A DNA stretch of 64,000 bases from Myxococcota bacterium (GCA_963169045.1 CAUJDF010000044.1:248001-312000); one strand, 5' to 3'. Shown: positions 1 to 64,000, counted from the stretch's first letter. A program made the numbers and translations. The notes: generated from the letters alone by a model not told the origin.

Positions 1-153
1 CTCGCGGATCGTGGCGAGCAGGGCGGCGCCGATCCCCGCGAGGTCATCGATCTGCGCGAACGTCTCGAGGACTACGCAGCCGACCTCGCCGAGGCGCGCT
101 TGCGCGTCGACATCGCGGCCGCAGAGCTGCGACTGGCGTTGGGCCTGCCCTGA
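1..153 (+). CDS. C-terminal end of a TolC-like outer-membrane efflux protein (partial)
   Basis: The reading frame is open from the window edge to a TGA at 151-153 and gives 50 residues. The tail is one amphipathic helix rich in Ala, Leu, Arg and Glu with a DYAADLAEARLRVDIAAAEL core and an LALG ending. This resembles the last helix of TolC-family channels, where a Tyr-containing heptad region ends in an L-x-x-A-x-G motif. Such proteins form the outer-membrane duct of efflux or type I secretion systems. The rest of the gene lies outside the window, so this assignment rests on one helix and could equally be another coiled-coil protein. Confidence 0.45.
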   Translation, partial: LADRGEQGGADPREVIDLRERLEDYAADLAEARLRVDIAAAELRLALGLP

Positions 154-191
154 GGCGCCCGTCGGTGCGGCGCCGTGTCGGCTTCAAGGGC

Positions 192-227
192 AAAAAAAAA
201 GGGCCGAAGCGGTTGGCTTCGGCCCTT
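192..227 (-). terminator. Intrinsic terminator downstream of tRNA-Gly
   Basis: A perfect 10-bp stem (201-210 with 216-225, loop 211-215) is followed on the minus strand by nine T residues (A-tract at 192-200). It sits just after the tRNA-Gly gene. Read the other way it has only three T residues, so it may act weakly for the TolC-like gene. Confidence 0.85.
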
Positions 228-230
228 TGC

Positions 231-302
<72 letters not shown>

Positions 303-357
303 TCAGTGGACCGTCACTTCGTCTGTTGCTTGCGCTGTCGCCGCCGTGACGGGGGGT

Positions 358-386
358 TGTATACGCCCGCCCGGGACGCCGTGCAA
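358..386 (-). promoter_or_regulatory. Housekeeping-type promoter of tRNA-Gly
   Basis: On the minus strand there is a TTGCAC -35 box (381-386), a 17-base spacer, and a TATACA -10 box (358-363). This places a start site about 50 bases before the mature tRNA. Confidence 0.75.
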
Positions 387-406
387 CAAAAAAATCGTTT
401 GCGCCG

Positions 407-1999
407 TCAGAGCCCCTCGAGGACCGTGTCGGTGCCGAAGCGGCCGTCGGCCCGCTCGGGGTAGTCGGTGGTGTAGTGAAGGCCGCGGCTCTCCTTGCGG
501 AGGCGAGCGCAGCGGACGATGAGCTCGGCCACCAGCGCCAGATTGCGCAGCTCGAGCAGGTCGCTCGTCACGCGGTAGTTCCAGTAGTACTCGTGGATCT
601 CCTCGCGCAGGAGATCGATGCGGTGCTTCGCGCGATCGAGCCGGCGATCGCTGCGCACGATCCCGACGTAGTTCCACATGAACTCGCGAATCTCGCGCCA
701 GTTCTGGGTGATCACGACCCCCTCGTCGGGCTCGCGCGCGTCGCCCGCGTCCCACGTCGGCACGTCGGGGAGCGGCTCGCGCGCGCCGAGGCCGCGGACG
801 GCGTCCTCTGCGGCGCGCCGCGCGAAGACCGCGCCCTCGAGGAGGCTGTTGCTCGCGAGGCGGTTGGCGCCGTGCAGGCCCGTGCAGGCCACCTCGCCGA
901 TGGCGTACAGCCCTTCGACGTGGGTGCGCGCCCAGGTGTCGGTCACGACGCCACCGCACATGTAGTGCGCGGCGGGGACGACCGGGATGGGATCGCGCTC
1001 CATGTGGATGCCGAGAGAAGCGCACCGCTCGTAGATGTTCGGGAAGCGCTCGCGCAGGAATTCGGCGGAGAGGTGCGTCATGTCGAGCTGCACGTGCGTG
1101 TCGCCCGTACGCTTCAGCTCGTTGTCGATGGCGCGGGCGACGATGTCGCGCGGCGCCAGGCTGCCCATCCCGTGGTAGGCCTCCATGAACGACGTGCCGT
1201 CCCGCAGGCGCAACACGCCCCCCTCGCCCCGCAGCGCCTCGCTGATGAGGAAGCTGTTGGCCTGAGGGTGGTAGAGGCAGGTCGGATGGAACTGGAAGAA
1301 CTCGAGGTTGGCGACCCGCGCGCCGGCCCGGTAGGCCATCGCCACGCCGTCGCCGGTGGCCACGTCGGGGTTCGTGGTGTAGCGATAGACCTTGCCGGCG
1401 CCGCCGGTCGCGAGCACGACCCGGCGAGCGCGGACGGTCAGCACGCGTCGGCCGACCACGTCGAGCACGTAGGCGCCGACACAGCGGACCGGTCCACCGC
1501 GACGCAAGTGCTTGGCGGTCGTGAGGAGGTCGATCGCGTGGTGGTGCTCGAGGAAGCGGATGTTCGGGTGCGCGTCGCACGCAGCGAGCAGCGCCCGCTC
1601 GATCTCGTGACCGGTGATGTCGCCGGCGTGGAGCACGCGACGGCGGCTGTGCCCGCCCTCGCGGCCGAGGTCGAAGTGCCCCTCGCCGTCACGGTCGAAG
1701 TGCACGCCCCAGCTCACGAGGCGCTCGACGCAGGCCGGCCCCTCTTCGACGCACAGCTGTACGACCGGCGGCTTGCAGAGCCCGGCGCCGGCCACAAGCG
1801 TGTCGCGGACGTGCTCCTCGAAGCTGTCGTCGGCGGAGAGCACGCTGGACACGCCACCCTGGGCGTAACGCGTGTTCGCCTCGGTGCGCTCCCGCTTCGT
1901 GACGATCAGCACCGCGCCCGCCGTCGCGGCGTCGAGGGCGAACGACAGCCCGCTGATGCCGCTGCCGACCACCAGGACGTCGACGTCGACGACGCTCAC
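407..1999 (-). CDS. nadB: L-aspartate oxidase NadB
   Basis: 530 residues, close to the family's usual length of about 540. NadB oxidises L-aspartate to iminoaspartate with FAD, the first step of de novo NAD synthesis. The dinucleotide-binding GSGISG lies at residues 12-17, followed by RYAQGG (44-49), the FFQFHPT segment (234-240), EALRGEGG (254-261), LAPRDIVARA (281-290) and the C-terminal FAD motif with GANRLASNSLLE (377-388). All are typical of the succinate dehydrogenase/fumarate reductase flavoprotein superfamily, and the TGLHGANRLASNSLLE region is diagnostic of NadB. The GTG start overlaps the pgsA stop as GTGA. A longer upstream frame would run through pgsA and reads as Arg-rich nonsense. 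It is the last gene of the lytic transglycosylase-pgsA-nadB operon. No nadA or nadC is visible here. Confidence 0.95.
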   Translation of the reverse strand: MSVVDVDVLVVGSGISGLSFALDAATAGAVLIVTKRERTEANTRYAQGGVSSVLSADDSFEEHVRDTLVAGAGLCKPPVVQLCVEEGPACVERLVSWGVHFDRDGEGHFDLGREGGHSRRRVLHAGDITGHEIERALLAACDAHPNIRFLEHHHAIDLLTTAKHLRRGGPVRCVGAYVLDVVGRRVLTVRARRVVLATGGAGKVYRYTTNPDVATGDGVAMAYRAGARVANLEFFQFHPTCLYHPQANSFLISEALRGEGGVLRLRDGTSFMEAYHGMGSLAPRDIVARAIDNELKRTGDTHVQLDMTHLSAEFLRERFPNIYERCASLGIHMERDPIPVVPAAHYMCGGVVTDTWARTHVEGLYAIGEVACTGLHGANRLASNSLLEGAVFARRAAEDAVRGLGAREPLPDVPTWDAGDAREPDEGVVITQNWREIREFMWNYVGIVRSDRRLDRAKHRIDLLREEIHEYYWNYRVTSDLLELRNLALVAELIVRCARLRKESRGLHYTTDYPERADGRFGTDTVLEGL

Positions 2000-2616
2000 G
2001 AGGCGTTCTCGGCGGCGTGGCGCCGCTTGGCGTCGAGCGCGGCGAAGAACGCGCGGAAGTACGAGACCGCGCTGGTCAGACTGAACACCATCGACCCCAG
2101 AAGGACCCACAGACCGGCCAGGTTGAAGTCGACCTGCGCCTCGTAGACCCCGTAGAAGTTCACGGGATACGGGTAGTGAATCACCAGACAGAGCACGCCC
2201 ATCATCTGTAGGGCGGTCTTCATCTTGCCATCGCCACCGGCGTCGATGACGAGCCCCTCGATCGAGGCGACGGCCCGCAGACCCGTGATCGTGATCTCCC
2301 GCGCGAGGATCACGACCACGAGCCACGCCGGCACGCGGTGGAGGGGCACGAGCATCACCAGCATGGCCATGACGATCAGTTTGTCGGCCAGCGGGTCGAG
2401 GAACTTGCCCATCACGGTGACCAGCCCGCGCTTGCGCGCCAGCCAGCCGTCGAAGAAGTCGGTGATCGTCGCCGCCGAGTAGATCCAGCCGGCGATGACG
2501 CAGTCCTCGGGCTCGCCGCGCCAGATGAACAACATCACCAGGGGGATGGCGGCGATGCGCAGCAGCGTCAGCGCGTTGGGGAGGTTGAGGAACTCCTCAG
2601 CCAGCGTGCCCTTCAT
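1996..2616 (-). CDS. pgsA: CDP-diacylglycerol-glycerol-3-phosphate 3-phosphatidyltransferase
   Basis: 206 residues, an integral membrane enzyme that makes phosphatidylglycerophosphate for phosphatidylglycerol and cardiolipin. The CDP-alcohol phosphatidyltransferase signature is complete at about residues 53-80: DFFDGWLARKRG, then GKFLDPLADK, giving the DGxxAR(x8)G(x3)D(x3)D pattern. The N-terminus (LPNALTLLRIAAIP) and several hydrophobic segments are typical. It overlaps the upstream transglycosylase stop and the downstream nadB start by four bases on each side, so the three genes are probably translated as a coupled unit. Confidence 0.95.
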   Translation of the reverse strand: MKGTLAEEFLNLPNALTLLRIAAIPLVMLFIWRGEPEDCVIAGWIYSAATITDFFDGWLARKRGLVTVMGKFLDPLADKLIVMAMLVMLVPLHRVPAWLVVVILAREITITGLRAVASIEGLVIDAGGDGKMKTALQMMGVLCLVIHYPYPVNFYGVYEAQVDFNLAGLWVLLGSMVFSLTSAVSYFRAFFAALDAKRRHAAENAS

Positions 2617-3248
2617 GGCGCGGCAGGGGCCGGCGGCTGACGCTGGTAGGCGTAGTAGAAGTTGAGCACACGGCGCACGTACTCGGCGGTCTCGCTATAG
2701 GGGATGCCGCCGACGTTGTCGACCGCGCCGCCCCCGGCGTTGTAGCCGGAGAGGGCCAGCACGAGGTCGCCGTCGAACTTGTTGGCGAGCAGACGCAGGT
2801 AACGCGCGCCGCCGAAGATGTTCTGCTCCGGATCGAACGCGTCGCGGACGCCCATCTCCGTCGCCGTGCCGGGCATGAGCTGCATCAAGCCCTGGGCGCC
2901 CTTGTGGCTGACGACGTCGGGGTTGAAGCCGCTCTCGACGTGCATCACCGCCCAGATCAGCGCCTCGGGCAGCGAGTAGTAGGCCGCGGCGCGACGGACC
3001 ACGTCGGCGAACTGCGCGGGGACGCTCCGCCGGGGCTGGCCGCGGCGCGGACGGCCACCCGACGTCGACCGCCGGTCGGTGCCGCCGTCATCCTTCAAGT
3101 GGAAGAGGAGCTTGCCGCGCCGGGGACGCTCGGAGGTGATCTGGATGACGCCGTCGACTTCGGTGGTATAGACGTCGGCCCACGCGGGTGCGCCGACCGA
3201 CAGAGCGAGCAGGAGAACGAAGAACGCGCGCATCACGGCAGCCTTCAT
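2613..3248 (-). CDS. Lytic transglycosylase (SLT family), secreted
   Basis: 211 residues. A signal peptide (residues 1-23, AFFVLLLALSVGAPAWA) is followed by a short DUF4124-like stretch (DVYTTEVDGVIQITSERP) and then an SLT domain from about residue 85 to the end. The catalytic Glu lies in HVESGFNP, followed by GAQGLMQLMPGTA and ALSGYNAGGGAV, the standard E-S, GLMQ and AYNAG-like motifs. It cleaves peptidoglycan to 1,6-anhydromuropeptides in the periplasm. I chose the ATG at 3248 because the signal peptide begins there. The longer frame upstream is an antisense shadow of the neighbouring repeat gene. First gene of the pgsA-nadB operon. Confidence 0.9.
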   Translation of the reverse strand: MKAAVMRAFFVLLLALSVGAPAWADVYTTEVDGVIQITSERPRRGKLLFHLKDDGGTDRRSTSGGRPRRGQPRRSVPAQFADVVRRAAAYYSLPEALIWAVMHVESGFNPDVVSHKGAQGLMQLMPGTATEMGVRDAFDPEQNIFGGARYLRLLANKFDGDLVLALSGYNAGGGAVDNVGGIPYSETAEYVRRVLNFYYAYQRQPPAPAAP

Positions 3249-3306
3249 AACACAGTCGGCAGCGCGCGCGCGAGACGTGAGGCGTCCGGGTGTCTCCCGC
3301 GACGCC

Positions 3307-5151
3307 TCAGCGGGCGCAGGCGGCTGCCTGCGCGCAGTCGGCGTCGTCGCAGTCGGTGCGACCGTCCGCGTCGTTGTCGCGCCCATCCAGGCACCACCCG
3401 GTCTCGCTGCGCTGGCCGTTGCGGCCGGGGCAGATGCTGACGAAGACGTTGCGCGAGCAGGAGAAGTCCTCGCAGTCCATGTGGCCGTTCCCGTCGTTGT
3501 CGACGCCGTCACTGCAGGATGCGTCGCTGTTCTCCTGCGGGCCGCAGACGGTGACGAACGGGTTCTGGCTGCACGAGAAGTCGTCGCAGTCGCTGTGCTC
3601 GTTGGCATCCTCGTCGCGTCCGTTGCCGCAGGTGGCGTTCGAGGCTTCCCGGTCGCCCGCGCAGACCGTCACCGACGGCGTCCACAGGCATTTGCGGTCC
3701 TCGCAGTCGGTGAAACCGTCGCCGTCGTCGTCGAGGTTGTTGGCGCAACGCTCGTCGGTGGCCTCCATGCCCGCGGGGTCGGGCGGGGAAGACATGCCGG
3801 CGTCCGCCGGAGGCGGGGGGACGCCCCCGTCGGACGGCGGCGGCACCTCGCCCCCGTCGGGCCCGGGCGGGGGGCTGCCACCACAGGCGGCGGCCTGGGC
3901 GCACTCTTCGTCGTCGCAGTCGACCTTGCCGTCACCGTCGTTGTCGCGGCCGTCGAGGCAGAAGCCGGCCTCGCGGCGCCGGCCTTCGCCGTCGGGGCAG
4001 ACCGACACGAAGACGTTGCGGCTGCACGAGAAGTCGTCACAGTCGGCGTGACCATTGCCGTCGTCGTCGCGGCCATTGGCACAGGCGGCGTCGCTGTTCT
4101 CACGGGCCCCGCAGACGGTCACGAACGGGTTCTGGCTGCAAGAGAAGTCCTCGCAGTCCGTGTGGCCGTTGCCGTCATCGTCGCGGCCGTTCGCGCACGC
4201 CTCGTTCGACACTTCGCGGTCGTCGCCGCACACGGTGACCGTCGGCGTCGACGTGCAGGTACGGTCGTCGCAGTCGACGCGACCATCGCCGTCGTCGTCG
4301 ACCCGGTTGCTGCACCGCTCGTCGGAGGCCTCGAAGTCGCTCGGATCGGGCGGCGGCGGGGGCATGCCGCCGTCACCCGGCGGGACACCGCCGTCGGCCG
4401 GCGGGCTGCCGCCGCACGCCGCGGCGCGGGCGCAATCGCTGTCGTCGCAGTCGGTGGCGCCGTCGCCGTCGTTGTCGCGTCCGTCGAGGCAGAAGCCGCC
4501 CTCGGAGCGGGTGCCGTCCTGGCCCGGGCAGACGGAGACGAACACGTTCCGGCTGCAGGAGAAGTCGTCGCAGTCGGCGAAGTTGTTGCCGTCGTTGTCG
4601 ATCGTGTCGCTGCAGGCCGCGTCGGTATTCTCGCGCACGCCACAAGCGGTCACGAACGGGTTCTGGCTGCAGGAGAAGTCCTCGCAGTCGATGTGCCCAT
4701 TGCCGTCGTCGTCCTGCCCGTTGGCGCAGGCCTCGTCGGAGACCTCGCGGTTGTCGCCGCACACGGTGACCGCTGGGTTCCAATTGCAGGTGCGGTCGTC
4801 GCAGTCGACGCGGCCGTCGCCGTCGTCGTCGACCCGGTTGCTGCACCGCTCGTCGGACGATTCGAAGTCGGAGGCGTCGAAGCCGCCGGGGCCGGCCCCG
4901 CCGCCCCCGCCCCCCTGCCCGCCGCCGTTCCCGCCCGCGCCGCCGGCACCGCCACAGCCGGCGATGCCCGCGCACTCGGAGTCGCCGCAGTCGACCTGGC
5001 CGTCGCCGTCGTTGTCGAGACGATCGGTGCAGAGGGCGGTGGTGTTCTCGCCGCCTCCGCCGTCGCCGTCGCCAGAGTCGCGTCCGCAGCCCGGCGCGAG
5101 GCCGGCGAGGAGGACAAGCGCGAGCGGTACCGAGGAATGGCGACGAGTCAT
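3307..5151 (-). CDS. Lipoprotein with 13 Cys/Asp-rich metal-binding-type repeats
   Basis: 614 residues. A lipoprotein signal ends at Cys22 (GLAPGC). A Gly-rich linker follows one repeat (residues 38-66), then come three large modules at about 97-247, 274-423 and 463-614, separated by Pro/Gly linkers. Each module holds four units of 38-44 residues with the pattern C-x9-15-DxDGxG-x2-DC-x-D-x2-C-x5-9-C. Every unit has four cysteines, giving 52 in repeats. The D-x-D-G-x-G core resembles calcium-binding loops of the 'putative metal-binding motif' and MopE families, and the paired cysteines suggest disulfides. It probably sits on the outer membrane surface. Function is unknown; binding of calcium or another metal is inference. 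A 652-residue open frame on the opposite strand is a codon-bias shadow. Confidence 0.8.
   Translation of the reverse strand: MTRRHSSVPLALVLLAGLAPGCGRDSGDGDGGGGENTTALCTDRLDNDGDGQVDCGDSECAGIAGCGGAGGAGGNGGGQGGGGGGAGPGGFDASDFESSDERCSNRVDDDGDGRVDCDDRTCNWNPAVTVCGDNREVSDEACANGQDDDGNGHIDCEDFSCSQNPFVTACGVRENTDAACSDTIDNDGNNFADCDDFSCSRNVFVSVCPGQDGTRSEGGFCLDGRDNDGDGATDCDDSDCARAAACGGSPPADGGVPPGDGGMPPPPPDPSDFEASDERCSNRVDDDGDGRVDCDDRTCTSTPTVTVCGDDREVSNEACANGRDDDGNGHTDCEDFSCSQNPFVTVCGARENSDAACANGRDDDGNGHADCDDFSCSRNVFVSVCPDGEGRRREAGFCLDGRDNDGDGKVDCDDEECAQAAACGGSPPPGPDGGEVPPPSDGGVPPPPADAGMSSPPDPAGMEATDERCANNLDDDGDGFTDCEDRKCLWTPSVTVCAGDREASNATCGNGRDEDANEHSDCDDFSCSQNPFVTVCGPQENSDASCSDGVDNDGNGHMDCEDFSCSRNVFVSICPGRNGQRSETGWCLDGRDNDADGRTDCDDADCAQAAACAR
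3310..4863 (-). repeat. Three tandem ~177-189-residue modules inside the Cys-rich lipoprotein gene
   Basis: Module A starts at about 4863, B at 4332 and C at 3765, each holding four shorter units in the same order. Units at the same position in different modules (for example RVDDDGDGRVDCDDRTC in A and B) match much better than units within a module. The four-unit block therefore formed first and was duplicated afterwards. Confidence 0.8.
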
Positions 5152-5180
5152 GGCGAAGCTCCCAGGTCCAGATATGGAAA

Positions 5181-5209
5181 CGCCCTCTCCAGCGAGGCCG
5201 AAGAGGGCG
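5181..5209 (-). terminator. Possible hairpin terminator after the CAT tRNA
   Basis: CGCCCTCT (5181-5188) pairs with AGAGGGCG (5202-5209) across a 13-base loop. On the minus strand it is followed by only TTTCC, so termination efficiency is uncertain. It lies between the tRNA and the Cys-rich lipoprotein gene. Confidence 0.4.
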
Positions 5210-5213
5210 ACCG

Positions 5214-5290
5214 TGGTGGCTTCGCAGGGACTTGAACCCTGAACCTAGCGGTTATGAGCCGCTCGCTCTGACCAGTTGAGCTACGAAGCC
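5214..5290 (-). tRNA. tRNA with CAT anticodon (elongator Met, or Ile2 if lysidine-modified)
   Basis: The minus strand gives a complete cloverleaf. The acceptor stem is GGCTTCG with CGAAGCC, the anticodon stem AGCGG with CCGCT flanks the loop CTCATAA (anticodon CAT), and the T-arm is CAGGG-TTCAAGT-CCCTG. The discriminator is A and CCA is encoded (5214-5216). It is not an initiator, because the first acceptor pair G-C is intact and the GGG/CCC run of fMet anticodon stems is absent. The acceptor and D-arm resemble elongator Met; the CTCATAACCG anticodon arm also fits tRNA-Ile2. I cannot separate these by eye. Confidence 0.9.
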
Positions 5291-5302
5291 GAAGCGGCGG
5301 GG

Positions 5303-5332
5303 GAGATACCATCCGCCGGCGTTCGCGCGCAA
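5303..5332 (-). promoter_or_regulatory. Promoter of the CAT tRNA
   Basis: A TTGCGC -35 (5327-5332), an 18-base spacer and a TATCTC -10 (5303-5308) on the minus strand end 13 bases before the tRNA. Confidence 0.55.
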
Positions 5333-5366
5333 GGACATTTGGCGCACGTTCGGCGTTCGATTCGCA

Positions 5367-5395
5367 TTGCGCGCGGCCGCACAAACACCTACATT
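5367..5395 (+). promoter_or_regulatory. Promoter of the penicillin-binding transpeptidase gene
   Basis: TTGCGC (5367-5372), a 17-base spacer and TACATT (5390-5395). The predicted leader of about 35 bases ends in a GGGGGAA ribosome-binding site (about 5424-5430) before the ATG at 5439. Confidence 0.6.
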
Positions 5396-5438
5396 CGTCC
5401 GCACTCACTCACCACGACGTTCAGGGGGAATCGAAGAG

Positions 5439-6758
5439 ATGCGCCTGGTCGGTCCGGGGTTCATCGTCGTGCACATCGTCGCCCTGCACGCGGCGGCGCT
5501 CTGGTTCCGTCATGCCGGCGACGGGGCGCCTCTCTCGGCCGACGTCGAAGAGGTGGCCCCGGCGACGCCTGCGAGCGGCGAACCGGCGACCGGCGCGAGC
5601 GACGCCGACGAGGCGCCCCGACCGCAGCTCCCCACCGTCCCTGCGCTCCGCCCCGGCCCCCTCGAGCTCGACCGCGTGCGCGAGGAGGGCGAGAAGCTCG
5701 TCGCCGACCTCGGCAACGGATGGACGGCGGAGCTGACCACCGACACGAAGCTGCAACGGGCCGCGGAGCGTGTCCTCAAGCAGGGGCGCGTGCCGCTCGG
5801 GGCGGTGGTCGTCGTCGACGTGAAGTCGGGCGACGTCCTGGCGATGGCCGAGCGCTTCGATCGTGATCACGAGGCGGTGCCGCCCATGGACCCCGCGGGC
5901 CCGGCCCACCTGGCGCTCCGGGCGGTCGCGCCGGCGGCGAGCGTCTTCAAGATCGTGACGGCCGCGGCGCTGCTCGACGCGGGCGTGGCGCCGGACGCGT
6001 CCTTCTGCTTCAAGGAGTCGCCGCACCGCATCAGCGCCGCCGACCTCGAGGGCGAAGGCACCAGGTGCTCGACGATCGGGGACGGCCTTGCGCACAGCAC
6101 CAACGGCCTCTTCGCGCGGCTCGCCTCCGAGAAGCTCGATCGGGCGCGGCTCGACCAGGTCGCGCGCCGATTCGGCTTCAACCAGGTGGTTCCCTTCGCC
6201 GTGCTCAACGAGGCGAGCCGCGCGCAGCTGCCGCGCGACGACCTCGAGTACGCCCGCGCCGCCGCCGGCTTCTGGCACACGTGGCTGACGCCCCTCCACG
6301 GCGCCCTCATCGCCGCCGCGGTGGCCGGCGACGGACAGATGCCGTCGCCCCAGTTCGTCGCGCGCCTGCGCTCGCCGACCGGCGACGTGCTCGAGGCGCC
6401 GCGCCAGGGTCCGTTCACGACCGCCATGACGCCGGAGATCGCCGCGCACCTGCGCAAGATGATGCGCGAGACCGTCGAGGACGGCACCGCCCGCCGGGCG
6501 TTCGCCAAGGCCGGCGACGCGCTCGAGGGGCTGGCGGTCGGCGGGAAGACCGGCAGTCTCACGGCGAACAAGCCCGTCACCGCCTGGACGTGGTTCGTGG
6601 GCTTCGCGCCCGCCGAGGACCCGCAGATCGCCTTCGCGGTGATGGTCGGCAACGGACCTCTGTGGTGGATGCGCGCCACCGACGTCGCCCGCGACGTGCT
6701 CGCCGCCTGGAACAAGCAGCGCCGCGCCGTCGAGGCGCCCGCCGTCGCCCACCGCTGA
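5439..6758 (+). CDS. Membrane-anchored penicillin-binding transpeptidase, short form
   Basis: 439 residues. One N-terminal membrane segment (FIVVHIVALHAAALWF) precedes a periplasmic transpeptidase domain. The three active-site motifs are clear: SVFK (Ser168, Lys171), STN at about 219, and KTG at about 370 (GGKTGSLTANKP). The start of the domain (KLQRAAERVL, GAVVVVDVKSGDVLAMA) resembles the class A/B PBP transpeptidase entry. No glycosyltransferase domain is present, and only about 95 residues separate the anchor from the domain, too few for a normal PBP dimerisation domain. It probably cross-links or trims peptidoglycan; substrate is unknown. I chose the ATG at 5439 for its GGGGGAA site; an earlier in-frame start at 5367 lies inside the promoter. 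Confidence 0.8.
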   Translation: MRLVGPGFIVVHIVALHAAALWFRHAGDGAPLSADVEEVAPATPASGEPATGASDADEAPRPQLPTVPALRPGPLELDRVREEGEKLVADLGNGWTAELTTDTKLQRAAERVLKQGRVPLGAVVVVDVKSGDVLAMAERFDRDHEAVPPMDPAGPAHLALRAVAPAASVFKIVTAAALLDAGVAPDASFCFKESPHRISAADLEGEGTRCSTIGDGLAHSTNGLFARLASEKLDRARLDQVARRFGFNQVVPFAVLNEASRAQLPRDDLEYARAAAGFWHTWLTPLHGALIAAAVAGDGQMPSPQFVARLRSPTGDVLEAPRQGPFTTAMTPEIAAHLRKMMRETVEDGTARRAFAKAGDALEGLAVGGKTGSLTANKPVTAWTWFVGFAPAEDPQIAFAVMVGNGPLWWMRATDVARDVLAAWNKQRRAVEAPAVAHR

Positions 6759-6865
6759 CGCTTTCGTCCTCCGGACGCCCTGCCGAGGTTGACGGCGGCG
6801 CCGCCGACGCTGTTAAGCTCCGTCTCATCCCCTCTGGATGGGACACGGGGCGACGGGAGGCGGCG

Positions 6866-7186
6866 ATGTCGCTCGGGGCGATTCATCGGGCCGGGTCCGG
6901 GTTGGCGTTGGCGCAGGCGAAGCTCGCCGCGTCGGCGTCGAACACGGCCAACCTCTCCACGCCGGCCTATGCGCGCGCCCGGGCCGTCGGCGTCGAGGCC
7001 GCGGACGGCGGCGTCGAGACCCGGATCGAGCGCCAAGCGCCCCCGCCCGCCGATGCGCCGCCGGCGGGCGATCCCGTCGCGGACACCGTCGAGCGGACCG
7101 TCGGCGGCGTGCTCTACCGCGCCAGCCTCGCCGCCGTGCGCGCGAGCGACGACCTGCTCGGCGCCCTGCTCGACGTCCGCGCCTGA
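6866..7186 (+). CDS. Orphan flagellar rod-like mini-protein (FlgB/FlgC/FlgG-type ends)
   Basis: 106 residues with a GGGAGG ribosome-binding site just before the ATG. The N-terminus has the flagellar basal-body rod signature ASNTANLSTPAYARARA, equivalent to SNNIANVNTPGYKR. The C-terminus (LYRASLAAVRASDDLLGALL) matches the rod/hook C-terminal helix. Only about 40 residues lie between, so it is shorter than FlgB or FlgC (about 130-150). No other recognisable flagellar gene is nearby. It may be a remnant, a minimal axial protein reused elsewhere, or part of another export-linked structure. Family membership of the two ends is fairly clear; function is unknown. Confidence 0.6.
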   Translation: MSLGAIHRAGSGLALAQAKLAASASNTANLSTPAYARARAVGVEAADGGVETRIERQAPPPADAPPAGDPVADTVERTVGGVLYRASLAAVRASDDLLGALLDVRA

Positions 7187-7197
7187 ACAGTCGACCG

Positions 7198-8661
7198 GTG
7201 TCGCGCAAGTCCCCGTTTCTATTGGCCTTCCTGTGGAGCGGCGCTGCGCTCGCCGACGGCGCGCCGTTCATGGATGCCGACTTCACGCGGCGTTCGGCCG
7301 ACAACGATCCCGATCTCATCGTCGTCCGCGAGGGCTACGACCCCGAGCGGCGCGTCCAGAGCCTGTACCTGCGCGCGCACGACGGGACGCCGGACGTCCA
7401 GGTGTTCAGCGGGGTGCTGCGCGTGCGGGGGGCCGTGGTCGACGAGGTGATCTTCGCGGCCGACGATCTGGCGGCGAGCGACGCGCGCTGGGGCCTGCCC
7501 GACGCCGACTACGGCCCGGGCGACGGCCGCGGCCTCGAGGGCAACGATCCGACGACGGCCGTCCCCCGACAACGGCGCGACGTCGACGCGGTGCGGCGCC
7601 CGAACGCGGCCACCGTGCGTTTCTGGTTCTCGACCGGCGCCGACGTGGACGATCTGCGCGTGCTCGTTCGCTACGATCGCGAACCCGGACCGGCGAGCCT
7701 GGACGTCGAGCTCTTCCGGCCCCATGGCGACACCGACCCCCTCGGCTTCCCGCCGACGGACCAGGGCGGCGTCCAGGTGGGGAGCCTCACCGACGCCACG
7801 CCCGACGACGGCGACTACTCGGAGGTCTTCGCCGTCGAGTCGATCAAGCTGCGCATCGAGGACGTGGATCTCGTCGAGGAGACCGTCGATCTCGGCGCGA
7901 TCCCGCTCGGCGGCGGCATCGCGGGGCCCGCCTTCGTCGCCGTCGACAACGGCGCCGGCGGGCTCGATCTCGATCAGGACAATGGCTTCGACCAGAACGG
8001 CCTGATCTCTCCCATCCCCGCCGTCAGCGACCTCGAGCACCTGCGGTGGTCGGCGGGCCCGCTCACCGACGAGCGCGGCAACGTGGTCTCCGCGTCGCGG
8101 GTGCGCCTCGCCAACGCGCCGGTGCGACTGCCGGTCGGGCAGATGGCGAGCGTGCGGGTGACGATCGAGGTCGGGCCGGCGACGCCTCCCGGGCGTTACG
8201 AGGGCCGGCTGACGGTCTGGGAGGACAACGACGGCGACCGGCTGCGCGCGCGGAGCGAGCCGCAGGACGAGGCGCTGCTCGTGGTGCGGGTCGGCGACGT
8301 GCTGGACGCCGCCGTCGCGCCGGACGGCGGGGCAGGCGACGGTGGGGCGCGCGACGGCGGCGTGGCCGACGGCGGCGGTGGGCCCGGCCCGGCCGACGGT
8401 GGGGCTCCGGGCGACGGCGGCAGCATCGACGCGGCGCCGGGTGACTCCGGAACGGGCGCCGATGGCGGCGGCGCGCCCGCAGACGGCGGCGGGACGCCCG
8501 GTCGCGATGGCGGCCAGGCCTCCGCCGACGCGGGCGAGGCTGCCTTCGATCTCGGTGACGCGCGCGGCGGCGCGCTCGGGTGCCGCGCGGCGGAGGGCGG
8601 CGGTCCGTTGCTCCTCTTGCCGCTCGCTCTCGCGTACCTGCGGCGGAGGCGTGCCTCATGA
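7198..8661 (+). CDS. Secreted protein with Asp/Gly linker and C-terminal anchor signal
   Basis: 487 residues, starting at a GTG. A signal peptide (LLAFLWSGAALA) leads into about 330 residues of predicted beta-rich domains with no family I can name. Recurrent features are acidic loops such as GDGRGLEGND and LDLDQDNGFDQNG. Residues about 365-455 form a DGG-rich low-complexity linker. The end is tripartite: a Cys motif (ALGCRAAEGGG), a hydrophobic stretch (PLLLLPLALAYL) and RRRR. This resembles MYXO-CTERM sorting signals, so the protein is probably displayed on the surface. It is the first gene of a coupled operon: its TGA overlaps the ATG of the next gene. Confidence 0.7.
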   Translation: MSRKSPFLLAFLWSGAALADGAPFMDADFTRRSADNDPDLIVVREGYDPERRVQSLYLRAHDGTPDVQVFSGVLRVRGAVVDEVIFAADDLAASDARWGLPDADYGPGDGRGLEGNDPTTAVPRQRRDVDAVRRPNAATVRFWFSTGADVDDLRVLVRYDREPGPASLDVELFRPHGDTDPLGFPPTDQGGVQVGSLTDATPDDGDYSEVFAVESIKLRIEDVDLVEETVDLGAIPLGGGIAGPAFVAVDNGAGGLDLDQDNGFDQNGLISPIPAVSDLEHLRWSAGPLTDERGNVVSASRVRLANAPVRLPVGQMASVRVTIEVGPATPPGRYEGRLTVWEDNDGDRLRARSEPQDEALLVVRVGDVLDAAVAPDGGAGDGGARDGGVADGGGGPGPADGGAPGDGGSIDAAPGDSGTGADGGGAPADGGGTPGRDGGQASADAGEAAFDLGDARGGALGCRAAEGGGPLLLLPLALAYLRRRRAS

Positions 8662-10766
8662 GGCGGCACGGGCTCGTGATGGCCGCGGCGCTCGCCGCCT
8701 CGACCGCACAGGCAGCCGATGGAGCGAATACGCGCCGGTTCGCGCCGAGCCCGCTGCTCTCGCCCTACCTCACCCTGGACGGCGCGCGGACGCACGGCGA
8801 CGGCGGGCTCGCGTTCAGCGTGATGGGCACGTACGAGCGGCGGCCGCTGATCTTCTACAAGGACGGGCGGCGGACCGCCGACATCGTCTCGGCGCGCTCG
8901 GCTGCCGACGTGGCCCTCGCGTGGGGGGCCACGGACTGGCTCGATCTCGGCGCTGGCCTGCCGTTGGTGCTGGATCAGGAGGGGCGTGAGGTCGACGGCG
9001 GCCCCCTCGAGCGCACGGCGTTCGGCGACGTGGCGCTGGGCGCGCGCGCACGGCTGCTCGATCCGGACGCGTCGGGGCTCGGCGTCGCGCTGGTGGGCCT
9101 CGCGACGCTGCCCACGGGCGATGCGGGGGCCCTGGCGGCCGAGCCCGCCGCGACGGCGACGGCCCGGCTGGCGCTCGAGGCGCCCCTCGGGACGCGCTTC
9201 GAGGTCGCCATGAACGCCGGCGCGCGCTTCAGGGCGCCGGCACGCGTCGACCAGATCGGCCTCGAGCACGAGCTGCTGTTCGGGCTGGGCGCGAGCTTCC
9301 GGGCGACGGCGCGCGTGGCGTTCGTGGCGGAGGCGACCGTGGGGACGCCCCTGTCGGCGCCCTTCGGCGAGACGGAGGCGACGCCCGCCGACGCCAACGG
9401 GGGCCTGCGCGTCCACCTGTGGGAGGGCCTGCAGCTCGTGGCCGGCGGCGGCGCAGGCCTGCGCCCCGGCTACGGCTCGCCCGAGTGGCGCGCCATCGTG
9501 GGCTTCGAGGCGATGCCCCGCCGGCGCGACTTCGACGGCGACCGGGTGGCCGATGGCGGAGACGCCTGCGTCGACGTCGCCGGCGTGCCCGCACGCGAGG
9601 GCTGCCCGGAGCCGACGCTCGTGGCGGTGGCGCCGACCCCACCCGACGCCGACGCCGACGGCCTCCCGGATGCAGGCGACAACTGCCCGCGGCTCCCCGA
9701 GGACCGGGACGGCTTCCGCGACGACGACGGCTGCCCCGATCCCGACCAGGACCTCGACCTGATCGCCGACGGCGAGGACGGCGATCCGCACGGCGCCGAG
9801 GACTGGGACGCATACCGGGACGAGGACGGAGTGCCGGACCTCGACAACGACGAGGACGGCATCGCCGACTTCCGCGACGCGTGCCCGCTGGACGCCGCCG
9901 CGACGGCGGACGGCTGCCCCGGCGGAGCGGAGAACGTGGCGACGACCGCGCCGGAGGGACCGGACGCGCCGCTCCGGCTCGGCGACACGCTGCACCCGGC
10001 GGGGCCCGTCGTCTTCGAGTACGCGAAGGCGGCGCTGAGCCCCGAGGGGACGCGCGCCGTGGCCGGTCTGGCGGCTTATCTCCTGGCCCACCCCGAGCTC
10101 GGACGCCTCGAGGTGGGCGTGCACACCGACGCCGGGGGGAACCGGCCCTGGAAGGCGAAGATGACGCAGGTCCGCGCTCGCGCGCTGCTGGAGGCGCTCG
10201 TGGCCCACGGCGTGCCGCGGGAGCGACTGACGGCCCGCGGCTATGGCGCGGCGGTGCCCGTGGCCCGCAACGACACCGAGGCCGGGCGCCTGCGCAACCG
10301 CCGCGTGGAGCTGCGTCTGCTGGAAGGCGCCGCACCGAGCGATCCGGTCGCCCCCCCGGCGCCGCGACGCCGGACGCCCGCGGCGGGGCTGATCCCCCTG
10401 CCCGGCCCGCTGTCGTTCGTGCCCCTGAAGGCCGAGCTCGCGCCGGAGGCCCACGGAACGCTGGCGATGCTTGCGGAGACGCTGACGGCACGGCGTGACC
10501 GCGTCGAGATCGGCGTGCACACCGACGGCGGTGGCGACGTCGCGTGGAAGACGGCGCTGACGACGGCGCGGGCGGCGGCGGTGCGCGACGCGCTCGTGGC
10601 GCTGGGCGTCCCCGCGTCGCGGCTGGTCGCCCGCGGCCATGGTGCGACGCGGCCCGTCGCCTCCGACGCCACCCGCGCCGGCCGCGCGAAGAACCGACGC
10701 GTGGAGCTTCGCTCGCTGGACGAGCCCGACGACGCGCCGGGCCCTACCGCAGAGCGGCGGCCATGA
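8658..10766 (+). CDS. Outer-membrane protein with thrombospondin type-3 repeats and two OmpA domains
   Basis: 702 residues. A signal peptide (residues 1-19) is followed by an N-terminal region of about 280 residues that looks like a transporter-type outer-membrane barrel with alternating aromatic and small residues. Acidic TSP3-like repeats (DADADGLPDAGDNCP, DLDNDEDGIADFRDACP) occupy about 290-430. Two OmpA-like domains then follow, at about 450-560 and 590-690, both with HTDxGG and a final NRRVEL. Both lack the usual N-x-x-L-S-x-x-R-A segment and have W-K-x-x-x-T-x-x-R-A instead, so diaminopimelate binding may be altered. It overlaps both neighbours by ATGA, implying coupled translation and joint work between outer membrane and peptidoglycan. 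Confidence 0.8.
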   Translation: MRRHGLVMAAALAASTAQAADGANTRRFAPSPLLSPYLTLDGARTHGDGGLAFSVMGTYERRPLIFYKDGRRTADIVSARSAADVALAWGATDWLDLGAGLPLVLDQEGREVDGGPLERTAFGDVALGARARLLDPDASGLGVALVGLATLPTGDAGALAAEPAATATARLALEAPLGTRFEVAMNAGARFRAPARVDQIGLEHELLFGLGASFRATARVAFVAEATVGTPLSAPFGETEATPADANGGLRVHLWEGLQLVAGGGAGLRPGYGSPEWRAIVGFEAMPRRRDFDGDRVADGGDACVDVAGVPAREGCPEPTLVAVAPTPPDADADGLPDAGDNCPRLPEDRDGFRDDDGCPDPDQDLDLIADGEDGDPHGAEDWDAYRDEDGVPDLDNDEDGIADFRDACPLDAAATADGCPGGAENVATTAPEGPDAPLRLGDTLHPAGPVVFEYAKAALSPEGTRAVAGLAAYLLAHPELGRLEVGVHTDAGGNRPWKAKMTQVRARALLEALVAHGVPRERLTARGYGAAVPVARNDTEAGRLRNRRVELRLLEGAAPSDPVAPPAPRRRTPAAGLIPLPGPLSFVPLKAELAPEAHGTLAMLAETLTARRDRVEIGVHTDGGGDVAWKTALTTARAAAVRDALVALGVPASRLVARGHGATRPVASDATRAGRAKNRRVELRSLDEPDDAPGPTAERRP

Positions 10767-12430
10767 AGCGCGCCGTCCTCCTCACTTTGCTGCTGTGGAT
10801 GCAGGCGCCGCCCGCCGAAGGCGCGCCGGCCAACAAACCCTCGAAGACACAACGAAACCAACACTGGAACCCCGTCAACGTGGTCACGCCTCGCGATGCC
10901 GCCGAGGAGCGCGTGAGGGTGCGGGGCAACGAGATCGAGTACCCCGACCGCGTGCACTTCCGGCACGGCAAAGTGGACCTCGTCGACGGCGCCGACGCCG
11001 TGCTGGGCCGGGTGGCGGAGCTGCTCCTGGCCACGCCGGAGATCCGGCTGGTGCTGATCGAGGGACACACCGACCGGACCGGCAGCTTCCGCTACAACCA
11101 GCGGCTCAGCGAGGCGCGGGCGAGCGCCGTGCGCGCCGCGCTGATGCGCCATGGCGTGGCGCCGGAGCGGTTGCGGGCTTACGGCCTCGGCGAGACCCGG
11201 CCCACGACGCCGCCCGACACCGGTCGCCGGGCGAAGGCGGACCGGCGCGTCGTCTTCCGGCTCATCGAAGCGGACCGCACGGCGCTGCAGGCGCGGCGCG
11301 CAAGCGAGTGGGGCCAGGCGGCGGTGGTGGGCGTGCACGGCGAGGCGCAGTGGGCGCTCGTGCCGTCCGAGGGCGAGCCGAGCGCGTGGCGACCCCTGCC
11401 GGCAGGCGCGCTGGCGCAGAACGACGTGCTGCCCGTGCCGGAACCCGACGAGGAGGTACCGGTGCCGGTCGAACCGGTCGCCACAGACGCGCCCGCTGCG
11501 GTCCCGGCAGCGGCGGACGTCGCCCCCTCCGAATACGCTCCGCCCCCGGAAGTGGCCACCGGTGCCGAGCCCGAGGGCGCGGCGGACGAGCCGGCGCCCG
11601 ACGCCGCCGCCGTCGAGGCAACCCCGGCGGCGCCCGGCCACGCGGTCGAGTGGCACACGCTCCGCTTCCGCGACCAGCTCGGCGAGGGCGTCGAGATCGC
11701 CACGGGCCCCGAGGCGACGGTCCTGCTGCGCCTGCCCGACCTGACGCGCATCCAGCTGGCGCCGTCGACGCGCGTCCGCCTCGCGAAGATCTTCTTCAAC
11801 GCCGACGAGGCGAAGGCCTACACCGCCGTCCGCCTGCGGCAGGGCCGCGTTCGTGTCATGGCGAACCCGCGCGAGCTGGCCCATTCCAGGGCGTTGTTCG
11901 CCTTCGCCGGCGGGAGCGTCGACGTCGTCGCCGCCGACTTCGAGCTCGCCGCCGGGACCGGGGACGGCGCCGAGTTGATGGTCGAGCGGGGCCGCGCGCT
12001 GATCGCCACCGGCGCCGACACGTCGATCGAGGTGACCGCCGGCCACCGGCTCGCGTCCGGCGACGCGGCGCCGCAGGTGCTCCTCGCGGCGCCGGCGATC
12101 GACGACGCCCCCGAGGGCCGCCACGAGATCGCGCCGACGCTCATGTGGTCCGCGGTGACGGGCGCCGCCGGCTATGTGGTTGAATTCGCTGAAGATCCTG
12201 ACTTCCACAAGGCCGCCGGCAGCGGACGGCGCGAGGTGGCAGGCACGAGCGCCGTGGCCGACGGGCTCCAGCCCGAGCGGCGTTACTTCTGGCGGGTTCG
12301 CGCCCGATCGCCTGCGGGTCACGTGGGCCGCGCGTCGCGTATCTTCTCCTTCGACCTCGGCGCTGGTCAGTCCTCGAGCGCGGCCTCGGCCTCTTCGAGC
12401 GCCGCCACCGCCGACTCCCAGGCGGAGTAG
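10763..12430 (+). CDS. OmpA-FecR domain surface/periplasmic protein
   Basis: 555 residues. A signal peptide (LLTLLLWMQAPPAEGAPA) precedes a canonical OmpA C-like domain at about 55-170, with GHTDRTGSFRYNQRLSEARA carrying the normal Asp and Arg peptidoglycan-binding positions. A Pro/Ala-rich linker is followed by a FecR-like beta domain at about 295-430 (EIATGPEATVLLRLPDLTRIQLAPST). The end is a fibronectin type III-like domain (LQPERRYFWRVRARSPAGHVG). The protein probably ties a surface complex to the cell wall. Its ATG overlaps the preceding stop. Its last 64 bases overlap the end of the convergent ABC-F gene. Confidence 0.8.
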   Translation: MKRAVLLTLLLWMQAPPAEGAPANKPSKTQRNQHWNPVNVVTPRDAAEERVRVRGNEIEYPDRVHFRHGKVDLVDGADAVLGRVAELLLATPEIRLVLIEGHTDRTGSFRYNQRLSEARASAVRAALMRHGVAPERLRAYGLGETRPTTPPDTGRRAKADRRVVFRLIEADRTALQARRASEWGQAAVVGVHGEAQWALVPSEGEPSAWRPLPAGALAQNDVLPVPEPDEEVPVPVEPVATDAPAAVPAAADVAPSEYAPPPEVATGAEPEGAADEPAPDAAAVEATPAAPGHAVEWHTLRFRDQLGEGVEIATGPEATVLLRLPDLTRIQLAPSTRVRLAKIFFNADEAKAYTAVRLRQGRVRVMANPRELAHSRALFAFAGGSVDVVAADFELAAGTGDGAELMVERGRALIATGADTSIEVTAGHRLASGDAAPQVLLAAPAIDDAPEGRHEIAPTLMWSAVTGAAGYVVEFAEDPDFHKAAGSGRREVAGTSAVADGLQPERRYFWRVRARSPAGHVGRASRIFSFDLGAGQSSSAASASSSAATADSQAE

Positions 12431-14352
12431 GCCGCGGCGAGCGCCGCCTCGACCTCGGCCGCCTCCCGCGCCACGCGCTGGACCTCGTCGCCTCGCGCGT
12501 AGTGGGCCGGATCGGCTTGGACTTCGCGCAGGCCCTGAAGGCGCGCCTCGAGCGCCTGCGCGCGCGCCTCCGCCGCCTCGGCGGCGGTCCGCAGCGGCCG
12601 CGTGACGCTGGATCGCCGCTGCCGCGCCTCGGCCTCACGCCGACGGTCGTCGCGCTTCGACGGCCGCCGCGCGTCGTCGTCGTCCGCAGGCGTCGCCGGC
12701 ACCGGGACCCGGTGAGGCGACTCGCCGTGCAACGGCAACGGCGCCGGCCGGTCGCCACGCTCCTTGCGCGCGAGGTACTCGCTGTATGTTCCGCGGTAGG
12801 GCGTCACGCGACCGTGGCTGACGTCCCACACGACGTTGCACACGCCGTCGATGAAGTGGCGGTCGTGACTGATGAGCACGAGCGTCCCGCCGAAGCCGGC
12901 GAGCGCGTCCTCGAGCACCGCGCGGCTGGCCATGTCGAGGTGGTTCGTCGGCTCGTCCAGGAGCAGGAGGTTGCGCGGCAGCAAGAGCATCTTCGCGAGC
13001 GCGAGGCGGTTCTTCTCGCCGCCGCTCAGCACGCCCACCGGCTTCTCGACGTCCTCGGCGTCGAACAGGAACGCGCCCAGCACGGCCCGCACGCGCTGCG
13101 GCAGCAGGCCTTCGGCGTCCGCCATCGCTTCGGCGAGCACCGAGCGGCGCAGATCGAGCGCCTCCACCTGATGCTGCGCGAAGTAGTATGGCCTGACGCC
13201 GTGCCCGAGCTCGCGCAGCCCGCGCTGCGGGTGGATGGCACCCGCCAGCAGCTTGAGCAGCGTGCTCTTGCCGGCCCCGTTGGGCCCGACCAGCGCGATG
13301 CGCTCGCCGCGGATCATCTCCACGTCGAGGCCTTGATAGATGACCTTCTCGCCGTACGCCTGGTGGACGTTCTCGAGGCGCATCACCACCTGCCCGCTGC
13401 GCGGCGCCTCGGGCAGCTTGATGCGGATGGTCTCGATCGAGCGCGCGTCCTCGACGCGATCGATCTTCGCCAGCATCTTCACGCGGCTTTGGACCTGCTT
13501 CGCCTTGCTGGCCTTGTAGCGGAAGCGCTCAACGAACTGCTGCAGGTGCGCGATCTTCCGCTCCTGGCTCTGCCGCTCGCGCTCGAGCTGGGTCGCTTGC
13601 AGCTCGGACTGCTGCAGGTATGACGTAAAGTTGCCCGTGTAGAGGCGCAGCTCACCGCCAGCGAGCTCGGCGATGTGTGTGGGCAGCCGATCGAGAAACC
13701 ACCGGTCGTGACTGATGAAGATCAGGCTGCCGCTATATTGCTGAAGAAACGACTCGAGCCAGTTGACGGACTCGAGGTCCAGGTGGTTGGTCGGCTCGTC
13801 CAGCAGCAAGACGTCGGGTGACTGCAGCAGCAGGCGCGCCAACGCGACACGCATCTGCCAACCGCCGCTCAACGTCCCGCAATCCTTGTCGAAATCGGAC
13901 GGACGGAAGCCGAGGCCCGCCAGGACCTCTTCCACGCGGTTCTCGACACGGAAGCCGCCGAGCATCTCGAAGCGCGCCTGAAGGCGCGCGTAGCGTTCCA
14001 TCAGGGCGGGCACCTCGTCGGCCGCCGCGGTCGCGAGCTGGGCCTCGAGCGCCCGCAGCTCCTCGCCGATGGCCACGACCCCGGCGAGGCCCTTGCGCGC
14101 CTCGTCGCGGATCGAGATGCCGGCGAGCGTCGCGATCTCCTGCGGCAGATGACCGATCGTCAGGTCGCGCGCGCGGCGGATCTGCCCGGTCTCCGGCTGG
14201 TGAAGGCCGGTCATGAGGCCGAAGAGCGTCGTCTTGCCGGCGCCGTTCGGCCCGATGAGGCCGTAACGATGGCCGCGCTTGACGTGCCAGCTCAGTCCCT
14301 CGAACAGCGTCTCGGGGCCGAACGACTTCCGGATGTTCTCGATGTGGATCAC
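12367..14352 (-). CDS. ABC-F family ATPase (YheS/Uup/EttA-like translation factor)
   Basis: 661 residues with two ABC domains and no membrane segments. Domain 1 has Walker A GPNGAGKTT, signature LSGGWQ and Walker B LLLDEPTNHLD. A linker with the charged ABC-F P-site-tRNA-interaction region (RERQSQERKIAHLQQFVERF) leads to domain 2 with GPNGAGKST, LSGGEKNR and a second LLLDEPTNHLD. Residues about 560-660 form an Arg/Glu/Ala coiled coil like the Uup C-terminus. Such proteins act at the ribosomal E site to relieve stalling or confer antibiotic protection. The GTG start lies 12 bases after the HEAT gene stop, so the two are likely co-transcribed. Confidence 0.9.
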   Translation of the reverse strand: MIHIENIRKSFGPETLFEGLSWHVKRGHRYGLIGPNGAGKTTLFGLMTGLHQPETGQIRRARDLTIGHLPQEIATLAGISIRDEARKGLAGVVAIGEELRALEAQLATAAADEVPALMERYARLQARFEMLGGFRVENRVEEVLAGLGFRPSDFDKDCGTLSGGWQMRVALARLLLQSPDVLLLDEPTNHLDLESVNWLESFLQQYSGSLIFISHDRWFLDRLPTHIAELAGGELRLYTGNFTSYLQQSELQATQLERERQSQERKIAHLQQFVERFRYKASKAKQVQSRVKMLAKIDRVEDARSIETIRIKLPEAPRSGQVVMRLENVHQAYGEKVIYQGLDVEMIRGERIALVGPNGAGKSTLLKLLAGAIHPQRGLRELGHGVRPYYFAQHQVEALDLRRSVLAEAMADAEGLLPQRVRAVLGAFLFDAEDVEKPVGVLSGGEKNRLALAKMLLLPRNLLLLDEPTNHLDMASRAVLEDALAGFGGTLVLISHDRHFIDGVCNVVWDVSHGRVTPYRGTYSEYLARKERGDRPAPLPLHGESPHRVPVPATPADDDDARRPSKRDDRRREAEARQRRSSVTRPLRTAAEAAEARAQALEARLQGLREVQADPAHYARGDEVQRVAREAAEVEAALAAAYSAWESAVAALEEAEAALED

Positions 14353-14364
14353 GCGTCGGGGGGC

Positions 14365-16317
14365 TCAGGCGTCCTTGCGGTTGGCGAGGCGGACCGCCGC
14401 CTCGGCGGCCCGGGCGCGCGCGAGCGGATCCTTGTCGGTCAGCGCCGGCACCAGCACCTCCAACAGCGCGCGCGGGCCATAGAATCCCATCGCGCGGAAC
14501 GCCGCCGCGCGAATCGGTCCGTGTGCGCTGGCGGCGGAGGCGCGGTAGGTCGCCACCGAGGCCTCCTTGCGCAGCGCAGCCAGCGCGTCGAGCGCCGCCG
14601 AGGCCGTGTCCGGATGCGCCGCGCGCTCGGCCAGCGTGAGCAGGCGCGTCGCCGCGTCGGCGCCGCGGCGCGCCAGGCCGTCGACGGCGAACGGGCGCTG
14701 CATGTCGTTGCCGGCCTCGGCGATGCGGAAGAGCACCTCGACGGGCGTCTTGTCATCGTTCGCGAGGGACTCCACCTGCGCCGGCGTAAGCCACGACAGC
14801 GCCCCGCCCGTCTTGCCCGCCATCGCGTTCGGCTCGAGCTTCATCAGATGCCGGAAGGCGCGGAACCGCACCTCGAGGTCGGGATCGCGCTCGAGCAGGC
14901 GCACGAGCACGGCGGCCTTCGGCTGGCCGGTCGCGGCCACGGCCTCCATCGCCGCGATCTTGATCTCGGGCTGCGGCGACGTGATCACGAACTGCAAGGG
15001 GTCGATGATGGCCGGCGTCCCCACGCGGCCGAAGGCCTCGACCAGCGCCTTCTTGACGGCGGGATCGGGCTCCCGGCGCAGGAAGTCGGCCAGGCGCGGC
15101 TCGTCGCCAGGCTTCGCCACCGCGGCGAGGCCCCGGGCGGCGGCGAGGCGGATCTCCGTCTGCCCCTCGCCCATCGCCGCTTCGAAGATGGGCGCGCTCG
15201 GGCGATGGGCGATGTCGGTGAGCGCGGCCATCGCGCGCATGCGCAGGGCGCGCCGGTCGCTGCGCGCCGCCTCCTGCAGGATCTCGATGGCCTTGGGCTC
15301 GGCGCGGTCCTTCGCCCAGGCCTTCAGCCAGGCGTACCCGGCGTCGGCCTCGGTCGGCTCCTCGTTGCTGAGCACGCCCTCGCGCAGCTTGCCGAGGATC
15401 TCGAGGTCGCGAACGCCGACCATGCCCTGCCAGGCCACGAGGCGCCCGCCGGGCTCCTGGAAGCGGGTGCCGGCGAGCAGGGTCTTGGCCACGGGATCGG
15501 CCTTGCCGCGGCGCGCCATCACCGAGGCCGCGTTCAGTCGCTTCGGAAAGTCGGCCGCGTGCGCGTCGTAGGCCTTCTGCAGCGCCGTGCCGATCCGGGC
15601 GGCCGCCTTCGGCTCGTCGATGGCGGCGAGCAGGTCGCGGGCAATGCCGCCGATGGCGTCGGCGTCGTGGAGGTGCCCGAGCGCCCAATCGGTCGCCACC
15701 GCGTCCTTGAAGGTGCGCAGCGCGTCGAGGGCCTCCTTGTGCTCGCGAGCGTCGGGGGCCTCCTTCAGGCCGGCCTCGATGATCGCCCACGCGGTCTTGC
15801 CGCCGAGCGCCACTTGGGCCAGGCGCGCCTCGGCCCGCGCGTCGGGGCCACCGTCCACCGCCGCCTTCTTGTACAGGGAAAGCGCGTCCTTCGGGTCGAC
15901 GTGCTTCCTGGCGAGCTCGTGGCCGCGCTGGCGCTCGGTCGCGTCGCCGGAGGCGAGGAGTGCGGCGACCTGGTCGAGCGCGGCCTTCTTCAGCTTCGCG
16001 TCCTTCTCGGCGAGGGCGAGCCCGAGGGCCGAGCTCCGCAGCGCCCAGTCGCCGTCCTTCAGTCCGTCGGCGATGGCCTGGTGGCGGTCCGCGCCGCCGA
16101 GCAGCATGCGCCCGTCGAACACGGCGCGGCGGACCATCGGGTCGGACGTCTCGCCCAGTTCCTTGAAGGCGGCGCGCGCCTGGTCGGCGATCTCCTTCGC
16201 CGAAGGAAGGCCGTCCGCCGTCGCGGCCGCCTTCGCCGGCGGTGCGGCGACGACCGGCGCAGACGCGGCCAGGAGGGCGGCGGCGAGGGCGGACGAGGCG
16301 AGGACAGGGCTCTTCAC
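14365..16317 (-). CDS. Exported HEAT-repeat protein
   Basis: 650 residues. The GTG at 16317 follows GGAGG by five bases and starts a signal peptide (SSALAAALLAASAPVVAAPP). The rest is a continuous alpha-solenoid of HEAT-like units of about 30-40 residues, for example DPAVKKALVEAFGRVGTPAI and DPLARARAAEAAVRLANR. No catalytic motif is visible. It is probably a periplasmic or outer-membrane scaffold. An upstream in-frame ATG at 16380 would add an Arg-rich stretch before the signal peptide and was rejected. Partner of the ABC-F gene by position only. Confidence 0.75.
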   Translation of the reverse strand: MKSPVLASSALAAALLAASAPVVAAPPAKAAATADGLPSAKEIADQARAAFKELGETSDPMVRRAVFDGRMLLGGADRHQAIADGLKDGDWALRSSALGLALAEKDAKLKKAALDQVAALLASGDATERQRGHELARKHVDPKDALSLYKKAAVDGGPDARAEARLAQVALGGKTAWAIIEAGLKEAPDAREHKEALDALRTFKDAVATDWALGHLHDADAIGGIARDLLAAIDEPKAAARIGTALQKAYDAHAADFPKRLNAASVMARRGKADPVAKTLLAGTRFQEPGGRLVAWQGMVGVRDLEILGKLREGVLSNEEPTEADAGYAWLKAWAKDRAEPKAIEILQEAARSDRRALRMRAMAALTDIAHRPSAPIFEAAMGEGQTEIRLAAARGLAAVAKPGDEPRLADFLRREPDPAVKKALVEAFGRVGTPAIIDPLQFVITSPQPEIKIAAMEAVAATGQPKAAVLVRLLERDPDLEVRFRAFRHLMKLEPNAMAGKTGGALSWLTPAQVESLANDDKTPVEVLFRIAEAGNDMQRPFAVDGLARRGADAATRLLTLAERAAHPDTASAALDALAALRKEASVATYRASAASAHGPIRAAAFRAMGFYGPRALLEVLVPALTDKDPLARARAAEAAVRLANRKDA

Positions 16318-16414
16318 GGCGACCTCCAGCGGACGACGGCGGAACGCCGTTCGGTACCACAGCGCATCCCGGCATCGCAAGGCGGGGTCGGCCCGCTGCG
16401 GGCGCCCGCGGGCG

Positions 16415-16444
16415 TTGACACCGAGCGCCGGCCGGGGTCACGAT
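16415..16444 (+). promoter_or_regulatory. Promoter of the MopE-like lipoprotein gene
   Basis: A consensus TTGACA -35 (16415-16420), an 18-base spacer and a weaker CACGAT -10 (16439-16444), 26 bases before the chosen GTG start. Confidence 0.5.
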
Positions 16445-16470
16445 GGCACGACCATGCCCATCCCGCCGTT

Positions 16471-19224
16471 GTGTCCGCGTTGAGGCCGAGACTGTTCCGT
16501 TCGCGTGTCCTCCTCCTGTCCGCCCTGGTCGCGGCGGCGACCGCATGCGTGTCGCCCCGCCTCGACGAGCTGGCCGAGCTCGAGTGCGTCACCCGCGCCG
16601 ACTGCGCCGACGGCGAGGCTTGCGTCGTCGGCGCCTGCGTCGCCTGTGGTCCCGAGGCGTGCAACGGCGACGACGACGATTGCGACGGCCACACCGACGA
16701 GGACTTCGATCTCCGGCGCTCCGCCGACCACTGCGGCGCCTGCGGCCAGATCTGCGCCGGCGAGTGCCGCGACGGCCTGTGCGCCGAGGCCGACGCCGGT
16801 CCCGACGCGACGCCCTGTACGCCCGCCGGCGACGAGATCTGCAACGGCGCCGACGACGACTGCGACGGCCAGACCGACGAGGGCGCGCTCAACGCCTGCG
16901 GCGCCTGCGGCGACCTGCCCATCGAGACCTGCAACGGCGCCGACGACGACTGCGACGGCCAGACCGACGAGGGCACGCTCAACGCCTGCGGCGCCTGCGG
17001 CGACCTGCCCCTTGAGACCTGCAACGGCGCCGACGACGACTGCGACGGCCAGACCGACGAGGGCACGCTCAACGCCTGCGGCGCCTGCGGCGACCTGCCC
17101 ATCGAGACCTGCAACGGCGCCGACGACGACTGCGACGACCAGACCGACGAGGGTGCGCTCAACGCCTGCGGCGCCTGCGGCGAGGTCCCTGCCGAGGTCT
17201 GCAATGGCGTCGATGACGACTGCGACGGTCAGACCGACGAAGGCTTCCCCGGCGTCGGCGGCCCGTGCGGCGACGGCGAAGGCACTTGCCGCGTCGAAGG
17301 GGTATTCGTCTGCAGCGCGGACGGCGGCGACATCGTCTGCAGCGCCCGTGCGCCCGAGCCTGGGCCGGAGCAGTGCGACGGGGCCGACAACGACTGCGAC
17401 GGCGCGTTCGACGAGGACTTCGCCGATCTCGGGGCCGCGTGCGACGTCGGGCTCGGGCAGTGTCAACGGCGCGGGATTCTTGTTTGTGATCCGATAGATC
17501 CGGGCTCGACGATCTGTGATGCCGCGCCGGGTGTCGCCGAGGACGAGGTCTGCGATCTCGTAGACAACGACTGCGACGGCGTCGCCGACGAGGGCTTCGA
17601 CGTCACCGCCGATCCGGGGAACTGCGGGCGCTGCGGCAACGTGTGCGCCTTCGAGAACGGCATCGCCGCGTGCGACGGCGGCGTCTGCGCGCTCCGAGGC
17701 TGCCGCGAGGGTCACGTCGATCGGGACGGGCTGCCGGCGAATGGCTGCGAGTGCGGCCCGGGCACGCCCGATCCGCCGGATCCGACGTTCGACGACGCGA
17801 ACTGCGACGGCGTCGACGGCGAGCTCGGGCGCTCGATCTTCGTCTCCGCCGACTTCGGCGACGACGCCGGCCTCGGCGGCCCCCGCGATCCGGTGCGGAC
17901 GGTGGCACGCGCCCTCGAGCTGACGGGCCCCGAACGCGACGCGGTGCTGCTCGACGCCGGGCTCCACCTCGTCCGCGAGCCGCTCCGCGTGCGCTCGGTC
18001 GTGGGGTTCCACGGCGGCTATCGCTTCGACCCCGCCGCCGGCGCCTGGGAACGGGTCGGACGTCCGGGTGGCGCGAGCACGACCGTGCGCGGCGCCGACG
18101 GCCGGGTGCAGCCCGTGATGCTGCTCGAAGGCGATGCGCAAGTGCTCGTCGACCACCTCGACCTCGAGTCGGCCGACGCCGCGCCGGGCGCCTCGTCGAT
18201 CGTGATCGCGGGGCACGCCTGCGGCGCCCTCGAGCTGAGGGACGCGCGCGTCGTCGCGGGCGCAGGCGGCGCGGGCGCCGAGGGCGATCGCGGTCAGCCC
18301 GGCGTCGACACCGGCGAACCCGGCGCCCCCGGCCAGCTCGACCGCGAGGGGGGCGACGGCGGGTCCAACCCGATGTGCCCCGACGCCCAGGGCGGTCCGG
18401 GCGGACGGGGCGCCGCCGGACCGGGGCAGCCCGGCCGCCGCGGTGTCGACGGCGCCGGCAACGGCGGGTCGGGCGGCCTCGGCTCCCAGGGCTATCCGTT
18501 CGGCGGCATCGCCGGCGACGACGCCCGACAGGGCGATGACGGCGCCCCCGGCCTCCCGGCGTCCCTCGGGGGCAGCATCGATGTCGACGGCGCCACGTGG
18601 TTGCCCGCGTCGGGACGCCCGGCGACGTCCGGCTCCCCTGGCGGCGGCGGTGGCGGCGGCGGTGGCGGCGCGGCATCGTTCGAGGGCTTCCTCGGACCCG
18701 GTGGTTCGGGCGGCGGTGCCGGCGGATGCGGCGGCTTGCCCGGCGCAAACGGCACGGCGGGCGGCGCGAGCATCGGCCTGTTACTCCTTGGCCCCTGCCC
18801 CACGGTGCTCACCCGGAGCGCCGTCGGCGCCGGAGACGGCGGCCCGGGCGGCCCCGGCGGCTCCGGTGGCCTCGGCGCGCCCGGTCGCATCGGCGGCCCG
18901 CCCCAGCCCGGCGACGGCGTCACCTACTCCGCGGGCGGCGCAGGGGGGCGCGGTGGCGACGGTGGCTGCGGCGGGAACGGCGCGGGCGGCAACGGCGGGC
19001 ATAGCCTGGCGGTGCTGGTGGTGACCGGTGCCGGCGCGGCGCCTCCGCGCCTCGACGAGGGATCCCGGCTCGCGTTCACCCAGGCGGGCGAGGCAGGACG
19101 GGGCGGCTTCGCCCGCTGCGCGTCGCCCCAGGCGCTCGGCGGTCAGCCGGGCCTGACCCAGGCGCTCGCCTGCTGCGCGGATCCGCGCGACTGCGGCGGC
19201 CAGCTGAGCTGCCCAGAGCGCTGA
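16471..19224 (+). CDS. MopE-type metal-binding-motif lipoprotein with DUF1565-like and Gly-rich C-terminus
   Basis: 917 residues. A lipoprotein signal (LLLSALVAAATAC) precedes at least eight copies of the MopE-type motif CNGxDDDCDGxxDEG at about residues 60-400. A 'GNCGRCGNVC' Cys block follows, then a DUF1565-like parallel-beta segment (IFVSADFGDDAGLGGPRDPV) at about 450-540. Residues 590-860 are strongly Gly/Ala/Pro-rich and collagen-like (GxxGxxG), followed by a Cys-containing end. In Methylococcus the MopE protein binds copper; metal binding here is inference. Start choice: GTG at 16471 gives a clean signal peptide, and TTG at 16480 is an alternative. The much longer open frame upstream is antisense to the HEAT gene. 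Confidence 0.75.
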   Translation: MSALRPRLFRSRVLLLSALVAAATACVSPRLDELAELECVTRADCADGEACVVGACVACGPEACNGDDDDCDGHTDEDFDLRRSADHCGACGQICAGECRDGLCAEADAGPDATPCTPAGDEICNGADDDCDGQTDEGALNACGACGDLPIETCNGADDDCDGQTDEGTLNACGACGDLPLETCNGADDDCDGQTDEGTLNACGACGDLPIETCNGADDDCDDQTDEGALNACGACGEVPAEVCNGVDDDCDGQTDEGFPGVGGPCGDGEGTCRVEGVFVCSADGGDIVCSARAPEPGPEQCDGADNDCDGAFDEDFADLGAACDVGLGQCQRRGILVCDPIDPGSTICDAAPGVAEDEVCDLVDNDCDGVADEGFDVTADPGNCGRCGNVCAFENGIAACDGGVCALRGCREGHVDRDGLPANGCECGPGTPDPPDPTFDDANCDGVDGELGRSIFVSADFGDDAGLGGPRDPVRTVARALELTGPERDAVLLDAGLHLVREPLRVRSVVGFHGGYRFDPAAGAWERVGRPGGASTTVRGADGRVQPVMLLEGDAQVLVDHLDLESADAAPGASSIVIAGHACGALELRDARVVAGAGGAGAEGDRGQPGVDTGEPGAPGQLDREGGDGGSNPMCPDAQGGPGGRGAAGPGQPGRRGVDGAGNGGSGGLGSQGYPFGGIAGDDARQGDDGAPGLPASLGGSIDVDGATWLPASGRPATSGSPGGGGGGGGGGAASFEGFLGPGGSGGGAGGCGGLPGANGTAGGASIGLLLLGPCPTVLTRSAVGAGDGGPGGPGGSGGLGAPGRIGGPPQPGDGVTYSAGGAGGRGGDGGCGGNGAGGNGGHSLAVLVVTGAGAAPPRLDEGSRLAFTQAGEAGRGGFARCASPQALGGQPGLTQALACCADPRDCGGQLSCPER
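16840..17240 (+). repeat. 90-bp tandem repeats encoding CNGADDDCDG units
   Basis: The string TGCAACGGCGCCGACGACGA recurs at 16840, 16930, 17020 and 17110, with a diverged copy at 17200, exactly 90 bases apart. Copies differ at only a few positions, mostly silent or conservative, so expansion or gene conversion is recent. Confidence 0.9.
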
Positions 19225-19228
19225 AGGA

Positions 19229-20284
19229 CTACTTGCCGGCCTTGGCGATGGCCGCGGCACGCTCGGCCGTGGCCTGGCCGAGCAGGTCGGCGTCCTCGAC
19301 GTAGCGCTTGACGAGGATGGCCTGCGCATCGCCGAGCTTGGTGGGGCTCGTGAGCTTCACCGGCGTGCGGCGCGGGTCGAGCCCGATCCACGCCGAGCCC
19401 TTGCGCGCCTCGCGGTCGAGCTCGTCCTTGCCGATGAAGCCGCCGCTGACGCGCGTCGTGATGTCGAGGCGCATCGTGTCGAACCAGCCGAGCTGCGTCC
19501 ACACCTTCTCCTCGCCGACGACCTTCACGTCCACGAAGCGCTCGCGGCGGCCGTCCCACGAGAAGAAGCTGAACTTCATGCCGGGCTTCAGGTCCATGCG
19601 CCGCACGGCGTAGAGGCACTCGAGGGGCTCGAGGATCTCGCCCTCGGTGTACCAGGTGCGCCGCATCGTCTTGCCGGCGCCGGTCTTGTCGAGCTTCAGC
19701 GAGTCGACCTTGCGACCGCCCTGGTCGAAGGTGGTGTGGTAGTTGACGGTCTTCCCGGCCTCCCGCACGTAGAAATCGTTGCGCAGGGGCAGGAACGTCT
19801 TCTCGTCGAGCAGCACGTACTGCTTGTCGTCCACGGGATAGAACTTCTGCAGGAAGTCGCTCGAGCGCAGCCACGCCGCGAGCGGCACGACCGGCTTGCC
19901 GTCCTGAACGGCGCGCTTGCCGACGCCGAGGATCGCGTCGCCGGCGTGGGCACCGAGCATCTCGATGCGGAACACGAGGCGCTCCCCCTGCTCGAAGGGC
20001 ACGTTGCCGAGCTTGGGCACCGGGCCGAGGCGCGCCGCGGGCCGACGCTCCGGCCAGCGGTTCTTGCGCGCCTTCTCGGCCTTGGCCCCGGCCTTCCGCG
20101 CCGGACCGACCTTCTTCGGCGGGGGCCTCGTCGCCGATGCCGGGGCGGGCGCGGGCGTGGCCGCCGGCGGGACGGACGCCGCGGGGGTCGCCGGTGCGGC
20201 CGGGGCCGACACCTGCGCACCGGCGGGCAGGGCCGCCGCCACCAGGACGATCACCAACGCTGCCGCAGACATCCCCTTGGACAT
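19229..20284 (-). CDS. DUF3108 domain protein, exported
   Basis: 351 residues. The ATG at 20284 follows GGAGG by five bases; an in-frame GTG at 20290 overlaps that site and is less likely. A signal peptide (SAAALVIVLVAAALPAGA) leads into an Ala/Pro-rich linker (about 20-75). A DUF3108-like beta domain follows (FEQGERLVFRIEMLGAHAGD, then LRSSDFLQKFYPVDDKQYVLLDE) and runs to about residue 320. Members are periplasmic and of unknown function, some near lipid or polysaccharide genes. It is downstream of the HD-domain gene with 77 bases between. Confidence 0.75.
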   Translation of the reverse strand: MSKGMSAAALVIVLVAAALPAGAQVSAPAAPATPAASVPPAATPAPAPASATRPPPKKVGPARKAGAKAEKARKNRWPERRPAARLGPVPKLGNVPFEQGERLVFRIEMLGAHAGDAILGVGKRAVQDGKPVVPLAAWLRSSDFLQKFYPVDDKQYVLLDEKTFLPLRNDFYVREAGKTVNYHTTFDQGGRKVDSLKLDKTGAGKTMRRTWYTEGEILEPLECLYAVRRMDLKPGMKFSFFSWDGRRERFVDVKVVGEEKVWTQLGWFDTMRLDITTRVSGGFIGKDELDREARKGSAWIGLDPRRTPVKLTSPTKLGDAQAILVKRYVEDADLLGQATAERAAAIAKAGK

Positions 20285-20361
20285 GTTCACCTCCGAAACA
20301 GGTGCGCTCGTGCACTCGACTGGACGACGGGCGCCGGAAGACGCCTATTCAGCGCGGTCGA

Positions 20362-21642
20362 TCACGCGGCGAGCCGCGCCTTCAGGAACGAGAGGCACGT
20401 CTCGACGTCGGGCGACGGCGGCAGCCGGCCGTCGCGCACCGCCTGCTCGCACGCCCGCCGCAGCTCGCCGACACGCGGCCCGGGCGCGATGCCGAGGCCG
20501 GTGATGATGGCGTTTCCGAGGCCGCTGGGCACCGTCGGGCGCCTCGCGGCGTCCTCGGCGCGCAACCGGTCGATGCGGGCGCGCAGTTGATGAAGGTTGA
20601 AGATCGCCTCGCGCCGCCGGCCCGGCCGCTTGCTCGTCACGTCGGCCCGGGAGAGGTGCAGCAGATCCTCGAGCCACGGCGCCACCTCGCCCGCGAAGCG
20701 ACGGACCGCGGCATCGCTCCAGCCGGGCTCGTAGAGGTTCGCGCGCAGGTGGTAGAGGACGAGCGCGCGCACCCGCTCCGCCAGCGCCGCCGGAAACCGC
20801 AGCCGCGCGGCGATGCCCTCGCACATGTACGCGCCGAGCTCGTCGTGCCGGAGGAAGTGCACCTTGCGCTCCTCGAAGCTGCGCGTGTGAACCTTGCCGA
20901 CGTCGTGGAGCAGCGCCGCCCAGCGCAGGTGCGGCCTCGGCAGCGCCTGCCGCACGACCAACCGCGTATGCTGCCAGACGTCCTTGTGGTGGAGCCGGCT
21001 CGACTTGTGAAAGTCGACGAGCGCCGCCACCTCCGGCAGCACGAACGCCAGCAGCCGGGTGCGCTCGAGGAGTTGCAGAACGGCGTAGACGCGGCGTCCC
21101 ACGAGGATCTGGGTCAGGCCCTCGCGCAGCTCGTCACGATCCGCCCGCAGGACCGTGCCCGCCGCCTCGGTCAGCCGCGCCAGCGCCGCCTCGTCGACCC
21201 GCAGGCCCAGCTCGCCGGCCAACCCCAACAGGCGGACGAGCAGGTCGGGCCGCGCCTCGAGCGCGGACTCCCCGGGCGCGTCGAGACGGTCCGCCCGCCA
21301 CGCGGCGACGCCGCCCAGCGGATCGATCACCTCACCGCCGGGCCGCACGCCGAAGGCGTCGACGGCGATGACACGGGCCGCCAGCGCCTCGGCCAGCCCC
21401 TCCGGCGCAGGGCGTAGTCGCCAGGGCCCGAGCGCGATCCAGCCGGGCCGGTCATCGGCCGGCGCGGCCTCTCCGAGGCGTTCGCGAAGGACGCCCTCGT
21501 GGGTGGCGACGATCAGCTCCGGCGGCTGATGAAGACGCGGCCCGCCGAGCGCGAGGCGCGCCGCGGAGCCGGCGAGGCAGACGTCGAGCCCGGTGAGCGC
21601 GGTGGGGAATGCAGGGAGAGCGGGCGGCCACACGGGCCGCAC
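20362..21642 (-). CDS. CCA-transferase-like HD-domain protein with degenerate nucleotidyltransferase head
   Basis: About 426 residues from a GTG at 21642 (another GTG at 21633 is possible; neither has a strong ribosome site). The overall order matches bacterial class II tRNA nucleotidyltransferase/poly(A) polymerase-like proteins: head, neck, then HD domain with HHKDVWQHT, AALLHDVGK and HDELGA. The head has lost its catalytic motif: the GGxVRDxLLG segment reads GSAARLALG and the DxDLAT carboxylates read PELIVAT. The RRDFTINA segment reads ARVIAVDAF, while DPLGG is kept. It is therefore probably not a nucleotidyltransferase, but may retain HD phosphohydrolase or RNA-binding activity. It lies 16 bases after a PilZ gene. 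Confidence 0.75.
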   Translation of the reverse strand: MRPVWPPALPAFPTALTGLDVCLAGSAARLALGGPRLHQPPELIVATHEGVLRERLGEAAPADDRPGWIALGPWRLRPAPEGLAEALAARVIAVDAFGVRPGGEVIDPLGGVAAWRADRLDAPGESALEARPDLLVRLLGLAGELGLRVDEAALARLTEAAGTVLRADRDELREGLTQILVGRRVYAVLQLLERTRLLAFVLPEVAALVDFHKSSRLHHKDVWQHTRLVVRQALPRPHLRWAALLHDVGKVHTRSFEERKVHFLRHDELGAYMCEGIAARLRFPAALAERVRALVLYHLRANLYEPGWSDAAVRRFAGEVAPWLEDLLHLSRADVTSKRPGRRREAIFNLHQLRARIDRLRAEDAARRPTVPSGLGNAIITGLGIAPGPRVGELRRACEQAVRDGRLPPSPDVETCLSFLKARLAA

Positions 21643-21658
21643 GATAGCGAAAGGCGTT

Positions 21659-22006
21659 TCAGCTCGCGAGCGCTTCGCTCGCGTGTTCGCGGACGAACGC
21701 CTCGAACCGGCGACGATCGCGCGGATAGATGTACTTGAAGCGGAAGCCCCGCGACGCGCCGCCTTCGTGGCAGAGCTCGCCGAGCGCGCGGATGGGCACC
21801 TCGTCGCCCGGCAGATGGAACTGCAGCCACGCATAGCGGTTGTGGGGCAGCTCGTCGTCCCCCGGCGCCGCCACCACGCGCATGCCCGTGGCGCTCAGAT
21901 CCTCGACGACGCAGGCGTGCCGCTCGTCTTCCCCGAGGATGTGGATGACCGGGAATCGCGCGGCCAGCCGGGACTGGGCGCGGCGCTCCTCCTGACGTTC
22001 CTTCAT
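21659..22006 (-). CDS. PilZ domain protein (predicted c-di-GMP receptor)
   Basis: 115 residues, a single domain. It has the PilZ signature: an N-terminal basic motif (RRAQSRLAARFPV, RxxxR) and EDLSATGMRV, equivalent to D/NxSxxG. These residues normally clamp cyclic di-GMP. The fold continues with HNRYAWLQFHLPGDE and RGFRFKYI. It has no output domain, so it may act through a partner protein. It lies between a large hybrid kinase carrying a GGDEF-like domain and the HD protein, all on the same strand. Confidence 0.85.
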   Translation of the reverse strand: MKERQEERRAQSRLAARFPVIHILGEDERHACVVEDLSATGMRVVAAPGDDELPHNRYAWLQFHLPGDEVPIRALGELCHEGGASRGFRFKYIYPRDRRRFEAFVREHASEALAS

Positions 22007-22059
22007 CGGAGCCCCTCTCGGTACAGCAGCTCACATGTACGACACGCAGCCACCCTCGG

Positions 22060-25000
22060 TCAAGGCTCGATCGGAGGTGCCACCGCGCGGGCGCCGCGAT
22101 CGATGAAGAGCACCTCGCCCGTGTCCCGGCCGCGCGCCCGCGCCATCTCGGCCTGCAGCGCGGCGTAGGAGTCGAAACGGCCGTTCCAGTCGACGATCGC
22201 GGTGACGACGAGGCGCAGGCGTTCGTGGATCGGTGGAGGGGCCGCCCCCGCGTGGCCGGCGGTGATCAGGGGCTCGAGCCGGTCGAAGGCGCGCACGATC
22301 TCGCGCGCCACCGCCTCGCAGTGCTCCGGGCCCACGAGCAGCACGAAGTCGTCGTCGCGCTGGTGCCCCAGGAAGGCCCGCTCGTCGGCGCGGTCGCGCA
22401 GCACGCGGTGCACGAGCTCGGCGGTCTGCGCCATCACCGCGTGCCCCCACATGAAGCCCTGGTGCTGCATCGCGGCGTGCAGGCCCTCGATGTCGATCGT
22501 GCAATAGGCGTAGGGACGCGCCTCCCGCTGCCGGACCTGGACCTCGCGCTCGAGCTCCCGAGGCCCCGGCAAGATGATCAAGGAGTCGACCCCACGGCGT
22601 CGCGCCTCGGCCAGCCGCGTCCGGACGCGCAGCGCCAGGTCCCGTGGGTCGAGGTCGCGGGGGACGCCGTCGGCATCGCCCCCGAGCCCGCCCTCGCCGG
22701 TGAACAGGATGGGGATCTCGTCGCCCGTGTCGCCCTGCAGGTGCTCGAGCACCTGCGCGGCGCCGGAGAGCTCGGGATCCAGCAGCACCACGTCCGGCAG
22801 GAGCACCTCGACGCGCCGGACCGCCTCCGCCGCGGTCCGCGCCGTGTAGGCGAGGTACCCGGAGTCGTCGAGCTGGCCCGCGATCCGCGAGGCCCACCCG
22901 GCGTCGCGATCGACCACGAGCACGCGCATCCGACGACGCTGCCGCTGCCGCAGGAGGACGACGCTGAGGATGCTGGCGAGCGCGAGCGGCTCCGCAGGCA
23001 GCTCGAGCGCCAGATCCACGGGTCCGGGCGCCATCGCGCCGGGCTGCAACATCGCCACCACGGCCAGCTCGTTGAACGCCGCCAGCGCAGCGAGCACCTC
23101 CGGACCCGGCGCGTCCTCCGGGTCGAGGTACACGGCGACGGGCGGCCGCAGCGCGGTCACCCGATCGTGCACGTCGGCCGGATCGGGCCGGCAGAGGCGC
23201 ACTCGAAAGCCGAGCCGCAGCAGGAGCCCCTTGAGCGCCAGCGCCTCACGCAGATCGGGCGACACCACCAGCAGCGGACGCCCATCGGCGTACAGGCTGC
23301 CGCCGGCGGCGGGTCCCTCGCCCTCCTCGAGGTCGGCGACGCCCGGCGCGGCGGGCAGCATGAAGACGAAGTTCGTCCCCTCGCCCTGCCGGCTCTCCAC
23401 CCAGATGGTGCCCCCGTGGCCGGCGACGATGTTTCGACAGATCGACAAACCCAGGCCCGTGCCACCGAGGCTGCGCCGGTCGCCCACGTCGACCTGCTCG
23501 AACTTGTCGAAGATGCGGTCGAGATCACCCTCGGAGATCTCGTCGCCCGTGTTGTGGACGCTGACGAGATAGGCGTCGGGAACGGCGAAGGCGGTGAAGA
23601 CGGTCACAATCACGCGTCCGCCCGAGGGCGTGAACTTGAGCGCGTTCGAGAGCAGGTTGTTCATCACCTGGCCGATGCGATAGGCGTCGGCCTGGCAGAC
23701 GAGCCCCTGCGTCTCGCACTCGAACGACAGCAGCACGCCCCGCTCGATCGCCACCGGCTCGAACTTGCGCACTGCGTCCCGGGCCACCTCCTCGAGGTTC
23801 ACCGTCTCGATCGACAGGGGCATCTTGCCCTTCTCGAACTTCGCGAGGTCGAGCAGGTCGTTGAGGATGTGGTTGATCTTGACGCAGGAGTCGCGCGCCA
23901 TCTCGACGTACTCGCGCTGCCGGCCCGACAGCTCCCCGAGCACCGACTTCGCCAGCAGGTCGAGCACGCCCCCGATGCTCGTGAGCGGGCTGCGCAGCTC
24001 GTGGCCGATGATGTGGACGAACTCCTCGCGGCGCTGCTCGGCGCGCTTCTGGTCCGTCACGTCGCGCAGCAGCACCAGGACGCCCACGAACGCACCGGAG
24101 TGATCGCGCACCGGCGAGAACATGACCTGCTGGTGTCCTTCGCCGAGGCGGATCTCGCGCCAGTGCACGATGGTCTCGCCGGGGCCGAACTGACGGAGCA
24201 GGTCGACGGTCGACATGCCCATCGCGGCGAGGATGGCGCGCAGGTCGGGGCGCTCGGCGTCGGCGATCTCGAGCATGCGGCGCGCGGCCCGATTGATCAG
24301 CGTGACCGCGCCGCCCTCGTCGGTCATCACGACGCCCTCGCTCATGGCCTCGACCATGAGCTCGAGGCGGCGCTGCTGGTCGAGCACCTGCGTATAGACG
24401 CGGGTCAGCGCGTCCTGGAGCTGGTCGCGCCAGACGTCGAGCAGCTCGACCTCCTCGTCCTCGAAGGGCGCGCCGTCGTCGCGGATCAGCACCAAGAGAC
24501 CGCGCAGATCGCGGTCGACGAAGACGGGCACGTGCGGCGCGTCGTCGGGCACGGGGGCCGGCGCCCCGCCCGGGGACGGCTCCGCGCTGCGGCCGAACAC
24601 GAGCGCCGGGCCGGGCGTGCGCCCGGAGAGCCGCGCATACGCGTCGCGCGCCCAGCCCTGCCACGCCGCGAGCTCGCCCTCGCACGCCACCGGCCCCCCC
24701 GGCGCCGTTGCGACGTATCCGAAGGCGCCCTGATCCGGCAGCAGATCGACGAGACCGAGCGCCGCGCGGCACGGCAGTCGCTGCGCGAGGCTCTGGATCA
24801 CGAGGCGCAGGATCTGCGCCGGATCCTTGAGGCCCACGAGCGTCTTGAAGAGCTTGTACTGGCCGCTGAGCGCCTCCACCTGCGCGCGCAGGCGCTGATT
24901 CAACCGCGTTCGCTCCGCCTCGAGGCGGCTCGCCTGCGCTGCGTTGCGCAGCGCGATCAGCAGCTCGGCCTGGCCGTCCTTGTAGAGGAGCGTGCGGCCC

Positions 25001-25326
25001 TTGTCGAAGTAGTGGAAGACCGCGCCGTCGCGGAGGATCTCCACGAGCTGCTCGTTCGACGTCTGTCCCGACAGCAGGATGCAGCGGACGCGCGCGAACC
25101 GCGGATCGGCCTTGACCCGACGGATCAGCGCGTCGCCGGCCATGCGCGGCATGATCTGGTCGGTGACGAGCACGTCGAACGCGTCGGGCTCGCGCTCGAG
25201 GCGCTCGAGGGCCTCGGCGCCCGACCAGGCGGCAGTCACATGGAAGTGGCCGCGCAGGACACGCCGGATCTGCAGGTGGTCGTCTTCGGAGTCGTCGACG
25301 ACCAGGACCCGGCCCAGCTCCTTCAT
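22060..25326 (-). CDS. Large hybrid sensor kinase: REC-GAF-PAS-HisKA-HATPase-REC-degenerate GGDEF
   Basis: 1088 residues, no membrane segments. Receiver 1 (1-125) has the acidic pair at 11-12, phospho-Asp56 and Lys109. A GAF-like region (about 160-310) and a PAS domain (about 325-425) follow. HisKA has His442 in HIIGHELRSPLTS; the ATPase domain (about 545-660) has NNLLSNALKFT, GGTGLGLSI and a G2 loop. Residues 680-795 look like a worn receiver. A second receiver at 800-905 has Asp850 (VVLLDPELSG). The C-terminus (about 935-1060) resembles GGDEF, but the active loop reads HQRDDDF, lacking the Gly-Gly-Asp-Glu signature, so cyclase activity is unlikely. Cytoplasmic signal integrator; partners unknown. 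It sits upstream of a PilZ gene. Confidence 0.85.
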   Translation of the reverse strand: MKELGRVLVVDDSEDDHLQIRRVLRGHFHVTAAWSGAEALERLEREPDAFDVLVTDQIMPRMAGDALIRRVKADPRFARVRCILLSGQTSNEQLVEILRDGAVFHYFDKGRTLLYKDGQAELLIALRNAAQASRLEAERTRLNQRLRAQVEALSGQYKLFKTLVGLKDPAQILRLVIQSLAQRLPCRAALGLVDLLPDQGAFGYVATAPGGPVACEGELAAWQGWARDAYARLSGRTPGPALVFGRSAEPSPGGAPAPVPDDAPHVPVFVDRDLRGLLVLIRDDGAPFEDEEVELLDVWRDQLQDALTRVYTQVLDQQRRLELMVEAMSEGVVMTDEGGAVTLINRAARRMLEIADAERPDLRAILAAMGMSTVDLLRQFGPGETIVHWREIRLGEGHQQVMFSPVRDHSGAFVGVLVLLRDVTDQKRAEQRREEFVHIIGHELRSPLTSIGGVLDLLAKSVLGELSGRQREYVEMARDSCVKINHILNDLLDLAKFEKGKMPLSIETVNLEEVARDAVRKFEPVAIERGVLLSFECETQGLVCQADAYRIGQVMNNLLSNALKFTPSGGRVIVTVFTAFAVPDAYLVSVHNTGDEISEGDLDRIFDKFEQVDVGDRRSLGGTGLGLSICRNIVAGHGGTIWVESRQGEGTNFVFMLPAAPGVADLEEGEGPAAGGSLYADGRPLLVVSPDLREALALKGLLLRLGFRVRLCRPDPADVHDRVTALRPPVAVYLDPEDAPGPEVLAALAAFNELAVVAMLQPGAMAPGPVDLALELPAEPLALASILSVVLLRQRQRRRMRVLVVDRDAGWASRIAGQLDDSGYLAYTARTAAEAVRRVEVLLPDVVLLDPELSGAAQVLEHLQGDTGDEIPILFTGEGGLGGDADGVPRDLDPRDLALRVRTRLAEARRRGVDSLIILPGPRELEREVQVRQREARPYAYCTIDIEGLHAAMQHQGFMWGHAVMAQTAELVHRVLRDRADERAFLGHQRDDDFVLLVGPEHCEAVAREIVRAFDRLEPLITAGHAGAAPPPIHERLRLVVTAIVDWNGRFDSYAALQAEMARARGRDTGEVLFIDRGARAVAPPIEP

Positions 25327-25471
25327 CCGTGCTCCCCCGGAGGCGTCGCCAACGGCTCCGGCGCGGGGCGTCGGGCGAGCCGGCGCCCCGACCGGACGAC
25401 CAGCCTACTCGACGCCCCCGTGGGCGTCCACCCTGCCCACGGCGCTCGATCCCGGTCCCCCCGCGCGCGAG

Positions 25472-26500
25472 TCAGCGGACGCTCCAGCCGACGCGCCCGT
25501 CCCGCAGGCCCCCGTCATCGGCCAGCGAGGCCCAGACGTAGCGCGGGCTGCCGACGACGGCGTCCACCGGCAGCCGACCGAATCGACGGCTGCCGAGCGC
25601 GTCGAGGCGGTTGTCCCCGAGGACGAAGATCTCCGCGGGACCCAGCGTCACCGGCGGCGGATCGTCCGTCGCCGACTCGAGGCGGTCGTAGGTGACCACG
25701 TAGGCATGCGGCCCGTTCTGCTCCTCGAAGCCATCGAGGCCGGCGAGGCGCTCCGCCTCGGCGCCGTCGCCGAACCGCGCCACGCGCAGCTCGTCGAGCG
25801 GCGTCCGCGGGAGGGGCGCGCCGTCGATCACCGGCCGGCCCTCCCGCAGCTGCACGGTGTGGCCCGCGGTCGCGATGACGCGCGTGACCAGCGGCCCCGC
25901 CGGCGGCCAGGTGACGACCACCAGCTCCCCCGGCGTGGGATCGCGCTCGCGGAACGTCCAGCGGTCGAAGAGCAGGCGGTCCCCGGGAAGCAGCTTCGGG
26001 AACATGGAGTGATCGGCCACCTCGAGGGAGCCGACGAACAGCCCGGTGACGACCTCCCCGGTGACGTAGAGCGGGAGGACGCCCAGCCCGAGCCAGAACG
26101 CCAGGTAGGTCACCGGATGGTTGAAGGGGCGCAGCCGGAAAGCGGGGCCGTCGCGCCGCACGCGCCGCAGCAGATCGCGCGCCAGGACGACCTGCAGCGC
26201 GAGCCATGCCACCCCGAAGACGATCGCCGGCAGGAGCGGCACGAAGAGCCACCGCGCCCACAGCAACGGCAGCGTCGCGCAAACGGCCAGCACGCCGAGC
26301 CAGATGGCAAGCCCCAGGCGCAGCTCGCCGCAGTAGAGATGGCCCAGCCCCGGCATGAGGAGCCCGAGCGCCAGCGCCACCCCGGGGCGGCGCGGCACCA
26401 CGCCCTCATCGCGCACGGCCGCCCTGTTTTGCCTCGCCTGCACGGTGCTCTGCGACGTCTCTGGACCGCCTGGGACGGGCACTGTACCCGGGTTGACCAC
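25472..26500 (-). CDS. Signal peptidase I-like (S26) membrane protein lacking the general-base lysine
   Basis: 342 residues from a GTG; internal GTG starts are possible, because the first 40 residues carry no domain and the first codon overlaps a divergent -35 box. Residues about 40-160 hold several hydrophobic segments (ALALGLLMPGLGHLYCG; LFVPLLPAIVFGVAWLALQV; TYLAFWLGLGVLPLYV). An S26 domain follows: ADHSMFPKLLPGD carries the usual Ser, and the box-E equivalent is VLGDNRLDALGSRRFG. The position of the catalytic Lys in box D (normally IKRVIGLPGD) reads VTRVIATAGH, a Thr, and the DSR motif reads GSR. It may be inactive, may use another base, or may act as a chaperone-like binder. Confidence 0.7.
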   Translation of the reverse strand: MVNPGTVPVPGGPETSQSTVQARQNRAAVRDEGVVPRRPGVALALGLLMPGLGHLYCGELRLGLAIWLGVLAVCATLPLLWARWLFVPLLPAIVFGVAWLALQVVLARDLLRRVRRDGPAFRLRPFNHPVTYLAFWLGLGVLPLYVTGEVVTGLFVGSLEVADHSMFPKLLPGDRLLFDRWTFRERDPTPGELVVVTWPPAGPLVTRVIATAGHTVQLREGRPVIDGAPLPRTPLDELRVARFGDGAEAERLAGLDGFEEQNGPHAYVVTYDRLESATDDPPPVTLGPAEIFVLGDNRLDALGSRRFGRLPVDAVVGSPRYVWASLADDGGLRDGRVGWSVR

Positions 26501-26521
26501 CCGGATCCAGTGGTGTTATGT
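26493..26521 (+). promoter_or_regulatory. Promoter of the HEAT lipoprotein gene
   Basis: TTGACC (26493-26498), a 17-base spacer and TTATGT (26516-26521). The leader of about 40 bases includes AAAGGGA before the ATG at 26567. Confidence 0.65.
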
Positions 26522-26566
26522 TCCGCCCCCGTACGTGCAAATCCTCAATCGCGAAAGGGATTTACG

Positions 26567-28249
26567 ATGCGTCGCGCAGCAGGTCCCCTGGGACTGGTGG
26601 CAGCGGTGTTGTTGTCCACGGGCTGCGGGCAGTCCGATCCCAACGCGCCCGAGACCTGGATCGCCAAGCTCGATGGCGCCGAGCGGCAGAAGGCCATCCG
26701 CAAGCTCGCCGAGCTGAAGTCCGAAGAGGCGGTCGAGCCGCTCATGGCCGCCTACAAGGGCGGCAACAAGTACGACATCATCAGCGCGCTGGCGACGATC
26801 GGCGACAAGCGGGCGCTCCCGACGATGGTGGAAGCCCTGCAGGAGAAGGACGCGAAGACCGGCGAAGTCGCCGCGCGCGTCCTCCTCGAGTGGAACGACA
26901 AGAGCAATCTCGCCACGTACCTGAACGTCGCCGTCAACCCGGCGACGCCCAAGGAGACGCGGCTCGGGGCGCTCAAGCTCGTCGCCGCCAACCCCGATCC
27001 GAGCGTCGTCGCGCCGCTCCTGCCCATCCTCGAGGCCGATCCCGACGCGCAGCCGATCGTCTTCAACGGCCTCGCCGCCGAGGCGCTCGGCAAGGTGAAG
27101 GCGAAGGAGGCGGTCGACGGCCTCGTCACGTGCCTCTGGCTCGACGACCACCTCCACCGCAACGAGGTGCCCAACTGCCGCATGGCGCTCAACCGCGTCG
27201 GACCCGAAGCGGCGGTGCCCAAGCTGATCGAGGTCCTCGAGCGCAAGAACCGCAAGGTCGAGGACCGCGCCCGCAAGCTCGGATTCGACAAGGGTGGCCT
27301 CATCGAGGCCAAGGCCGCCGAGATCCTCGGTGACATGCCGAGCCCGACCGCCGTCGACGCGCTGATCGCCGCGCTCAAGCGCCGGGAGGACATGCCGCCG
27401 TCGATCCAGAGCGATCCCAAGAAGGCGCAGCTCTTCGTGATGGCGGGCGTGCAGAAGACGATCTCGATCGCCAACGCCCTGGCGGTCATCGGCGACGAGC
27501 GCGGCGTGGAGCCGCTGCTCGAGATCGCCGCCGACGGCGAGAACGCGCTCGAGTACAAGCTGGCGGCGGTGCAGCAGCTGGCGTTCCTCGGCAGCCAGAA
27601 GGCCGTGCCCGGGCTGTTCAAGCTGCTCGAGGACGAGCCCCACCCGCAGGCCTGGGGCAGCCACGGCTTCCGGCTGCAGGTCGCGATCAACCTGGCGAAC
27701 CTCATCGACGGCAGCGACGCGAAGTCGCTCGAGAAGCTCGAGAAGACGATCCAGGGCATCCAGACGAAGATGAAGACCTGGCAGGCCGACGCCCAGAAGC
27801 AGGTCGACGCCGCGCCGGCCGACAAGAAGGCCGAGGCGTCGAACGACGTGAAGGCATACGCGCAGACGCTGGCCGACTACGACAAGACGATGGCGAAGAT
27901 CGCCGCGCAGCGCGAGTGCACCGTCGATCCGCTGTGCTGGGGCGGCAAGCTCGACCCGAAGAACGAGGCGGGCATCCGCACGCTGGCCGGGTACCGCTTG
28001 GCGCAGATGAGCGGCGCGAAGGACACCGCGCTGCAGCAGCTCGCGAAGTACGCCGGCGACGCTGATCTGACCGTGCGCAACGTCATCTTCTTCGGCCTGG
28101 ACCGCCTCGGCGACGAGTCGATCATCCCCACGCTCGAGCAGCAGCGAGTGATCGACGCGGCGGCGGCGGAGAAGGACAAGAAGCTGAAGGGCGCCGTCTA
28201 CACCATCGATCTGATGATGGCGAAGCTCAGCCACCGCAAGAAGGCCTGA
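26567..28249 (+). CDS. HEAT-repeat lipoprotein
   Basis: 560 residues. A lipoprotein signal ends in LLSTGC (Cys20). HEAT/PBS-lyase-type repeats fill the rest, for example KAIRKLAELKSEEAVEPLMA and NALAVIGDERGVEPLLEIA. A Lys/Ala-rich helical insert lies at about 385-450. Two Cys residues occur close together in ECTVDPLCWGGK. There is no catalytic motif; a protein-protein scaffold at the outer membrane is likely. It is the first gene of a same-strand run with the sigma-54 activator, 31 bases upstream of it. Confidence 0.8.
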   Translation: MRRAAGPLGLVAAVLLSTGCGQSDPNAPETWIAKLDGAERQKAIRKLAELKSEEAVEPLMAAYKGGNKYDIISALATIGDKRALPTMVEALQEKDAKTGEVAARVLLEWNDKSNLATYLNVAVNPATPKETRLGALKLVAANPDPSVVAPLLPILEADPDAQPIVFNGLAAEALGKVKAKEAVDGLVTCLWLDDHLHRNEVPNCRMALNRVGPEAAVPKLIEVLERKNRKVEDRARKLGFDKGGLIEAKAAEILGDMPSPTAVDALIAALKRREDMPPSIQSDPKKAQLFVMAGVQKTISIANALAVIGDERGVEPLLEIAADGENALEYKLAAVQQLAFLGSQKAVPGLFKLLEDEPHPQAWGSHGFRLQVAINLANLIDGSDAKSLEKLEKTIQGIQTKMKTWQADAQKQVDAAPADKKAEASNDVKAYAQTLADYDKTMAKIAAQRECTVDPLCWGGKLDPKNEAGIRTLAGYRLAQMSGAKDTALQQLAKYAGDADLTVRNVIFFGLDRLGDESIIPTLEQQRVIDAAAAEKDKKLKGAVYTIDLMMAKLSHRKKA

Positions 28250-28280
28250 GCCCCCTCTCCCCCCGCCCGGAGCCACCGTC

Positions 28281-30182
28281 ATGGCCGACGAGTCGCTCGT
28301 CGTCGAAGTCGTCAGCGGCGCGCGGGCGGGGACGCGGCTCTCCGTCGCCCTGCCGTGCATCGTCGGCCGTGCCGGCGACGCCGGCCTGACTCTGCCGGAC
28401 GCGCACCTCAGCAGTCAGCACGGCCGGTTCGACCGGGTGGACGGGGTCGTGCGCTACGTCGACCGCGGCAGCAGCAACGGCTCGGTGCACGTGCGCGGCC
28501 GGGCGGCGACGGCGCTCGACGCCGAGTGCCCAGAGTGCGAGCTCTGGGACGGTGACGAGCTCCACCTGGGCGATCCGATGCAGCCGGTGGTCCTGCGCGT
28601 GCGCCTCGCCGAAGCCGAGGCGGGCGCCGTGGTGGCGAAGCGCCCGATCGATCAGGTGCACGCGATCGCCGAACGCATCGTCGAGCCCGCGCGGCTGGCC
28701 ATCCTCTACCGCTCGACGGCGGCGCTGGCCCGCAGCACCGATCTCGAAGAGGTGCTCGGCGCTGGCGCCGATCTGGTCTTCGAGCTGTTGCCCAAGGCGA
28801 CGCACCTCGCCGTGGCGCTCAAGGAGCGCGGTGGCCGCTACCCCGTCGTCGCCACCCGGCGGCGCGGTGGCGGCAAGCCCGACATCCCCATCAGCCGCAC
28901 CCTCCTGCGGCAGGTGGTCGAGGATCGCGCCGGACTCCTGCTCACGAACGCCGCCGCACAGATGGCGCAGGTGCGCTCCGTCGTTCAGGCGGGCCTCGCG
29001 AGCACACTGGCGGTGCCGCTCTGGGCGGGCAACGAGATCGGCGGCGTGCTGCAGGTCGACAACCGCGCCACGCCGGGCCTCTTCAACGCCACCGACCTCG
29101 AGCTGCTCACCGTCGCCGCCGCACACATCGGCGTCGCCGCCGAGAACGCGCGGCTCGTGGCGCGCCTGCGCCTCGCAGAGCAGCGTCTGGAACGCGAGAA
29201 CCTGTATCTGAAGCAGAAGGAGCAGGACGAGACGTTTCCCGGCCTGATCGGGAGGAGCGCGGCCATCGAGCAGGTCATGCGCGGCGTGGAGAAGGTGCGC
29301 GACACGCGAGTGCCTGTGCTCATCCTCGGGGAGACCGGGACGGGCAAGGAGCTGGTCGCACGGGCCATCCACTATACGAGCAATCGACGCGACAAGCTCT
29401 TCGTGGCCCAGAACTGCAGCGCGCTCCCTGAGAACCTGCTCGAGAGCGAGCTGTTCGGGCATGTGCGTGGCGCGTTCACCGGCGCGGACCGCGACAAGAA
29501 GGGCCTCTTCGAGCTGGCCGACGGCGGCACGATCTTCCTCGACGAGATCGGCGAGATGCCAGTGCTCCTGCAGGCGAAGCTGCTGCGGGTTCTTCAGGAG
29601 GGCGAGATCTGGCCCATCGGCGCGCCGCGTCCGAAGCGCGTCGACGTGCGCGTCGTCAGCGCGACGCACCGCGACGTCGAGAAGATGGTCGCCGACGGCA
29701 CGTTTCGGCAGGACCTCTTCTACCGGCTCGCCGTGTACCCGCTGTCGCTCGCCCCGCTGCGGGAGCGCCGCGAGGACATCCCCGTGCTCGCGAAGCACTT
29801 CCTGACCCGCTACGCACGGGAATTCGGTCGTAGCCTGAGCGGGTTCACGCCCGAGGTGCTCGATCTGCTGACCGCCTACGACTGGCCGGGCAACGTGCGC
29901 GAGCTCCAGAACGAGATCCAGCGCGTGCTCATCGGCCGGCTCGAGGGCGATCTGGTGCTGCCCGAGGACCTGTCGCCGCGGGTGCGCGGCCACTCGAGCG
30001 CCATGGCCGAGGGCGACCTGCCGCGGGGCACGCTCACCGAGATGATGGACGCCGTCGAGCGCGTCCTGCTCGCGCGCGCACTCCGCGATCACGCCAACAA
30101 CAAGACGCGCACCGCCCAGGCGCTGGGCATCACCCGCGAGGGGCTGCACAAGAAGCTGGCGCGCTTCGGCATGGGCGCATGA
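28281..30182 (+). CDS. FHA-GAF sigma-54-dependent transcription activator (Fis family)
   Basis: 633 residues. An FHA domain (about 1-110) contains [16 protein letters not shown] and DRGSSNGS, the phosphothreonine-binding loops. A GAF domain spans about 145-295. The AAA+ domain (about 315-555) has Walker A GETGTGKE, the sigma-54 contact loop GAFTGA, Walker [12 protein letters not shown] and the arginine finger region. A Fis-type helix-turn-helix closes the protein ([20 protein letters not shown]). FHA-linked activators in myxobacteria are controlled by Ser/Thr kinases, and three such kinases lie in this window; that link is inference. Its TGA overlaps the ATG of the following HEAT gene. Confidence 0.95.
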
Positions 30183-31495
30183 CGGTCGAGGCGCTCGTGG
30201 CGGCTCTCCGGAGCGGCGACGCCGAGGCGGCACGTGCCGCGGCGACCGTGCTCGGCGAGCGTGGCGACCGGCGGGCGCTCGGCGCGCTGGCCCAGGCGCT
30301 GCGCTCGCATGCCCCGACCGTCCGCGCCGCCGCCTGCGAGGCGCTCGGCGCCATCGAGGACGTGCGCGCCGTCCCGCCGCTCGTCTCCATGCTGCGCGAC
30401 GATGACGAGGACGTCCGCGCCGAGGCGTTCTCGGCGTTGTTTCGCATCGGGCAGGCGCGCGCGTCGGCGCTGCCGACGGAGGCGCTGGCCGGCGAGGATC
30501 CCGGCGCGCCGAGCGAGATGGCCACCCAGCTCGTCTGGCCGGCCGATCTCGAGGCCATCCAGCTCCTGCATCGCGGCCTCGGCGACGCCGATCCCGAGGT
30601 GCGCATCGGCGCGGCGTACACACTCGGTCGGCTCGGCGTCATCGGCAGCTTCGACGCCCTGGCGGCCCTCCTGCTGCGCGATCCCGACGACGACGTGCGC
30701 GCGGCCGCGGCCTTCGCGCTGGGCGATCTCGGCGAGCAGCAACCCGACAAGCGACGGGTCGCGGCGGTGCTCGCGCGCGCGTGGGCCAGCGTCGGCGACG
30801 CCGACGAGGTCGCGGTCCTCGTCGCTCGGGCGCTCGCGGAGCTCGCGCACCGCGACGGCTTCGACGCGCTCGGCGAGGCGCTCAAGCACCGGGACGATCG
30901 CGTGCGGCAGCTCGCGTGCATGGGGCTCGGACGCCTGGGTGATCCCGGCGCCGTCCCGCGGCTCGCGCGCGCGCTGCGCGATCCGCACAAGGGCGTGCGC
31001 CGCTTCGCCGCCGAGGCGCTCGGCCGGTTGGGCGATGCGCTCGCGATCAAGCCGCTCATCCAGGCGGTGCCGGGGAGCGACGCCGAGCTGCGCAGCACGG
31101 TCGGCGTGGCCCTCGACCGCCTCGATCGGACGGCGGTCCGCGGCGCGCTCCGGCACAGTCTGGGGGCGCCGGATGCTTCGCTGCGCGAAGCCGCCGCCTA
31201 CCTGATGGGCCGCGTTCGCGATGCCGAAGGCCTCGCCACGGCGCTGACGGACGCCGATGAGAGCGTGCGCAAGGCCGCCGCGCTGGCGATGGGCAGTTGC
31301 GCCGAGCCCGGCTTCCGGCCGGCGCTCGAGGGCGCCCTCGACGACGCGCACTGGCCGGTCCGCGTCGCCGCCGCGGAGGGCCTGCGTCGCCTGGGCGAGC
31401 GGGCCGCCGTCGGTGCCCTGCGCCGCCGCGCCGGCGATCCACACCCCGTCGTGCGCAACGCCGTCCGCGTGGCCCTGGAGTCCCTGGGGGGTTGA
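30179..31495 (+). CDS. Cytoplasmic HEAT-repeat protein coupled to the sigma-54 activator
   Basis: 438 residues with no signal peptide and no membrane segment. It is an uninterrupted HEAT/PBS-lyase-like solenoid, with units such as DEDVRAEAFSALFRIG, DPEVRIGAAYTLGRLG, DDDVRAAAAFALGDLG and HPVVRNAVRVALESLG. The ATG overlaps the activator stop as ATGA, and its own stop overlaps the kinase start (TGATG). This tight packing suggests it works with the FHA activator, perhaps as a regulator or adaptor; that is inference. No enzyme motif is seen. Confidence 0.8.
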   Translation: MTVEALVAALRSGDAEAARAAATVLGERGDRRALGALAQALRSHAPTVRAAACEALGAIEDVRAVPPLVSMLRDDDEDVRAEAFSALFRIGQARASALPTEALAGEDPGAPSEMATQLVWPADLEAIQLLHRGLGDADPEVRIGAAYTLGRLGVIGSFDALAALLLRDPDDDVRAAAAFALGDLGEQQPDKRRVAAVLARAWASVGDADEVAVLVARALAELAHRDGFDALGEALKHRDDRVRQLACMGLGRLGDPGAVPRLARALRDPHKGVRRFAAEALGRLGDALAIKPLIQAVPGSDAELRSTVGVALDRLDRTAVRGALRHSLGAPDASLREAAAYLMGRVRDAEGLATALTDADESVRKAAALAMGSCAEPGFRPALEGALDDAHWPVRVAAAEGLRRLGERAAVGALRRRAGDPHPVVRNAVRVALESLGG

Positions 31496-32115
31496 TGAGC
31501 CGTCCGCTCTACGTCGCGATCGAGGGCCCCATCGGCGTCGGCAAGACGACGCTGGTCGCGAAGCTGCGCGAGCGCATGCAGGCCCGCCTCGTGCTCGAGG
31601 TGGTCGAAGAGAATCCGTTCCTTCCCCTCTTCTACCAGGACAAGGAGCGCTACGCCTTCCAGACGCAGCTCTTCTTCCTGATGAGCAGGTTCGGACAGCA
31701 GCAGGAGCTCGTACAGGCCGATCTCTTCGCGCCGAACACTCTGGCGGACTACCACCTGCTGAAAGACCGCATTTTCGCACAGCTGACGCTCAAAGCCGAT
31801 GAGCTGGCGCTCTACGAACGTGTCTACACGTCCCTCGAGACGCAGATCCTGCAGCCTGACGTCCTCATCTATCTGCACGCCGACATCGAAGCGCTGCTGG
31901 CGCGCATTCAGCGGCGTGGCCGCCCATTCGAGGCCGACTTCGACGTGGGCTACCTGCGCGCGCTGTGCGAGATGTACACGCACTACTTCGCGCACTACCG
32001 CACGACCCCGCTGCTCGCGCTCGACACGACGGAAATCAACTACGTGGCGTCCGACGACCCGATCGAGCGGATCTTCGCCGAGGTGCTGCGCCTGTCCGGG
32101 CGGGCGGAGAACTGA
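31495..32115 (+). CDS. Deoxynucleoside kinase (deoxyadenosine/deoxyguanosine kinase family)
   Basis: 206 residues, typical length. The P-loop is GPIGVGKTT (residues 11-19) in the dNK context YVAIEGPIGVGK. EENPFLPLFYQD (about 39-50) matches the E-N-P-F-L-x-x-F-Y motif of bacterial dAK/dGK, and FQTQLFFLMSRF is the substrate pocket helix. DRIFAQLTL and the LID-type RIQRRGRPFE follow. It phosphorylates purine deoxynucleosides for salvage; the exact substrate cannot be told. The start overlaps the HEAT gene stop. The gene ends directly against the convergent RNase R gene with no gap. Confidence 0.9.
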   Translation: MSRPLYVAIEGPIGVGKTTLVAKLRERMQARLVLEVVEENPFLPLFYQDKERYAFQTQLFFLMSRFGQQQELVQADLFAPNTLADYHLLKDRIFAQLTLKADELALYERVYTSLETQILQPDVLIYLHADIEALLARIQRRGRPFEADFDVGYLRALCEMYTHYFAHYRTTPLLALDTTEINYVASDDPIERIFAEVLRLSGRAEN

Positions 32116-34278
32116 CTAGCGGCGCCGGCGCTTCAGCGTGTACGGCGTGGCGCGGCTCGCGCGGCGCACGAAGCGTGGCTCGGCGATGTGCAGCTCGACG
32201 CGGCGGCGGCGCGCGTCGACCGCCGCGACACGCACCTTCAGGCGGTCCCCGAGGCCGAACGTGCGCCCCGTATAGCGGCCGGTCAACATCGCCGCTTCCT
32301 CGTCGAGCTCGTAGTAGTCGTCCTGGAGAGTGTCGACGGGCACCAGACCCTCGACGAAGTGCTCGTCGATCTGCACGAAGAGGCCGGCGCCGATGACGCC
32401 GATGATTGTGCCGTCGAAGTCCTCGCCCACGTGCTGCGCGAGGAAGAGCGCCTTGTAGAGGTCCTGCACGGCACGCTCGGCCTCGACGGCGAGGCGCTCC
32501 TTGCGACTGCACTCGTTCGCGAGCTCCGCCAGCGAGCCCTCGGCGAAGCCGGAAGGCGTGCCGCGCAGCTCTTCCTTGAGCATCCGGTGGACGACAAGGT
32601 CCGGGTACCGGCGAATCGGGCTCGTGAAGTGCAGGTAGAAGCTCGTGCCGAGACCGAAGTGCAGGCCCGGCTCCTGCGAGTACACGGCGGTGGCCATCCC
32701 TCGCAGTACGAGCATGTTGAGCAGGCGATCGTGCGGATGGCCCTTGATGCTCCGGAGGTACTTCGTCAGCCGCGACGCCGTGATTCGACCCTTCACCGTC
32801 AGCGGCGCGCCGAGGGCCTCCGCCTGTGCCATGAAGCGCGTCAGCCCGGTCTCCGGCGGGCGATCGTGCACGCGGAACAGCGTCTGCCGTTCGGTGGCCG
32901 CAAAATGGCGCGCCACGACCTCATTCGCCGCGAGCATCGCCTCTTCGATCAGCTTGTGGGCCTCGTTCCGCTCGGCGGGGATCACCGCGCCGATGCCGCC
33001 GGCCGGATCGAAGACGAAACGCGCCTCGGGCAGCTCGATCTCGAGGTAACCGCGCCGCTGCCGCCGGCGGCGCAGGGCACGCGTGCAATGGAGCGCCGCT
33101 TCGAGGTTGGCGCGCTGCGCCTCCGCCGCGGGCTCGTCGTCGGGCATGGGCGCGTCGGCCGCATCGCGGAGTCCGAGCATGCGCGCCACACGCTCATAGG
33201 TGAACCGCACGTGGCTGCGAATCACCGCCTCATAGATCTCGTAGCGCCCGAGCTCGCCGTCGGGACCCACCGAGAACTCGACGACCATCGCCAGCCGCTC
33301 CTGCTCGGGCAGGAGGCTGCACAGATGTCCGGACAGGTGATGCGGCAGCATCGGCAGCACGCGGTCGGGCAGGTACGTGCTGGTACTGCGGGCGCGCGCC
33401 TCGGCGTCGAGCGCGGTGCCGGCGGTCACGAAATGTCCGACGTCGGCGACGGCGACGGTCATGGTCCAACCGCCGCGCCCGTCGGGGACCGCGTGCACGG
33501 CGTCGTCGAAGTCCTTGGCGCTCTCGGGATCGATCGTGAGCAGCGCCCGTCCCGTCAGATCGCGCCGTCGCCTGCGCTCGGCCTCGGGTACCGCCTCGCG
33601 GAGGGCCTCGGCCTCCTGGACCACCGCTTCGGGCATCTCGACGCGCAGTCCCAGGTCGTACACGAGGAGATCGGTCTCGCGGACCTCCGCCCGATCCTGG
33701 CCGAAGACCTTGAGAATTCGTGCCGCTGCGCCGCCGTGCTCCTCGTAGCGAACGAACTCCGCCGCAACGATCTCGCCGTCCTTCACACCCTGGGCCTCGA
33801 TGACGGCGACGTGCTCCGGCAGACGCGGATCCTGCGGGGTGACGTAGACGCCGCGCGGCGCTCGGCGGAACGTGCCGACGAAGGTGCGAGTGCCGCGCTC
33901 GACGACCTCGGTGACCACGCCCTCGAGGCGCCCGCGAGAGCCCGGGCGGACGCGGATGCGCACGCGATCCCGGTGCATGGCCGGACCGAGCTGCGTGCCA
34001 TGAACGTAGACGTCCTCGCCGCCGCCCTCGACAGCCACGAAGCCGTACCCGTGGGCGGTCACCGTCAGCGTGCCGGTGGCGACGGTGTCGCGCTCCGCCA
34101 GGGCGAAACGGTTGCCGCGCAGGCGCTCGACGCGTCCGCTCCCGACGAGCGCCTCGAGGCGCTCGCGCAGCTCGTATCGATCGGCGGCATCCTCACCGAG
34201 CCGGTGCGCGAGGTCGCGGAGGCGGATGGCGGTAGGGGGCGGCGGGAACGCGGCCAGTATCCGATCGTCGCTTGCCAT
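32116..34278 (-). CDS. rnr: Ribonuclease R (RNB family exoribonuclease)
   Basis: 720 residues. An N-terminal winged-helix-like region is followed by cold-shock domains (VTAHGYGFVAVEGGGEDVYV). The RNB catalytic domain carries TIDPESAKDFDDAVHAV, with the metal-binding aspartates, and RYPDLVVHRMLKEEL. A C-terminal S1 domain (FDGTIIGVIGAGLFVQIDE) and a basic tail (RRASRATPYTLKRRRR) end the protein. RNase R degrades structured RNA in the 3'-5' direction and helps tmRNA quality control. The ATG at 34278 was chosen over an upstream in-frame start, because a good promoter lies between them. Confidence 0.95.
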   Translation of the reverse strand: MASDDRILAAFPPPPTAIRLRDLAHRLGEDAADRYELRERLEALVGSGRVERLRGNRFALAERDTVATGTLTVTAHGYGFVAVEGGGEDVYVHGTQLGPAMHRDRVRIRVRPGSRGRLEGVVTEVVERGTRTFVGTFRRAPRGVYVTPQDPRLPEHVAVIEAQGVKDGEIVAAEFVRYEEHGGAAARILKVFGQDRAEVRETDLLVYDLGLRVEMPEAVVQEAEALREAVPEAERRRRRDLTGRALLTIDPESAKDFDDAVHAVPDGRGGWTMTVAVADVGHFVTAGTALDAEARARSTSTYLPDRVLPMLPHHLSGHLCSLLPEQERLAMVVEFSVGPDGELGRYEIYEAVIRSHVRFTYERVARMLGLRDAADAPMPDDEPAAEAQRANLEAALHCTRALRRRRQRRGYLEIELPEARFVFDPAGGIGAVIPAERNEAHKLIEEAMLAANEVVARHFAATERQTLFRVHDRPPETGLTRFMAQAEALGAPLTVKGRITASRLTKYLRSIKGHPHDRLLNMLVLRGMATAVYSQEPGLHFGLGTSFYLHFTSPIRRYPDLVVHRMLKEELRGTPSGFAEGSLAELANECSRKERLAVEAERAVQDLYKALFLAQHVGEDFDGTIIGVIGAGLFVQIDEHFVEGLVPVDTLQDDYYELDEEAAMLTGRYTGRTFGLGDRLKVRVAAVDARRRRVELHIAEPRFVRRASRATPYTLKRRRR

Positions 34279-34312
34279 GAGGCTGCCGTCGTCCCTCGGC
34301 GGGTTCGGCGGG

Positions 34313-34341
34313 AGTGTACGGCGTGCGCTTTGGCGTCTCAA
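34313..34341 (-). promoter_or_regulatory. Promoter of RNase R
   Basis: TTGAGA (34336-34341), a 17-base spacer and TACACT (34313-34318) on the minus strand. The predicted leader is about 28 bases with no strong ribosome-binding site. Confidence 0.65.
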
Positions 34342-34377
34342 CCTGCCTCTGACGTACCAATCCGATCCACACCCGTT

Positions 34378-34383
34378 TAGACT
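34378..34383 (+). promoter_or_regulatory. -10 box of the PEGA kinase gene, predicting a leaderless mRNA
   Basis: TAGACT is followed by exactly seven bases and then the ATG at 34391, so transcription should begin at or next to the start codon. No convincing -35 is visible at 16-18 bases upstream, and there is no Shine-Dalgarno sequence. Confidence 0.45.
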
Positions 34384-34390
34384 CCGTGAC

Positions 34391-36091
34391 ATGAAGGCGA
34401 GGTTCGGGCGTTACGTTCTCCTCAAGAAGCTGGCCGCCGGCGGGATGGCCGAGGTTTTCCTGGCGCGCCGGCTCAGCTTCGGCGGCTTCGCCAAGTTCGT
34501 CGTCATCAAGCGCCTCCTCCCCGAGTACTCGAAGCGCAAGGCCTACGTGCGGCTCTTCCTCGCCGAGGCGCGCACCGGGGCGCAGCTGAACCACCCCAAC
34601 ATCGTCGGTCTCCACGACCTCGGGCAGATCGACGACGCCTACTTCATGGCGATGGAGTACGTGCACGGCGTCTCGGCCGCCGAGCTGCTGGCGCGGGCCC
34701 AGAAGGCGCGCAAGCCGGTGCCGATCGGCGTCGCGCTGCGCATCGTCGGCAGCGTCGCGGAGGCCCTGCAGTACGCACACCACGCGCCCGATCTCGACGG
34801 CGAGCCGCTCGGCATCATCCACCACGACATCAGCCCGCAGAATGTCCAGATCAGCTTCGACGGCGACGTGAAGCTCCTCGACTTCGGGGTGTCGACGCGG
34901 CGCGGCCAGCAGCCGACCGGCGGGCGGCGCGGCAAGTACGCCTACATGTCGCCCGAGGCGATCGCCCGCGGCGAGCTCGACCAGCGCAGCGATCTGTTCT
35001 CGCTCGGCGTGGTGCTCTACGAGCTGACGACCGGCCGCCGCCTCTTCAAGGGCGACGCGACCGAACCGCCAGCGGACGCGACGGCGCGGCGCGAGATCGA
35101 GCCGCCCACCAAGGTCGACGGGTACTACCCCGCCAGCCTCGAAGAGGTCGTCCTCAAGGTGCTCGCGCACGATCCGGCGGCCCGCTTCGCCGACGCCGGC
35201 ACCTTTCACAAGGCGCTCGTCGAGGTCGGGCGCAAGCTGGGGGCGGCCACCGGGGCCGACGCGCTCGCTGCCTATGTCGCCGAGCTGTTCGCCGAGGAGA
35301 TCCCGAAGCGGCGCGCCGAGCTGGCCGAGTTGGCGCGTCGATCCGATCCGAAACCCAAGGCGCCGGCGGAGCCTGCGGCGGAGAAGGCGGCCCGCGTCGA
35401 GTCTGCGGACGAGAAGCCGCCACCGTCGACCGACGATGAGGCGGCTGCCGAGAAGCCTTCGCCGCCGCTCGCCGACGGGGGGGCGCCCGCCGAGGCGCCG
35501 GTCGCCGAAGCGAACAAGAGTGAGGAAGCGGAGCTCGACGACGAGGACGGCGCGGCCGACGACCTGGACGACGGCGCCGCGGACGGGCCCGAGCCGGCCT
35601 TCGAGGCGCCCGCGGCGGTCCTCAACCAGGCGCCCCGCTGGGACGAAGCCCTGCACTTCGGCGCAGCAGCGTCGTGGCGGCGAGCGGCCGTCGCGCTGGC
35701 GATCGGCGGGCTCGTGCTCGCCGCCGGCACGTTCTTCCTCGGTCGGCACTGGGGCGAGAGCGCCGTGCGCGCCGCCGAGGATCTCGACCACGGCTCCCTG
35801 GTGGTCGAGTCCACCCCCGAAGGCGCGCGCGTCTACGACGGCGAGAAGCTGCTCGGGATGACGCCCATCGACGCCGGGCGCGTCCCCGTGGGCACGCGTT
35901 ACGACCTGCGCATCGTCCACCCCGGTCACCGCGACTTCCGCCGCCAGGTGGAGATCCGGCCGGAGCGCCGCCACGTCGTCGTGACCGCCGGCCTGGAGCC
36001 GGAGGCGGCCGCTGCGCCCTCGCCCCCTTCGTCGGCGGTCGCCGACGGCAACGGCGTGCGACCCGGCGCGCCGGTCTCCACCCCGCGCTGA
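34391..36091 (+). CDS. Transmembrane Ser/Thr protein kinase with extracytoplasmic PEGA domain
   Basis: 566 residues. The kinase domain (about 5-275) has the Gly loop LAAGGMAEVFLA, Lys in FVVIKRLL, the catalytic loop IIHHDISPQNVQIS and the DFG motif (LLDFGVS), then YMSPEA. The catalytic loop reads HHD rather than HRD, so the Arg that contacts the activation-loop phosphate is missing. The myxobacterial 'DxSPQN' form is kept. An acidic Ala/Pro/Glu linker (about 315-415) leads to a membrane segment (AVALAIGGLVLAAGTFFLG) and a PEGA domain (SLVVESTPEGARVYDGEKLL). It faces the convergent parvulin gene with a 34-base gap. Confidence 0.9.
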   Translation: MKARFGRYVLLKKLAAGGMAEVFLARRLSFGGFAKFVVIKRLLPEYSKRKAYVRLFLAEARTGAQLNHPNIVGLHDLGQIDDAYFMAMEYVHGVSAAELLARAQKARKPVPIGVALRIVGSVAEALQYAHHAPDLDGEPLGIIHHDISPQNVQISFDGDVKLLDFGVSTRRGQQPTGGRRGKYAYMSPEAIARGELDQRSDLFSLGVVLYELTTGRRLFKGDATEPPADATARREIEPPTKVDGYYPASLEEVVLKVLAHDPAARFADAGTFHKALVEVGRKLGAATGADALAAYVAELFAEEIPKRRAELAELARRSDPKPKAPAEPAAEKAARVESADEKPPPSTDDEAAAEKPSPPLADGGAPAEAPVAEANKSEEAELDDEDGAADDLDDGAADGPEPAFEAPAAVLNQAPRWDEALHFGAAASWRRAAVALAIGGLVLAAGTFFLGRHWGESAVRAAEDLDHGSLVVESTPEGARVYDGEKLLGMTPIDAGRVPVGTRYDLRIVHPGHRDFRRQVEIRPERRHVVVTAGLEPEAAAAPSPPSSAVADGNGVRPGAPVSTPR

Positions 36092-36125
36092 TCAGTGCGC
36101 CGAGGCCCGCCCCCGCGGACTGCGC

Positions 36126-37736
36126 TCAGGCGCGACGTTCCACGCGCGCCGCCAGCCGGAGGCGCTCGCGGAAACGCAGGACCTCTCCTGCGCTGGGCGG
36201 GCGCGCCCGCAGCTCGGCTTCGAGCGCCGGCCGCACCTGCTCGAGCTGGACGCGCGTCACCTCGACGAGCTGCAGGAGGTGGAAGCCGCGCTTCGACCGC
36301 ACGAGGCGCACCTCGCCCGGCTGCATTTCGTTCAGCGCCGCGTCGATCTCCGGACCGAGCGCGCCGGCGCGGTACCCGGGATATTCGCCGCCATTGCGCC
36401 GCGTCAGCTCGTCTTCGGAGTACTCGCGGGCCAGCGCCGCGAAGTCGGCGTCGGCTTGCCGGGCTCGCTTGAGCAACTCCGTGGCGCGCCGCTCGGCGAG
36501 GCCCTCGAGCTTGCCCCCGAGGCGTCGGCGCTTGACGCGCTCGTAGTTCGTGGCGACGACGATGTGGCTGACCAGCTTGCGGTCGTCGGCGGGCACGAAC
36601 TCGCGCGCCTGCAGCCGGACGATGACGTATCCTGCCGGGACGCGGATGGGCTCGGACACAACGCCCAGCGGCAGCGTCTCGAGGACGGGGTCGACCTCGG
36701 CGCCCAGGCGGCCGGGATTGAACGTGCCAAGGTCGCCCCCCCGCGCGCGCGTGGCCGGGTCGTCGCTCTCCGCGCGCGCCACCTCCTCGAACGGGCGCCC
36801 GCCCGCGAGGGTCGCGCGCAGCGCCCGCGCACGCTCGAGAGCGCGAGTGAACCGCGCCTCGAGGTCGGCGTCGTCGCGGCCTCGCTGGCGGGCCGAGACC
36901 AGGATCTGCTGGCCGGTGTAGCGCGCGCCGCGACGAATGCCGTCGACGCGGATGACGTGGTGGCCGTGGGGCGTCTCGACGACGGGCGAGAGCTCCCCGG
37001 GCGAGAGCCGCGCGACCGCCTCGTCGAAGGCGGCGCCGTAGCGGCCCGCCCACAGCGCCCCCAGCGCGCCGCCACGCGCGGCGGACTCGTCGTCGGAGCG
37101 CTCCCGGGCCAGCGCCGCGAAGTCCGTGCCTTCGACGACACGCGCGCGCAGCTCCGTGGCGAGGGTTCGCGCCTCCGCGTCGACCGCGTCACGCTCCTGG
37201 AAGTACTCCTCCCGCGAGTAGAAACGCGTGGCCTCGACCTGCGTGCTGACGAGGATCTGACGGACCCGGAGCCGGACGCCACCCTCGCCGTGGCGCCGGG
37301 TGAACAGCGCCTCAAGCTCGGCAGCCTCCACCCGCCGCGCCATGAGCGCGCGGGCGAGCCGGTCGAAGCGCACCTCGCGACGACGCGTCGCGCGCCAGCC
37401 CTCCGCGTTCAGGCCGCGACGCGCCAGGTCGGCCTCCCAGGCCGACGGATCGCCCCGGAACCGCGCCGCGACCACTTCGCGAATCTCGCTCTCGACCGCG
37501 ACGGACACCTCGGCATCATCGACGGTGAGCCCGGCGGCGGCGGCTTCGCGTTCGACCAGATGGTCCTCGACCAGCTCCTCGTCGCTGCGGCTGTCGCCGG
37601 GCGCGCGCGGGACGGGCACACCGTCGACGGTGAGGACAGGCTCGCCGCGCGCCGGCTCCGACGGCTCCTCGCTGCCGCACGCCACGAGGGCGAAGCAGAG
37701 CCAGAGTTGGAGCGCAGAACGGCGGAGGCAATGCAT
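36126..37736 (-). CDS. Lipoprotein with three tandem parvulin-type PPIase domains (SurA/PrsA-like)
   Basis: 536 residues. A lipoprotein signal ends in LVAC (Cys20). A SurA_N-like helical region (about 40-150) is followed by three parvulin domains at about 158-275, 280-385 and 390-505. Each begins with a QIL/HIV strand (RVRQILVST, YTGQQILVSA, KLVSHIVVAT), contains DFAALAREYSEDE-type helices with a GG loop, and ends in G-x-H/Y-x-x-x-L/V (HGHHVIRV, AGYVIVRL, RGFHLLQL). It is likely a periplasmic chaperone or isomerase for outer-membrane proteins. The start at 37736 is chosen because the ATG nine bases upstream lies inside the -10 box. Confidence 0.85.
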   Translation of the reverse strand: MHCLRRSALQLWLCFALVACGSEEPSEPARGEPVLTVDGVPVPRAPGDSRSDEELVEDHLVEREAAAAGLTVDDAEVSVAVESEIREVVAARFRGDPSAWEADLARRGLNAEGWRATRRREVRFDRLARALMARRVEAAELEALFTRRHGEGGVRLRVRQILVSTQVEATRFYSREEYFQERDAVDAEARTLATELRARVVEGTDFAALARERSDDESAARGGALGALWAGRYGAAFDEAVARLSPGELSPVVETPHGHHVIRVDGIRRGARYTGQQILVSARQRGRDDADLEARFTRALERARALRATLAGGRPFEEVARAESDDPATRARGGDLGTFNPGRLGAEVDPVLETLPLGVVSEPIRVPAGYVIVRLQAREFVPADDRKLVSHIVVATNYERVKRRRLGGKLEGLAERRATELLKRARQADADFAALAREYSEDELTRRNGGEYPGYRAGALGPEIDAALNEMQPGEVRLVRSKRGFHLLQLVEVTRVQLEQVRPALEAELRARPPSAGEVLRFRERLRLAARVERRA

Positions 37737-37742
37737 GGCGCG

Positions 37743-37772
37743 CATCTTCGAGAGCGGCCCTGACCATGTCAA
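37743..37772 (-). promoter_or_regulatory. Leaderless-type promoter of the triple-parvulin gene
   Basis: TTGACA (37767-37772), an 18-base spacer and AAGATG (37743-37748), then CGCGCC and the ATG. Six bases between -10 and ATG put the start site on the A of ATG. The 15 bases AAGATGCGCGCCATG are identical at the DUF72 gene (53811-53825). Confidence 0.65.
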
Positions 37773-37801
37773 CGCGCGCCCACTTTTCGCATCGCGACCC
37801 G

Positions 37802-37830
37802 TTGACAACCCGCGGGGCCGCAACTAGAGT
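37802..37830 (+). promoter_or_regulatory. Consensus promoter of tRNA-Ala
   Basis: TTGACA (37802-37807), a 17-base spacer and TAGAGT (37825-37830), about 50 bases before the tRNA. It may also serve the hydrolase gene if the hairpin behind the tRNA leaks. Confidence 0.8.
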
Positions 37831-37879
37831 ACCGCACACCTTCGACGGCGGATTGAATCTGTCGCAAACGGTCGTTCTC

Positions 37880-37952
37880 GGGGCTGTAGCTCAGCTGGGA
37901 GAGCGCTTGACTGGCAGTCACGAGGTCAGGGGTTCGATCCCCCTCAGCTCCA
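37880..37952 (+). tRNA. tRNA-Ala (GGC)
   Basis: A full cloverleaf of 73 bases. The acceptor GGGGCTG/CAGCTCC contains the G3-U70 wobble that marks alanine tRNAs. The anticodon loop CTGGCAG gives anticodon GGC. The T-arm is AGGGG-TTCGATC-CCCCT and the discriminator is A. CCA is not encoded (CCG follows). The anticodon stem has one mismatch, T at 37907 opposite C at 37921, where close relatives usually show a C-G pair. Confidence 0.95.
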
Positions 37953-37972
37953 CCGTGACCGTGTTCGAAGGA

Positions 37973-38004
37973 GAAGGCCGGCGTCACCGCCGGCCTTCGT
38001 CGTT
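37973..38004 (+). terminator. Hairpin after tRNA-Ala
   Basis: An 11-bp perfect stem (37973-37983 with 37988-37998, four-base loop) is followed by a weak GTCGTTT tract. It is likely a terminator, possibly leaky, because the hydrolase gene starts only 19 bases after the stem. Confidence 0.65.
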
Positions 38005-38016
38005 TCAGGGGTCTCG

Positions 38017-38625
38017 GTGATCGTTCTCGTCCACGGCTATCTGGCGCCGGGGGCGCTTCTCTGGCCCCTGGCACGCCAGCTCGAACGCCTCGGCCACCGC
38101 GCCGAGGTGTTCTCCTATCCTTCCCATCGCGGCACCGTCGAGGAGCACGCCGAGTCTCTGCGGCGCCACCTCGTCGCCGCCGGCCGGCGCGCCGGCCGCA
38201 CACCGCTGGCGGTGTTCGGCCACTCCCTCGGCGGACTGCTCGTGCACCACGCGCTGGCCGACGGCGCCGGCCTCCCCGCCATCGAGCGCCGCATCTTCGC
38301 CGCCACGCCGCACCGCGGCTGTCGGGCGGCGCGACTCACCGTCCGCGGACCCCTGGCCCGTCTCCTCTCGCCCGTCGGCCGCGCCGCGATCGCCGGTGTG
38401 ACCCGCGACGCGGCCCACCCCGCGCGCACGGGCGTGATCATCGCCACCCACGATCGCCTCGTGCTGCCCGAAGAGGCCGAGCTGCCAGCGGCCGATGACC
38501 GCATCGAGCTGCCCTTCGGCCACAACGACCTGCTCGTACGCGCCCGCACCGCCCGTGCGGTGGCCAGCTTCGTCGCGAGCGGCCGGTTCTCACCCGAGCC
38601 GGACTGGTCGCAGATCCGCCCCTGA
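38017..38625 (+). CDS. Small alpha/beta hydrolase (lipase-like)
   Basis: 202 residues from a GTG. The oxyanion region VLVHGYLAPG (residues 3-12) and nucleophile elbow GHSLGGLL (about 67-74) are clear. The latter part has IIATHDRLVLPEEA, a likely acid loop, and ELPFGHNDLL, a likely catalytic His. It has no signal peptide. The arrangement resembles short triacylglycerol lipase/PGAP1-like esterases; substrate unknown. It follows tRNA-Ala closely with no obvious promoter of its own. Confidence 0.8.
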   Translation: MIVLVHGYLAPGALLWPLARQLERLGHRAEVFSYPSHRGTVEEHAESLRRHLVAAGRRAGRTPLAVFGHSLGGLLVHHALADGAGLPAIERRIFAATPHRGCRAARLTVRGPLARLLSPVGRAAIAGVTRDAAHPARTGVIIATHDRLVLPEEAELPAADDRIELPFGHNDLLVRARTARAVASFVASGRFSPEPDWSQIRP

Positions 38626-38780
38626 CCGACGGCCCATCTCGCCAGGTCCACCCCGCCTCGGATGCGTGAGCAGTCGTCCAGCCGGCTCGCGCGACGAAGT
38701 CATCCGCCGACAGCAATCGGGGTTGCCTCGGTCGCGCGGGGCTATTTACCCTGACGCGCCATCGGTCCCCGGGGGAAGCC

Positions 38781-41700
38781 GTGTCACGCGCCGTACGCCT
38801 CGCTCTCTTCGCCTCTTGCCTCTCGTTGTTGGTGCTCTCCGCTTGCGATGACGGCGGCGGCGGAGGAGCGGGAGGTGCGGGAGGCGGCGCGGGCGGCGGT
38901 GGAGGCGGCGCCGGTGGCGACGGTGGCGCCGGCGGCAGCGGCGGCGGCGGCGGCAGCGGCGGCAACGGTGGCGGTCAGGGGGGCGGCGGCGGCACGTGCG
39001 GCGAGCCCGACCCCATGGCCGACTGTGAGGGGGTCGCGTTCGCGCCCTGCACGCCGAGCGCCGGCAGCAACGGGGCGACCCTGGTCCGCGGCACCGTCGT
39101 CACCCCGGACCGCGTCTACTGCGATGGTGCCGTCCTGTTCGACCGCCAGAGCCGGAAGATCGCCTGTGTCGGCGACGACTGCGCGGGCCACGCGCTCGCC
39201 GCCGAGGCGACCGTCGTTTGCGCGGACGTCGTCTCGCCGGGGCTCATCGACGCCCACAACCACATGAGCTACAACACCCTGCCCCGGTGGCAGCACGAGG
39301 GCCCGACGTTCAGCAACCGCGGTCAGTGGAACGGCCTGGTCGCGGGCGACCTGTACGACGCCCGGCCGCCCGCCGACGACCCGATCGCCGCGCGGTACAA
39401 CGAGCTGCGGCTCCTCATGGCCGGCACCACCGCCGTGCACAAGGCGCAGGGCGGCCCGGCCACCGGCGACCACATCCGCAACCTCGACCGCGGCCCCGAC
39501 GGCAACGACCTCGGTTACGGCGACGACGACTTCACCGAGTGCGTGTTCCCGCTACAGGACAGCTGCCGCGAGGCGCCGAGCTACACCGACGGCAACCGTG
39601 TGCCAGCCCGTACCTATGTCGCGCACGTCGCCGAGGGCTACGACCGCGTCTCGACGGAGGAATTCGACGACTTCACCGCGGCCGGCCAGCTCGGCGAGAA
39701 GACCGCCATCGTGCACTGCGTCGGCTGTACCGCCGAGCAGCTGTCGCAGGTCCGCTCGGCAGGCGCCCGCCTCGTGTGGTCCCCGCAGTCGAACATCGAT
39801 CTCTACGGCGTGACCACCGACGTGGCGACGGCGAAGCGGATGGGCATCCCCATCGCGCTCGGACCCGACTGGACGCCCTCCGGCACCATGAACCTGCTGG
39901 CCGAGATGAAGTGCGCCGACCACGTGTCGGGCCGCTACTACGACGGCTTGTTCGACGAGCGCGACATCGTCCGCATGGTCACACGCGACGCGGCGAAGGC
40001 TCTCGGCCTCGACGACCTCATCGGCGTGCTCGAGCCGGGGATGTTCGCTGACGTGCTGCTCGTCCGCGGCAACCGCGCGCGGCCCTACCGCGCCATCCTC
40101 GAGGCCAAGGCGGCGGACGTCCGCGGCGTCTTCATCGGCGGCGTCGCCTACTACGGCGACGCCGACGTCGTGAGCGGCGACATCGCGCTCAACGACCTGT
40201 GCGAGGACGTCGACGTCTGCGGCGCCGCCGCGAAGCGCATCTGCGTCCGTCAGGAGGCCGGAGCGACCGATGGGCGCAACAAGAACGACTGGGCGAAGTT
40301 CTCGTACGCGCAGCACATCTCCTACCTCGAGTCGCTGATCAGCGGCCTGCCCGGCGCCGACGGCGAGAACGCCTACGCGTTCAACCTCTATCCGTTGTTC
40401 GAGTGCGAGCCGACTTTCACGTGCGACCTCGGCAACCGCGACATCCCCGGCACGCCGGCAGCCGGTGACGGCGACGGCGACGGCGTCGCCGACGCGCAGG
40501 ACGTGTGCCCCGCGGTCTTCGACCCGCGCCAGGGCGATCTCGACGGGGACGGCGCCGGCGATGCTTGCGACCCCTGCCCCTGGAGCGAGCAGGCCTGCCC
40601 GTGCGCCCCGCCAGGCGCCAACGACCGGGACGGCGACGGCGTCGCGGACGCGGATGACCTCTGTCCCGATCGCGCCGATCCGGATCAGGCCGACGGCGAC
40701 GGCGACGGCACCGGCGACGCCTGCGACGCCTGTCCTGCCACGCCCGACTCGCCCGCGCGCGGGTGCCCGGTCGAGATCGCGGCCATCAAGCGCGGCGAGG
40801 CCGGGGAGGGCGTGCGTGTGGCCGCGCGCGGCATCGTGACCGCCGTCGCGGCAAGCGGCGGCCTCTTCGTCCAGGATCCGGACGGCGGCCCGGACTTCTC
40901 CGGGCTCTTCGTGTTCGTCGGCAACGCGCAGATGGGACTGCCGACGCCGTCCGTGGGCGACCCCGTGACCGTCACCGGCGTGACGCAGCACTTCTTCGGT
41001 CAGTGGCAGCTCGCCCAGGTCACCGGGCTCGAGGTCGAAGCGGGCGGACCGCTGCCCCTCCCGGCGCCCGCCATCGTGGCGCCGGCCGACGTGGCCACCG
41101 GCGGCCCGCGCGCCGAGGCGCTCGAGGCCGCGCTGGTGCGCGTGGAGGACGTCGAGGTGACCGCGCAGAATCCGCCCGCCGGCCCCGGCGATCGCGATCC
41201 GACCAACGCGTTCGTGGTCGACGGCGCGCTCCAGGTCGACGACTACCTGTTCGCGCTCCCGGCGCTGCCCGACGTCGGGACGCGCTTTGCCGCCATCCAG
41301 GGCGTTCTGAGGTTCGCGAACAACGCCTCGAAGCTCGAGCCGCGCTCGGCCGACGACCTGCAGTCGGTGCCCGCCGCGGCGGTGTCGCTGGCGCCGGCGA
41401 TGACGACGGCGCGGGTCGGCGGGCAGCACCCACCCGTCGGTGGCGACGGCGCCCCGCTGACAGTGACCCTGGCGGAGCCGGCACCCGCGGGCGGCGCCGT
41501 CGTCCGCATCACGAGTGACGACGCCCAGGTGCTGCCGGACGCAGAGGTCGTCATCGCGGCCGGCGCGCGGACGGGCAGCGTCCCACTCCGGTTCCTGCGG
41601 CCCACCCCGGCGCTGACCCTCACCGCCCGGCTCGGCGAGGACGAGGCCAACTCCACCGTCCGCGTGATCGCCGCCGACACGCCCTCCCGCCCGGCGCGCG

Positions 41701-42488
41701 TCGAGCCCGAGCGCCTCGAGTTGGCGCCCGGCGCCCAGGGCGAGCTCCGCGTGTTCCTCGACGTGCCCGCGCCCGAGCAGGGCGTCGCGCTCGAGGTGCT
41801 CGCCGAGCCCGCCGGCGCGCTGCAGGTGCCAGCGGAGCTCGTGGTCGCGCCGGGCGCGAACGTTCAGACCCTGCTCGTGACGGCGGGCGCAGAGCCGGGC
41901 GAGGTCACGCTCGACATCGGCCTCGAGCGCGCGCGCGTCGAGGCCATCGTCGTCGTCGCCGTGCCGCCCGCCGGCGACGGCCTCGTGATCAACGAGATCG
42001 ACTACGACATGGGCGGGGTCGAGAACGACGAGTTCATCGAGATCTTCAACGGCACCGCCGCCGCCGTGCCCGTCGCCGGGCTCCGCGTGGAGCTCATCAA
42101 CGGCAACAACGGCGCGACCTACGCCACCTACCCGCTCGATGGGGCGGGCGGCGCGCTCGAGCCGGGCGGCTACCTGCTCCTCGCCGACGCCAACATGCAG
42201 GTGCCCGAGGGCGTGCCGGTCGTGCGCATGCGCGACAACGACGGCGGTCACCAGCTCCAGAACGGCCCCGACGCGGTCCGCCTCGTCGGGGGCGATGGCG
42301 TCATCGACACCGTGGTCTACGGGGAGCCGATCGAGGGCATCGGCGAGGGCGGGCCCGCGCCGGCCGACCGCAACGACGCCTCGGGCGTCGCGATCGGCCG
42401 GTGCCCCAACGGTGCGGATTCCAACGACAATTCGGTCGATTTCACGCTGGCGGCCCGTTCCCCGGGCGTCGCCAACACCTGCCGGTGA
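38781..42488 (+). CDS. Giant lipoprotein: amidohydrolase + TSP3 + OB-like + lamin-tail domain
   Basis: 1235 residues from a GTG behind GGGGGAAG. A lipoprotein signal ends in LSAC (Cys22) and a Gly-rich linker spans 25-72. A metal-dependent amidohydrolase domain covers about 95-490: DAHNHMSY at about 158-165, then HVAEG, VHCVG and GPDWTPSGT supply the expected metal and catalytic ligands of imidazolonepropionase-like enzymes. TSP3 calcium repeats follow (DGDGDGVADAQDVCP, DRDGDGVADADDLCP) at about 560-665. Next is an OB-like region found in extracellular nucleases (VRVAARGIVTAVAASGGLFVQ), then beta-rich modules, and a C-terminal lamin-tail domain (LVINEIDYDMGGVENDEFIE). It is probably a surface-bound hydrolase; substrate unknown. 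Confidence 0.8.
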   Translation: MSRAVRLALFASCLSLLVLSACDDGGGGGAGGAGGGAGGGGGGAGGDGGAGGSGGGGGSGGNGGGQGGGGGTCGEPDPMADCEGVAFAPCTPSAGSNGATLVRGTVVTPDRVYCDGAVLFDRQSRKIACVGDDCAGHALAAEATVVCADVVSPGLIDAHNHMSYNTLPRWQHEGPTFSNRGQWNGLVAGDLYDARPPADDPIAARYNELRLLMAGTTAVHKAQGGPATGDHIRNLDRGPDGNDLGYGDDDFTECVFPLQDSCREAPSYTDGNRVPARTYVAHVAEGYDRVSTEEFDDFTAAGQLGEKTAIVHCVGCTAEQLSQVRSAGARLVWSPQSNIDLYGVTTDVATAKRMGIPIALGPDWTPSGTMNLLAEMKCADHVSGRYYDGLFDERDIVRMVTRDAAKALGLDDLIGVLEPGMFADVLLVRGNRARPYRAILEAKAADVRGVFIGGVAYYGDADVVSGDIALNDLCEDVDVCGAAAKRICVRQEAGATDGRNKNDWAKFSYAQHISYLESLISGLPGADGENAYAFNLYPLFECEPTFTCDLGNRDIPGTPAAGDGDGDGVADAQDVCPAVFDPRQGDLDGDGAGDACDPCPWSEQACPCAPPGANDRDGDGVADADDLCPDRADPDQADGDGDGTGDACDACPATPDSPARGCPVEIAAIKRGEAGEGVRVAARGIVTAVAASGGLFVQDPDGGPDFSGLFVFVGNAQMGLPTPSVGDPVTVTGVTQHFFGQWQLAQVTGLEVEAGGPLPLPAPAIVAPADVATGGPRAEALEAALVRVEDVEVTAQNPPAGPGDRDPTNAFVVDGALQVDDYLFALPALPDVGTRFAAIQGVLRFANNASKLEPRSADDLQSVPAAAVSLAPAMTTARVGGQHPPVGGDGAPLTVTLAEPAPAGGAVVRITSDDAQVLPDAEVVIAAGARTGSVPLRFLRPTPALTLTARLGEDEANSTVRVIAADTPSRPARVEPERLELAPGAQGELRVFLDVPAPEQGVALEVLAEPAGALQVPAELVVAPGANVQTLLVTAGAEPGEVTLDIGLERARVEAIVVVAVPPAGDGLVINEIDYDMGGVENDEFIEIFNGTAAAVPVAGLRVELINGNNGATYATYPLDGAGGALEPGGYLLLADANMQVPEGVPVVRMRDNDGGHQLQNGPDAVRLVGGDGVIDTVVYGEPIEGIGEGGPAPADRNDASGVAIGRCPNGADSNDNSVDFTLAARSPGVANTCR

Positions 42489-42525
42489 GCCCGCGGCGCC
42501 CCGGGCGGGGCGCCGTGCCCGCCAA

Positions 42526-44583
42526 TCAGTAGCGAGCGAGCTGCTGGAGGGCCTCGAGGACGTCGGCCTCCTGCGGGAGGATGGCGCGCTCGACGATGCG
42601 CGAGAACGCGATGGGCACGTCCTTCGCGCCGACGCGCATCACGGGCGCGTCCAGCCACTCGAACGCGTCACGGGCGATCGTCGCCGCGATCTCGGCGCCG
42701 AATCCCTGTGTGAGGTGGTCCTCGTGGACGATCACCACCTTGCCGGTGCGCTTGACGGAGTCGAGGACGGTCTGCCGGTCCCAGGGCTTGATCGACCGCA
42801 GGTCGATGACCTCGGCCTCGACGCCCTCCTTCGCGAGCTTGTGCGCGGCGCGGAGGCTCCAGTGTACGGGCGTGCCCCAGGCGACGACCGTCAGGTCGGT
42901 GCCGGGCCGGCGAACACGCGCCCGGCCGAACGGCACGGCGTGCTCCTCGCCGCAGCGGGGCGTCGCCGCGAAGCCTTGGTTGTAGAGGAACTTCGGCTCA
43001 AGGAAGAACGTCGGGCCCTTGCTGCGGATGGCGGTGCGCAGCAGTCCGGCGGCGTCGTCGGCGAACGCCGGCACCACGACCCGGAAGCCGGGGACGTGTG
43101 CGAACACGGCCTCCACGTTCTGGGAGTGATAGAGGCCACCGCCGATGTATCCGCCGCTCGACAGACGGATGGTGACGTTGGGCGAGTACTGGCCCTTGGT
43201 GCGCCAGTACTCGTGGCCCATCTCGATGATCTGCTCCATCGCCGGCCACACGTAGTCGGCGAACTGGGCGGCCTCGATGACGACGCGGATGTCGTCGCGG
43301 TAGCGACACAGTCCGTTGGCGGTGCCGACGATGAAGTCCTCGGCGATGGGCGCATTGAACACGCGCCCGCGCCCGAAGGCCTGCTGCATGCCCTTCGTCA
43401 CGAGGAAGACGCCGCCCTTCTCTTTGCTGGCGACGTCCTGCCCCCAGAGGAAGGCGTTGGAATTCCTGCGGAATTCAGCGTGCAGCGTCTCGTTGATCGC
43501 TTCGCGCAGCTTCCACTCGTCGCCGCCGGTCGGTGTCGGCGTCTCGGCGGGTTCCCAGGCCGGCGGCTCGGCGAACTCGATCCACGATCCGGGCTCCGGG
43601 TCGGGCGCCGCCTCGGCGCGCTCGGCGGCGCGGGTCACCTCGTCGCGGTTGGCGGCCTCGATGGCCTCGAGGTCGGCCTCGCCGGCGATGCCAGCGGCAA
43701 GGATGTCGGCCCGGAGCCGGTTCAGCGGGTCGCGGGCGCGGGCCGCCGCGATCTCCTCCTCGCTGCGGTACAGCTCGTGGCGATCCGAGTTGCTGTGGGC
43801 CCCGATGCGCTCGCAGAACGCGTGGACCATCGCCGGGCCCCTGCCGCTGCGCACGTACTCGAGCGCCCGCTGCATCCCGAGGTGGCAGTCGACGAAGTCC
43901 GTCCCGTCGACGTTGATGATCTCGACGTTCGCGAGGCCCGCGTAGTTGTCGGAGACGCGCGCGTTCGCGGACTGCTCCTCGACGGGCACCGAGATGCCGA
44001 ACCGGTTGTTCTGGATGACGAACACGACCGGCAGCTTCTCGCGGCTGGCGCCGTTGTAGGCCTCGTAGCAGTAGCCCTCGCTGGTGCTCGCCTCGCCCTG
44101 GCTGCTGAAGACGACCGCGTCGCCGTCGAAGAACTTCACGGCGCGCGCGAGGCCCACGGCGTGAAGCGCGTGGTTGCCGGTGCACGAGGAGACGTTCTGG
44201 ACGCCGATGGCCGGCTTCGCGAAGTGGTTCGACATGTGCCGGCCGCCGCCCGCCACGTCGGTCTCCTTCGACAGGCCGTTGAGGATGATCTCTTCGGGTG
44301 TCAGACCGGCGGCGAGACACGTCAACATGTCGCGGTAGTAAGGGAACAGGAAGTCCCGGCCGGCGCGGAACGCGAGCCCGAGCGTCAGCTGGATGCCGTC
44401 GTGACCGGCGAACGGGGCATGGTAGCTCCAACCCTTGGCCTTGCGGATGTATCCGACGGCCAGGTCCTCGAGCAGGCGGCCGAGGTGCGTCAGCCGGTAC
44501 CACTCGCGCACGAGGGCCGGGTCGATCGCCTTCAGCGCCGCGCCGTGCTGCTGCTCCCCCGTGCCGCTCTTCGCTGCCACCAC
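42526..44583 (-). CDS. Fused alpha-beta E1 of a 2-oxoacid dehydrogenase-type TPP enzyme
   Basis: 685 residues. Residues 1 to about 330 are an E1-alpha: YRLTHLGRLLEDLAVGYIRKAKG, PYYRDMLTCLAAG, then the TPP region SSQGEASTSEGYCYEAYNGA ending in NNRFGIS. The usual GDG reads GEA, as in a subset of fused E1 proteins. Residues about 365-685 are an E1-beta (LREAINETLHAEFRRN, FNAPIAEDFIVGTANG, VHEDHLTQGFGAEIAA). Fused E1s are annotated as branched-chain or pyruvate-type dehydrogenases; the substrate is not decided here, and no E2 or E3 gene is nearby. The GTG at 44583 follows GGAGG by six bases. Confidence 0.85.
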   Translation of the reverse strand: MVAAKSGTGEQQHGAALKAIDPALVREWYRLTHLGRLLEDLAVGYIRKAKGWSYHAPFAGHDGIQLTLGLAFRAGRDFLFPYYRDMLTCLAAGLTPEEIILNGLSKETDVAGGGRHMSNHFAKPAIGVQNVSSCTGNHALHAVGLARAVKFFDGDAVVFSSQGEASTSEGYCYEAYNGASREKLPVVFVIQNNRFGISVPVEEQSANARVSDNYAGLANVEIINVDGTDFVDCHLGMQRALEYVRSGRGPAMVHAFCERIGAHSNSDRHELYRSEEEIAAARARDPLNRLRADILAAGIAGEADLEAIEAANRDEVTRAAERAEAAPDPEPGSWIEFAEPPAWEPAETPTPTGGDEWKLREAINETLHAEFRRNSNAFLWGQDVASKEKGGVFLVTKGMQQAFGRGRVFNAPIAEDFIVGTANGLCRYRDDIRVVIEAAQFADYVWPAMEQIIEMGHEYWRTKGQYSPNVTIRLSSGGYIGGGLYHSQNVEAVFAHVPGFRVVVPAFADDAAGLLRTAIRSKGPTFFLEPKFLYNQGFAATPRCGEEHAVPFGRARVRRPGTDLTVVAWGTPVHWSLRAAHKLAKEGVEAEVIDLRSIKPWDRQTVLDSVKRTGKVVIVHEDHLTQGFGAEIAATIARDAFEWLDAPVMRVGAKDVPIAFSRIVERAILPQEADVLEALQQLARY

Positions 44584-44618
44584 CGTCCACCTCCGATCTA
44601 AGGATGAGATCGCGCGCC

Positions 44619-44646
44619 AATGTACCGACTCGGGCCGCCCGGTCAA
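44619..44646 (-). promoter_or_regulatory. Promoter of the fused E1 gene
   Basis: TTGACC (44641-44646), a 16-base spacer and TACATT (44619-44624) on the minus strand, with a leader of about 30 bases ending in GGAGG. Confidence 0.7.
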
Positions 44647-44749
44647 CCCCAGGAGGGCGGCGTTCCTTCCTTCTGGAATTGCGGAGCGCAACCCGGTTGC
44701 GGTATGAGCCCGTACGCTTTCGCGGCTTCGCACGGAGGGAACTGAGAGC

Positions 44750-45850
44750 ATGTCGGCCTTCACCAGGTGGCAGAACGGTCTCGTGGCGGCGATCGGCCTC
44801 GCCGGGCTCGCGCTCGCCGGTTGCGGCAACAAGAACGAGGGCGGCGACAAGCCGGCCACGGGGACGCCGGCGACCGAGGCCGCGGCCCAGGCGCAGGCGC
44901 CCGCTTCGGCGGCTCCGGCCGATGGCTTCGCCGCGCTGCTCGACGGCGCCGCGGGCTGCGTCGCCGAAGGCAGGCTCAACCGCTCCTGCGAAGGCTACGT
45001 CAAGCTGTCCCGCGAGCTCGCGCAGAAGCCCGACAAGGACGCCGTCGCCAAGGTGGTCGTCGCCGCCGAGTCGCCCGAGGCCAACAAGAAGCTGGTGGCG
45101 CTCTCGCTGCTCGCCCGCACGTACCCCGAAGAGGGCGAGGTCGCCGCGAAGCTCCTCCCCCGCCTCGACCAGGAGACCGACGCCAACGTCCAGGTCGAGC
45201 TGCTGCGCGCGCTCGCGCCGCGCACGGGCGCCGGCGTCGAGGAGAAGGCGCTCGCCCTCCTCGGCGAGGGCAAGGAGCCCGCGGTGCGCGCCGCGGCGGC
45301 CCGCGTCCTGAGCCACGAGGCGCACGCGGGCTTCGCCGCGCAGTCGGCGCCCAAGCTGCTCGAGGCCCTCGAGAAGGACTCCGCCCCCGCGGTGCGCCGC
45401 CAGGCCGCCACCGGCCTCGGCAACCTCAAGCACGAGGCGGCGATCGAGCCCCTCATCAAGTCGCTCGACGACGAGTTGGTCGCGCCGGCGGCGACGTTCG
45501 CGCTGGCCCGGTTCGAGTCGCCCGCGGCCTACGACGCCATCTGGAAGCGCATCGAGGACGGCGCGAAGACGGGCAAGGTCTCGCTGTCGCTGCTGGCCTC
45601 GGTCAAGCTGCTCGAGAAGCACCCCAAGCACGACGCGACGAAGGAGCTGAAGACCCTCGAGAAGATCAAGGCTCAGCTCGCCAAGACCGCCGGGGCCGAC
45701 CAGCAGTCCCAGGCCGCGCTTCGCCTCGTCGAGCGCAGCATCGAGCGCCTGAAGGGCGGCGGCGACGCCACGAAGCCCGTCGCGGTGGGCGCGCCGGCGT
45801 CCCAGGCGGCCCCGGTCTCCGCGGGTGGCGCCACCAAGAAGGCCCCTTGA
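44750..45850 (+). CDS. HEAT-repeat lipoprotein upstream of an Omp85 gene
   Basis: 366 residues. The ATG follows GGAGGG. A lipoprotein signal ends in LALAGC (Cys25), followed by an Ala/Pro linker with DGAAGC. HEAT-like repeats span about 75-290 (DANVQVELLRALAPRTG, EPAVRAAAARVLSHEA, SAPAVRRQAATGLGNLKH). The C-terminus is a Lys/Ala-rich helix and an Ala/Pro tail. Its TGA overlaps the TTG start of the TPR gene. Its position ahead of an Omp85 gene suggests an assembly-accessory role, by analogy with BAM lipoproteins; this is inference. Confidence 0.8.
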   Translation: MSAFTRWQNGLVAAIGLAGLALAGCGNKNEGGDKPATGTPATEAAAQAQAPASAAPADGFAALLDGAAGCVAEGRLNRSCEGYVKLSRELAQKPDKDAVAKVVVAAESPEANKKLVALSLLARTYPEEGEVAAKLLPRLDQETDANVQVELLRALAPRTGAGVEEKALALLGEGKEPAVRAAAARVLSHEAHAGFAAQSAPKLLEALEKDSAPAVRRQAATGLGNLKHEAAIEPLIKSLDDELVAPAATFALARFESPAAYDAIWKRIEDGAKTGKVSLSLLASVKLLEKHPKHDATKELKTLEKIKAQLAKTAGADQQSQAALRLVERSIERLKGGGDATKPVAVGAPASQAAPVSAGGATKKAP

Positions 45851-46161
45851 GCGCCGAGCAGCGCGTCGCCGCGCTGCGGCAGATGCTGGAGCACGATCCC
45901 GACGACGCGTTCGCGCTCTACGGGCTGGCGTTCGAGCTGAAACAGGCCGACGAGGTCGCGGAAGCGGAGCGCCTCTTCCGGCGCCTGCTCGACCGCCACC
46001 CCGACCAGCACTACGGCTACTACCAGCTCGGCGAGCTCCTGCTCGCCGAATCCCGCCCCGACGAGGCGGCCGCGATCCTGAGTGCCGGCCTCGCCCGCGC
46101 CGAAGCCGCCGGCGACGGCAAGGCCGCCGGCGAGCTGCGGGCCCTCCTCCAACAGACGTGA
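45847..46161 (+). CDS. Small TPR protein
   Basis: 104 residues from a TTG start that overlaps the preceding stop (TTGA). It contains about two tetratricopeptide repeats (DDAFALYGLAFELKQADEVAEA; HYGYYQLGELLLAESRPDEA). There is no signal peptide. Its stop overlaps the GTG of the Omp85 gene. A protein-binding adaptor is likely; the partner is unknown. The reading frame is supported by the tight overlaps and by TPR periodicity. Confidence 0.75.
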   Translation: MSAEQRVAALRQMLEHDPDDAFALYGLAFELKQADEVAEAERLFRRLLDRHPDQHYGYYQLGELLLAESRPDEAAAILSAGLARAEAAGDGKAAGELRALLQQT

Positions 46162-48488
46162 TCCGTTCCCCCGCGACCGTGCCGGGCCCGCTCTCGCCCC
46201 TGGTCGCGATCGTCACGATTCTCTTTTCGTTCTGCGCCTTTGCGGCTCGCGACGAGGCCTCGGGGGCCCGGCGAGTGCGCGCCGTGCGCTTCGAGGGCGT
46301 CGCCCGCGCCCAACAGGACGACCTGCGCGCGCGCCTCGGCGACCTCGTCGATGGTCCGGCCACCGAAGACCGCCTCGCCGAGGCCGTGCGGCGGCTCGAG
46401 GCGGTGCGCGCGCTCGGCGGCCTCGACGTGGAGCTGCGCCCGACTCGCCGCGGCGGCCTCGTTGACGTGGTGTTCCGCGCCGACGGCGAGCCTCGCCACC
46501 TCGCCGCGCTCCGCCTCACGACCCGCGCCGAGGGCGAGGCCGACGGCGACGAGAGCTGGCGCCTCGCCCGCCAGGTCCAGACCGCGCAGGGCGCGTTTCA
46601 CTCGGGCGAAGGCCGCCGCTTCCATCCCTACCTGCTGCGCCTCGACGCCGAGAAGGTCCTGCGCCTCTTCCGCGACCGCGGCCACCGCGACGCCGAGGTC
46701 GAGACCATCCTCGCCGAGGAGGGCGACCTCGTCACCGCGACCCTCCGCGTCCGGCCGGGGCCGCGCTATCGCGTCACCGCCGTCCGGATCGACGGGGTCG
46801 AAGAGAAGCGCGGGCAGATCCTCGAGAAGCTCGACACCCGGCCGGAGGGGCCGGTGGTGCCCGACGGGCTGCTGAAGGACGCCGAACGCGTGCGCGCCTT
46901 CTACTGCGCCCTCGGCCTGCCGGACGTCGAGGTGACGGCGAAGCAGGCGCCGACCGGCGACACCGGCATCCAGGTGACGTTCCACGTGCGTCCGGGGCCG
47001 TTCGTGCGCGTCGGCACGTTGCGCCTCGAGGGGCACGCGATTCCTGAGGAGGTGCTCGACAGGCTGGCGGTCAAGGCCGGCCGACCCTTCTGCCCCGACC
47101 AGGTCGCCGCCTCCGAGGAGCGCATCGCCGCGCTCCTGCGCGAGAGCGGCCACCCCGACGCCGACATCGAGTCGCGCGTGGAGCGCGTGAAGGGCAAGTC
47201 CGCCGGCGAGCCCGAGAGCGCGAACGTGGTGATCGCCATGCGCCCCGGCGGGCAGGCGCGGGTCGAACGCATCTGGTTCGAGGGCAACTCGATCACGCGG
47301 GAGAGCGTGCTGCGGCAGCTGCTGGCCATCGAGGAGGGCGACGTGCTGCGGCAGTCGGCGCTCGACCAGAGCGTGCAGGCCCTGCGGCGCTCGGACCTCT
47401 TCAAGTCCGCGTCGGTGCGGGTGATCCGCGGCTCGCGCCCCACCACGCGCTACCTGTTGTTCACCGTCGAGGAGGCCCAGCAGATCGCCATCGATCTGCT
47501 GGGCCAGACCTTGACCTTCCGCAACGTCGACCTCGCCGACTGGCCCGAGGACTGGGAGGACCTGGCCCAGGGCGTCTCGCTGCGCGGCGGCGGGCAGCGC
47601 GTCCGCTTCTATGCCCAGGAGGACTGGCAAGGCGTCGAGTTCACGGACGCCTTCGTCAGCCGCCACCTGCTGACGCGGGCCGCCTTGTTCCGGCGGACGG
47701 ACGACGTCGACGGCACCGAGGAGGCCTGGTACACGGTCGAGGCCGGCTTCGGCCTGCAGGCGTTCGAGAGCCGCGCGTCGCTCGTGCCGCTCTTCCAGCT
47801 CGAGTACACCTCGCTCGAGGCTCGAAGCGCGTTCGCCGGCCTGCCCATTCGGGCGGGCGACGTGTGGACGACGGCGCTGGGCGTCGAGGGCCGCCTCGAC
47901 CTCAACCTGCGCGACGCCGAGCGCGTGCCCTACATCGGCTTCGACGTCCGCGGCCGGGCGCTCTTCGGTCTCGAAGATCTCGGCGGCGACCTCGGCTGGC
48001 GCTCCGTCGACGCCGGCGCCCGCGTGCACGTGCCGCTCGGCACGAACCGCCGCGATCAGCACTACGTCCTGCGCCTGGCGAGCCGCTTCGCCCAGGTCGA
48101 CCCCGACGAGAGCGGCGAGCTGCTCGCCCACCAGCGCGCCTTCCCCGATATCCGCGGCTTCGACGCTCGCTCGATCGGCGTCCCCTTCGACGTCGCCGCC
48201 GACGAGACGATCGTGCTCGGCGGCACCACCGCCGCCACCGCCTCGGCCGAGCTCCGCGTGCCGATCCCCGTCGGCCGCCGGAACGCCTTCGCGCCGTTCC
48301 TCGACGTCGCCACCGTCAGCGGCGACGACGACCCGTTCCTCGCCAACCCGCACGCCGCCGCCGGCGTGACGCTCTACTTCAGCGTGTTCTCGGAGCGCCT
48401 CGAAGGCTACCTGCACGGCGCGTGGCCGCTGCTGGGCGACGCCGGCGACGAGCAGTACGTGGGCGGAGGGCTCGGGGGGGCCTTCTAG
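46158..48488 (+). CDS. Omp85-family outer-membrane assembly protein (BamA/TamA-like)
   Basis: 776 residues from a GTG overlapping the TPR stop. A hydrophobic signal (LSPLVAIVTILFSFCAFAA) is followed by about four to five POTRA-like repeats (about 30-440), each with a strand-helix-helix-strand pattern such as RVRAVRFEGVARAQQDDLRA and QARVERIWFEGNSITRESVL. The remainder (about 440-776) is a predicted 16-strand barrel ending in GGGLGGAF, with a terminal Phe as expected for outer-membrane insertion. It probably inserts or translocates outer-membrane proteins. This copy is neither clearly BamA nor TamA. It forms an operon with a HEAT lipoprotein and a TPR protein. Confidence 0.85.
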   Translation: MIRSPATVPGPLSPLVAIVTILFSFCAFAARDEASGARRVRAVRFEGVARAQQDDLRARLGDLVDGPATEDRLAEAVRRLEAVRALGGLDVELRPTRRGGLVDVVFRADGEPRHLAALRLTTRAEGEADGDESWRLARQVQTAQGAFHSGEGRRFHPYLLRLDAEKVLRLFRDRGHRDAEVETILAEEGDLVTATLRVRPGPRYRVTAVRIDGVEEKRGQILEKLDTRPEGPVVPDGLLKDAERVRAFYCALGLPDVEVTAKQAPTGDTGIQVTFHVRPGPFVRVGTLRLEGHAIPEEVLDRLAVKAGRPFCPDQVAASEERIAALLRESGHPDADIESRVERVKGKSAGEPESANVVIAMRPGGQARVERIWFEGNSITRESVLRQLLAIEEGDVLRQSALDQSVQALRRSDLFKSASVRVIRGSRPTTRYLLFTVEEAQQIAIDLLGQTLTFRNVDLADWPEDWEDLAQGVSLRGGGQRVRFYAQEDWQGVEFTDAFVSRHLLTRAALFRRTDDVDGTEEAWYTVEAGFGLQAFESRASLVPLFQLEYTSLEARSAFAGLPIRAGDVWTTALGVEGRLDLNLRDAERVPYIGFDVRGRALFGLEDLGGDLGWRSVDAGARVHVPLGTNRRDQHYVLRLASRFAQVDPDESGELLAHQRAFPDIRGFDARSIGVPFDVAADETIVLGGTTAATASAELRVPIPVGRRNAFAPFLDVATVSGDDDPFLANPHAAAGVTLYFSVFSERLEGYLHGAWPLLGDAGDEQYVGGGLGGAF

Positions 48489-48546
48489 TTCCGCACGCTT
48501 CGTCGCGGCCCTCGGGCGCGCGAACTTCGCTGTCAGACCACCAGGT

Positions 48547-49544
48547 CTACAGCGCCTCGCGGATGGCCTTGACCATCTCGCTGGTGCGCGCGTCGCCACC
48601 GAGATCTGCCGTGATCACGCGCCCTTCCGTGAGGACGCGCTCCACGGCGGCCTGCAGCCGGTCGGCGGGCGCCTGCTGGCCGAGGTGCTCGAGCAGGCGG
48701 ATCGCGGGCAGCAACATCGGGATGGGGTTGAGGCGGTCGCTGCCGAGCAGGCCCGGCACGCGGCCGTGGATCGCCTCGAACACGACGCCGTCGTCGCCCT
48801 GATCGAGCCCCCACACCGCGCTGATGCCGCCGACGAGCCCGGCGCCGAGATCGCTGAGGATGTCGCCGTAGAGGTTGCCCGCGACGACCACGTCGAACTG
48901 GTACGGGTTCGTCACCATCTGCATGCAGGCGTTGTCGACGATGATCTCGCGCGTCTCGACGTCGGGATAATGCGCGGCCACCTCGCGGCCCACCTCGAGG
49001 AAGAGGCCGTCGCTCCGCTTCATGATGTTGGCCTTGTGCACGATGGCCAGGCGGCGCCGCCCGTGGTTGCGCGCATAGCGATAGGCGAATCGGAAGATGC
49101 GCTCGCTCGCCGCCCGCGTGACCACCTTGATCGACTCGACGACGCCCGGGTGCACCTCGTGCTCGAGGCCGGCGTACACGTCCTCGGTGTTCTCGCGGAT
49201 GATCACGAGGTCGAGGTTCGGGTAGCGCGACTTCAGGCCCTCGAGGTTGCGCACGTGGCGCACGCCGGCGTACAGGCCGAGCGCCTTGCGCATCACCACG
49301 GACGGGCTCTCATAGCTGCCGGTGCCCTCGGGGGTGCGCAGCGGCCCCTTCAGGGCAACGCCGTTGCGGCGCACGGACTCGATGCAGGCCGGCGGCAGCG
49401 GGCCCTCTTCACCGGTGCAGTCGGCGCCGGCCTCCACCCACTCCCACTCCACCTGGCCGCCGGCGGCCGCCACGAGCTCGGTCATGGGACCGGCGAGATC
49501 GCGGCCGATCAGGTCGCCCGGGATGAGGGTCACCTTGCGAGCGC

Positions 49545-49548
<4 letters not shown>
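48547..49548 (-). CDS. Isocitrate/isopropylmalate dehydrogenase-family subunit, IDH3 beta/gamma-like
   Basis: 333 residues from a GTG that overlaps the upstream paralogue's stop (GTGA). The fold and core are typical: IIRENTEDVYAG, VHKANIMKRSDGLF, NLYGDILSDLGAGL. However, the substrate Ser-x-Asn segment reads YESPSVVMRK and the cofactor segment reads HGRVPGLLGSDRLNP, without the NAD-selecting PDI. The stretches HVRNLEG, DNACMQMVTNPYQFDV and LDLVIIRENTE closely resemble mammalian IDH3 beta/gamma regulatory subunits. I infer that it is a regulatory partner for the neighbouring catalytic paralogue. A separate activity cannot be excluded. Confidence 0.8.
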
Positions 49549-50567
<1,019 letters not shown>

Positions 50568-50601
50568 GCCCTCTCCAATCGCTCGAAGGGGGCGGAAGCT
50601 A

Positions 50602-51006
50602 TCACGTCCTCCGCATGGATTCATAGCGGGCGCCGCTTGGGTAGACGCCCCCCGCGCCGGGCACCGCGGCGAATCCTTCGGAGGCGAAGAGCGCGCGCGC
50701 CGCGAGGTTGTCGCAGGACACCTCGAGCGCCGCCGGCCCGGCGATCTCGGCGAGCGCGTGCCGCAAGAGCGCGCGCCCGAGCCCCGCGCGCGGCCGCGCC
50801 GAGGCGATGGCGACGATGCGCCCGTCGTCGGTCCAGATGACGAAGCCGACGATCGAGCCCTGCGCCTCCGCGACCGCCGTCTGCGCGCCGCGCGCGCGAA
50901 ACCAGTGCGCCACCGTCGCGGCGTAGTCGCCCTGGGCCACGAACGCCGCGGCGGCCAGCGAGCGTACCGGCGCGAGATCGAGGGGGCCCGCCCGCCGGAT
51001 CCTCAC
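50602..51006 (-). CDS. GNAT-family N-acetyltransferase
   Basis: 134 residues from a GTG. The acetyl-CoA loop is [18 protein letters not shown], equivalent to R/QxxGxG/A, and the C-terminal [20 protein letters not shown] is the usual RimI-like tail. The acceptor is unknown. It lies 34 bases upstream of the isocitrate dehydrogenase start on the same strand, and 51 bases from the divergent amidotransferase. Confidence 0.85.
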
Positions 51007-51022
51007 CGGGCCCTCGCGCCGA

Positions 51023-51050
51023 TTGCGGCCGTCCGGCGCCCGTGTAACAT
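51023..51050 (+). promoter_or_regulatory. Leaderless-type promoter of the class II amidotransferase
   Basis: TTGCGG (51023-51028), a 16-base spacer and TAACAT (51045-51050), then seven bases (CCGCGCC) and the ATG. No ribosome-binding site is present. Confidence 0.55.
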
Positions 51051-51057
51051 CCGCGCC

Positions 51058-51825
51058 ATGTGCGAACTGCTGGGCATGAGCGCCAACGTCCCGACGGACA
51101 TCTGCTTCAGCTTCACCGGCCTGATGCAGCGCGGCGGCCGCACCGGCCCGCATCGCGACGGCTGGGGCATCGCATTCTACGAGGGACGCGGCTGCCGCAC
51201 GTTCCACGATCCCGCGCCGAGCGCCGACTCGGAGATCGCGAAGTTCATCCACCGTTACCCGATCAAGAGCTGCAACGTCATCTCGCACATCCGCCAGGCC
51301 ACGCACGGCAAGGTGTGTCTCGAGAACACGCACCCGTTCTCCCGGGAGCTGTGGGGCCGCCACTGGGTCTTCGCCCACAACGGCAAGCTGCGCGGGATCA
51401 AGCAACGGCCCCTCGGCTTCTACCGACCCGTCGGCACCACCGACAGCGAGCACGCCTTCTGCTGGATGCTCGACCGCATCCGCACGGCCTTTCCCGACCC
51501 GCCGCGACGTCCGCAGGCCCTGATGCAGCTCGTGCAGTCCCTGTGCGACGACCTGCGGACGCTGGGCACCTTCAACCTGCTCCTGGGCGACGCGCGGCAC
51601 CTCTACGCCTATTGCACGACGAAGCTCAGCTGGATCACGCGGCGGGCGCCCTTCGGCCCGGCCCGCCTCTGCGACGCCGAGCTCGAGGTCGACTTCGCCC
51701 ACGAGACGACGCCGCGCGACATCGTGACCGTCATCGCGACGCGGCCTCTGACGGCCAACGAGTCCTGGAACATCATGCGGCCGGGCGAGCTCGTCGTCTT
51801 CCGCGACGGCCTGCCGATGCGCTGA
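51058..51825 (+). CDS. Class II glutamine amidotransferase (YafJ/EgtC-like)
   Basis: 255 residues. Cys2, exposed after Met removal, is the N-terminal nucleophile (MCELLGMS). [29 protein letters not shown] and WVFAHNGKL are the glutamine-binding and oxyanion motifs of the YafJ-type glutaminase domain. The length equals a lone glutaminase domain, so the ammonia acceptor must be another protein or a small molecule. The function is unknown for most members. Predicted leaderless mRNA. Confidence 0.9.
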
Positions 51826-51841
51826 CGACCGCGGGCCGAGA

Positions 51842-53023
51842 TCAGCCGTCGTCGTCGGGCTCGCCCATGATGACGGTGCGGTCGTCGTCGTCGTCGTCGT
51901 GGTGCGCGGGCGGCGGGAGCGGGCCGTTGGCGAGCGTGACGCCGTCCTCCTCCTCGTCGATCGAGGGCCGGTGGACGACGGCGGTGGGCGGCCCCGTCTC
52001 GAGGACCTCCTCGTCGAGGCCGATCTCGGCGAGGGCCGCCTGGATCTCGAGGCGCGGCGAGGTCGCCAGCGCGTCGACGCAGGCGAGGTCACCGGCGCGG
52101 CGGCATCGGCCGTGCAGCGCTTGCGCGGCCTCGTCTTCGGGCAGGACGCCGAGCCGCAGCGCGACCGCACGAAGCAGCAGCGCGAACACGGCGGAGGACG
52201 GCAGGCGCCGCGAGGCGTCCAGCTCCAGCGCGAGGTCGACGACGGCCGCCAGCACCTCCGGCACCTGGGGGTTGCGCGAGCGGATCGCCGGCGCCGGCAC
52301 GCCGTCGAGGAAGCGCCGGAACAGCTCCGCATGGTCCGGCGACCGGAACGGAATGTGCCCCGTCAGCATCTCGTACAGCGTCGCTCCGAGCCCGTACACG
52401 TCGAAGCGCGGCGTGGGCGCCTCGTGATTGAACTGCTCCGGCGGCATGTACCAGAGCGTGCCCACATTCGCTCCGGCCAGGGTCAGATCCAGGCTCTTGC
52501 CGAGCTGTTTCGCAACGCCGAAGTCCGTGACACGCACGTCGGTGCCCGCCGGAGAGCCGGCGAGCATCAGGTTCCCAGGCTTGACGTCCCGGTGCACCAT
52601 GCCCCGGCGATGGGCATAGTCGAGCGCTTCAGCGGCGTGGATGGCGATGCGCACCGCCTGGGTGACCTCGAGCGGTCCGCGCCGGTCGCGCAGGAGCTGC
52701 TCCACCGAGCCGCCGTCGACGTACTGCATGACGATGGCCTGCAGCGTCGGGGACTCGAGGTAGTCGTAGACCCGGGCGATGTGCGCGTGGTCGAGCTCGG
52801 ACTGCAGCACGGCACCCTGACGGAAGCGCCGCGAAAGCAGGTCCTCGTCCTCGTCGTCGTCGCGGCCGCGGTGCCGGATCTTGATCGCCACCCGCCGGCC
52901 GAGCAGCCGGTGCCGGCCGCCGACGACCACGCCCATGCCGCCGAGACCGAGGCGGTCCTCGACGGCGTAGGGGCCGATGTACCGCGGCAGCCGCGATTGC
53001 CAGCTGTCTTCCCCGGACTCCAC
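51842..53023 (-). CDS. Cytoplasmic Ser/Thr protein kinase
   Basis: 393 residues from a GTG behind GAGGGG. The kinase domain (about 12-275) has the Gly loop LGLGGMGVVV, VAIKIRHRG with the Lys, the catalytic loop MVHRDVKPGNLML, the DFG segment VTDFGVAKQ, and MPPEQF. An acidic, flexible C-terminus (HHDDDDDDRTVIMGEPDDDG) contains TVIMGEP, reminiscent of short Thr-containing FHA-binding tails. No membrane segment or PEGA domain is seen. It lies downstream of DUF72 with a 31-base gap and probably shares that transcript. Confidence 0.85.
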   Translation of the reverse strand: MESGEDSWQSRLPRYIGPYAVEDRLGLGGMGVVVGGRHRLLGRRVAIKIRHRGRDDDEDEDLLSRRFRQGAVLQSELDHAHIARVYDYLESPTLQAIVMQYVDGGSVEQLLRDRRGPLEVTQAVRIAIHAAEALDYAHRRGMVHRDVKPGNLMLAGSPAGTDVRVTDFGVAKQLGKSLDLTLAGANVGTLWYMPPEQFNHEAPTPRFDVYGLGATLYEMLTGHIPFRSPDHAELFRRFLDGVPAPAIRSRNPQVPEVLAAVVDLALELDASRRLPSSAVFALLLRAVALRLGVLPEDEAAQALHGRCRRAGDLACVDALATSPRLEIQAALAEIGLDEEVLETGPPTAVVHRPSIDEEEDGVTLANGPLPPPAHHDDDDDDRTVIMGEPDDDG

Positions 53024-53054
53024 TCGCCCCTCACCCGGCCGCCTCAACGGCGGC

Positions 53055-53813
53055 TCACTCGTCCTCGTCGCCGAAGTCTTCCTCGGTGAAGTCCTCTTCG
53101 TCGTCGAGCGCATCGTCGTCGGCCCCGGCTTCATCGCCGCCGGCCTGGAGGGCGAGCAGCGACCGGAGGCGTCGCGCGTCGCGCAGCATCTGCGCCGCGC
53201 CGAAGACCACGTGACCGCCCTCGCGCTCGCCGCTGAGCTCGAGCAACCGGTCGAGGTCGTAGTCGCCGAAGCGCACGCCGAGGCCGGCGCTGCCGAGGAG
53301 GCGCCAGTAGACGCGCGGCCCCTCGGGCAGCGGCGTCTCCTCGCGCTCGAGCGCCAGCGGATCGACGACGGGGATGAGGCCGAGCGCGCCGCACAGGGCG
53401 TCGCGTTCGTCGGGCTGGCTCTCCCAGAGGCCCTCCGCGCGCCACGCGACGGTGAGGTCGGTGGCGGGGTGCGCGGTGAGGAAGGCGGCGAGGCGGTCGC
53501 GGTTCTCGCGGGTCGGCCGGAAGTCGGCGCGCGTGTGGAGGACGAGCGTGTCGGCGCCGAGCGCCGCGGCCGCCGCCAGCGTCCGCCGCCACGCGGCGAG
53601 CGCGGCATCGCCCTCGAAGCGCGCCGCCGCGACGTCGGGATCGACCACCGGCACGAACGAGGCGTACTCGGGGGCGCCGGCGCGCCAGGACTTCAGCGTC
53701 GCCGGGCGGGCGCGCACGGCCTCTGGCTCGAGCTCGAGCGCGTCGAGCCCCTGCCGCCAGTACCGGCTGCGCGGGCCGCGGAAGCCGGCGCAGGCCACGC
53801 GAAAGCTGTTCAT
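53055..53813 (-). CDS. DUF72-like protein with acidic tail
   Basis: 252 residues. The core resembles the DUF72/YecE TIM-barrel family (FRVACAGFRGPRSRYWRQGL at the start; TDLTVAWRAEGLWES; RVYWRLLG). The C-terminus is a strongly acidic tail (EDFTEEDFGDEDE). Biochemical function is unknown in this family. The ATG at 53813 is preferred because the in-frame ATG at 53822 lies inside the -10 box. Family assignment is moderate, because the motifs are weak. Confidence 0.65.
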   Translation of the reverse strand: MNSFRVACAGFRGPRSRYWRQGLDALELEPEAVRARPATLKSWRAGAPEYASFVPVVDPDVAAARFEGDAALAAWRRTLAAAAALGADTLVLHTRADFRPTRENRDRLAAFLTAHPATDLTVAWRAEGLWESQPDERDALCGALGLIPVVDPLALEREETPLPEGPRVYWRLLGSAGLGVRFGDYDLDRLLELSGEREGGHVVFGAAQMLRDARRLRSLLALQAGGDEAGADDDALDDEEDFTEEDFGDEDE

Positions 53814-53819
53814 GGCGCG

Positions 53820-53849
53820 CATCTTGGACCCCTCGCCCGGGTGGGTCAA
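53820..53849 (-). promoter_or_regulatory. Leaderless-type promoter of the DUF72 gene
   Basis: TTGACC (53844-53849, overlapping the sppA stop codon), an 18-base spacer and AAGATG (53820-53825), then CGCGCC and the ATG. It has the same spacing and the same 15-base -10-to-ATG sequence as the triple-parvulin gene. Confidence 0.6.
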
Positions 53850-54829
53850 TGGGCGAGGCCGAGCGGCGAGTACAGATACATGGCGCGCGGACCGTCGCCG
53901 AGGCGCTCGAGAAGCGCCGCTCCTGGCATCGCGGGCGGCCCCTGGGCGGCGCGCAGCACCTCGAAGAGCGTCGGCTCGCGCCGGTAGCGCACCACCCGGA
54001 AGGGCCCGCCCTGGGCCAGGCTGCGCAGCCGGTCCAGCGCGTCCTCCTCGTAGCCGATCTCGTCGATGAGCCGGCGTGCCTTCGCCTGCTCCGCCGTATA
54101 GAGACGGCCGTCGGCGAGCGCGCGGACGTCCTCGGGCGGCAGGCTCCGTCCCTGCGCGACAAGCTCGACGAAGCGCCCGTGCATGCTGTCGACGATGTCC
54201 TGCAGCAGGCGTCGGTCCTCTTCGTCCATCGGCTTCGTCGGGCTCAACATGTCCTTGAAGTCGCCGGACTTGATCGACACGTCCGCGATGCCCATCTTCG
54301 CGAGCATTTCGTGGGCGTTCAGCCCGAAGATGATGACCCCGATGCTGCCGGTGACCGTCGTCGGCATCGCGTACACGGCGCTGGCCGCCACCGCGACGTA
54401 GTAACCACCCGACGCGCAGAGGTCGCCCATCAGCACGACGACGGGCTTGTCCCGCTCGCGCAGCTTCTTGACGGCGCGGTGGACGAGATCGGAGTCGGTC
54501 ACCGACCCGCCCGGCGAATCGATGGCGAGCAGCACGCCGGCGACGGCGTCGTCGTCGCGCGCGCGCTCGAGCATCGCGATGACCTCGTGCGCCTTGCCGC
54601 CCGGGCCGTCGCCGAGGATCGCCCCGCGCAGGTCGATGATGGCGAGCGTCCGCCGCGCGCCCTGCGGCGAGGACTCGACCTCCTCGTAGATGCGCCCGTC
54701 CGATCCGCCCGCCTCACCGAAGGAGAGGAGCAGCCCGAACGCGCCGAACATCGCCAGCGCCATCATGACCAGCAGCAGGCACCCGAGGCCTCGCCGCGGC
54801 GGCGCGCGGTCGTCGCTCTTCGTGCTCAT
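53846..54829 (-). CDS. sppA: Signal peptide peptidase SppA (S49 protease)
   Basis: 327 residues, the short single-domain form. One N-terminal membrane segment (LGCLLLVMMALAMFGAFGLLL) precedes the protease domain. LLAIDSPGGSVTDS forms the oxyanion region, MGDLCASGGYYVA carries the catalytic Ser, and SIKSGDFKDMLSP carries the Lys of the Ser-Lys dyad. It degrades leftover signal peptides in the inner membrane. The ATG at 54829 follows GGGAGACGG. It is divergent from glyA. Confidence 0.92.
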   Translation of the reverse strand: MSTKSDDRAPPRRGLGCLLLVMMALAMFGAFGLLLSFGEAGGSDGRIYEEVESSPQGARRTLAIIDLRGAILGDGPGGKAHEVIAMLERARDDDAVAGVLLAIDSPGGSVTDSDLVHRAVKKLRERDKPVVVLMGDLCASGGYYVAVAASAVYAMPTTVTGSIGVIIFGLNAHEMLAKMGIADVSIKSGDFKDMLSPTKPMDEEDRRLLQDIVDSMHGRFVELVAQGRSLPPEDVRALADGRLYTAEQAKARRLIDEIGYEEDALDRLRSLAQGGPFRVVRYRREPTLFEVLRAAQGPPAMPGAALLERLGDGPRAMYLYSPLGLAH

Positions 54830-54858
54830 CCGTCTCCCGTATCGCCTCGCGCGCGGCA

Positions 54859-54887
54859 TTGTGGCGCGCGCGGCGCGATGATAGACA
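54859..54887 (+). promoter_or_regulatory. Leaderless-type promoter of glyA
   Basis: TTGTGG (54859-54864), a 17-base spacer and TAGACA (54882-54887), then seven bases (ACGCGGC) and the ATG at 54895. There is no Shine-Dalgarno sequence. Confidence 0.5.
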
Positions 54888-54894
54888 ACGCGGC

Positions 54895-56139
<1,245 letters not shown>

Positions 56140-56221
56140 CGAGGCGGCGACGCCACGCGACGACGGGCCGGCCGCCTCGGATGCGCGGCCGGCGGCGTCA
56201 CCGACGAGGATCAGCGGCGGT

Positions 56222-56938
56222 TCAGTTGTCGCCGGAGGGCGTCGGCTCGGCCGAGATGGCCTCGCCGGGCGCGCCGCCACGACGACGGCGCCGCTTCCGC
56301 CGACCTCCGGCCTCGCCTTCGGCCCGCTCCCCGCCGCCGTGCGGCGCGCCGCCCCCGGGGGGGCCGCCGCGGCGGGCCTGGCGAGGCTCGCCGCCCTCGC
56401 GGCGCGGCTTGCCGCCGGGTGCGCCGCCGGGCATCGGGCCGCTCCGCCGCCGACGACCGCGGGCGCCGCCGGCGGAGGTGAGGACCGGCTCGCCGCCCCC
56501 GCGGTTGGCGCGGAGCTCGGCGAGGGCCTCGAGGTCCTCCGGCGTCATCTCGGGCAGGCCCTCGAGGCGCGCCGGCACCGCGGGGCGCGGGGCCCCCTCG
56601 CCGCGCGCCGCCATCGGCTGCGCGTCGTCCTCGTCGTCGAGCATGCTGGAGACGGTCGCGCGGCAGGGCTCGCAGCGAACCTCGTGCCGGTGCTTCGGCC
56701 AGCGGTCCATCATGACCATGGTGCCGCATACCGCGCAGGGGTACTCGACGGGTCCGCGGCCGCGACGCCGGTTCGGGTCGTCCCCGACCGCTTCGACGCC
56801 GAGGCGCGCGTTGGAGCGCTGCCAGAAGGTTCGCGGATCCTCGAGCGGGCCGCTGCCGGTGGAGGTCGTTTCCACGGGCTTCGGTCCACCTTTGCCATGA
56901 CGGCCCCGCCGTCTGCGGTCTCCGTGAGGTTGGGTCAA
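56222..56938 (-). CDS. Zinc-ribbon protein with Arg/Gly-rich tail, unknown function
   Basis: 238 residues from a TTG with GGAG six bases upstream; a GTG at 56875 is an alternative start. The middle has a possible zinc motif: CAVCG, then HRHEVRCEPC, so Cys-x2-Cys and Cys-x2-Cys with intervening His residues. An acidic stretch (SSMLDDEDDAQ) and a helical MTPEDLEALAELRANRGGG follow. The last 90 residues are RGG/RRRR-like (RGRRRRSGPMPGGAPGGKPR; GGRRKRRRRRGG), as in RNA- or DNA-binding tails. I do not recognise a named family. It is divergent from a Ser/Thr kinase that also starts with a zinc ribbon. Confidence 0.6.
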   Translation of the reverse strand: MTQPHGDRRRRGRHGKGGPKPVETTSTGSGPLEDPRTFWQRSNARLGVEAVGDDPNRRRGRGPVEYPCAVCGTMVMMDRWPKHRHEVRCEPCRATVSSMLDDEDDAQPMAARGEGAPRPAVPARLEGLPEMTPEDLEALAELRANRGGGEPVLTSAGGARGRRRRSGPMPGGAPGGKPRREGGEPRQARRGGPPGGGAPHGGGERAEGEAGGRRKRRRRRGGAPGEAISAEPTPSGDN

Positions 56939-57097
56939 TGTCAGCTCCGGTCGCCAAACCGATGGCGCTGTCGCGAACGCGTTGCGCGTGCACCCGGTCC
57001 GCCGGGGAGGCGGGCCCGGGCCGAGCACGGCTCTCGTGGGAAGGAATCGGAACGAATGCGGGCGTCGAGGATGGGCCCTGCCAGACGTACCAGGCGA

Positions 57098-57126
57098 AAA
57101 ATAGCATCCGCGCTGAACATGGGCAA
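57098..57126 (-). promoter_or_regulatory. Promoter of the zinc-ribbon/RG-rich gene
   Basis: TTGCCC (57121-57126), a 17-base spacer and TATTTT (57098-57103) on the minus strand, in an A/T-richer patch unusual for this region. Confidence 0.55.
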
Positions 57127-57203
57127 CCCCCCAAGGAAAACGCGGCGTTGAAGTTGCCGGCCGTCGCCGACGTCGTCTTCGCCGTCCCCCCGGCACGCGC
57201 AGA

Positions 57204-57232
57204 TTGGCAAAGGAGTCCGCCAATGTTAAAGG
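57204..57232 (+). promoter_or_regulatory. Possible promoter of the zinc-ribbon PEGA kinase gene
   Basis: TTGGCA (57204-57209), a 17-base spacer and TAAAGG (57227-57232), then seven bases and the ATG. The same AAAGGGA bases could instead be a ribosome-binding site, so leaderless use is uncertain here. Confidence 0.4.
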
Positions 57233-57239
57233 GACCGCC

Positions 57240-59168
57240 ATGAAGAATTGCCCGAGCTGCGGAGCGGCCGCCGACGAGGCAGCGCGCTACTGCCTCGAAT
57301 GCGGCCACGCGTTCGAGGCAGCCGCCGAGCCCGGCGATCCGTGGCACGGACGGGAGATCGCGAGCCGCTACCGGCTCGTGCGCAAGCTTGGCGAGGGCGG
57401 GATGGGCGAGGTCTACGTGGCCGAGCAGCTCGCCATGGACCGACTCGTCGCCCTCAAGCTGCTGCGCGAGGGCCTCGCCGACGACCCGAGCACCGTCGAA
57501 CGCTTCAAGCGCGAGGCGCGGGCCGCCAGCCGCCTGAGCCACCCGAACACGATCATCCTGCACGACTTCGGCGTCGACCATGACGGCACGTTCTATCTGG
57601 CGATGGAGCTGCTCGAGGGCGAGACCCTCGCGGACGTGCTCCGACGCGAGAAGCGCCTGCGGCCCGAGCGCGCCATGGCGATGCTGCTGCAGGTCTGCGG
57701 CTCCCTCGAAGAAGCCCACGCTCAAGGCGTGGTGCACCGCGATCTCAAACCCGAGAACATCTTTCTGACCCGGCGCGGCGGACATCCCGACTTCGTCAAG
57801 GTCCTCGACTTCGGCATCGCCAAGGTCCGCGCCCGCGCGGCCGAAGCGCCCGTCGAGACCATCACCCGCGCGGGCATGATCTTCGGCACCCCCCAGTACA
57901 TGTCGCCGGAGCAGATCCGGGGCGACGAATTGGACGCCCGCTCCGACGTCTATGCGCTGGGCGTGATGCTCTACCAGATGATCTCGGGACATCTTCCGTT
58001 CCAGGCAGGGACACCGGTGGAGATGCTGACGAAGCACCTCCACGCCACGCCCCAACCCATCGGCGACGTCGATGCCGCCCACCGTGCAGCGGTCGCACGG
58101 CTCGAGGCGGTCGCCCTCCGGGCCCTGTCGAAGGACCCGGACCATCGACCATCTTCGGCACGAGAGTTTCAGGAGGATCTCATGGCAGCAGTCCCCCAGT
58201 TCAGCACCGCCCCCATGACCGGCCCGGTCTTCGCGACCCCCGTCGCCTCGGCGCCCGTCGGCGCCATCGAGGTGCCCTCGCGCGGCCGTGGCGTCGGCCT
58301 GGCCGTCGCCGCGTTCCTGCTCGCCGCCGGCGCCGGCACGACGTTCTGGTTCGCCAACGCGCCGCGCGATCCGGGTGACGGCGGCGCGGCGCTGCCCGCG
58401 CTGCTGCCGGAGCAGGGCGAGGGCGCCGGCGCCCCCGCCTCCGAGGCCGCCGCCCCCGCCTCCGCGGCCGCCGCCCCCGCCTCCGAGGCCGCCGCCGAGG
58501 CGCCGACCGCCGAGGAGAAGGCCGCCGAGGAAGAGGCCAAGAAGGTCGAAGCCGAAGTGGCCCCGGCCGATCCGAAGGCCGCCGAGGAGCTCGCCAAGAA
58601 GCTCGAGGCCGAGAAGGCCGCCGCCGAGGCGGAGAAGAAGGCCGCCGAGGCCGACGCCAAGGTGAAGGAGGCCGAGGAGGCCAAGAAGGCCGCCGAGTTC
58701 GCCAAGGCCGAGGCCGACGCCGCCAAGGCCGTCGCCGTGGCCGCCAAGGCCGAGTCGGCCGCCGACAAGGCCGCCGCCGAGAAGGCCGCCGGCGACGCCC
58801 AGAAGGCGCAGGCCGAGGTCGAGCGCCTCAAGGCCGAGCTCGATCGCGCCGCCGCCGAGAAGGCCGCCGCCGAGGCCAAGATCGCCGAGTTCGAGACGAA
58901 GGCCGAGGAGGCAAAGGCCAAGGCCGAGGCGGTCCGCAAGAAGAAGAAGATCGCGTCGGTGGCCTTCGGCCGCGTCTTCGTCAACGCGACGAAGGGCGCG
59001 CGGGTCTATGTCGACGGCAAGCTGCGCGGCACCGCGCCCATCGCCGGCCTGCGCCTCAAGCCCGGCCGCCACTCGATCGAGGTGCGCAGCAAGGACAGCA
59101 AGAAGAAGAAGGCCCAGTCGGTCACGGTGAGCCCGAACGGCGTGCACCGCGTCCGGATCAGCCTCTGA
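57240..59168 (+). CDS. Ser/Thr protein kinase with N-terminal zinc ribbon, coiled coil and PEGA domain
   Basis: 642 residues. A zinc ribbon opens the protein (CPSCG at 4-8, CLECG at 18-22). The kinase domain (about 42-310) has LGEGGMGEVYVAE, VALKLL, VVHRDLKPENIFL, VLDFGIAK and YMSPEQIRGDELDARSD, all catalytic residues present. A membrane segment (GLAVAAFLLAAGAGTTFWFA) follows at about 355. Then comes a long Ala/Glu/Lys coiled coil (about 420-565), like the TolA helical domain and possibly spanning the periplasm. A PEGA domain (VFVNATKGARVYVDGKLRG) ends the protein. It may sense envelope or peptidoglycan state; this is inference. Confidence 0.9.
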   Translation: MKNCPSCGAAADEAARYCLECGHAFEAAAEPGDPWHGREIASRYRLVRKLGEGGMGEVYVAEQLAMDRLVALKLLREGLADDPSTVERFKREARAASRLSHPNTIILHDFGVDHDGTFYLAMELLEGETLADVLRREKRLRPERAMAMLLQVCGSLEEAHAQGVVHRDLKPENIFLTRRGGHPDFVKVLDFGIAKVRARAAEAPVETITRAGMIFGTPQYMSPEQIRGDELDARSDVYALGVMLYQMISGHLPFQAGTPVEMLTKHLHATPQPIGDVDAAHRAAVARLEAVALRALSKDPDHRPSSAREFQEDLMAAVPQFSTAPMTGPVFATPVASAPVGAIEVPSRGRGVGLAVAAFLLAAGAGTTFWFANAPRDPGDGGAALPALLPEQGEGAGAPASEAAAPASAAAAPASEAAAEAPTAEEKAAEEEAKKVEAEVAPADPKAAEELAKKLEAEKAAAEAEKKAAEADAKVKEAEEAKKAAEFAKAEADAAKAVAVAAKAESAADKAAAEKAAGDAQKAQAEVERLKAELDRAAAEKAAAEAKIAEFETKAEEAKAKAEAVRKKKKIASVAFGRVFVNATKGARVYVDGKLRGTAPIAGLRLKPGRHSIEVRSKDSKKKKAQSVTVSPNGVHRVRISL

Positions 59169-59181
59169 TCGTGTCCCGCCG

Positions 59182-60342
59182 ATGAAGGCGCCGGCCGCAG
59201 CGCTGCTGCTGCTCGCGGCCGCCGCGGCCCGCGCCGAGGTCGCGCCCGGCGAGCTCCGTCTCGAAGCCGGCGAGGTGACGCCCCGCGTGACGAGCTGGGG
59301 GCCGGACTGCGGCCCCGCCGAGCCGCGCCCCGAGACCGACCCTCCCGGCACGATCTACCAGCTTGCCGCCGACGGCACGCTCGTGGCCGGCGGCCGCGCC
59401 CGGCCGCTCTTCGCTCCGGGGATCTGCGCGGCGGCCTCGGGACTGCGGGGCCTCGACGAGCGCCGGTCGGCACCGGACGTCTTCCGTTGTGCGTCGCCGC
59501 CTCAGTCCGCCAAGTCGGTCCGAGGCGAGATCCGCGCCGCGACCGACGACCCGAACCGCATCGAGATTACGCAGGTCTTCGACTACGACTGGCGCCTGAA
59601 GGGCTCCCACTGCGTGGTGCGCCTCGAAGGGCGGTGGCGGCTCGTACGGACGGTTCCGCTGGCGCCCGTGGACGCCTGCGCGTCGCCCGGTCCGCCGGCC
59701 CGCGTGCAGATCTCAGGCCGCCCGCTGCGGGCCGTCCGCGCCGACGGGAAGCTGCGCCTCGAGGCCCGCGTCGAGGACGCGCAGGGCTGCGCGCTCTCCG
59801 CCCGCCCGGACACTTGGACCGCGTCCGCCGGCGAGGTGGACATCGACGGCGTCTTCACCGCGCGCGGCCTCGCCGCCGGCACACGCGCGACTGTCACCGC
59901 CGGCCTCGACGGCGCCGAGCGGGCCACCTGGACGGTGGTCGTCGCGGCCGCGGACGCTGGCGGGACGCTGGACGAAACGGCGCTGCTCGCGGCGGCGCCG
60001 GACCTGCCCCGGACTGCCGTCGCTCCTCTGCCGCCGCAGGCCGGGGAAGGCGTCGCGGCGGCGAGCGGCCGCGCCGCCATCGACGAACCGGGCTCCGACC
60101 GCCTGCTCCTCATCGTGTTCATCGCCTTCGGCGTCGTCGCCGCGGGCCTCGGTGTCCTCGTCGCCTGGCGTACGCTGCGCGGCCGAGCACGCCCGGTGAT
60201 CGAAGCGCCCGTCGCGGGTATCATCGCCGCCGAGTCCGCCACGGCCGGCCGCTCCTGTCCGCGCTGCGGGACCGCCTACGGTCCCGACGCGCGCTTTTGC
60301 GGCCGCGACGGGGCCGGGCTCGTCGACCAGCACCGACCCTGA
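59182..60342 (+). CDS. Signal-anchored membrane protein with C-terminal zinc ribbon
   Basis: 386 residues. A signal peptide (PAAALLLLAAAAARAEV) precedes an extracytoplasmic region of about 290 residues with six or more Cys residues and an Ig-like section (ASAGEVDIDGVFTARGLAAG, a Big_2-like pattern). One membrane segment (LLLIVFIAFGVVAAGLGVLVAW) at about 312-333 leads to a short cytoplasmic tail with a zinc ribbon (CPRCGTAYGPDARFCGRDG). The gene starts 13 bases after the PEGA kinase, whose N-terminus also has a zinc ribbon. The two may signal together; this is inference. No family name recognised. Confidence 0.65.
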   Translation: MKAPAAALLLLAAAAARAEVAPGELRLEAGEVTPRVTSWGPDCGPAEPRPETDPPGTIYQLAADGTLVAGGRARPLFAPGICAAASGLRGLDERRSAPDVFRCASPPQSAKSVRGEIRAATDDPNRIEITQVFDYDWRLKGSHCVVRLEGRWRLVRTVPLAPVDACASPGPPARVQISGRPLRAVRADGKLRLEARVEDAQGCALSARPDTWTASAGEVDIDGVFTARGLAAGTRATVTAGLDGAERATWTVVVAAADAGGTLDETALLAAAPDLPRTAVAPLPPQAGEGVAAASGRAAIDEPGSDRLLLIVFIAFGVVAAGLGVLVAWRTLRGRARPVIEAPVAGIIAAESATAGRSCPRCGTAYGPDARFCGRDGAGLVDQHRP

Positions 60343-60366
60343 CCGGTCTCGTCTCGCGGAGCGCGT

Positions 60367-61110
60367 ATGGACGCCCCCACCGCCGCCATCGTCCTCATCG
60401 GCAACGAGCTGCTCAGCGGCAAGATCGTCGACGTCAACGCCGCGTACGTCATCCCGCGGCTCCGCGCGCTGGGCGTCGCCCTCAAGCGGCTTTCGGTGGT
60501 CCCCGACGAGCCGGGCCCCATCCGCGACGAGCTGCGCTGGGTGGCCGAGCGCTACGACCATGTCTTCACGAGCGGGGGCATCGGCCCCACCCACGACGAC
60601 GTCACGCTCGAGAACGTCGCCGCGGCCTTCGGGGTGCCGGTCCAGCGCCATTCGGAGCTCGAAGCCATCCTGCGCGAGCACTTCGGACCGCGCCTCAACG
60701 AGGACCACCTGCGCATGGCGGACGTGCCCGAGGGCACCCGCCTCGTCCACGGCGGCGCGATGCGGTGGCCGGTGCTTCAGTTCCGCAACATCTACATCCT
60801 GCCGGGCATCCCCGAGATCTTCCGCGCCAAGTTCGATGCGATCGCCGAGCGATTCCGTGCCGGCGGCTTCGCCCTCCGCTCGGTCTACCTCGACGCCGAC
60901 GAAGGCACGATCGCCGGACACCTGCGCGAGGTGGAGACGCGCTTCGCCGTCAGCGTCGGAAGCTATCCGCGGCTCGACCACGCCGACCATCGGGTGCGCG
61001 TCACGATCGAGGCCCGCGCGACCGCGCCGGTCGATGCCGCCGTCGAGTGGCTGGTCAGCGCGCTCGAGCCGGCGTGGGTGGTGCGTGTCGACCCCCCTTT
61101 CTCTGCGTGA
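60367..61110 (+). CDS. CinA N-terminal/MoaB-like domain protein
   Basis: 247 residues. The start AAIVLIGNELLSGKIVDVNA and the loop FTSGGIGPTHDDVTLENVA are the molybdopterin-binding MoCF fold found in CinA and in MoaB/MogA. LRMADVPEGTRLV and YILPGIPEIF match the CinA N-terminal domain (COG1058), which in some proteins has ADP-ribose or NMN-related pyrophosphatase activity. The C-terminal nicotinamide-mononucleotide deamidase domain of full CinA is absent. It follows the zinc-ribbon gene by 24 bases. Confidence 0.85.
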   Translation: MDAPTAAIVLIGNELLSGKIVDVNAAYVIPRLRALGVALKRLSVVPDEPGPIRDELRWVAERYDHVFTSGGIGPTHDDVTLENVAAAFGVPVQRHSELEAILREHFGPRLNEDHLRMADVPEGTRLVHGGAMRWPVLQFRNIYILPGIPEIFRAKFDAIAERFRAGGFALRSVYLDADEGTIAGHLREVETRFAVSVGSYPRLDHADHRVRVTIEARATAPVDAAVEWLVSALEPAWVVRVDPPFSA

Positions 61111-61152
61111 GCGTCTCGCCGTATCATCTGTCATCTGTCAGGAGGTGTGTCG

Positions 61153-62139
61153 ATGGCCGGGCCACTCGGTGTCTCACCCACGGCGGGACGCCCCGATCTG
61201 GAGGCCACGCGCGCGACCGAGGCCGTCCGCCGCACACCGGAGGACGCGGCGACGTCCGTCGGCCCGTCGCCGGTCGAGGCCCGGCGCCTCGATCGCGTGC
61301 CGGCGGCGCGACCGGGCGACGAAGCGCGCGCCGAGGCGGACCGCCAGCCGCGCGAGGACGCCGTCGACCTCCAGCGCGCCGCCGCTGCCGGCCGGGCGCG
61401 CGGCGAGCGCCTGGCCGAGGCGTCGGCGCGCGTGGGACGCCTCCAGTCGGCAGAGCGCACGCTGACGCAGGGCCTGCGCGACCTCAATCGGTTCGGGGAG
61501 GTCGCGCTGCGCTCCGCCGCCCTGCCGGACGAGGCCGATCGCGAGGCGTACCGGGCGCAGGCGGCCTCGCTGACGGAGCGCCTCGAGCGGGCCGACCGCG
61601 ATCCCGACGTCGAGCAGGCGCGCTTTGAGGCGCGGCGGGCCCAGGCCCGAGCCGACGCCGCGGCAAACCGCCTCCGTCCCGAGGGGTCGGGACCCACGCT
61701 CACGCTCGAACCGCGGCTCGAGTCGCCGGGCGAGTTCGCCGTCGCCCATGCCCAGCGGATCGCCGCCGAGGCGCGCGACGCCGAGCGCGACGCGATCGCC
61801 GCCGCCCGCGAGGACGACGACGCGCCTCGCCTTCGCCCGCAGGTCACGGACGTGGGCGGCCGCGAGCGCGCTCGCCAGTCGGCCGACGCCGCGGCGCAGA
61901 GCACCGAACGCGCCACGGACCTGCTGCAAGACGTCCGCCTGCTGACCCGACGCGCCGCCGACGAGAGCGAAGCGCTGGTGCGCGACGTGCCCGAGCGCCG
62001 CCTGCCTCCGGCGCGGGACGAAGCCGACGCCCGTCAGGCCGCCGAGCGCGCCGCGCGCGCGACCGCGAGCGATCCCGCGCGGGCGCTCGCCGCGCAGCCC
62101 TTCCTGTCCGCCGAGGTCGCGCAGCGCCTTCTGGCGTGA
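61153..62139 (+). CDS. Ala/Arg-rich helical protein, faintly flagellin-like
   Basis: 328 residues, with GGAGG seven bases before the ATG at 61153; the GTG at 61147 overlaps that site. The protein is rich in Ala, Arg, Glu and Asp, has no Cys and almost no aromatic residues, and is nearly all helix. The segment LQSAERTLTQGLRDLNRFGE followed by PDEADREAYRAQAASLTERL has the spacing of flagellin N-terminal helices, and the end ALAAQPFLSAEVAQRLL recalls flagellin C-termini. The resemblance is weak. No signal peptide is seen. Treat as hypothetical. Confidence 0.55.
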   Translation: MAGPLGVSPTAGRPDLEATRATEAVRRTPEDAATSVGPSPVEARRLDRVPAARPGDEARAEADRQPREDAVDLQRAAAAGRARGERLAEASARVGRLQSAERTLTQGLRDLNRFGEVALRSAALPDEADREAYRAQAASLTERLERADRDPDVEQARFEARRAQARADAAANRLRPEGSGPTLTLEPRLESPGEFAVAHAQRIAAEARDAERDAIAAAREDDDAPRLRPQVTDVGGRERARQSADAAAQSTERATDLLQDVRLLTRRAADESEALVRDVPERRLPPARDEADARQAAERAARATASDPARALAAQPFLSAEVAQRLLA

Positions 62140-62142
62140 CCT

Positions 62143-63081
62143 CTACTTGCTGCTCGTGAAGTAGGCCTCGCGCTCGCGGAACAACACGTTGTAGGTCGTC
62201 AGCGTCCCGTAGCAGCGGCGGATGTAGCTGCCCATGGCGTCGGCCTCGTCGGGCGCGATGTGGGGGTGGGCGGCGATCTGCGCTTCGAGCGCGAGCAGAC
62301 GGTCCCGCAACACGACGAGGCGGGCGAAGAAGCGCTCCATCGGCTCCTCGACCGACTCGGCATCGACCGAGTACTGGACGCGGCCGCCGATCCACCGCTC
62401 TCCGAGCGTGGGCGCCGGCAGCGCGAGCGAGCGGAGCTGGACCTCGGCGAGCAGGTCGCGCAGGCGGACGGCGGCGTCGCGGTCGTCGCCCGGCGCGGGC
62501 AGCCACGCCGTCCCCATGTCGCCGACCGCCTGATAGACGAGCGTCACGCGCCGCTGCAGGTCGACCTTCTCGGCGTCGTGCAGCTGCGCGTGGCTGTTCA
62601 CCTTCTGCTCGAGGACGCGCAGGTTGTCGCGCATCATGACGATCTTGTGGAAGTAGGCCTCGAGCGCCACCGCCTTGGGGCGCAGGCCGTCGTCGGCGGG
62701 CAGGAGCTCCATCTGGCCCGACGTCCAGTGTCGGCCGAGATCGGACGCGCGCAGCATCGCGGCGTGCTCGAGCGCCGCGCCGAGCGCCGCCTTGAGCGCG
62801 TCGGTGCCGAGGCCTTCGAGGACCGCCTTCAGCGCGCTCCCCGAGACGTACACCGCCGGCGCGCCGGCCGACTCGCCCCGCCGAATCGGGGCGCGCATGC
62901 GACGCCCGCCGTCGTTGGCCACCGGGACCGCGGCCTCGCCGTGCCGCGAGAACGACGAGCACGAGCGCATCCCTTCGCGGAACACGCCCATGACCTTCTC
63001 GAGGCGGCACACGCCGAGCCGGCCGTCGTCGCGTTCCCCCGTGACCTTGAAGAAGCGGCACTCGCCGCAGGTGAGCTCCAT
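62143..63081 (-). CDS. Conserved-looking protein with N-terminal four-Cys motif
   Basis: 312 residues. The N-terminus has CGECRFFK (Cys5, Cys8), GVCRLEK (Cys26) and RSCSSF (Cys41), a spacing seen in small zinc or iron-sulfur motifs. The remaining 260 residues are mainly helical with a repeated pattern of Arg/Leu-rich helices (YFHKIVMMRDNLRVLEQKVN and FFARLVVLRDRLLALEAQIA look like two related helices). I do not recognise the family. Its ATG overlaps the upstream gene's stop by one base (TGATG). It converges with the flagellin-like gene with three bases between stops. Confidence 0.65.
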   Translation of the reverse strand: MELTCGECRFFKVTGERDDGRLGVCRLEKVMGVFREGMRSCSSFSRHGEAAVPVANDGGRRMRAPIRRGESAGAPAVYVSGSALKAVLEGLGTDALKAALGAALEHAAMLRASDLGRHWTSGQMELLPADDGLRPKAVALEAYFHKIVMMRDNLRVLEQKVNSHAQLHDAEKVDLQRRVTLVYQAVGDMGTAWLPAPGDDRDAAVRLRDLLAEVQLRSLALPAPTLGERWIGGRVQYSVDAESVEEPMERFFARLVVLRDRLLALEAQIAAHPHIAPDEADAMGSYIRRCYGTLTTYNVLFREREAYFTSSK

Positions 63082-64000
63082 CAGTCCCCCTCGTCACCAG
63101 GCACGAGCACCAGGGACCGATCGGTGGCTTCGACGGTCGCGCGCGCCCAGCGGGCGAAAGACGGGTGATCGGCAGGCAGGACGCGGCCGATGCGCAGCGA
63201 CGTCTGCCGTTCGAGGACCAGTCCGTTCTGACCGTTCCCCCCCCGGGTGACGGTCTGCCGCATGGCGCCGATGGGTCCCTCGAGAGCGAAGCTATCCCAA
63301 CCGGACGCGATTCTCCACTGTGGCGGCAGCGACAGTCGTACGCGGACGGTCTCGTCCGAGGCCCGCACCAGCATGGGCGTCTCGCGCCGCTCGAGCGTCA
63401 GGTAGTCGGCGGGCCGGCGCGTACCGCCGATCTCCGCGGTGATCGGACGCGTCAAGAAGCCGGGGAGGCCGCGGCGCCCGGCGCCGAGGTCGCGGAGCGG
63501 CAGCGTCACGGCGAGCGTGATGCGCGCCGGCGCGTCGGGATCACCCAGCCGCAGCGCGACGTCCCCCACGCGGACGCCGGGCAGCGCGCCGCCGAGGAGG
63601 CGCTCGAACAGCGCCGGGTACCGCTCGATCGGCACGGTCGGCAGGGACTGCCGCGCCACCGTCGTCGAGGCGCCGATGCCTTCGAGCGTGAGCGTGCCCT
63701 CGAGAGCGTCGCCGCGCGCGGCGAGGTCGAGGTCCGCCGTCCAGCCGGCGACCGCCGGCGACGCGTCGGGCAGGTGCACCACCGCCACGGGCTCGCGCTC
63801 GATCGCGAGGGCCGGCGCCCCGAGGAGCGCCGGGTCCAGGTGCGCGAAGGGAGCGCGCGGCGCCGACGGATCGAGCCACAGCTCGCCTTCGGGGAGCGTC
63901 ACACGGACGACGGGCAGGTCGTAGTAGCCGGGTTCGTCGTCGGGCGTCGGGTCGTCCGCCGCGTCGCGGCGATGGGCGAGCAGGACCTCGGACTCGAAGC
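63081..64000 (-). CDS. C-terminal part of a large protein, possibly DUF3857/transglutaminase-like (partial)
   Basis: The frame is open from the stop at 63081 through the window edge, giving 306 residues. The apparent start at 63902 is only an internal GTG. YYDLPVVRVTLPEGELWLDP followed by APFAHLDPALLGAPALAI resembles the region after the transglutaminase core in DUF3857-type proteins, where a catalytic-domain end passes into beta-rich modules. The remainder is beta-rich (TLTLEGIGASTTVARQSLP; PADYLTLERRETPMLVRASD). No catalytic residues lie in this part. The assignment is tentative. It is coupled to the four-Cys gene. Confidence 0.5.
   Translation of the reverse strand, partial: FESEVLLAHRRDAADDPTPDDEPGYYDLPVVRVTLPEGELWLDPSAPRAPFAHLDPALLGAPALAIEREPVAVVHLPDASPAVAGWTADLDLAARGDALEGTLTLEGIGASTTVARQSLPTVPIERYPALFERLLGGALPGVRVGDVALRLGDPDAPARITLAVTLPLRDLGAGRRGLPGFLTRPITAEIGGTRRPADYLTLERRETPMLVRASDETVRVRLSLPPQWRIASGWDSFALEGPIGAMRQTVTRGGNGQNGLVLERQTSLRIGRVLPADHPSFARWARATVEATDRSLVLVPGDEGD

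Follow-up and report, generated by a model that had tools for sequence, protein, structure and literature searches.

Here we describe a gene of a Myxococcota bacterium whose product combines an amidohydrolase domain with a lipoprotein signal, a cysteine-rich cap, thrombospondin type 3 (TSP3) repeats, an OB-like region, two Ig-like domains and a lamin tail domain (LTD). This combination is a conserved architecture that defines a real protein family and is no one-off accident of gene joining, a conclusion that rests on the recurrence of the same layout in parsed homologues across the phylum. From sequence comparisons and structural models, we consider it probable (roughly 0.7) that the protein is an exported, lipid-anchored and active amidohydrolase of an unnamed clade on the ATZ/TRZ-deaminase side of the superfamily, carried on a calcium-stiffened stalk with a distal binding module.

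Translation of the window, the whole 64-kb stretch of DNA that was analysed, revealed a single open reading frame at 38781-42488 on the + strand, with a GTG start and a length of 1,235 aa. The features of the gene and its upstream neighbour are as follows:

38017..38625, +, alpha/beta hydrolase, upstream neighbour (Pfam Abhydrolase_6, 1.3e-6)
38781..38843, +, lipoprotein signal peptide, residues 1-21 (translation; hydrophobic run up to LSA-C)
38844..38846, +, lipobox Cys22, predicted lipidation site (Cys at the aligned column in 29/29 homologues)
38853..38993, +, Gly-rich spacer, residues ~25-71 (sequence)
39024..40178, +, amidohydrolase domain, residues 82-466, beta sandwich and distorted TIM barrel (Pfam/NCBIfam, AlphaFold2, Foldseek)
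39255..39263, +, metal ligands H159 and H161, HxH, end of strand beta1 (invariant in alignments A1/A3; model)
39624..39635, +, metal ligand H282 and catalytic E285, HxxE, end of strand beta5 (invariant in alignments; model)
39714..39716, +, metal ligand H312, end of strand beta6 (invariant in alignments; model)
39867..39869, +, metal ligand/base D363, DWxxSG motif, end of strand beta8 (invariant in alignments; model)
40182..40436, +, Cys-rich helical cap, residues 468-552, with C474, C480, C488, C542 and C548 (five Cys kept in 31-32/32 homologues)
40458..40760, +, TSP3 calcium-type repeats, residues 560-660, four DxDxDGxxDxxD-like motifs (thrombospondin-2/COMP matches; 35/35 parsed homologues)
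40767..41366, +, OB-like region as in ExeM/NucH, residues 663-862 (NCBIfam NF033681, 8.6e-9; PDB profile match; 34/35 homologues)
41370..41954, +, two Ig-like beta-sandwich domains, residues 864-964 and 966-1058 (model; weak fold matches; home-made HMMs)
41964..42485, +, lamin tail domain and C-terminal extension, residues 1062-1235 (Pfam LTD, 2.8e-10; 26/35 homologues)

The original prediction of a metal-hydrolase domain fused to TSP3, OB-like and LTD modules was confirmed by matches in Pfam, NCBIfam and the PDB. Amidohydro_1 (3.6e-14) lies over its Pfam cut-off, and LTD (PF00932) scores 41 bits against a gathering cut-off of 34.3. The ExeM/NucH-type match in NCBIfam covers residues 683-795 with 34.8 bits, and in a profile search the OB region matched PDB 9sf8/9sf9 at 3.9e-4. 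In PDB searches the TSP3 segment aligns with thrombospondin-2 and COMP, and Pfam TSP_3 was detected in 24 of 27 homologues, though it is absent from the window protein's own Pfam matches. Two parts had escaped the earlier reading, the Cys-rich helical segment (468-552) and the two Ig-like domains (864-1058). The latter lie between OB and LTD in the AlphaFold2 model of residues 556-1235, a flexible chain of beta domains (pLDDT 89.6, pTM 0.55) for which fold searches returned only partial Ig-tandem matches of low TM. All AlphaFold2 models were built on alignments of homologues only.

The signal peptide and the lipobox LSA-C22 place the protein among the bacterial lipoproteins, and the cysteine is present in all 29 aligned homologues. 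Thus, the lipoprotein part of the original prediction stands, as does the Gly-rich tether, which can be followed in the sequence to about residue 71; the outer membrane, also claimed, is a presumptive address. In E. coli, Asp at position +2, as in the window protein, would mean retention in the inner membrane. In M. xanthus the inner-membrane signal is Lys at +2 (PMC3222651), a residue found at that position in 0 of the 21 proteins in which a lipobox was detected, and we infer a location on the outer-membrane surface. There, Cys22 would be lipidated and the Gly-rich spacer would bear the catalytic domain near the membrane. Two M. xanthus amidohydrolases, MXAN_0886, enriched >65-fold in OMV (PMC4158809), and MXAN_0075, found in the extracellular matrix (PMC3222651), may belong to the same family.

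Six residues of the catalytic domain (H159, H161, H282, E285, H312 and D363) show no variation in the family alignments, distant homologues included. The AlphaFold2 model of this domain (pLDDT 88.6, pTM 0.92) places the ligands at the ends of barrel strands 1, 5, 6 and 8, so that a search for missing metal ligands, a weak point foreseen in the original prediction, finds the whole set in place. The ligand set HxH/His/His/Asp together with HxxE assigns the domain to the mononuclear (subtype III-like) amidohydrolases, and such a mononuclear layout is typical of the deaminase/ATZ-TRZ branch. One zinc ion, or a similar metal, would be held by H159, H161, H282 and D363 and would activate a water molecule, with E285 shuttling the proton and H312 polarising the substrate. 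The compound hydrolysed or deaminated in this way, outside the cytoplasm, might be a small heterocyclic or amidine-type molecule, although this choice of substrate class is a guess.

Comparison with NCBIfam models gave the best score for 5'-deoxyadenosine deaminase (NF005557; 71.6 bits, under the curated cut-off of 522), followed by TRZ/ATZ and guanine deaminase (TIGR02967; 62.1 bits, under 375), with imidazolonepropionase (TIGR01224) at 40.8 bits, under 298; none of the subfamily cut-offs of these models was approached by the amidohydrolase domain. Foldseek ranked AtzA first (6.4e-20), and below it MTA/SAH, adenosine and guanine deaminases and the benzoxazole-forming amidohydrolase 6sj0, with HutI at rank 48 and global TM values of ~0.55-0.63 against known enzymes. 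The label imidazolonepropionase-like, under which the domain had been introduced, was therefore abandoned: HutI reaches 37-41 bits, 5'-deoxyadenosine deaminase 67-72 and guanine deaminase 58-62, and the lower profile scores together with the fold rank speak against an imidazolonepropionase origin. The window domain has the superfamily and ligand set in common with HutI but scores lower against it than against the deaminases. The genome also encodes a separate HutI (446.9 bits, locus L125), a HutF and a guanine deaminase. With the ATZ/TRZ hydrolases and the nucleoside/guanine deaminases (AtzA, MTA/SAH) the domain shares the fold and the single-metal set HxH/H/H/D with HxxE; those enzymes, however, are cytoplasmic single-domain proteins, and the window domain has only ~16-20% identity to them and lies under every subfamily cut-off. 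A PADLOC scan of the amidohydrolase domain for defence systems gave no match.

The nearest outside relatives found were single-domain proteins annotated as "amidohydrolase family protein" on proteobacterial plasmids (Rhizobium, Sinorhizobium, Enterobacter mori, Variovorax, Cupriavidus), of which the larger matches cover 65-79% of the domain at ~29-35% identity. They share the signature HxH, NRxxW, RN, HxxEG, WSPxSNxxLYGxT and DWxPSG, but are without apparent signal peptide, conserved cysteines or C-terminal modules; one Azospirillum relative has an unrelated N-terminal extension. In a tree with guanine deaminase, HutI and HutF, but no TRZ/ATZ sequences, as comparators, the Myxococcota and proteobacterial proteins formed one unnamed clade with support 100/99, well apart from these three enzymes; the deeper placement of the clade relative to them is unreliable owing to long branches. 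Twelve cysteines (82, 90, 129, 134, 147, 262, 378, 474, 480, 488, 542 and 548) are kept in at least 28 Myxococcota homologues and are not conserved in the cytosolic proteobacterial ones, making them a feature of Myxococcota. Their pairing as disulfides would fit an oxidising compartment. As far as sequences go, the comparison suggests that a clade of cytosolic enzymes came to be exported in Myxococcota and gained stabilising disulfides, with stalk and binding modules added.

One of the single-domain relatives, on a Sinorhizobium fredii NXT3 plasmid (L154, 1637-8964), adjoins a restriction endonuclease, AbiH and DUF5677, and an adjoining protein matches PADLOC PD-T7-1 (2.7e-57) and PD-T7-5; the single-domain form may thus lie in a defence island there.

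The gene neighbourhood was also compared. In the closest genomes (L046, L047 and L048) the gene is immediately preceded, on its own strand, by an alpha/beta hydrolase, with a further match in L051. Beyond these the only recurring neighbours were protein kinases, whose family is large in this phylum. Since only these recur, the neighbourhood points to no substrate. In the window the gene is followed at 42526-44979 (-) by a single-chain E1 dehydrogenase of 817 aa, in which E1_dh alpha is fused with a beta part made of transketolase pyrimidine and C-terminal domains. At 36126-37823 (-), and kept upstream in near relatives, is a lipoprotein-like protein with three consecutive parvulin (PPIC) domains. 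Additionally, two relatives (L046, 3512-6073; L047, 9750-12131) carry downstream of the gene, on the opposite strand, a protein of ~800 aa that has a MopE-type metal-binding motif. The cluster of this protein has members in five relatives, and none was found next to the window gene.

The proximity to deaminases raises the question of whether the protein could be a surface purine or nucleoside deaminase that converts extracellular nucleobases or nucleosides ahead of their uptake and so supplies purine salvage with material from lysed prey or dead cells. Its best profile and fold neighbours, the 5'-deoxyadenosine, guanine, MTA/SAH and adenosine deaminases, are in keeping with this idea, as are the lack of a complete de novo purine pathway in cultured Bradymonadales (PMC7460792) and the three tandem copies in Bradymonas sediminis. 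All scores, however, are far under the subfamily cut-offs, no purine transporter or nuclease was found to recur near the gene in the compared loci, and Arg180 and Arg233, both conserved, may point to some other substrate, perhaps an anionic one. Moreover, the window genome retains PurE, over its cut-off, and has its own cytosolic guanine deaminase, and because of these two genes we give a role in purine salvage low weight and regard it as unlikely. A wider proposal, that the family is a phylum-wide surface enzyme with new chemistry, in which an exported, disulfide-stabilised, formerly cytosolic deaminase-type amidohydrolase would modify a prey metabolite, an antibiotic or a signal while the distal head holds the target surface, is speculative and rather improbable.

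In the exported amidohydrolase that we favour, the TSP3 repeats would form a calcium-stiffened stalk and OB-Ig-Ig-LTD the distal binding module. The repeated DxDxDGxxDxxD motifs identify the former as thrombospondin type 3 repeats. Calcium-type DxDxDGxxD repeats are shared with thrombospondin/COMP and the myxobacterial MtsC, compared with which the array in the window protein is short and a linker only. For the latter, the original prediction had turned to nucleic acids, with OB and LTD holding the enzyme on extracellular DNA or matrix. As in ExeM/NucH, a secreted chain joins a metal hydrolase to an OB-like region and an LTD; loss of the OB-like N-terminal part abolishes the activity of ExeM (PMC6085458), and LTD is present in some secreted DNases (PMC4486849). 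However, the window protein differs from ExeM/NucH in having no EEP nuclease domain, another domain order, a lipobox anchor and an acidic OB and LTD, and it falls outside that family (NF033681), with its 34.8 bits confined to the OB region against a cut-off of 300. In ExeM itself the LTD is dispensable in vivo (PMC6085458). Nor was any ExeM/NucH-type nuclease found in 58 relatives (E <= 1e-40), and no nuclease family recurs beside the gene.

The acidity holds in all homologues examined, with median pI 4.2 (maximum 5.8) and median net charge -6.6 per 100 aa for OB and median pI 4.1 (maximum 4.6) and -10.1 per 100 aa for LTD, and it is this property that argues against nucleic-acid binding; the argument is softened by the general acidity of the whole protein, and a local basic patch could still exist. 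Furthermore, LTD serves in this genome as a general-purpose surface module in many contexts, with 45 matches, often several per protein, and CotH kinase, PPC, beta-helix and PASTA/PA14 among the partners. Attachment to DNA or matrix through OB and LTD is thus doubtful, and we rate it as very unlikely.

Two further lipoproteins of the window genome (L059, 1616-3691 (-), on contig C42; L060, 1224-3398 (-), on contig C11) consist of spacer plus OB-Ig(-Ig)-LTD and are enzyme-free, from which it follows that the C-terminal half is an independent unit. The existence of the cassette without enzyme, and the large adhesin-like C-terminal half, could suggest that the protein is mainly an adhesin whose amidohydrolase domain has turned structural or binding and lost catalysis. 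But the metal ligands, HxxE and the pocket motifs are invariant even in distant homologues, cytosolic proteobacterial ones included, and because such invariance is not expected of a dead enzyme, this interpretation has little credibility.

The architecture was followed through the phylum, as the original prediction had proposed, and the same layout recurs across much of Myxococcota. A profile search (E <= 1e-20) detected the amidohydrolase domain in 185 of 284 Myxococcota genomes, representing 127 of 189 genera; 33 loci were taken and 35 homologues parsed with home-made HMMs. Amidohydrolase, Cys cap and TSP3 were present in 35/35, OB in 34/35, at least one Ig-like domain in 29/35 and a detectable LTD in 26/35; five proteins end after OB and one after TSP3. 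Homologues matching nearly the whole protein in one open frame were found in the same family, order and class, and with full-length, stop-free homologues in at least eight same-family genomes and many more across the phylum, an error of frame or assembly joining two genes can be dismissed. In a genome taken as that of Bradymonas sediminis (L054, 3810-13891), three family copies lie in tandem, one of them truncated after TSP3.

Secreted amidohydrolases are known in general, and the modules of the protein are each known, but the surface-anchored family itself is apparently undescribed; a literature search of open-licence PMC papers found no paper on it. The class holding the window genome includes known predators. 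Being present in two thirds of the sampled Myxococcota, however, the gene is no marker of predation. The findings thus bring to light a multidomain enzyme that about two thirds of sampled Myxococcota, cultured predators included, have kept and for which neither a name nor a described role was found, and cultured members such as Bradymonas sediminis, with its three tandem copies, provide an entry to small-molecule chemistry at the surface of these bacteria.
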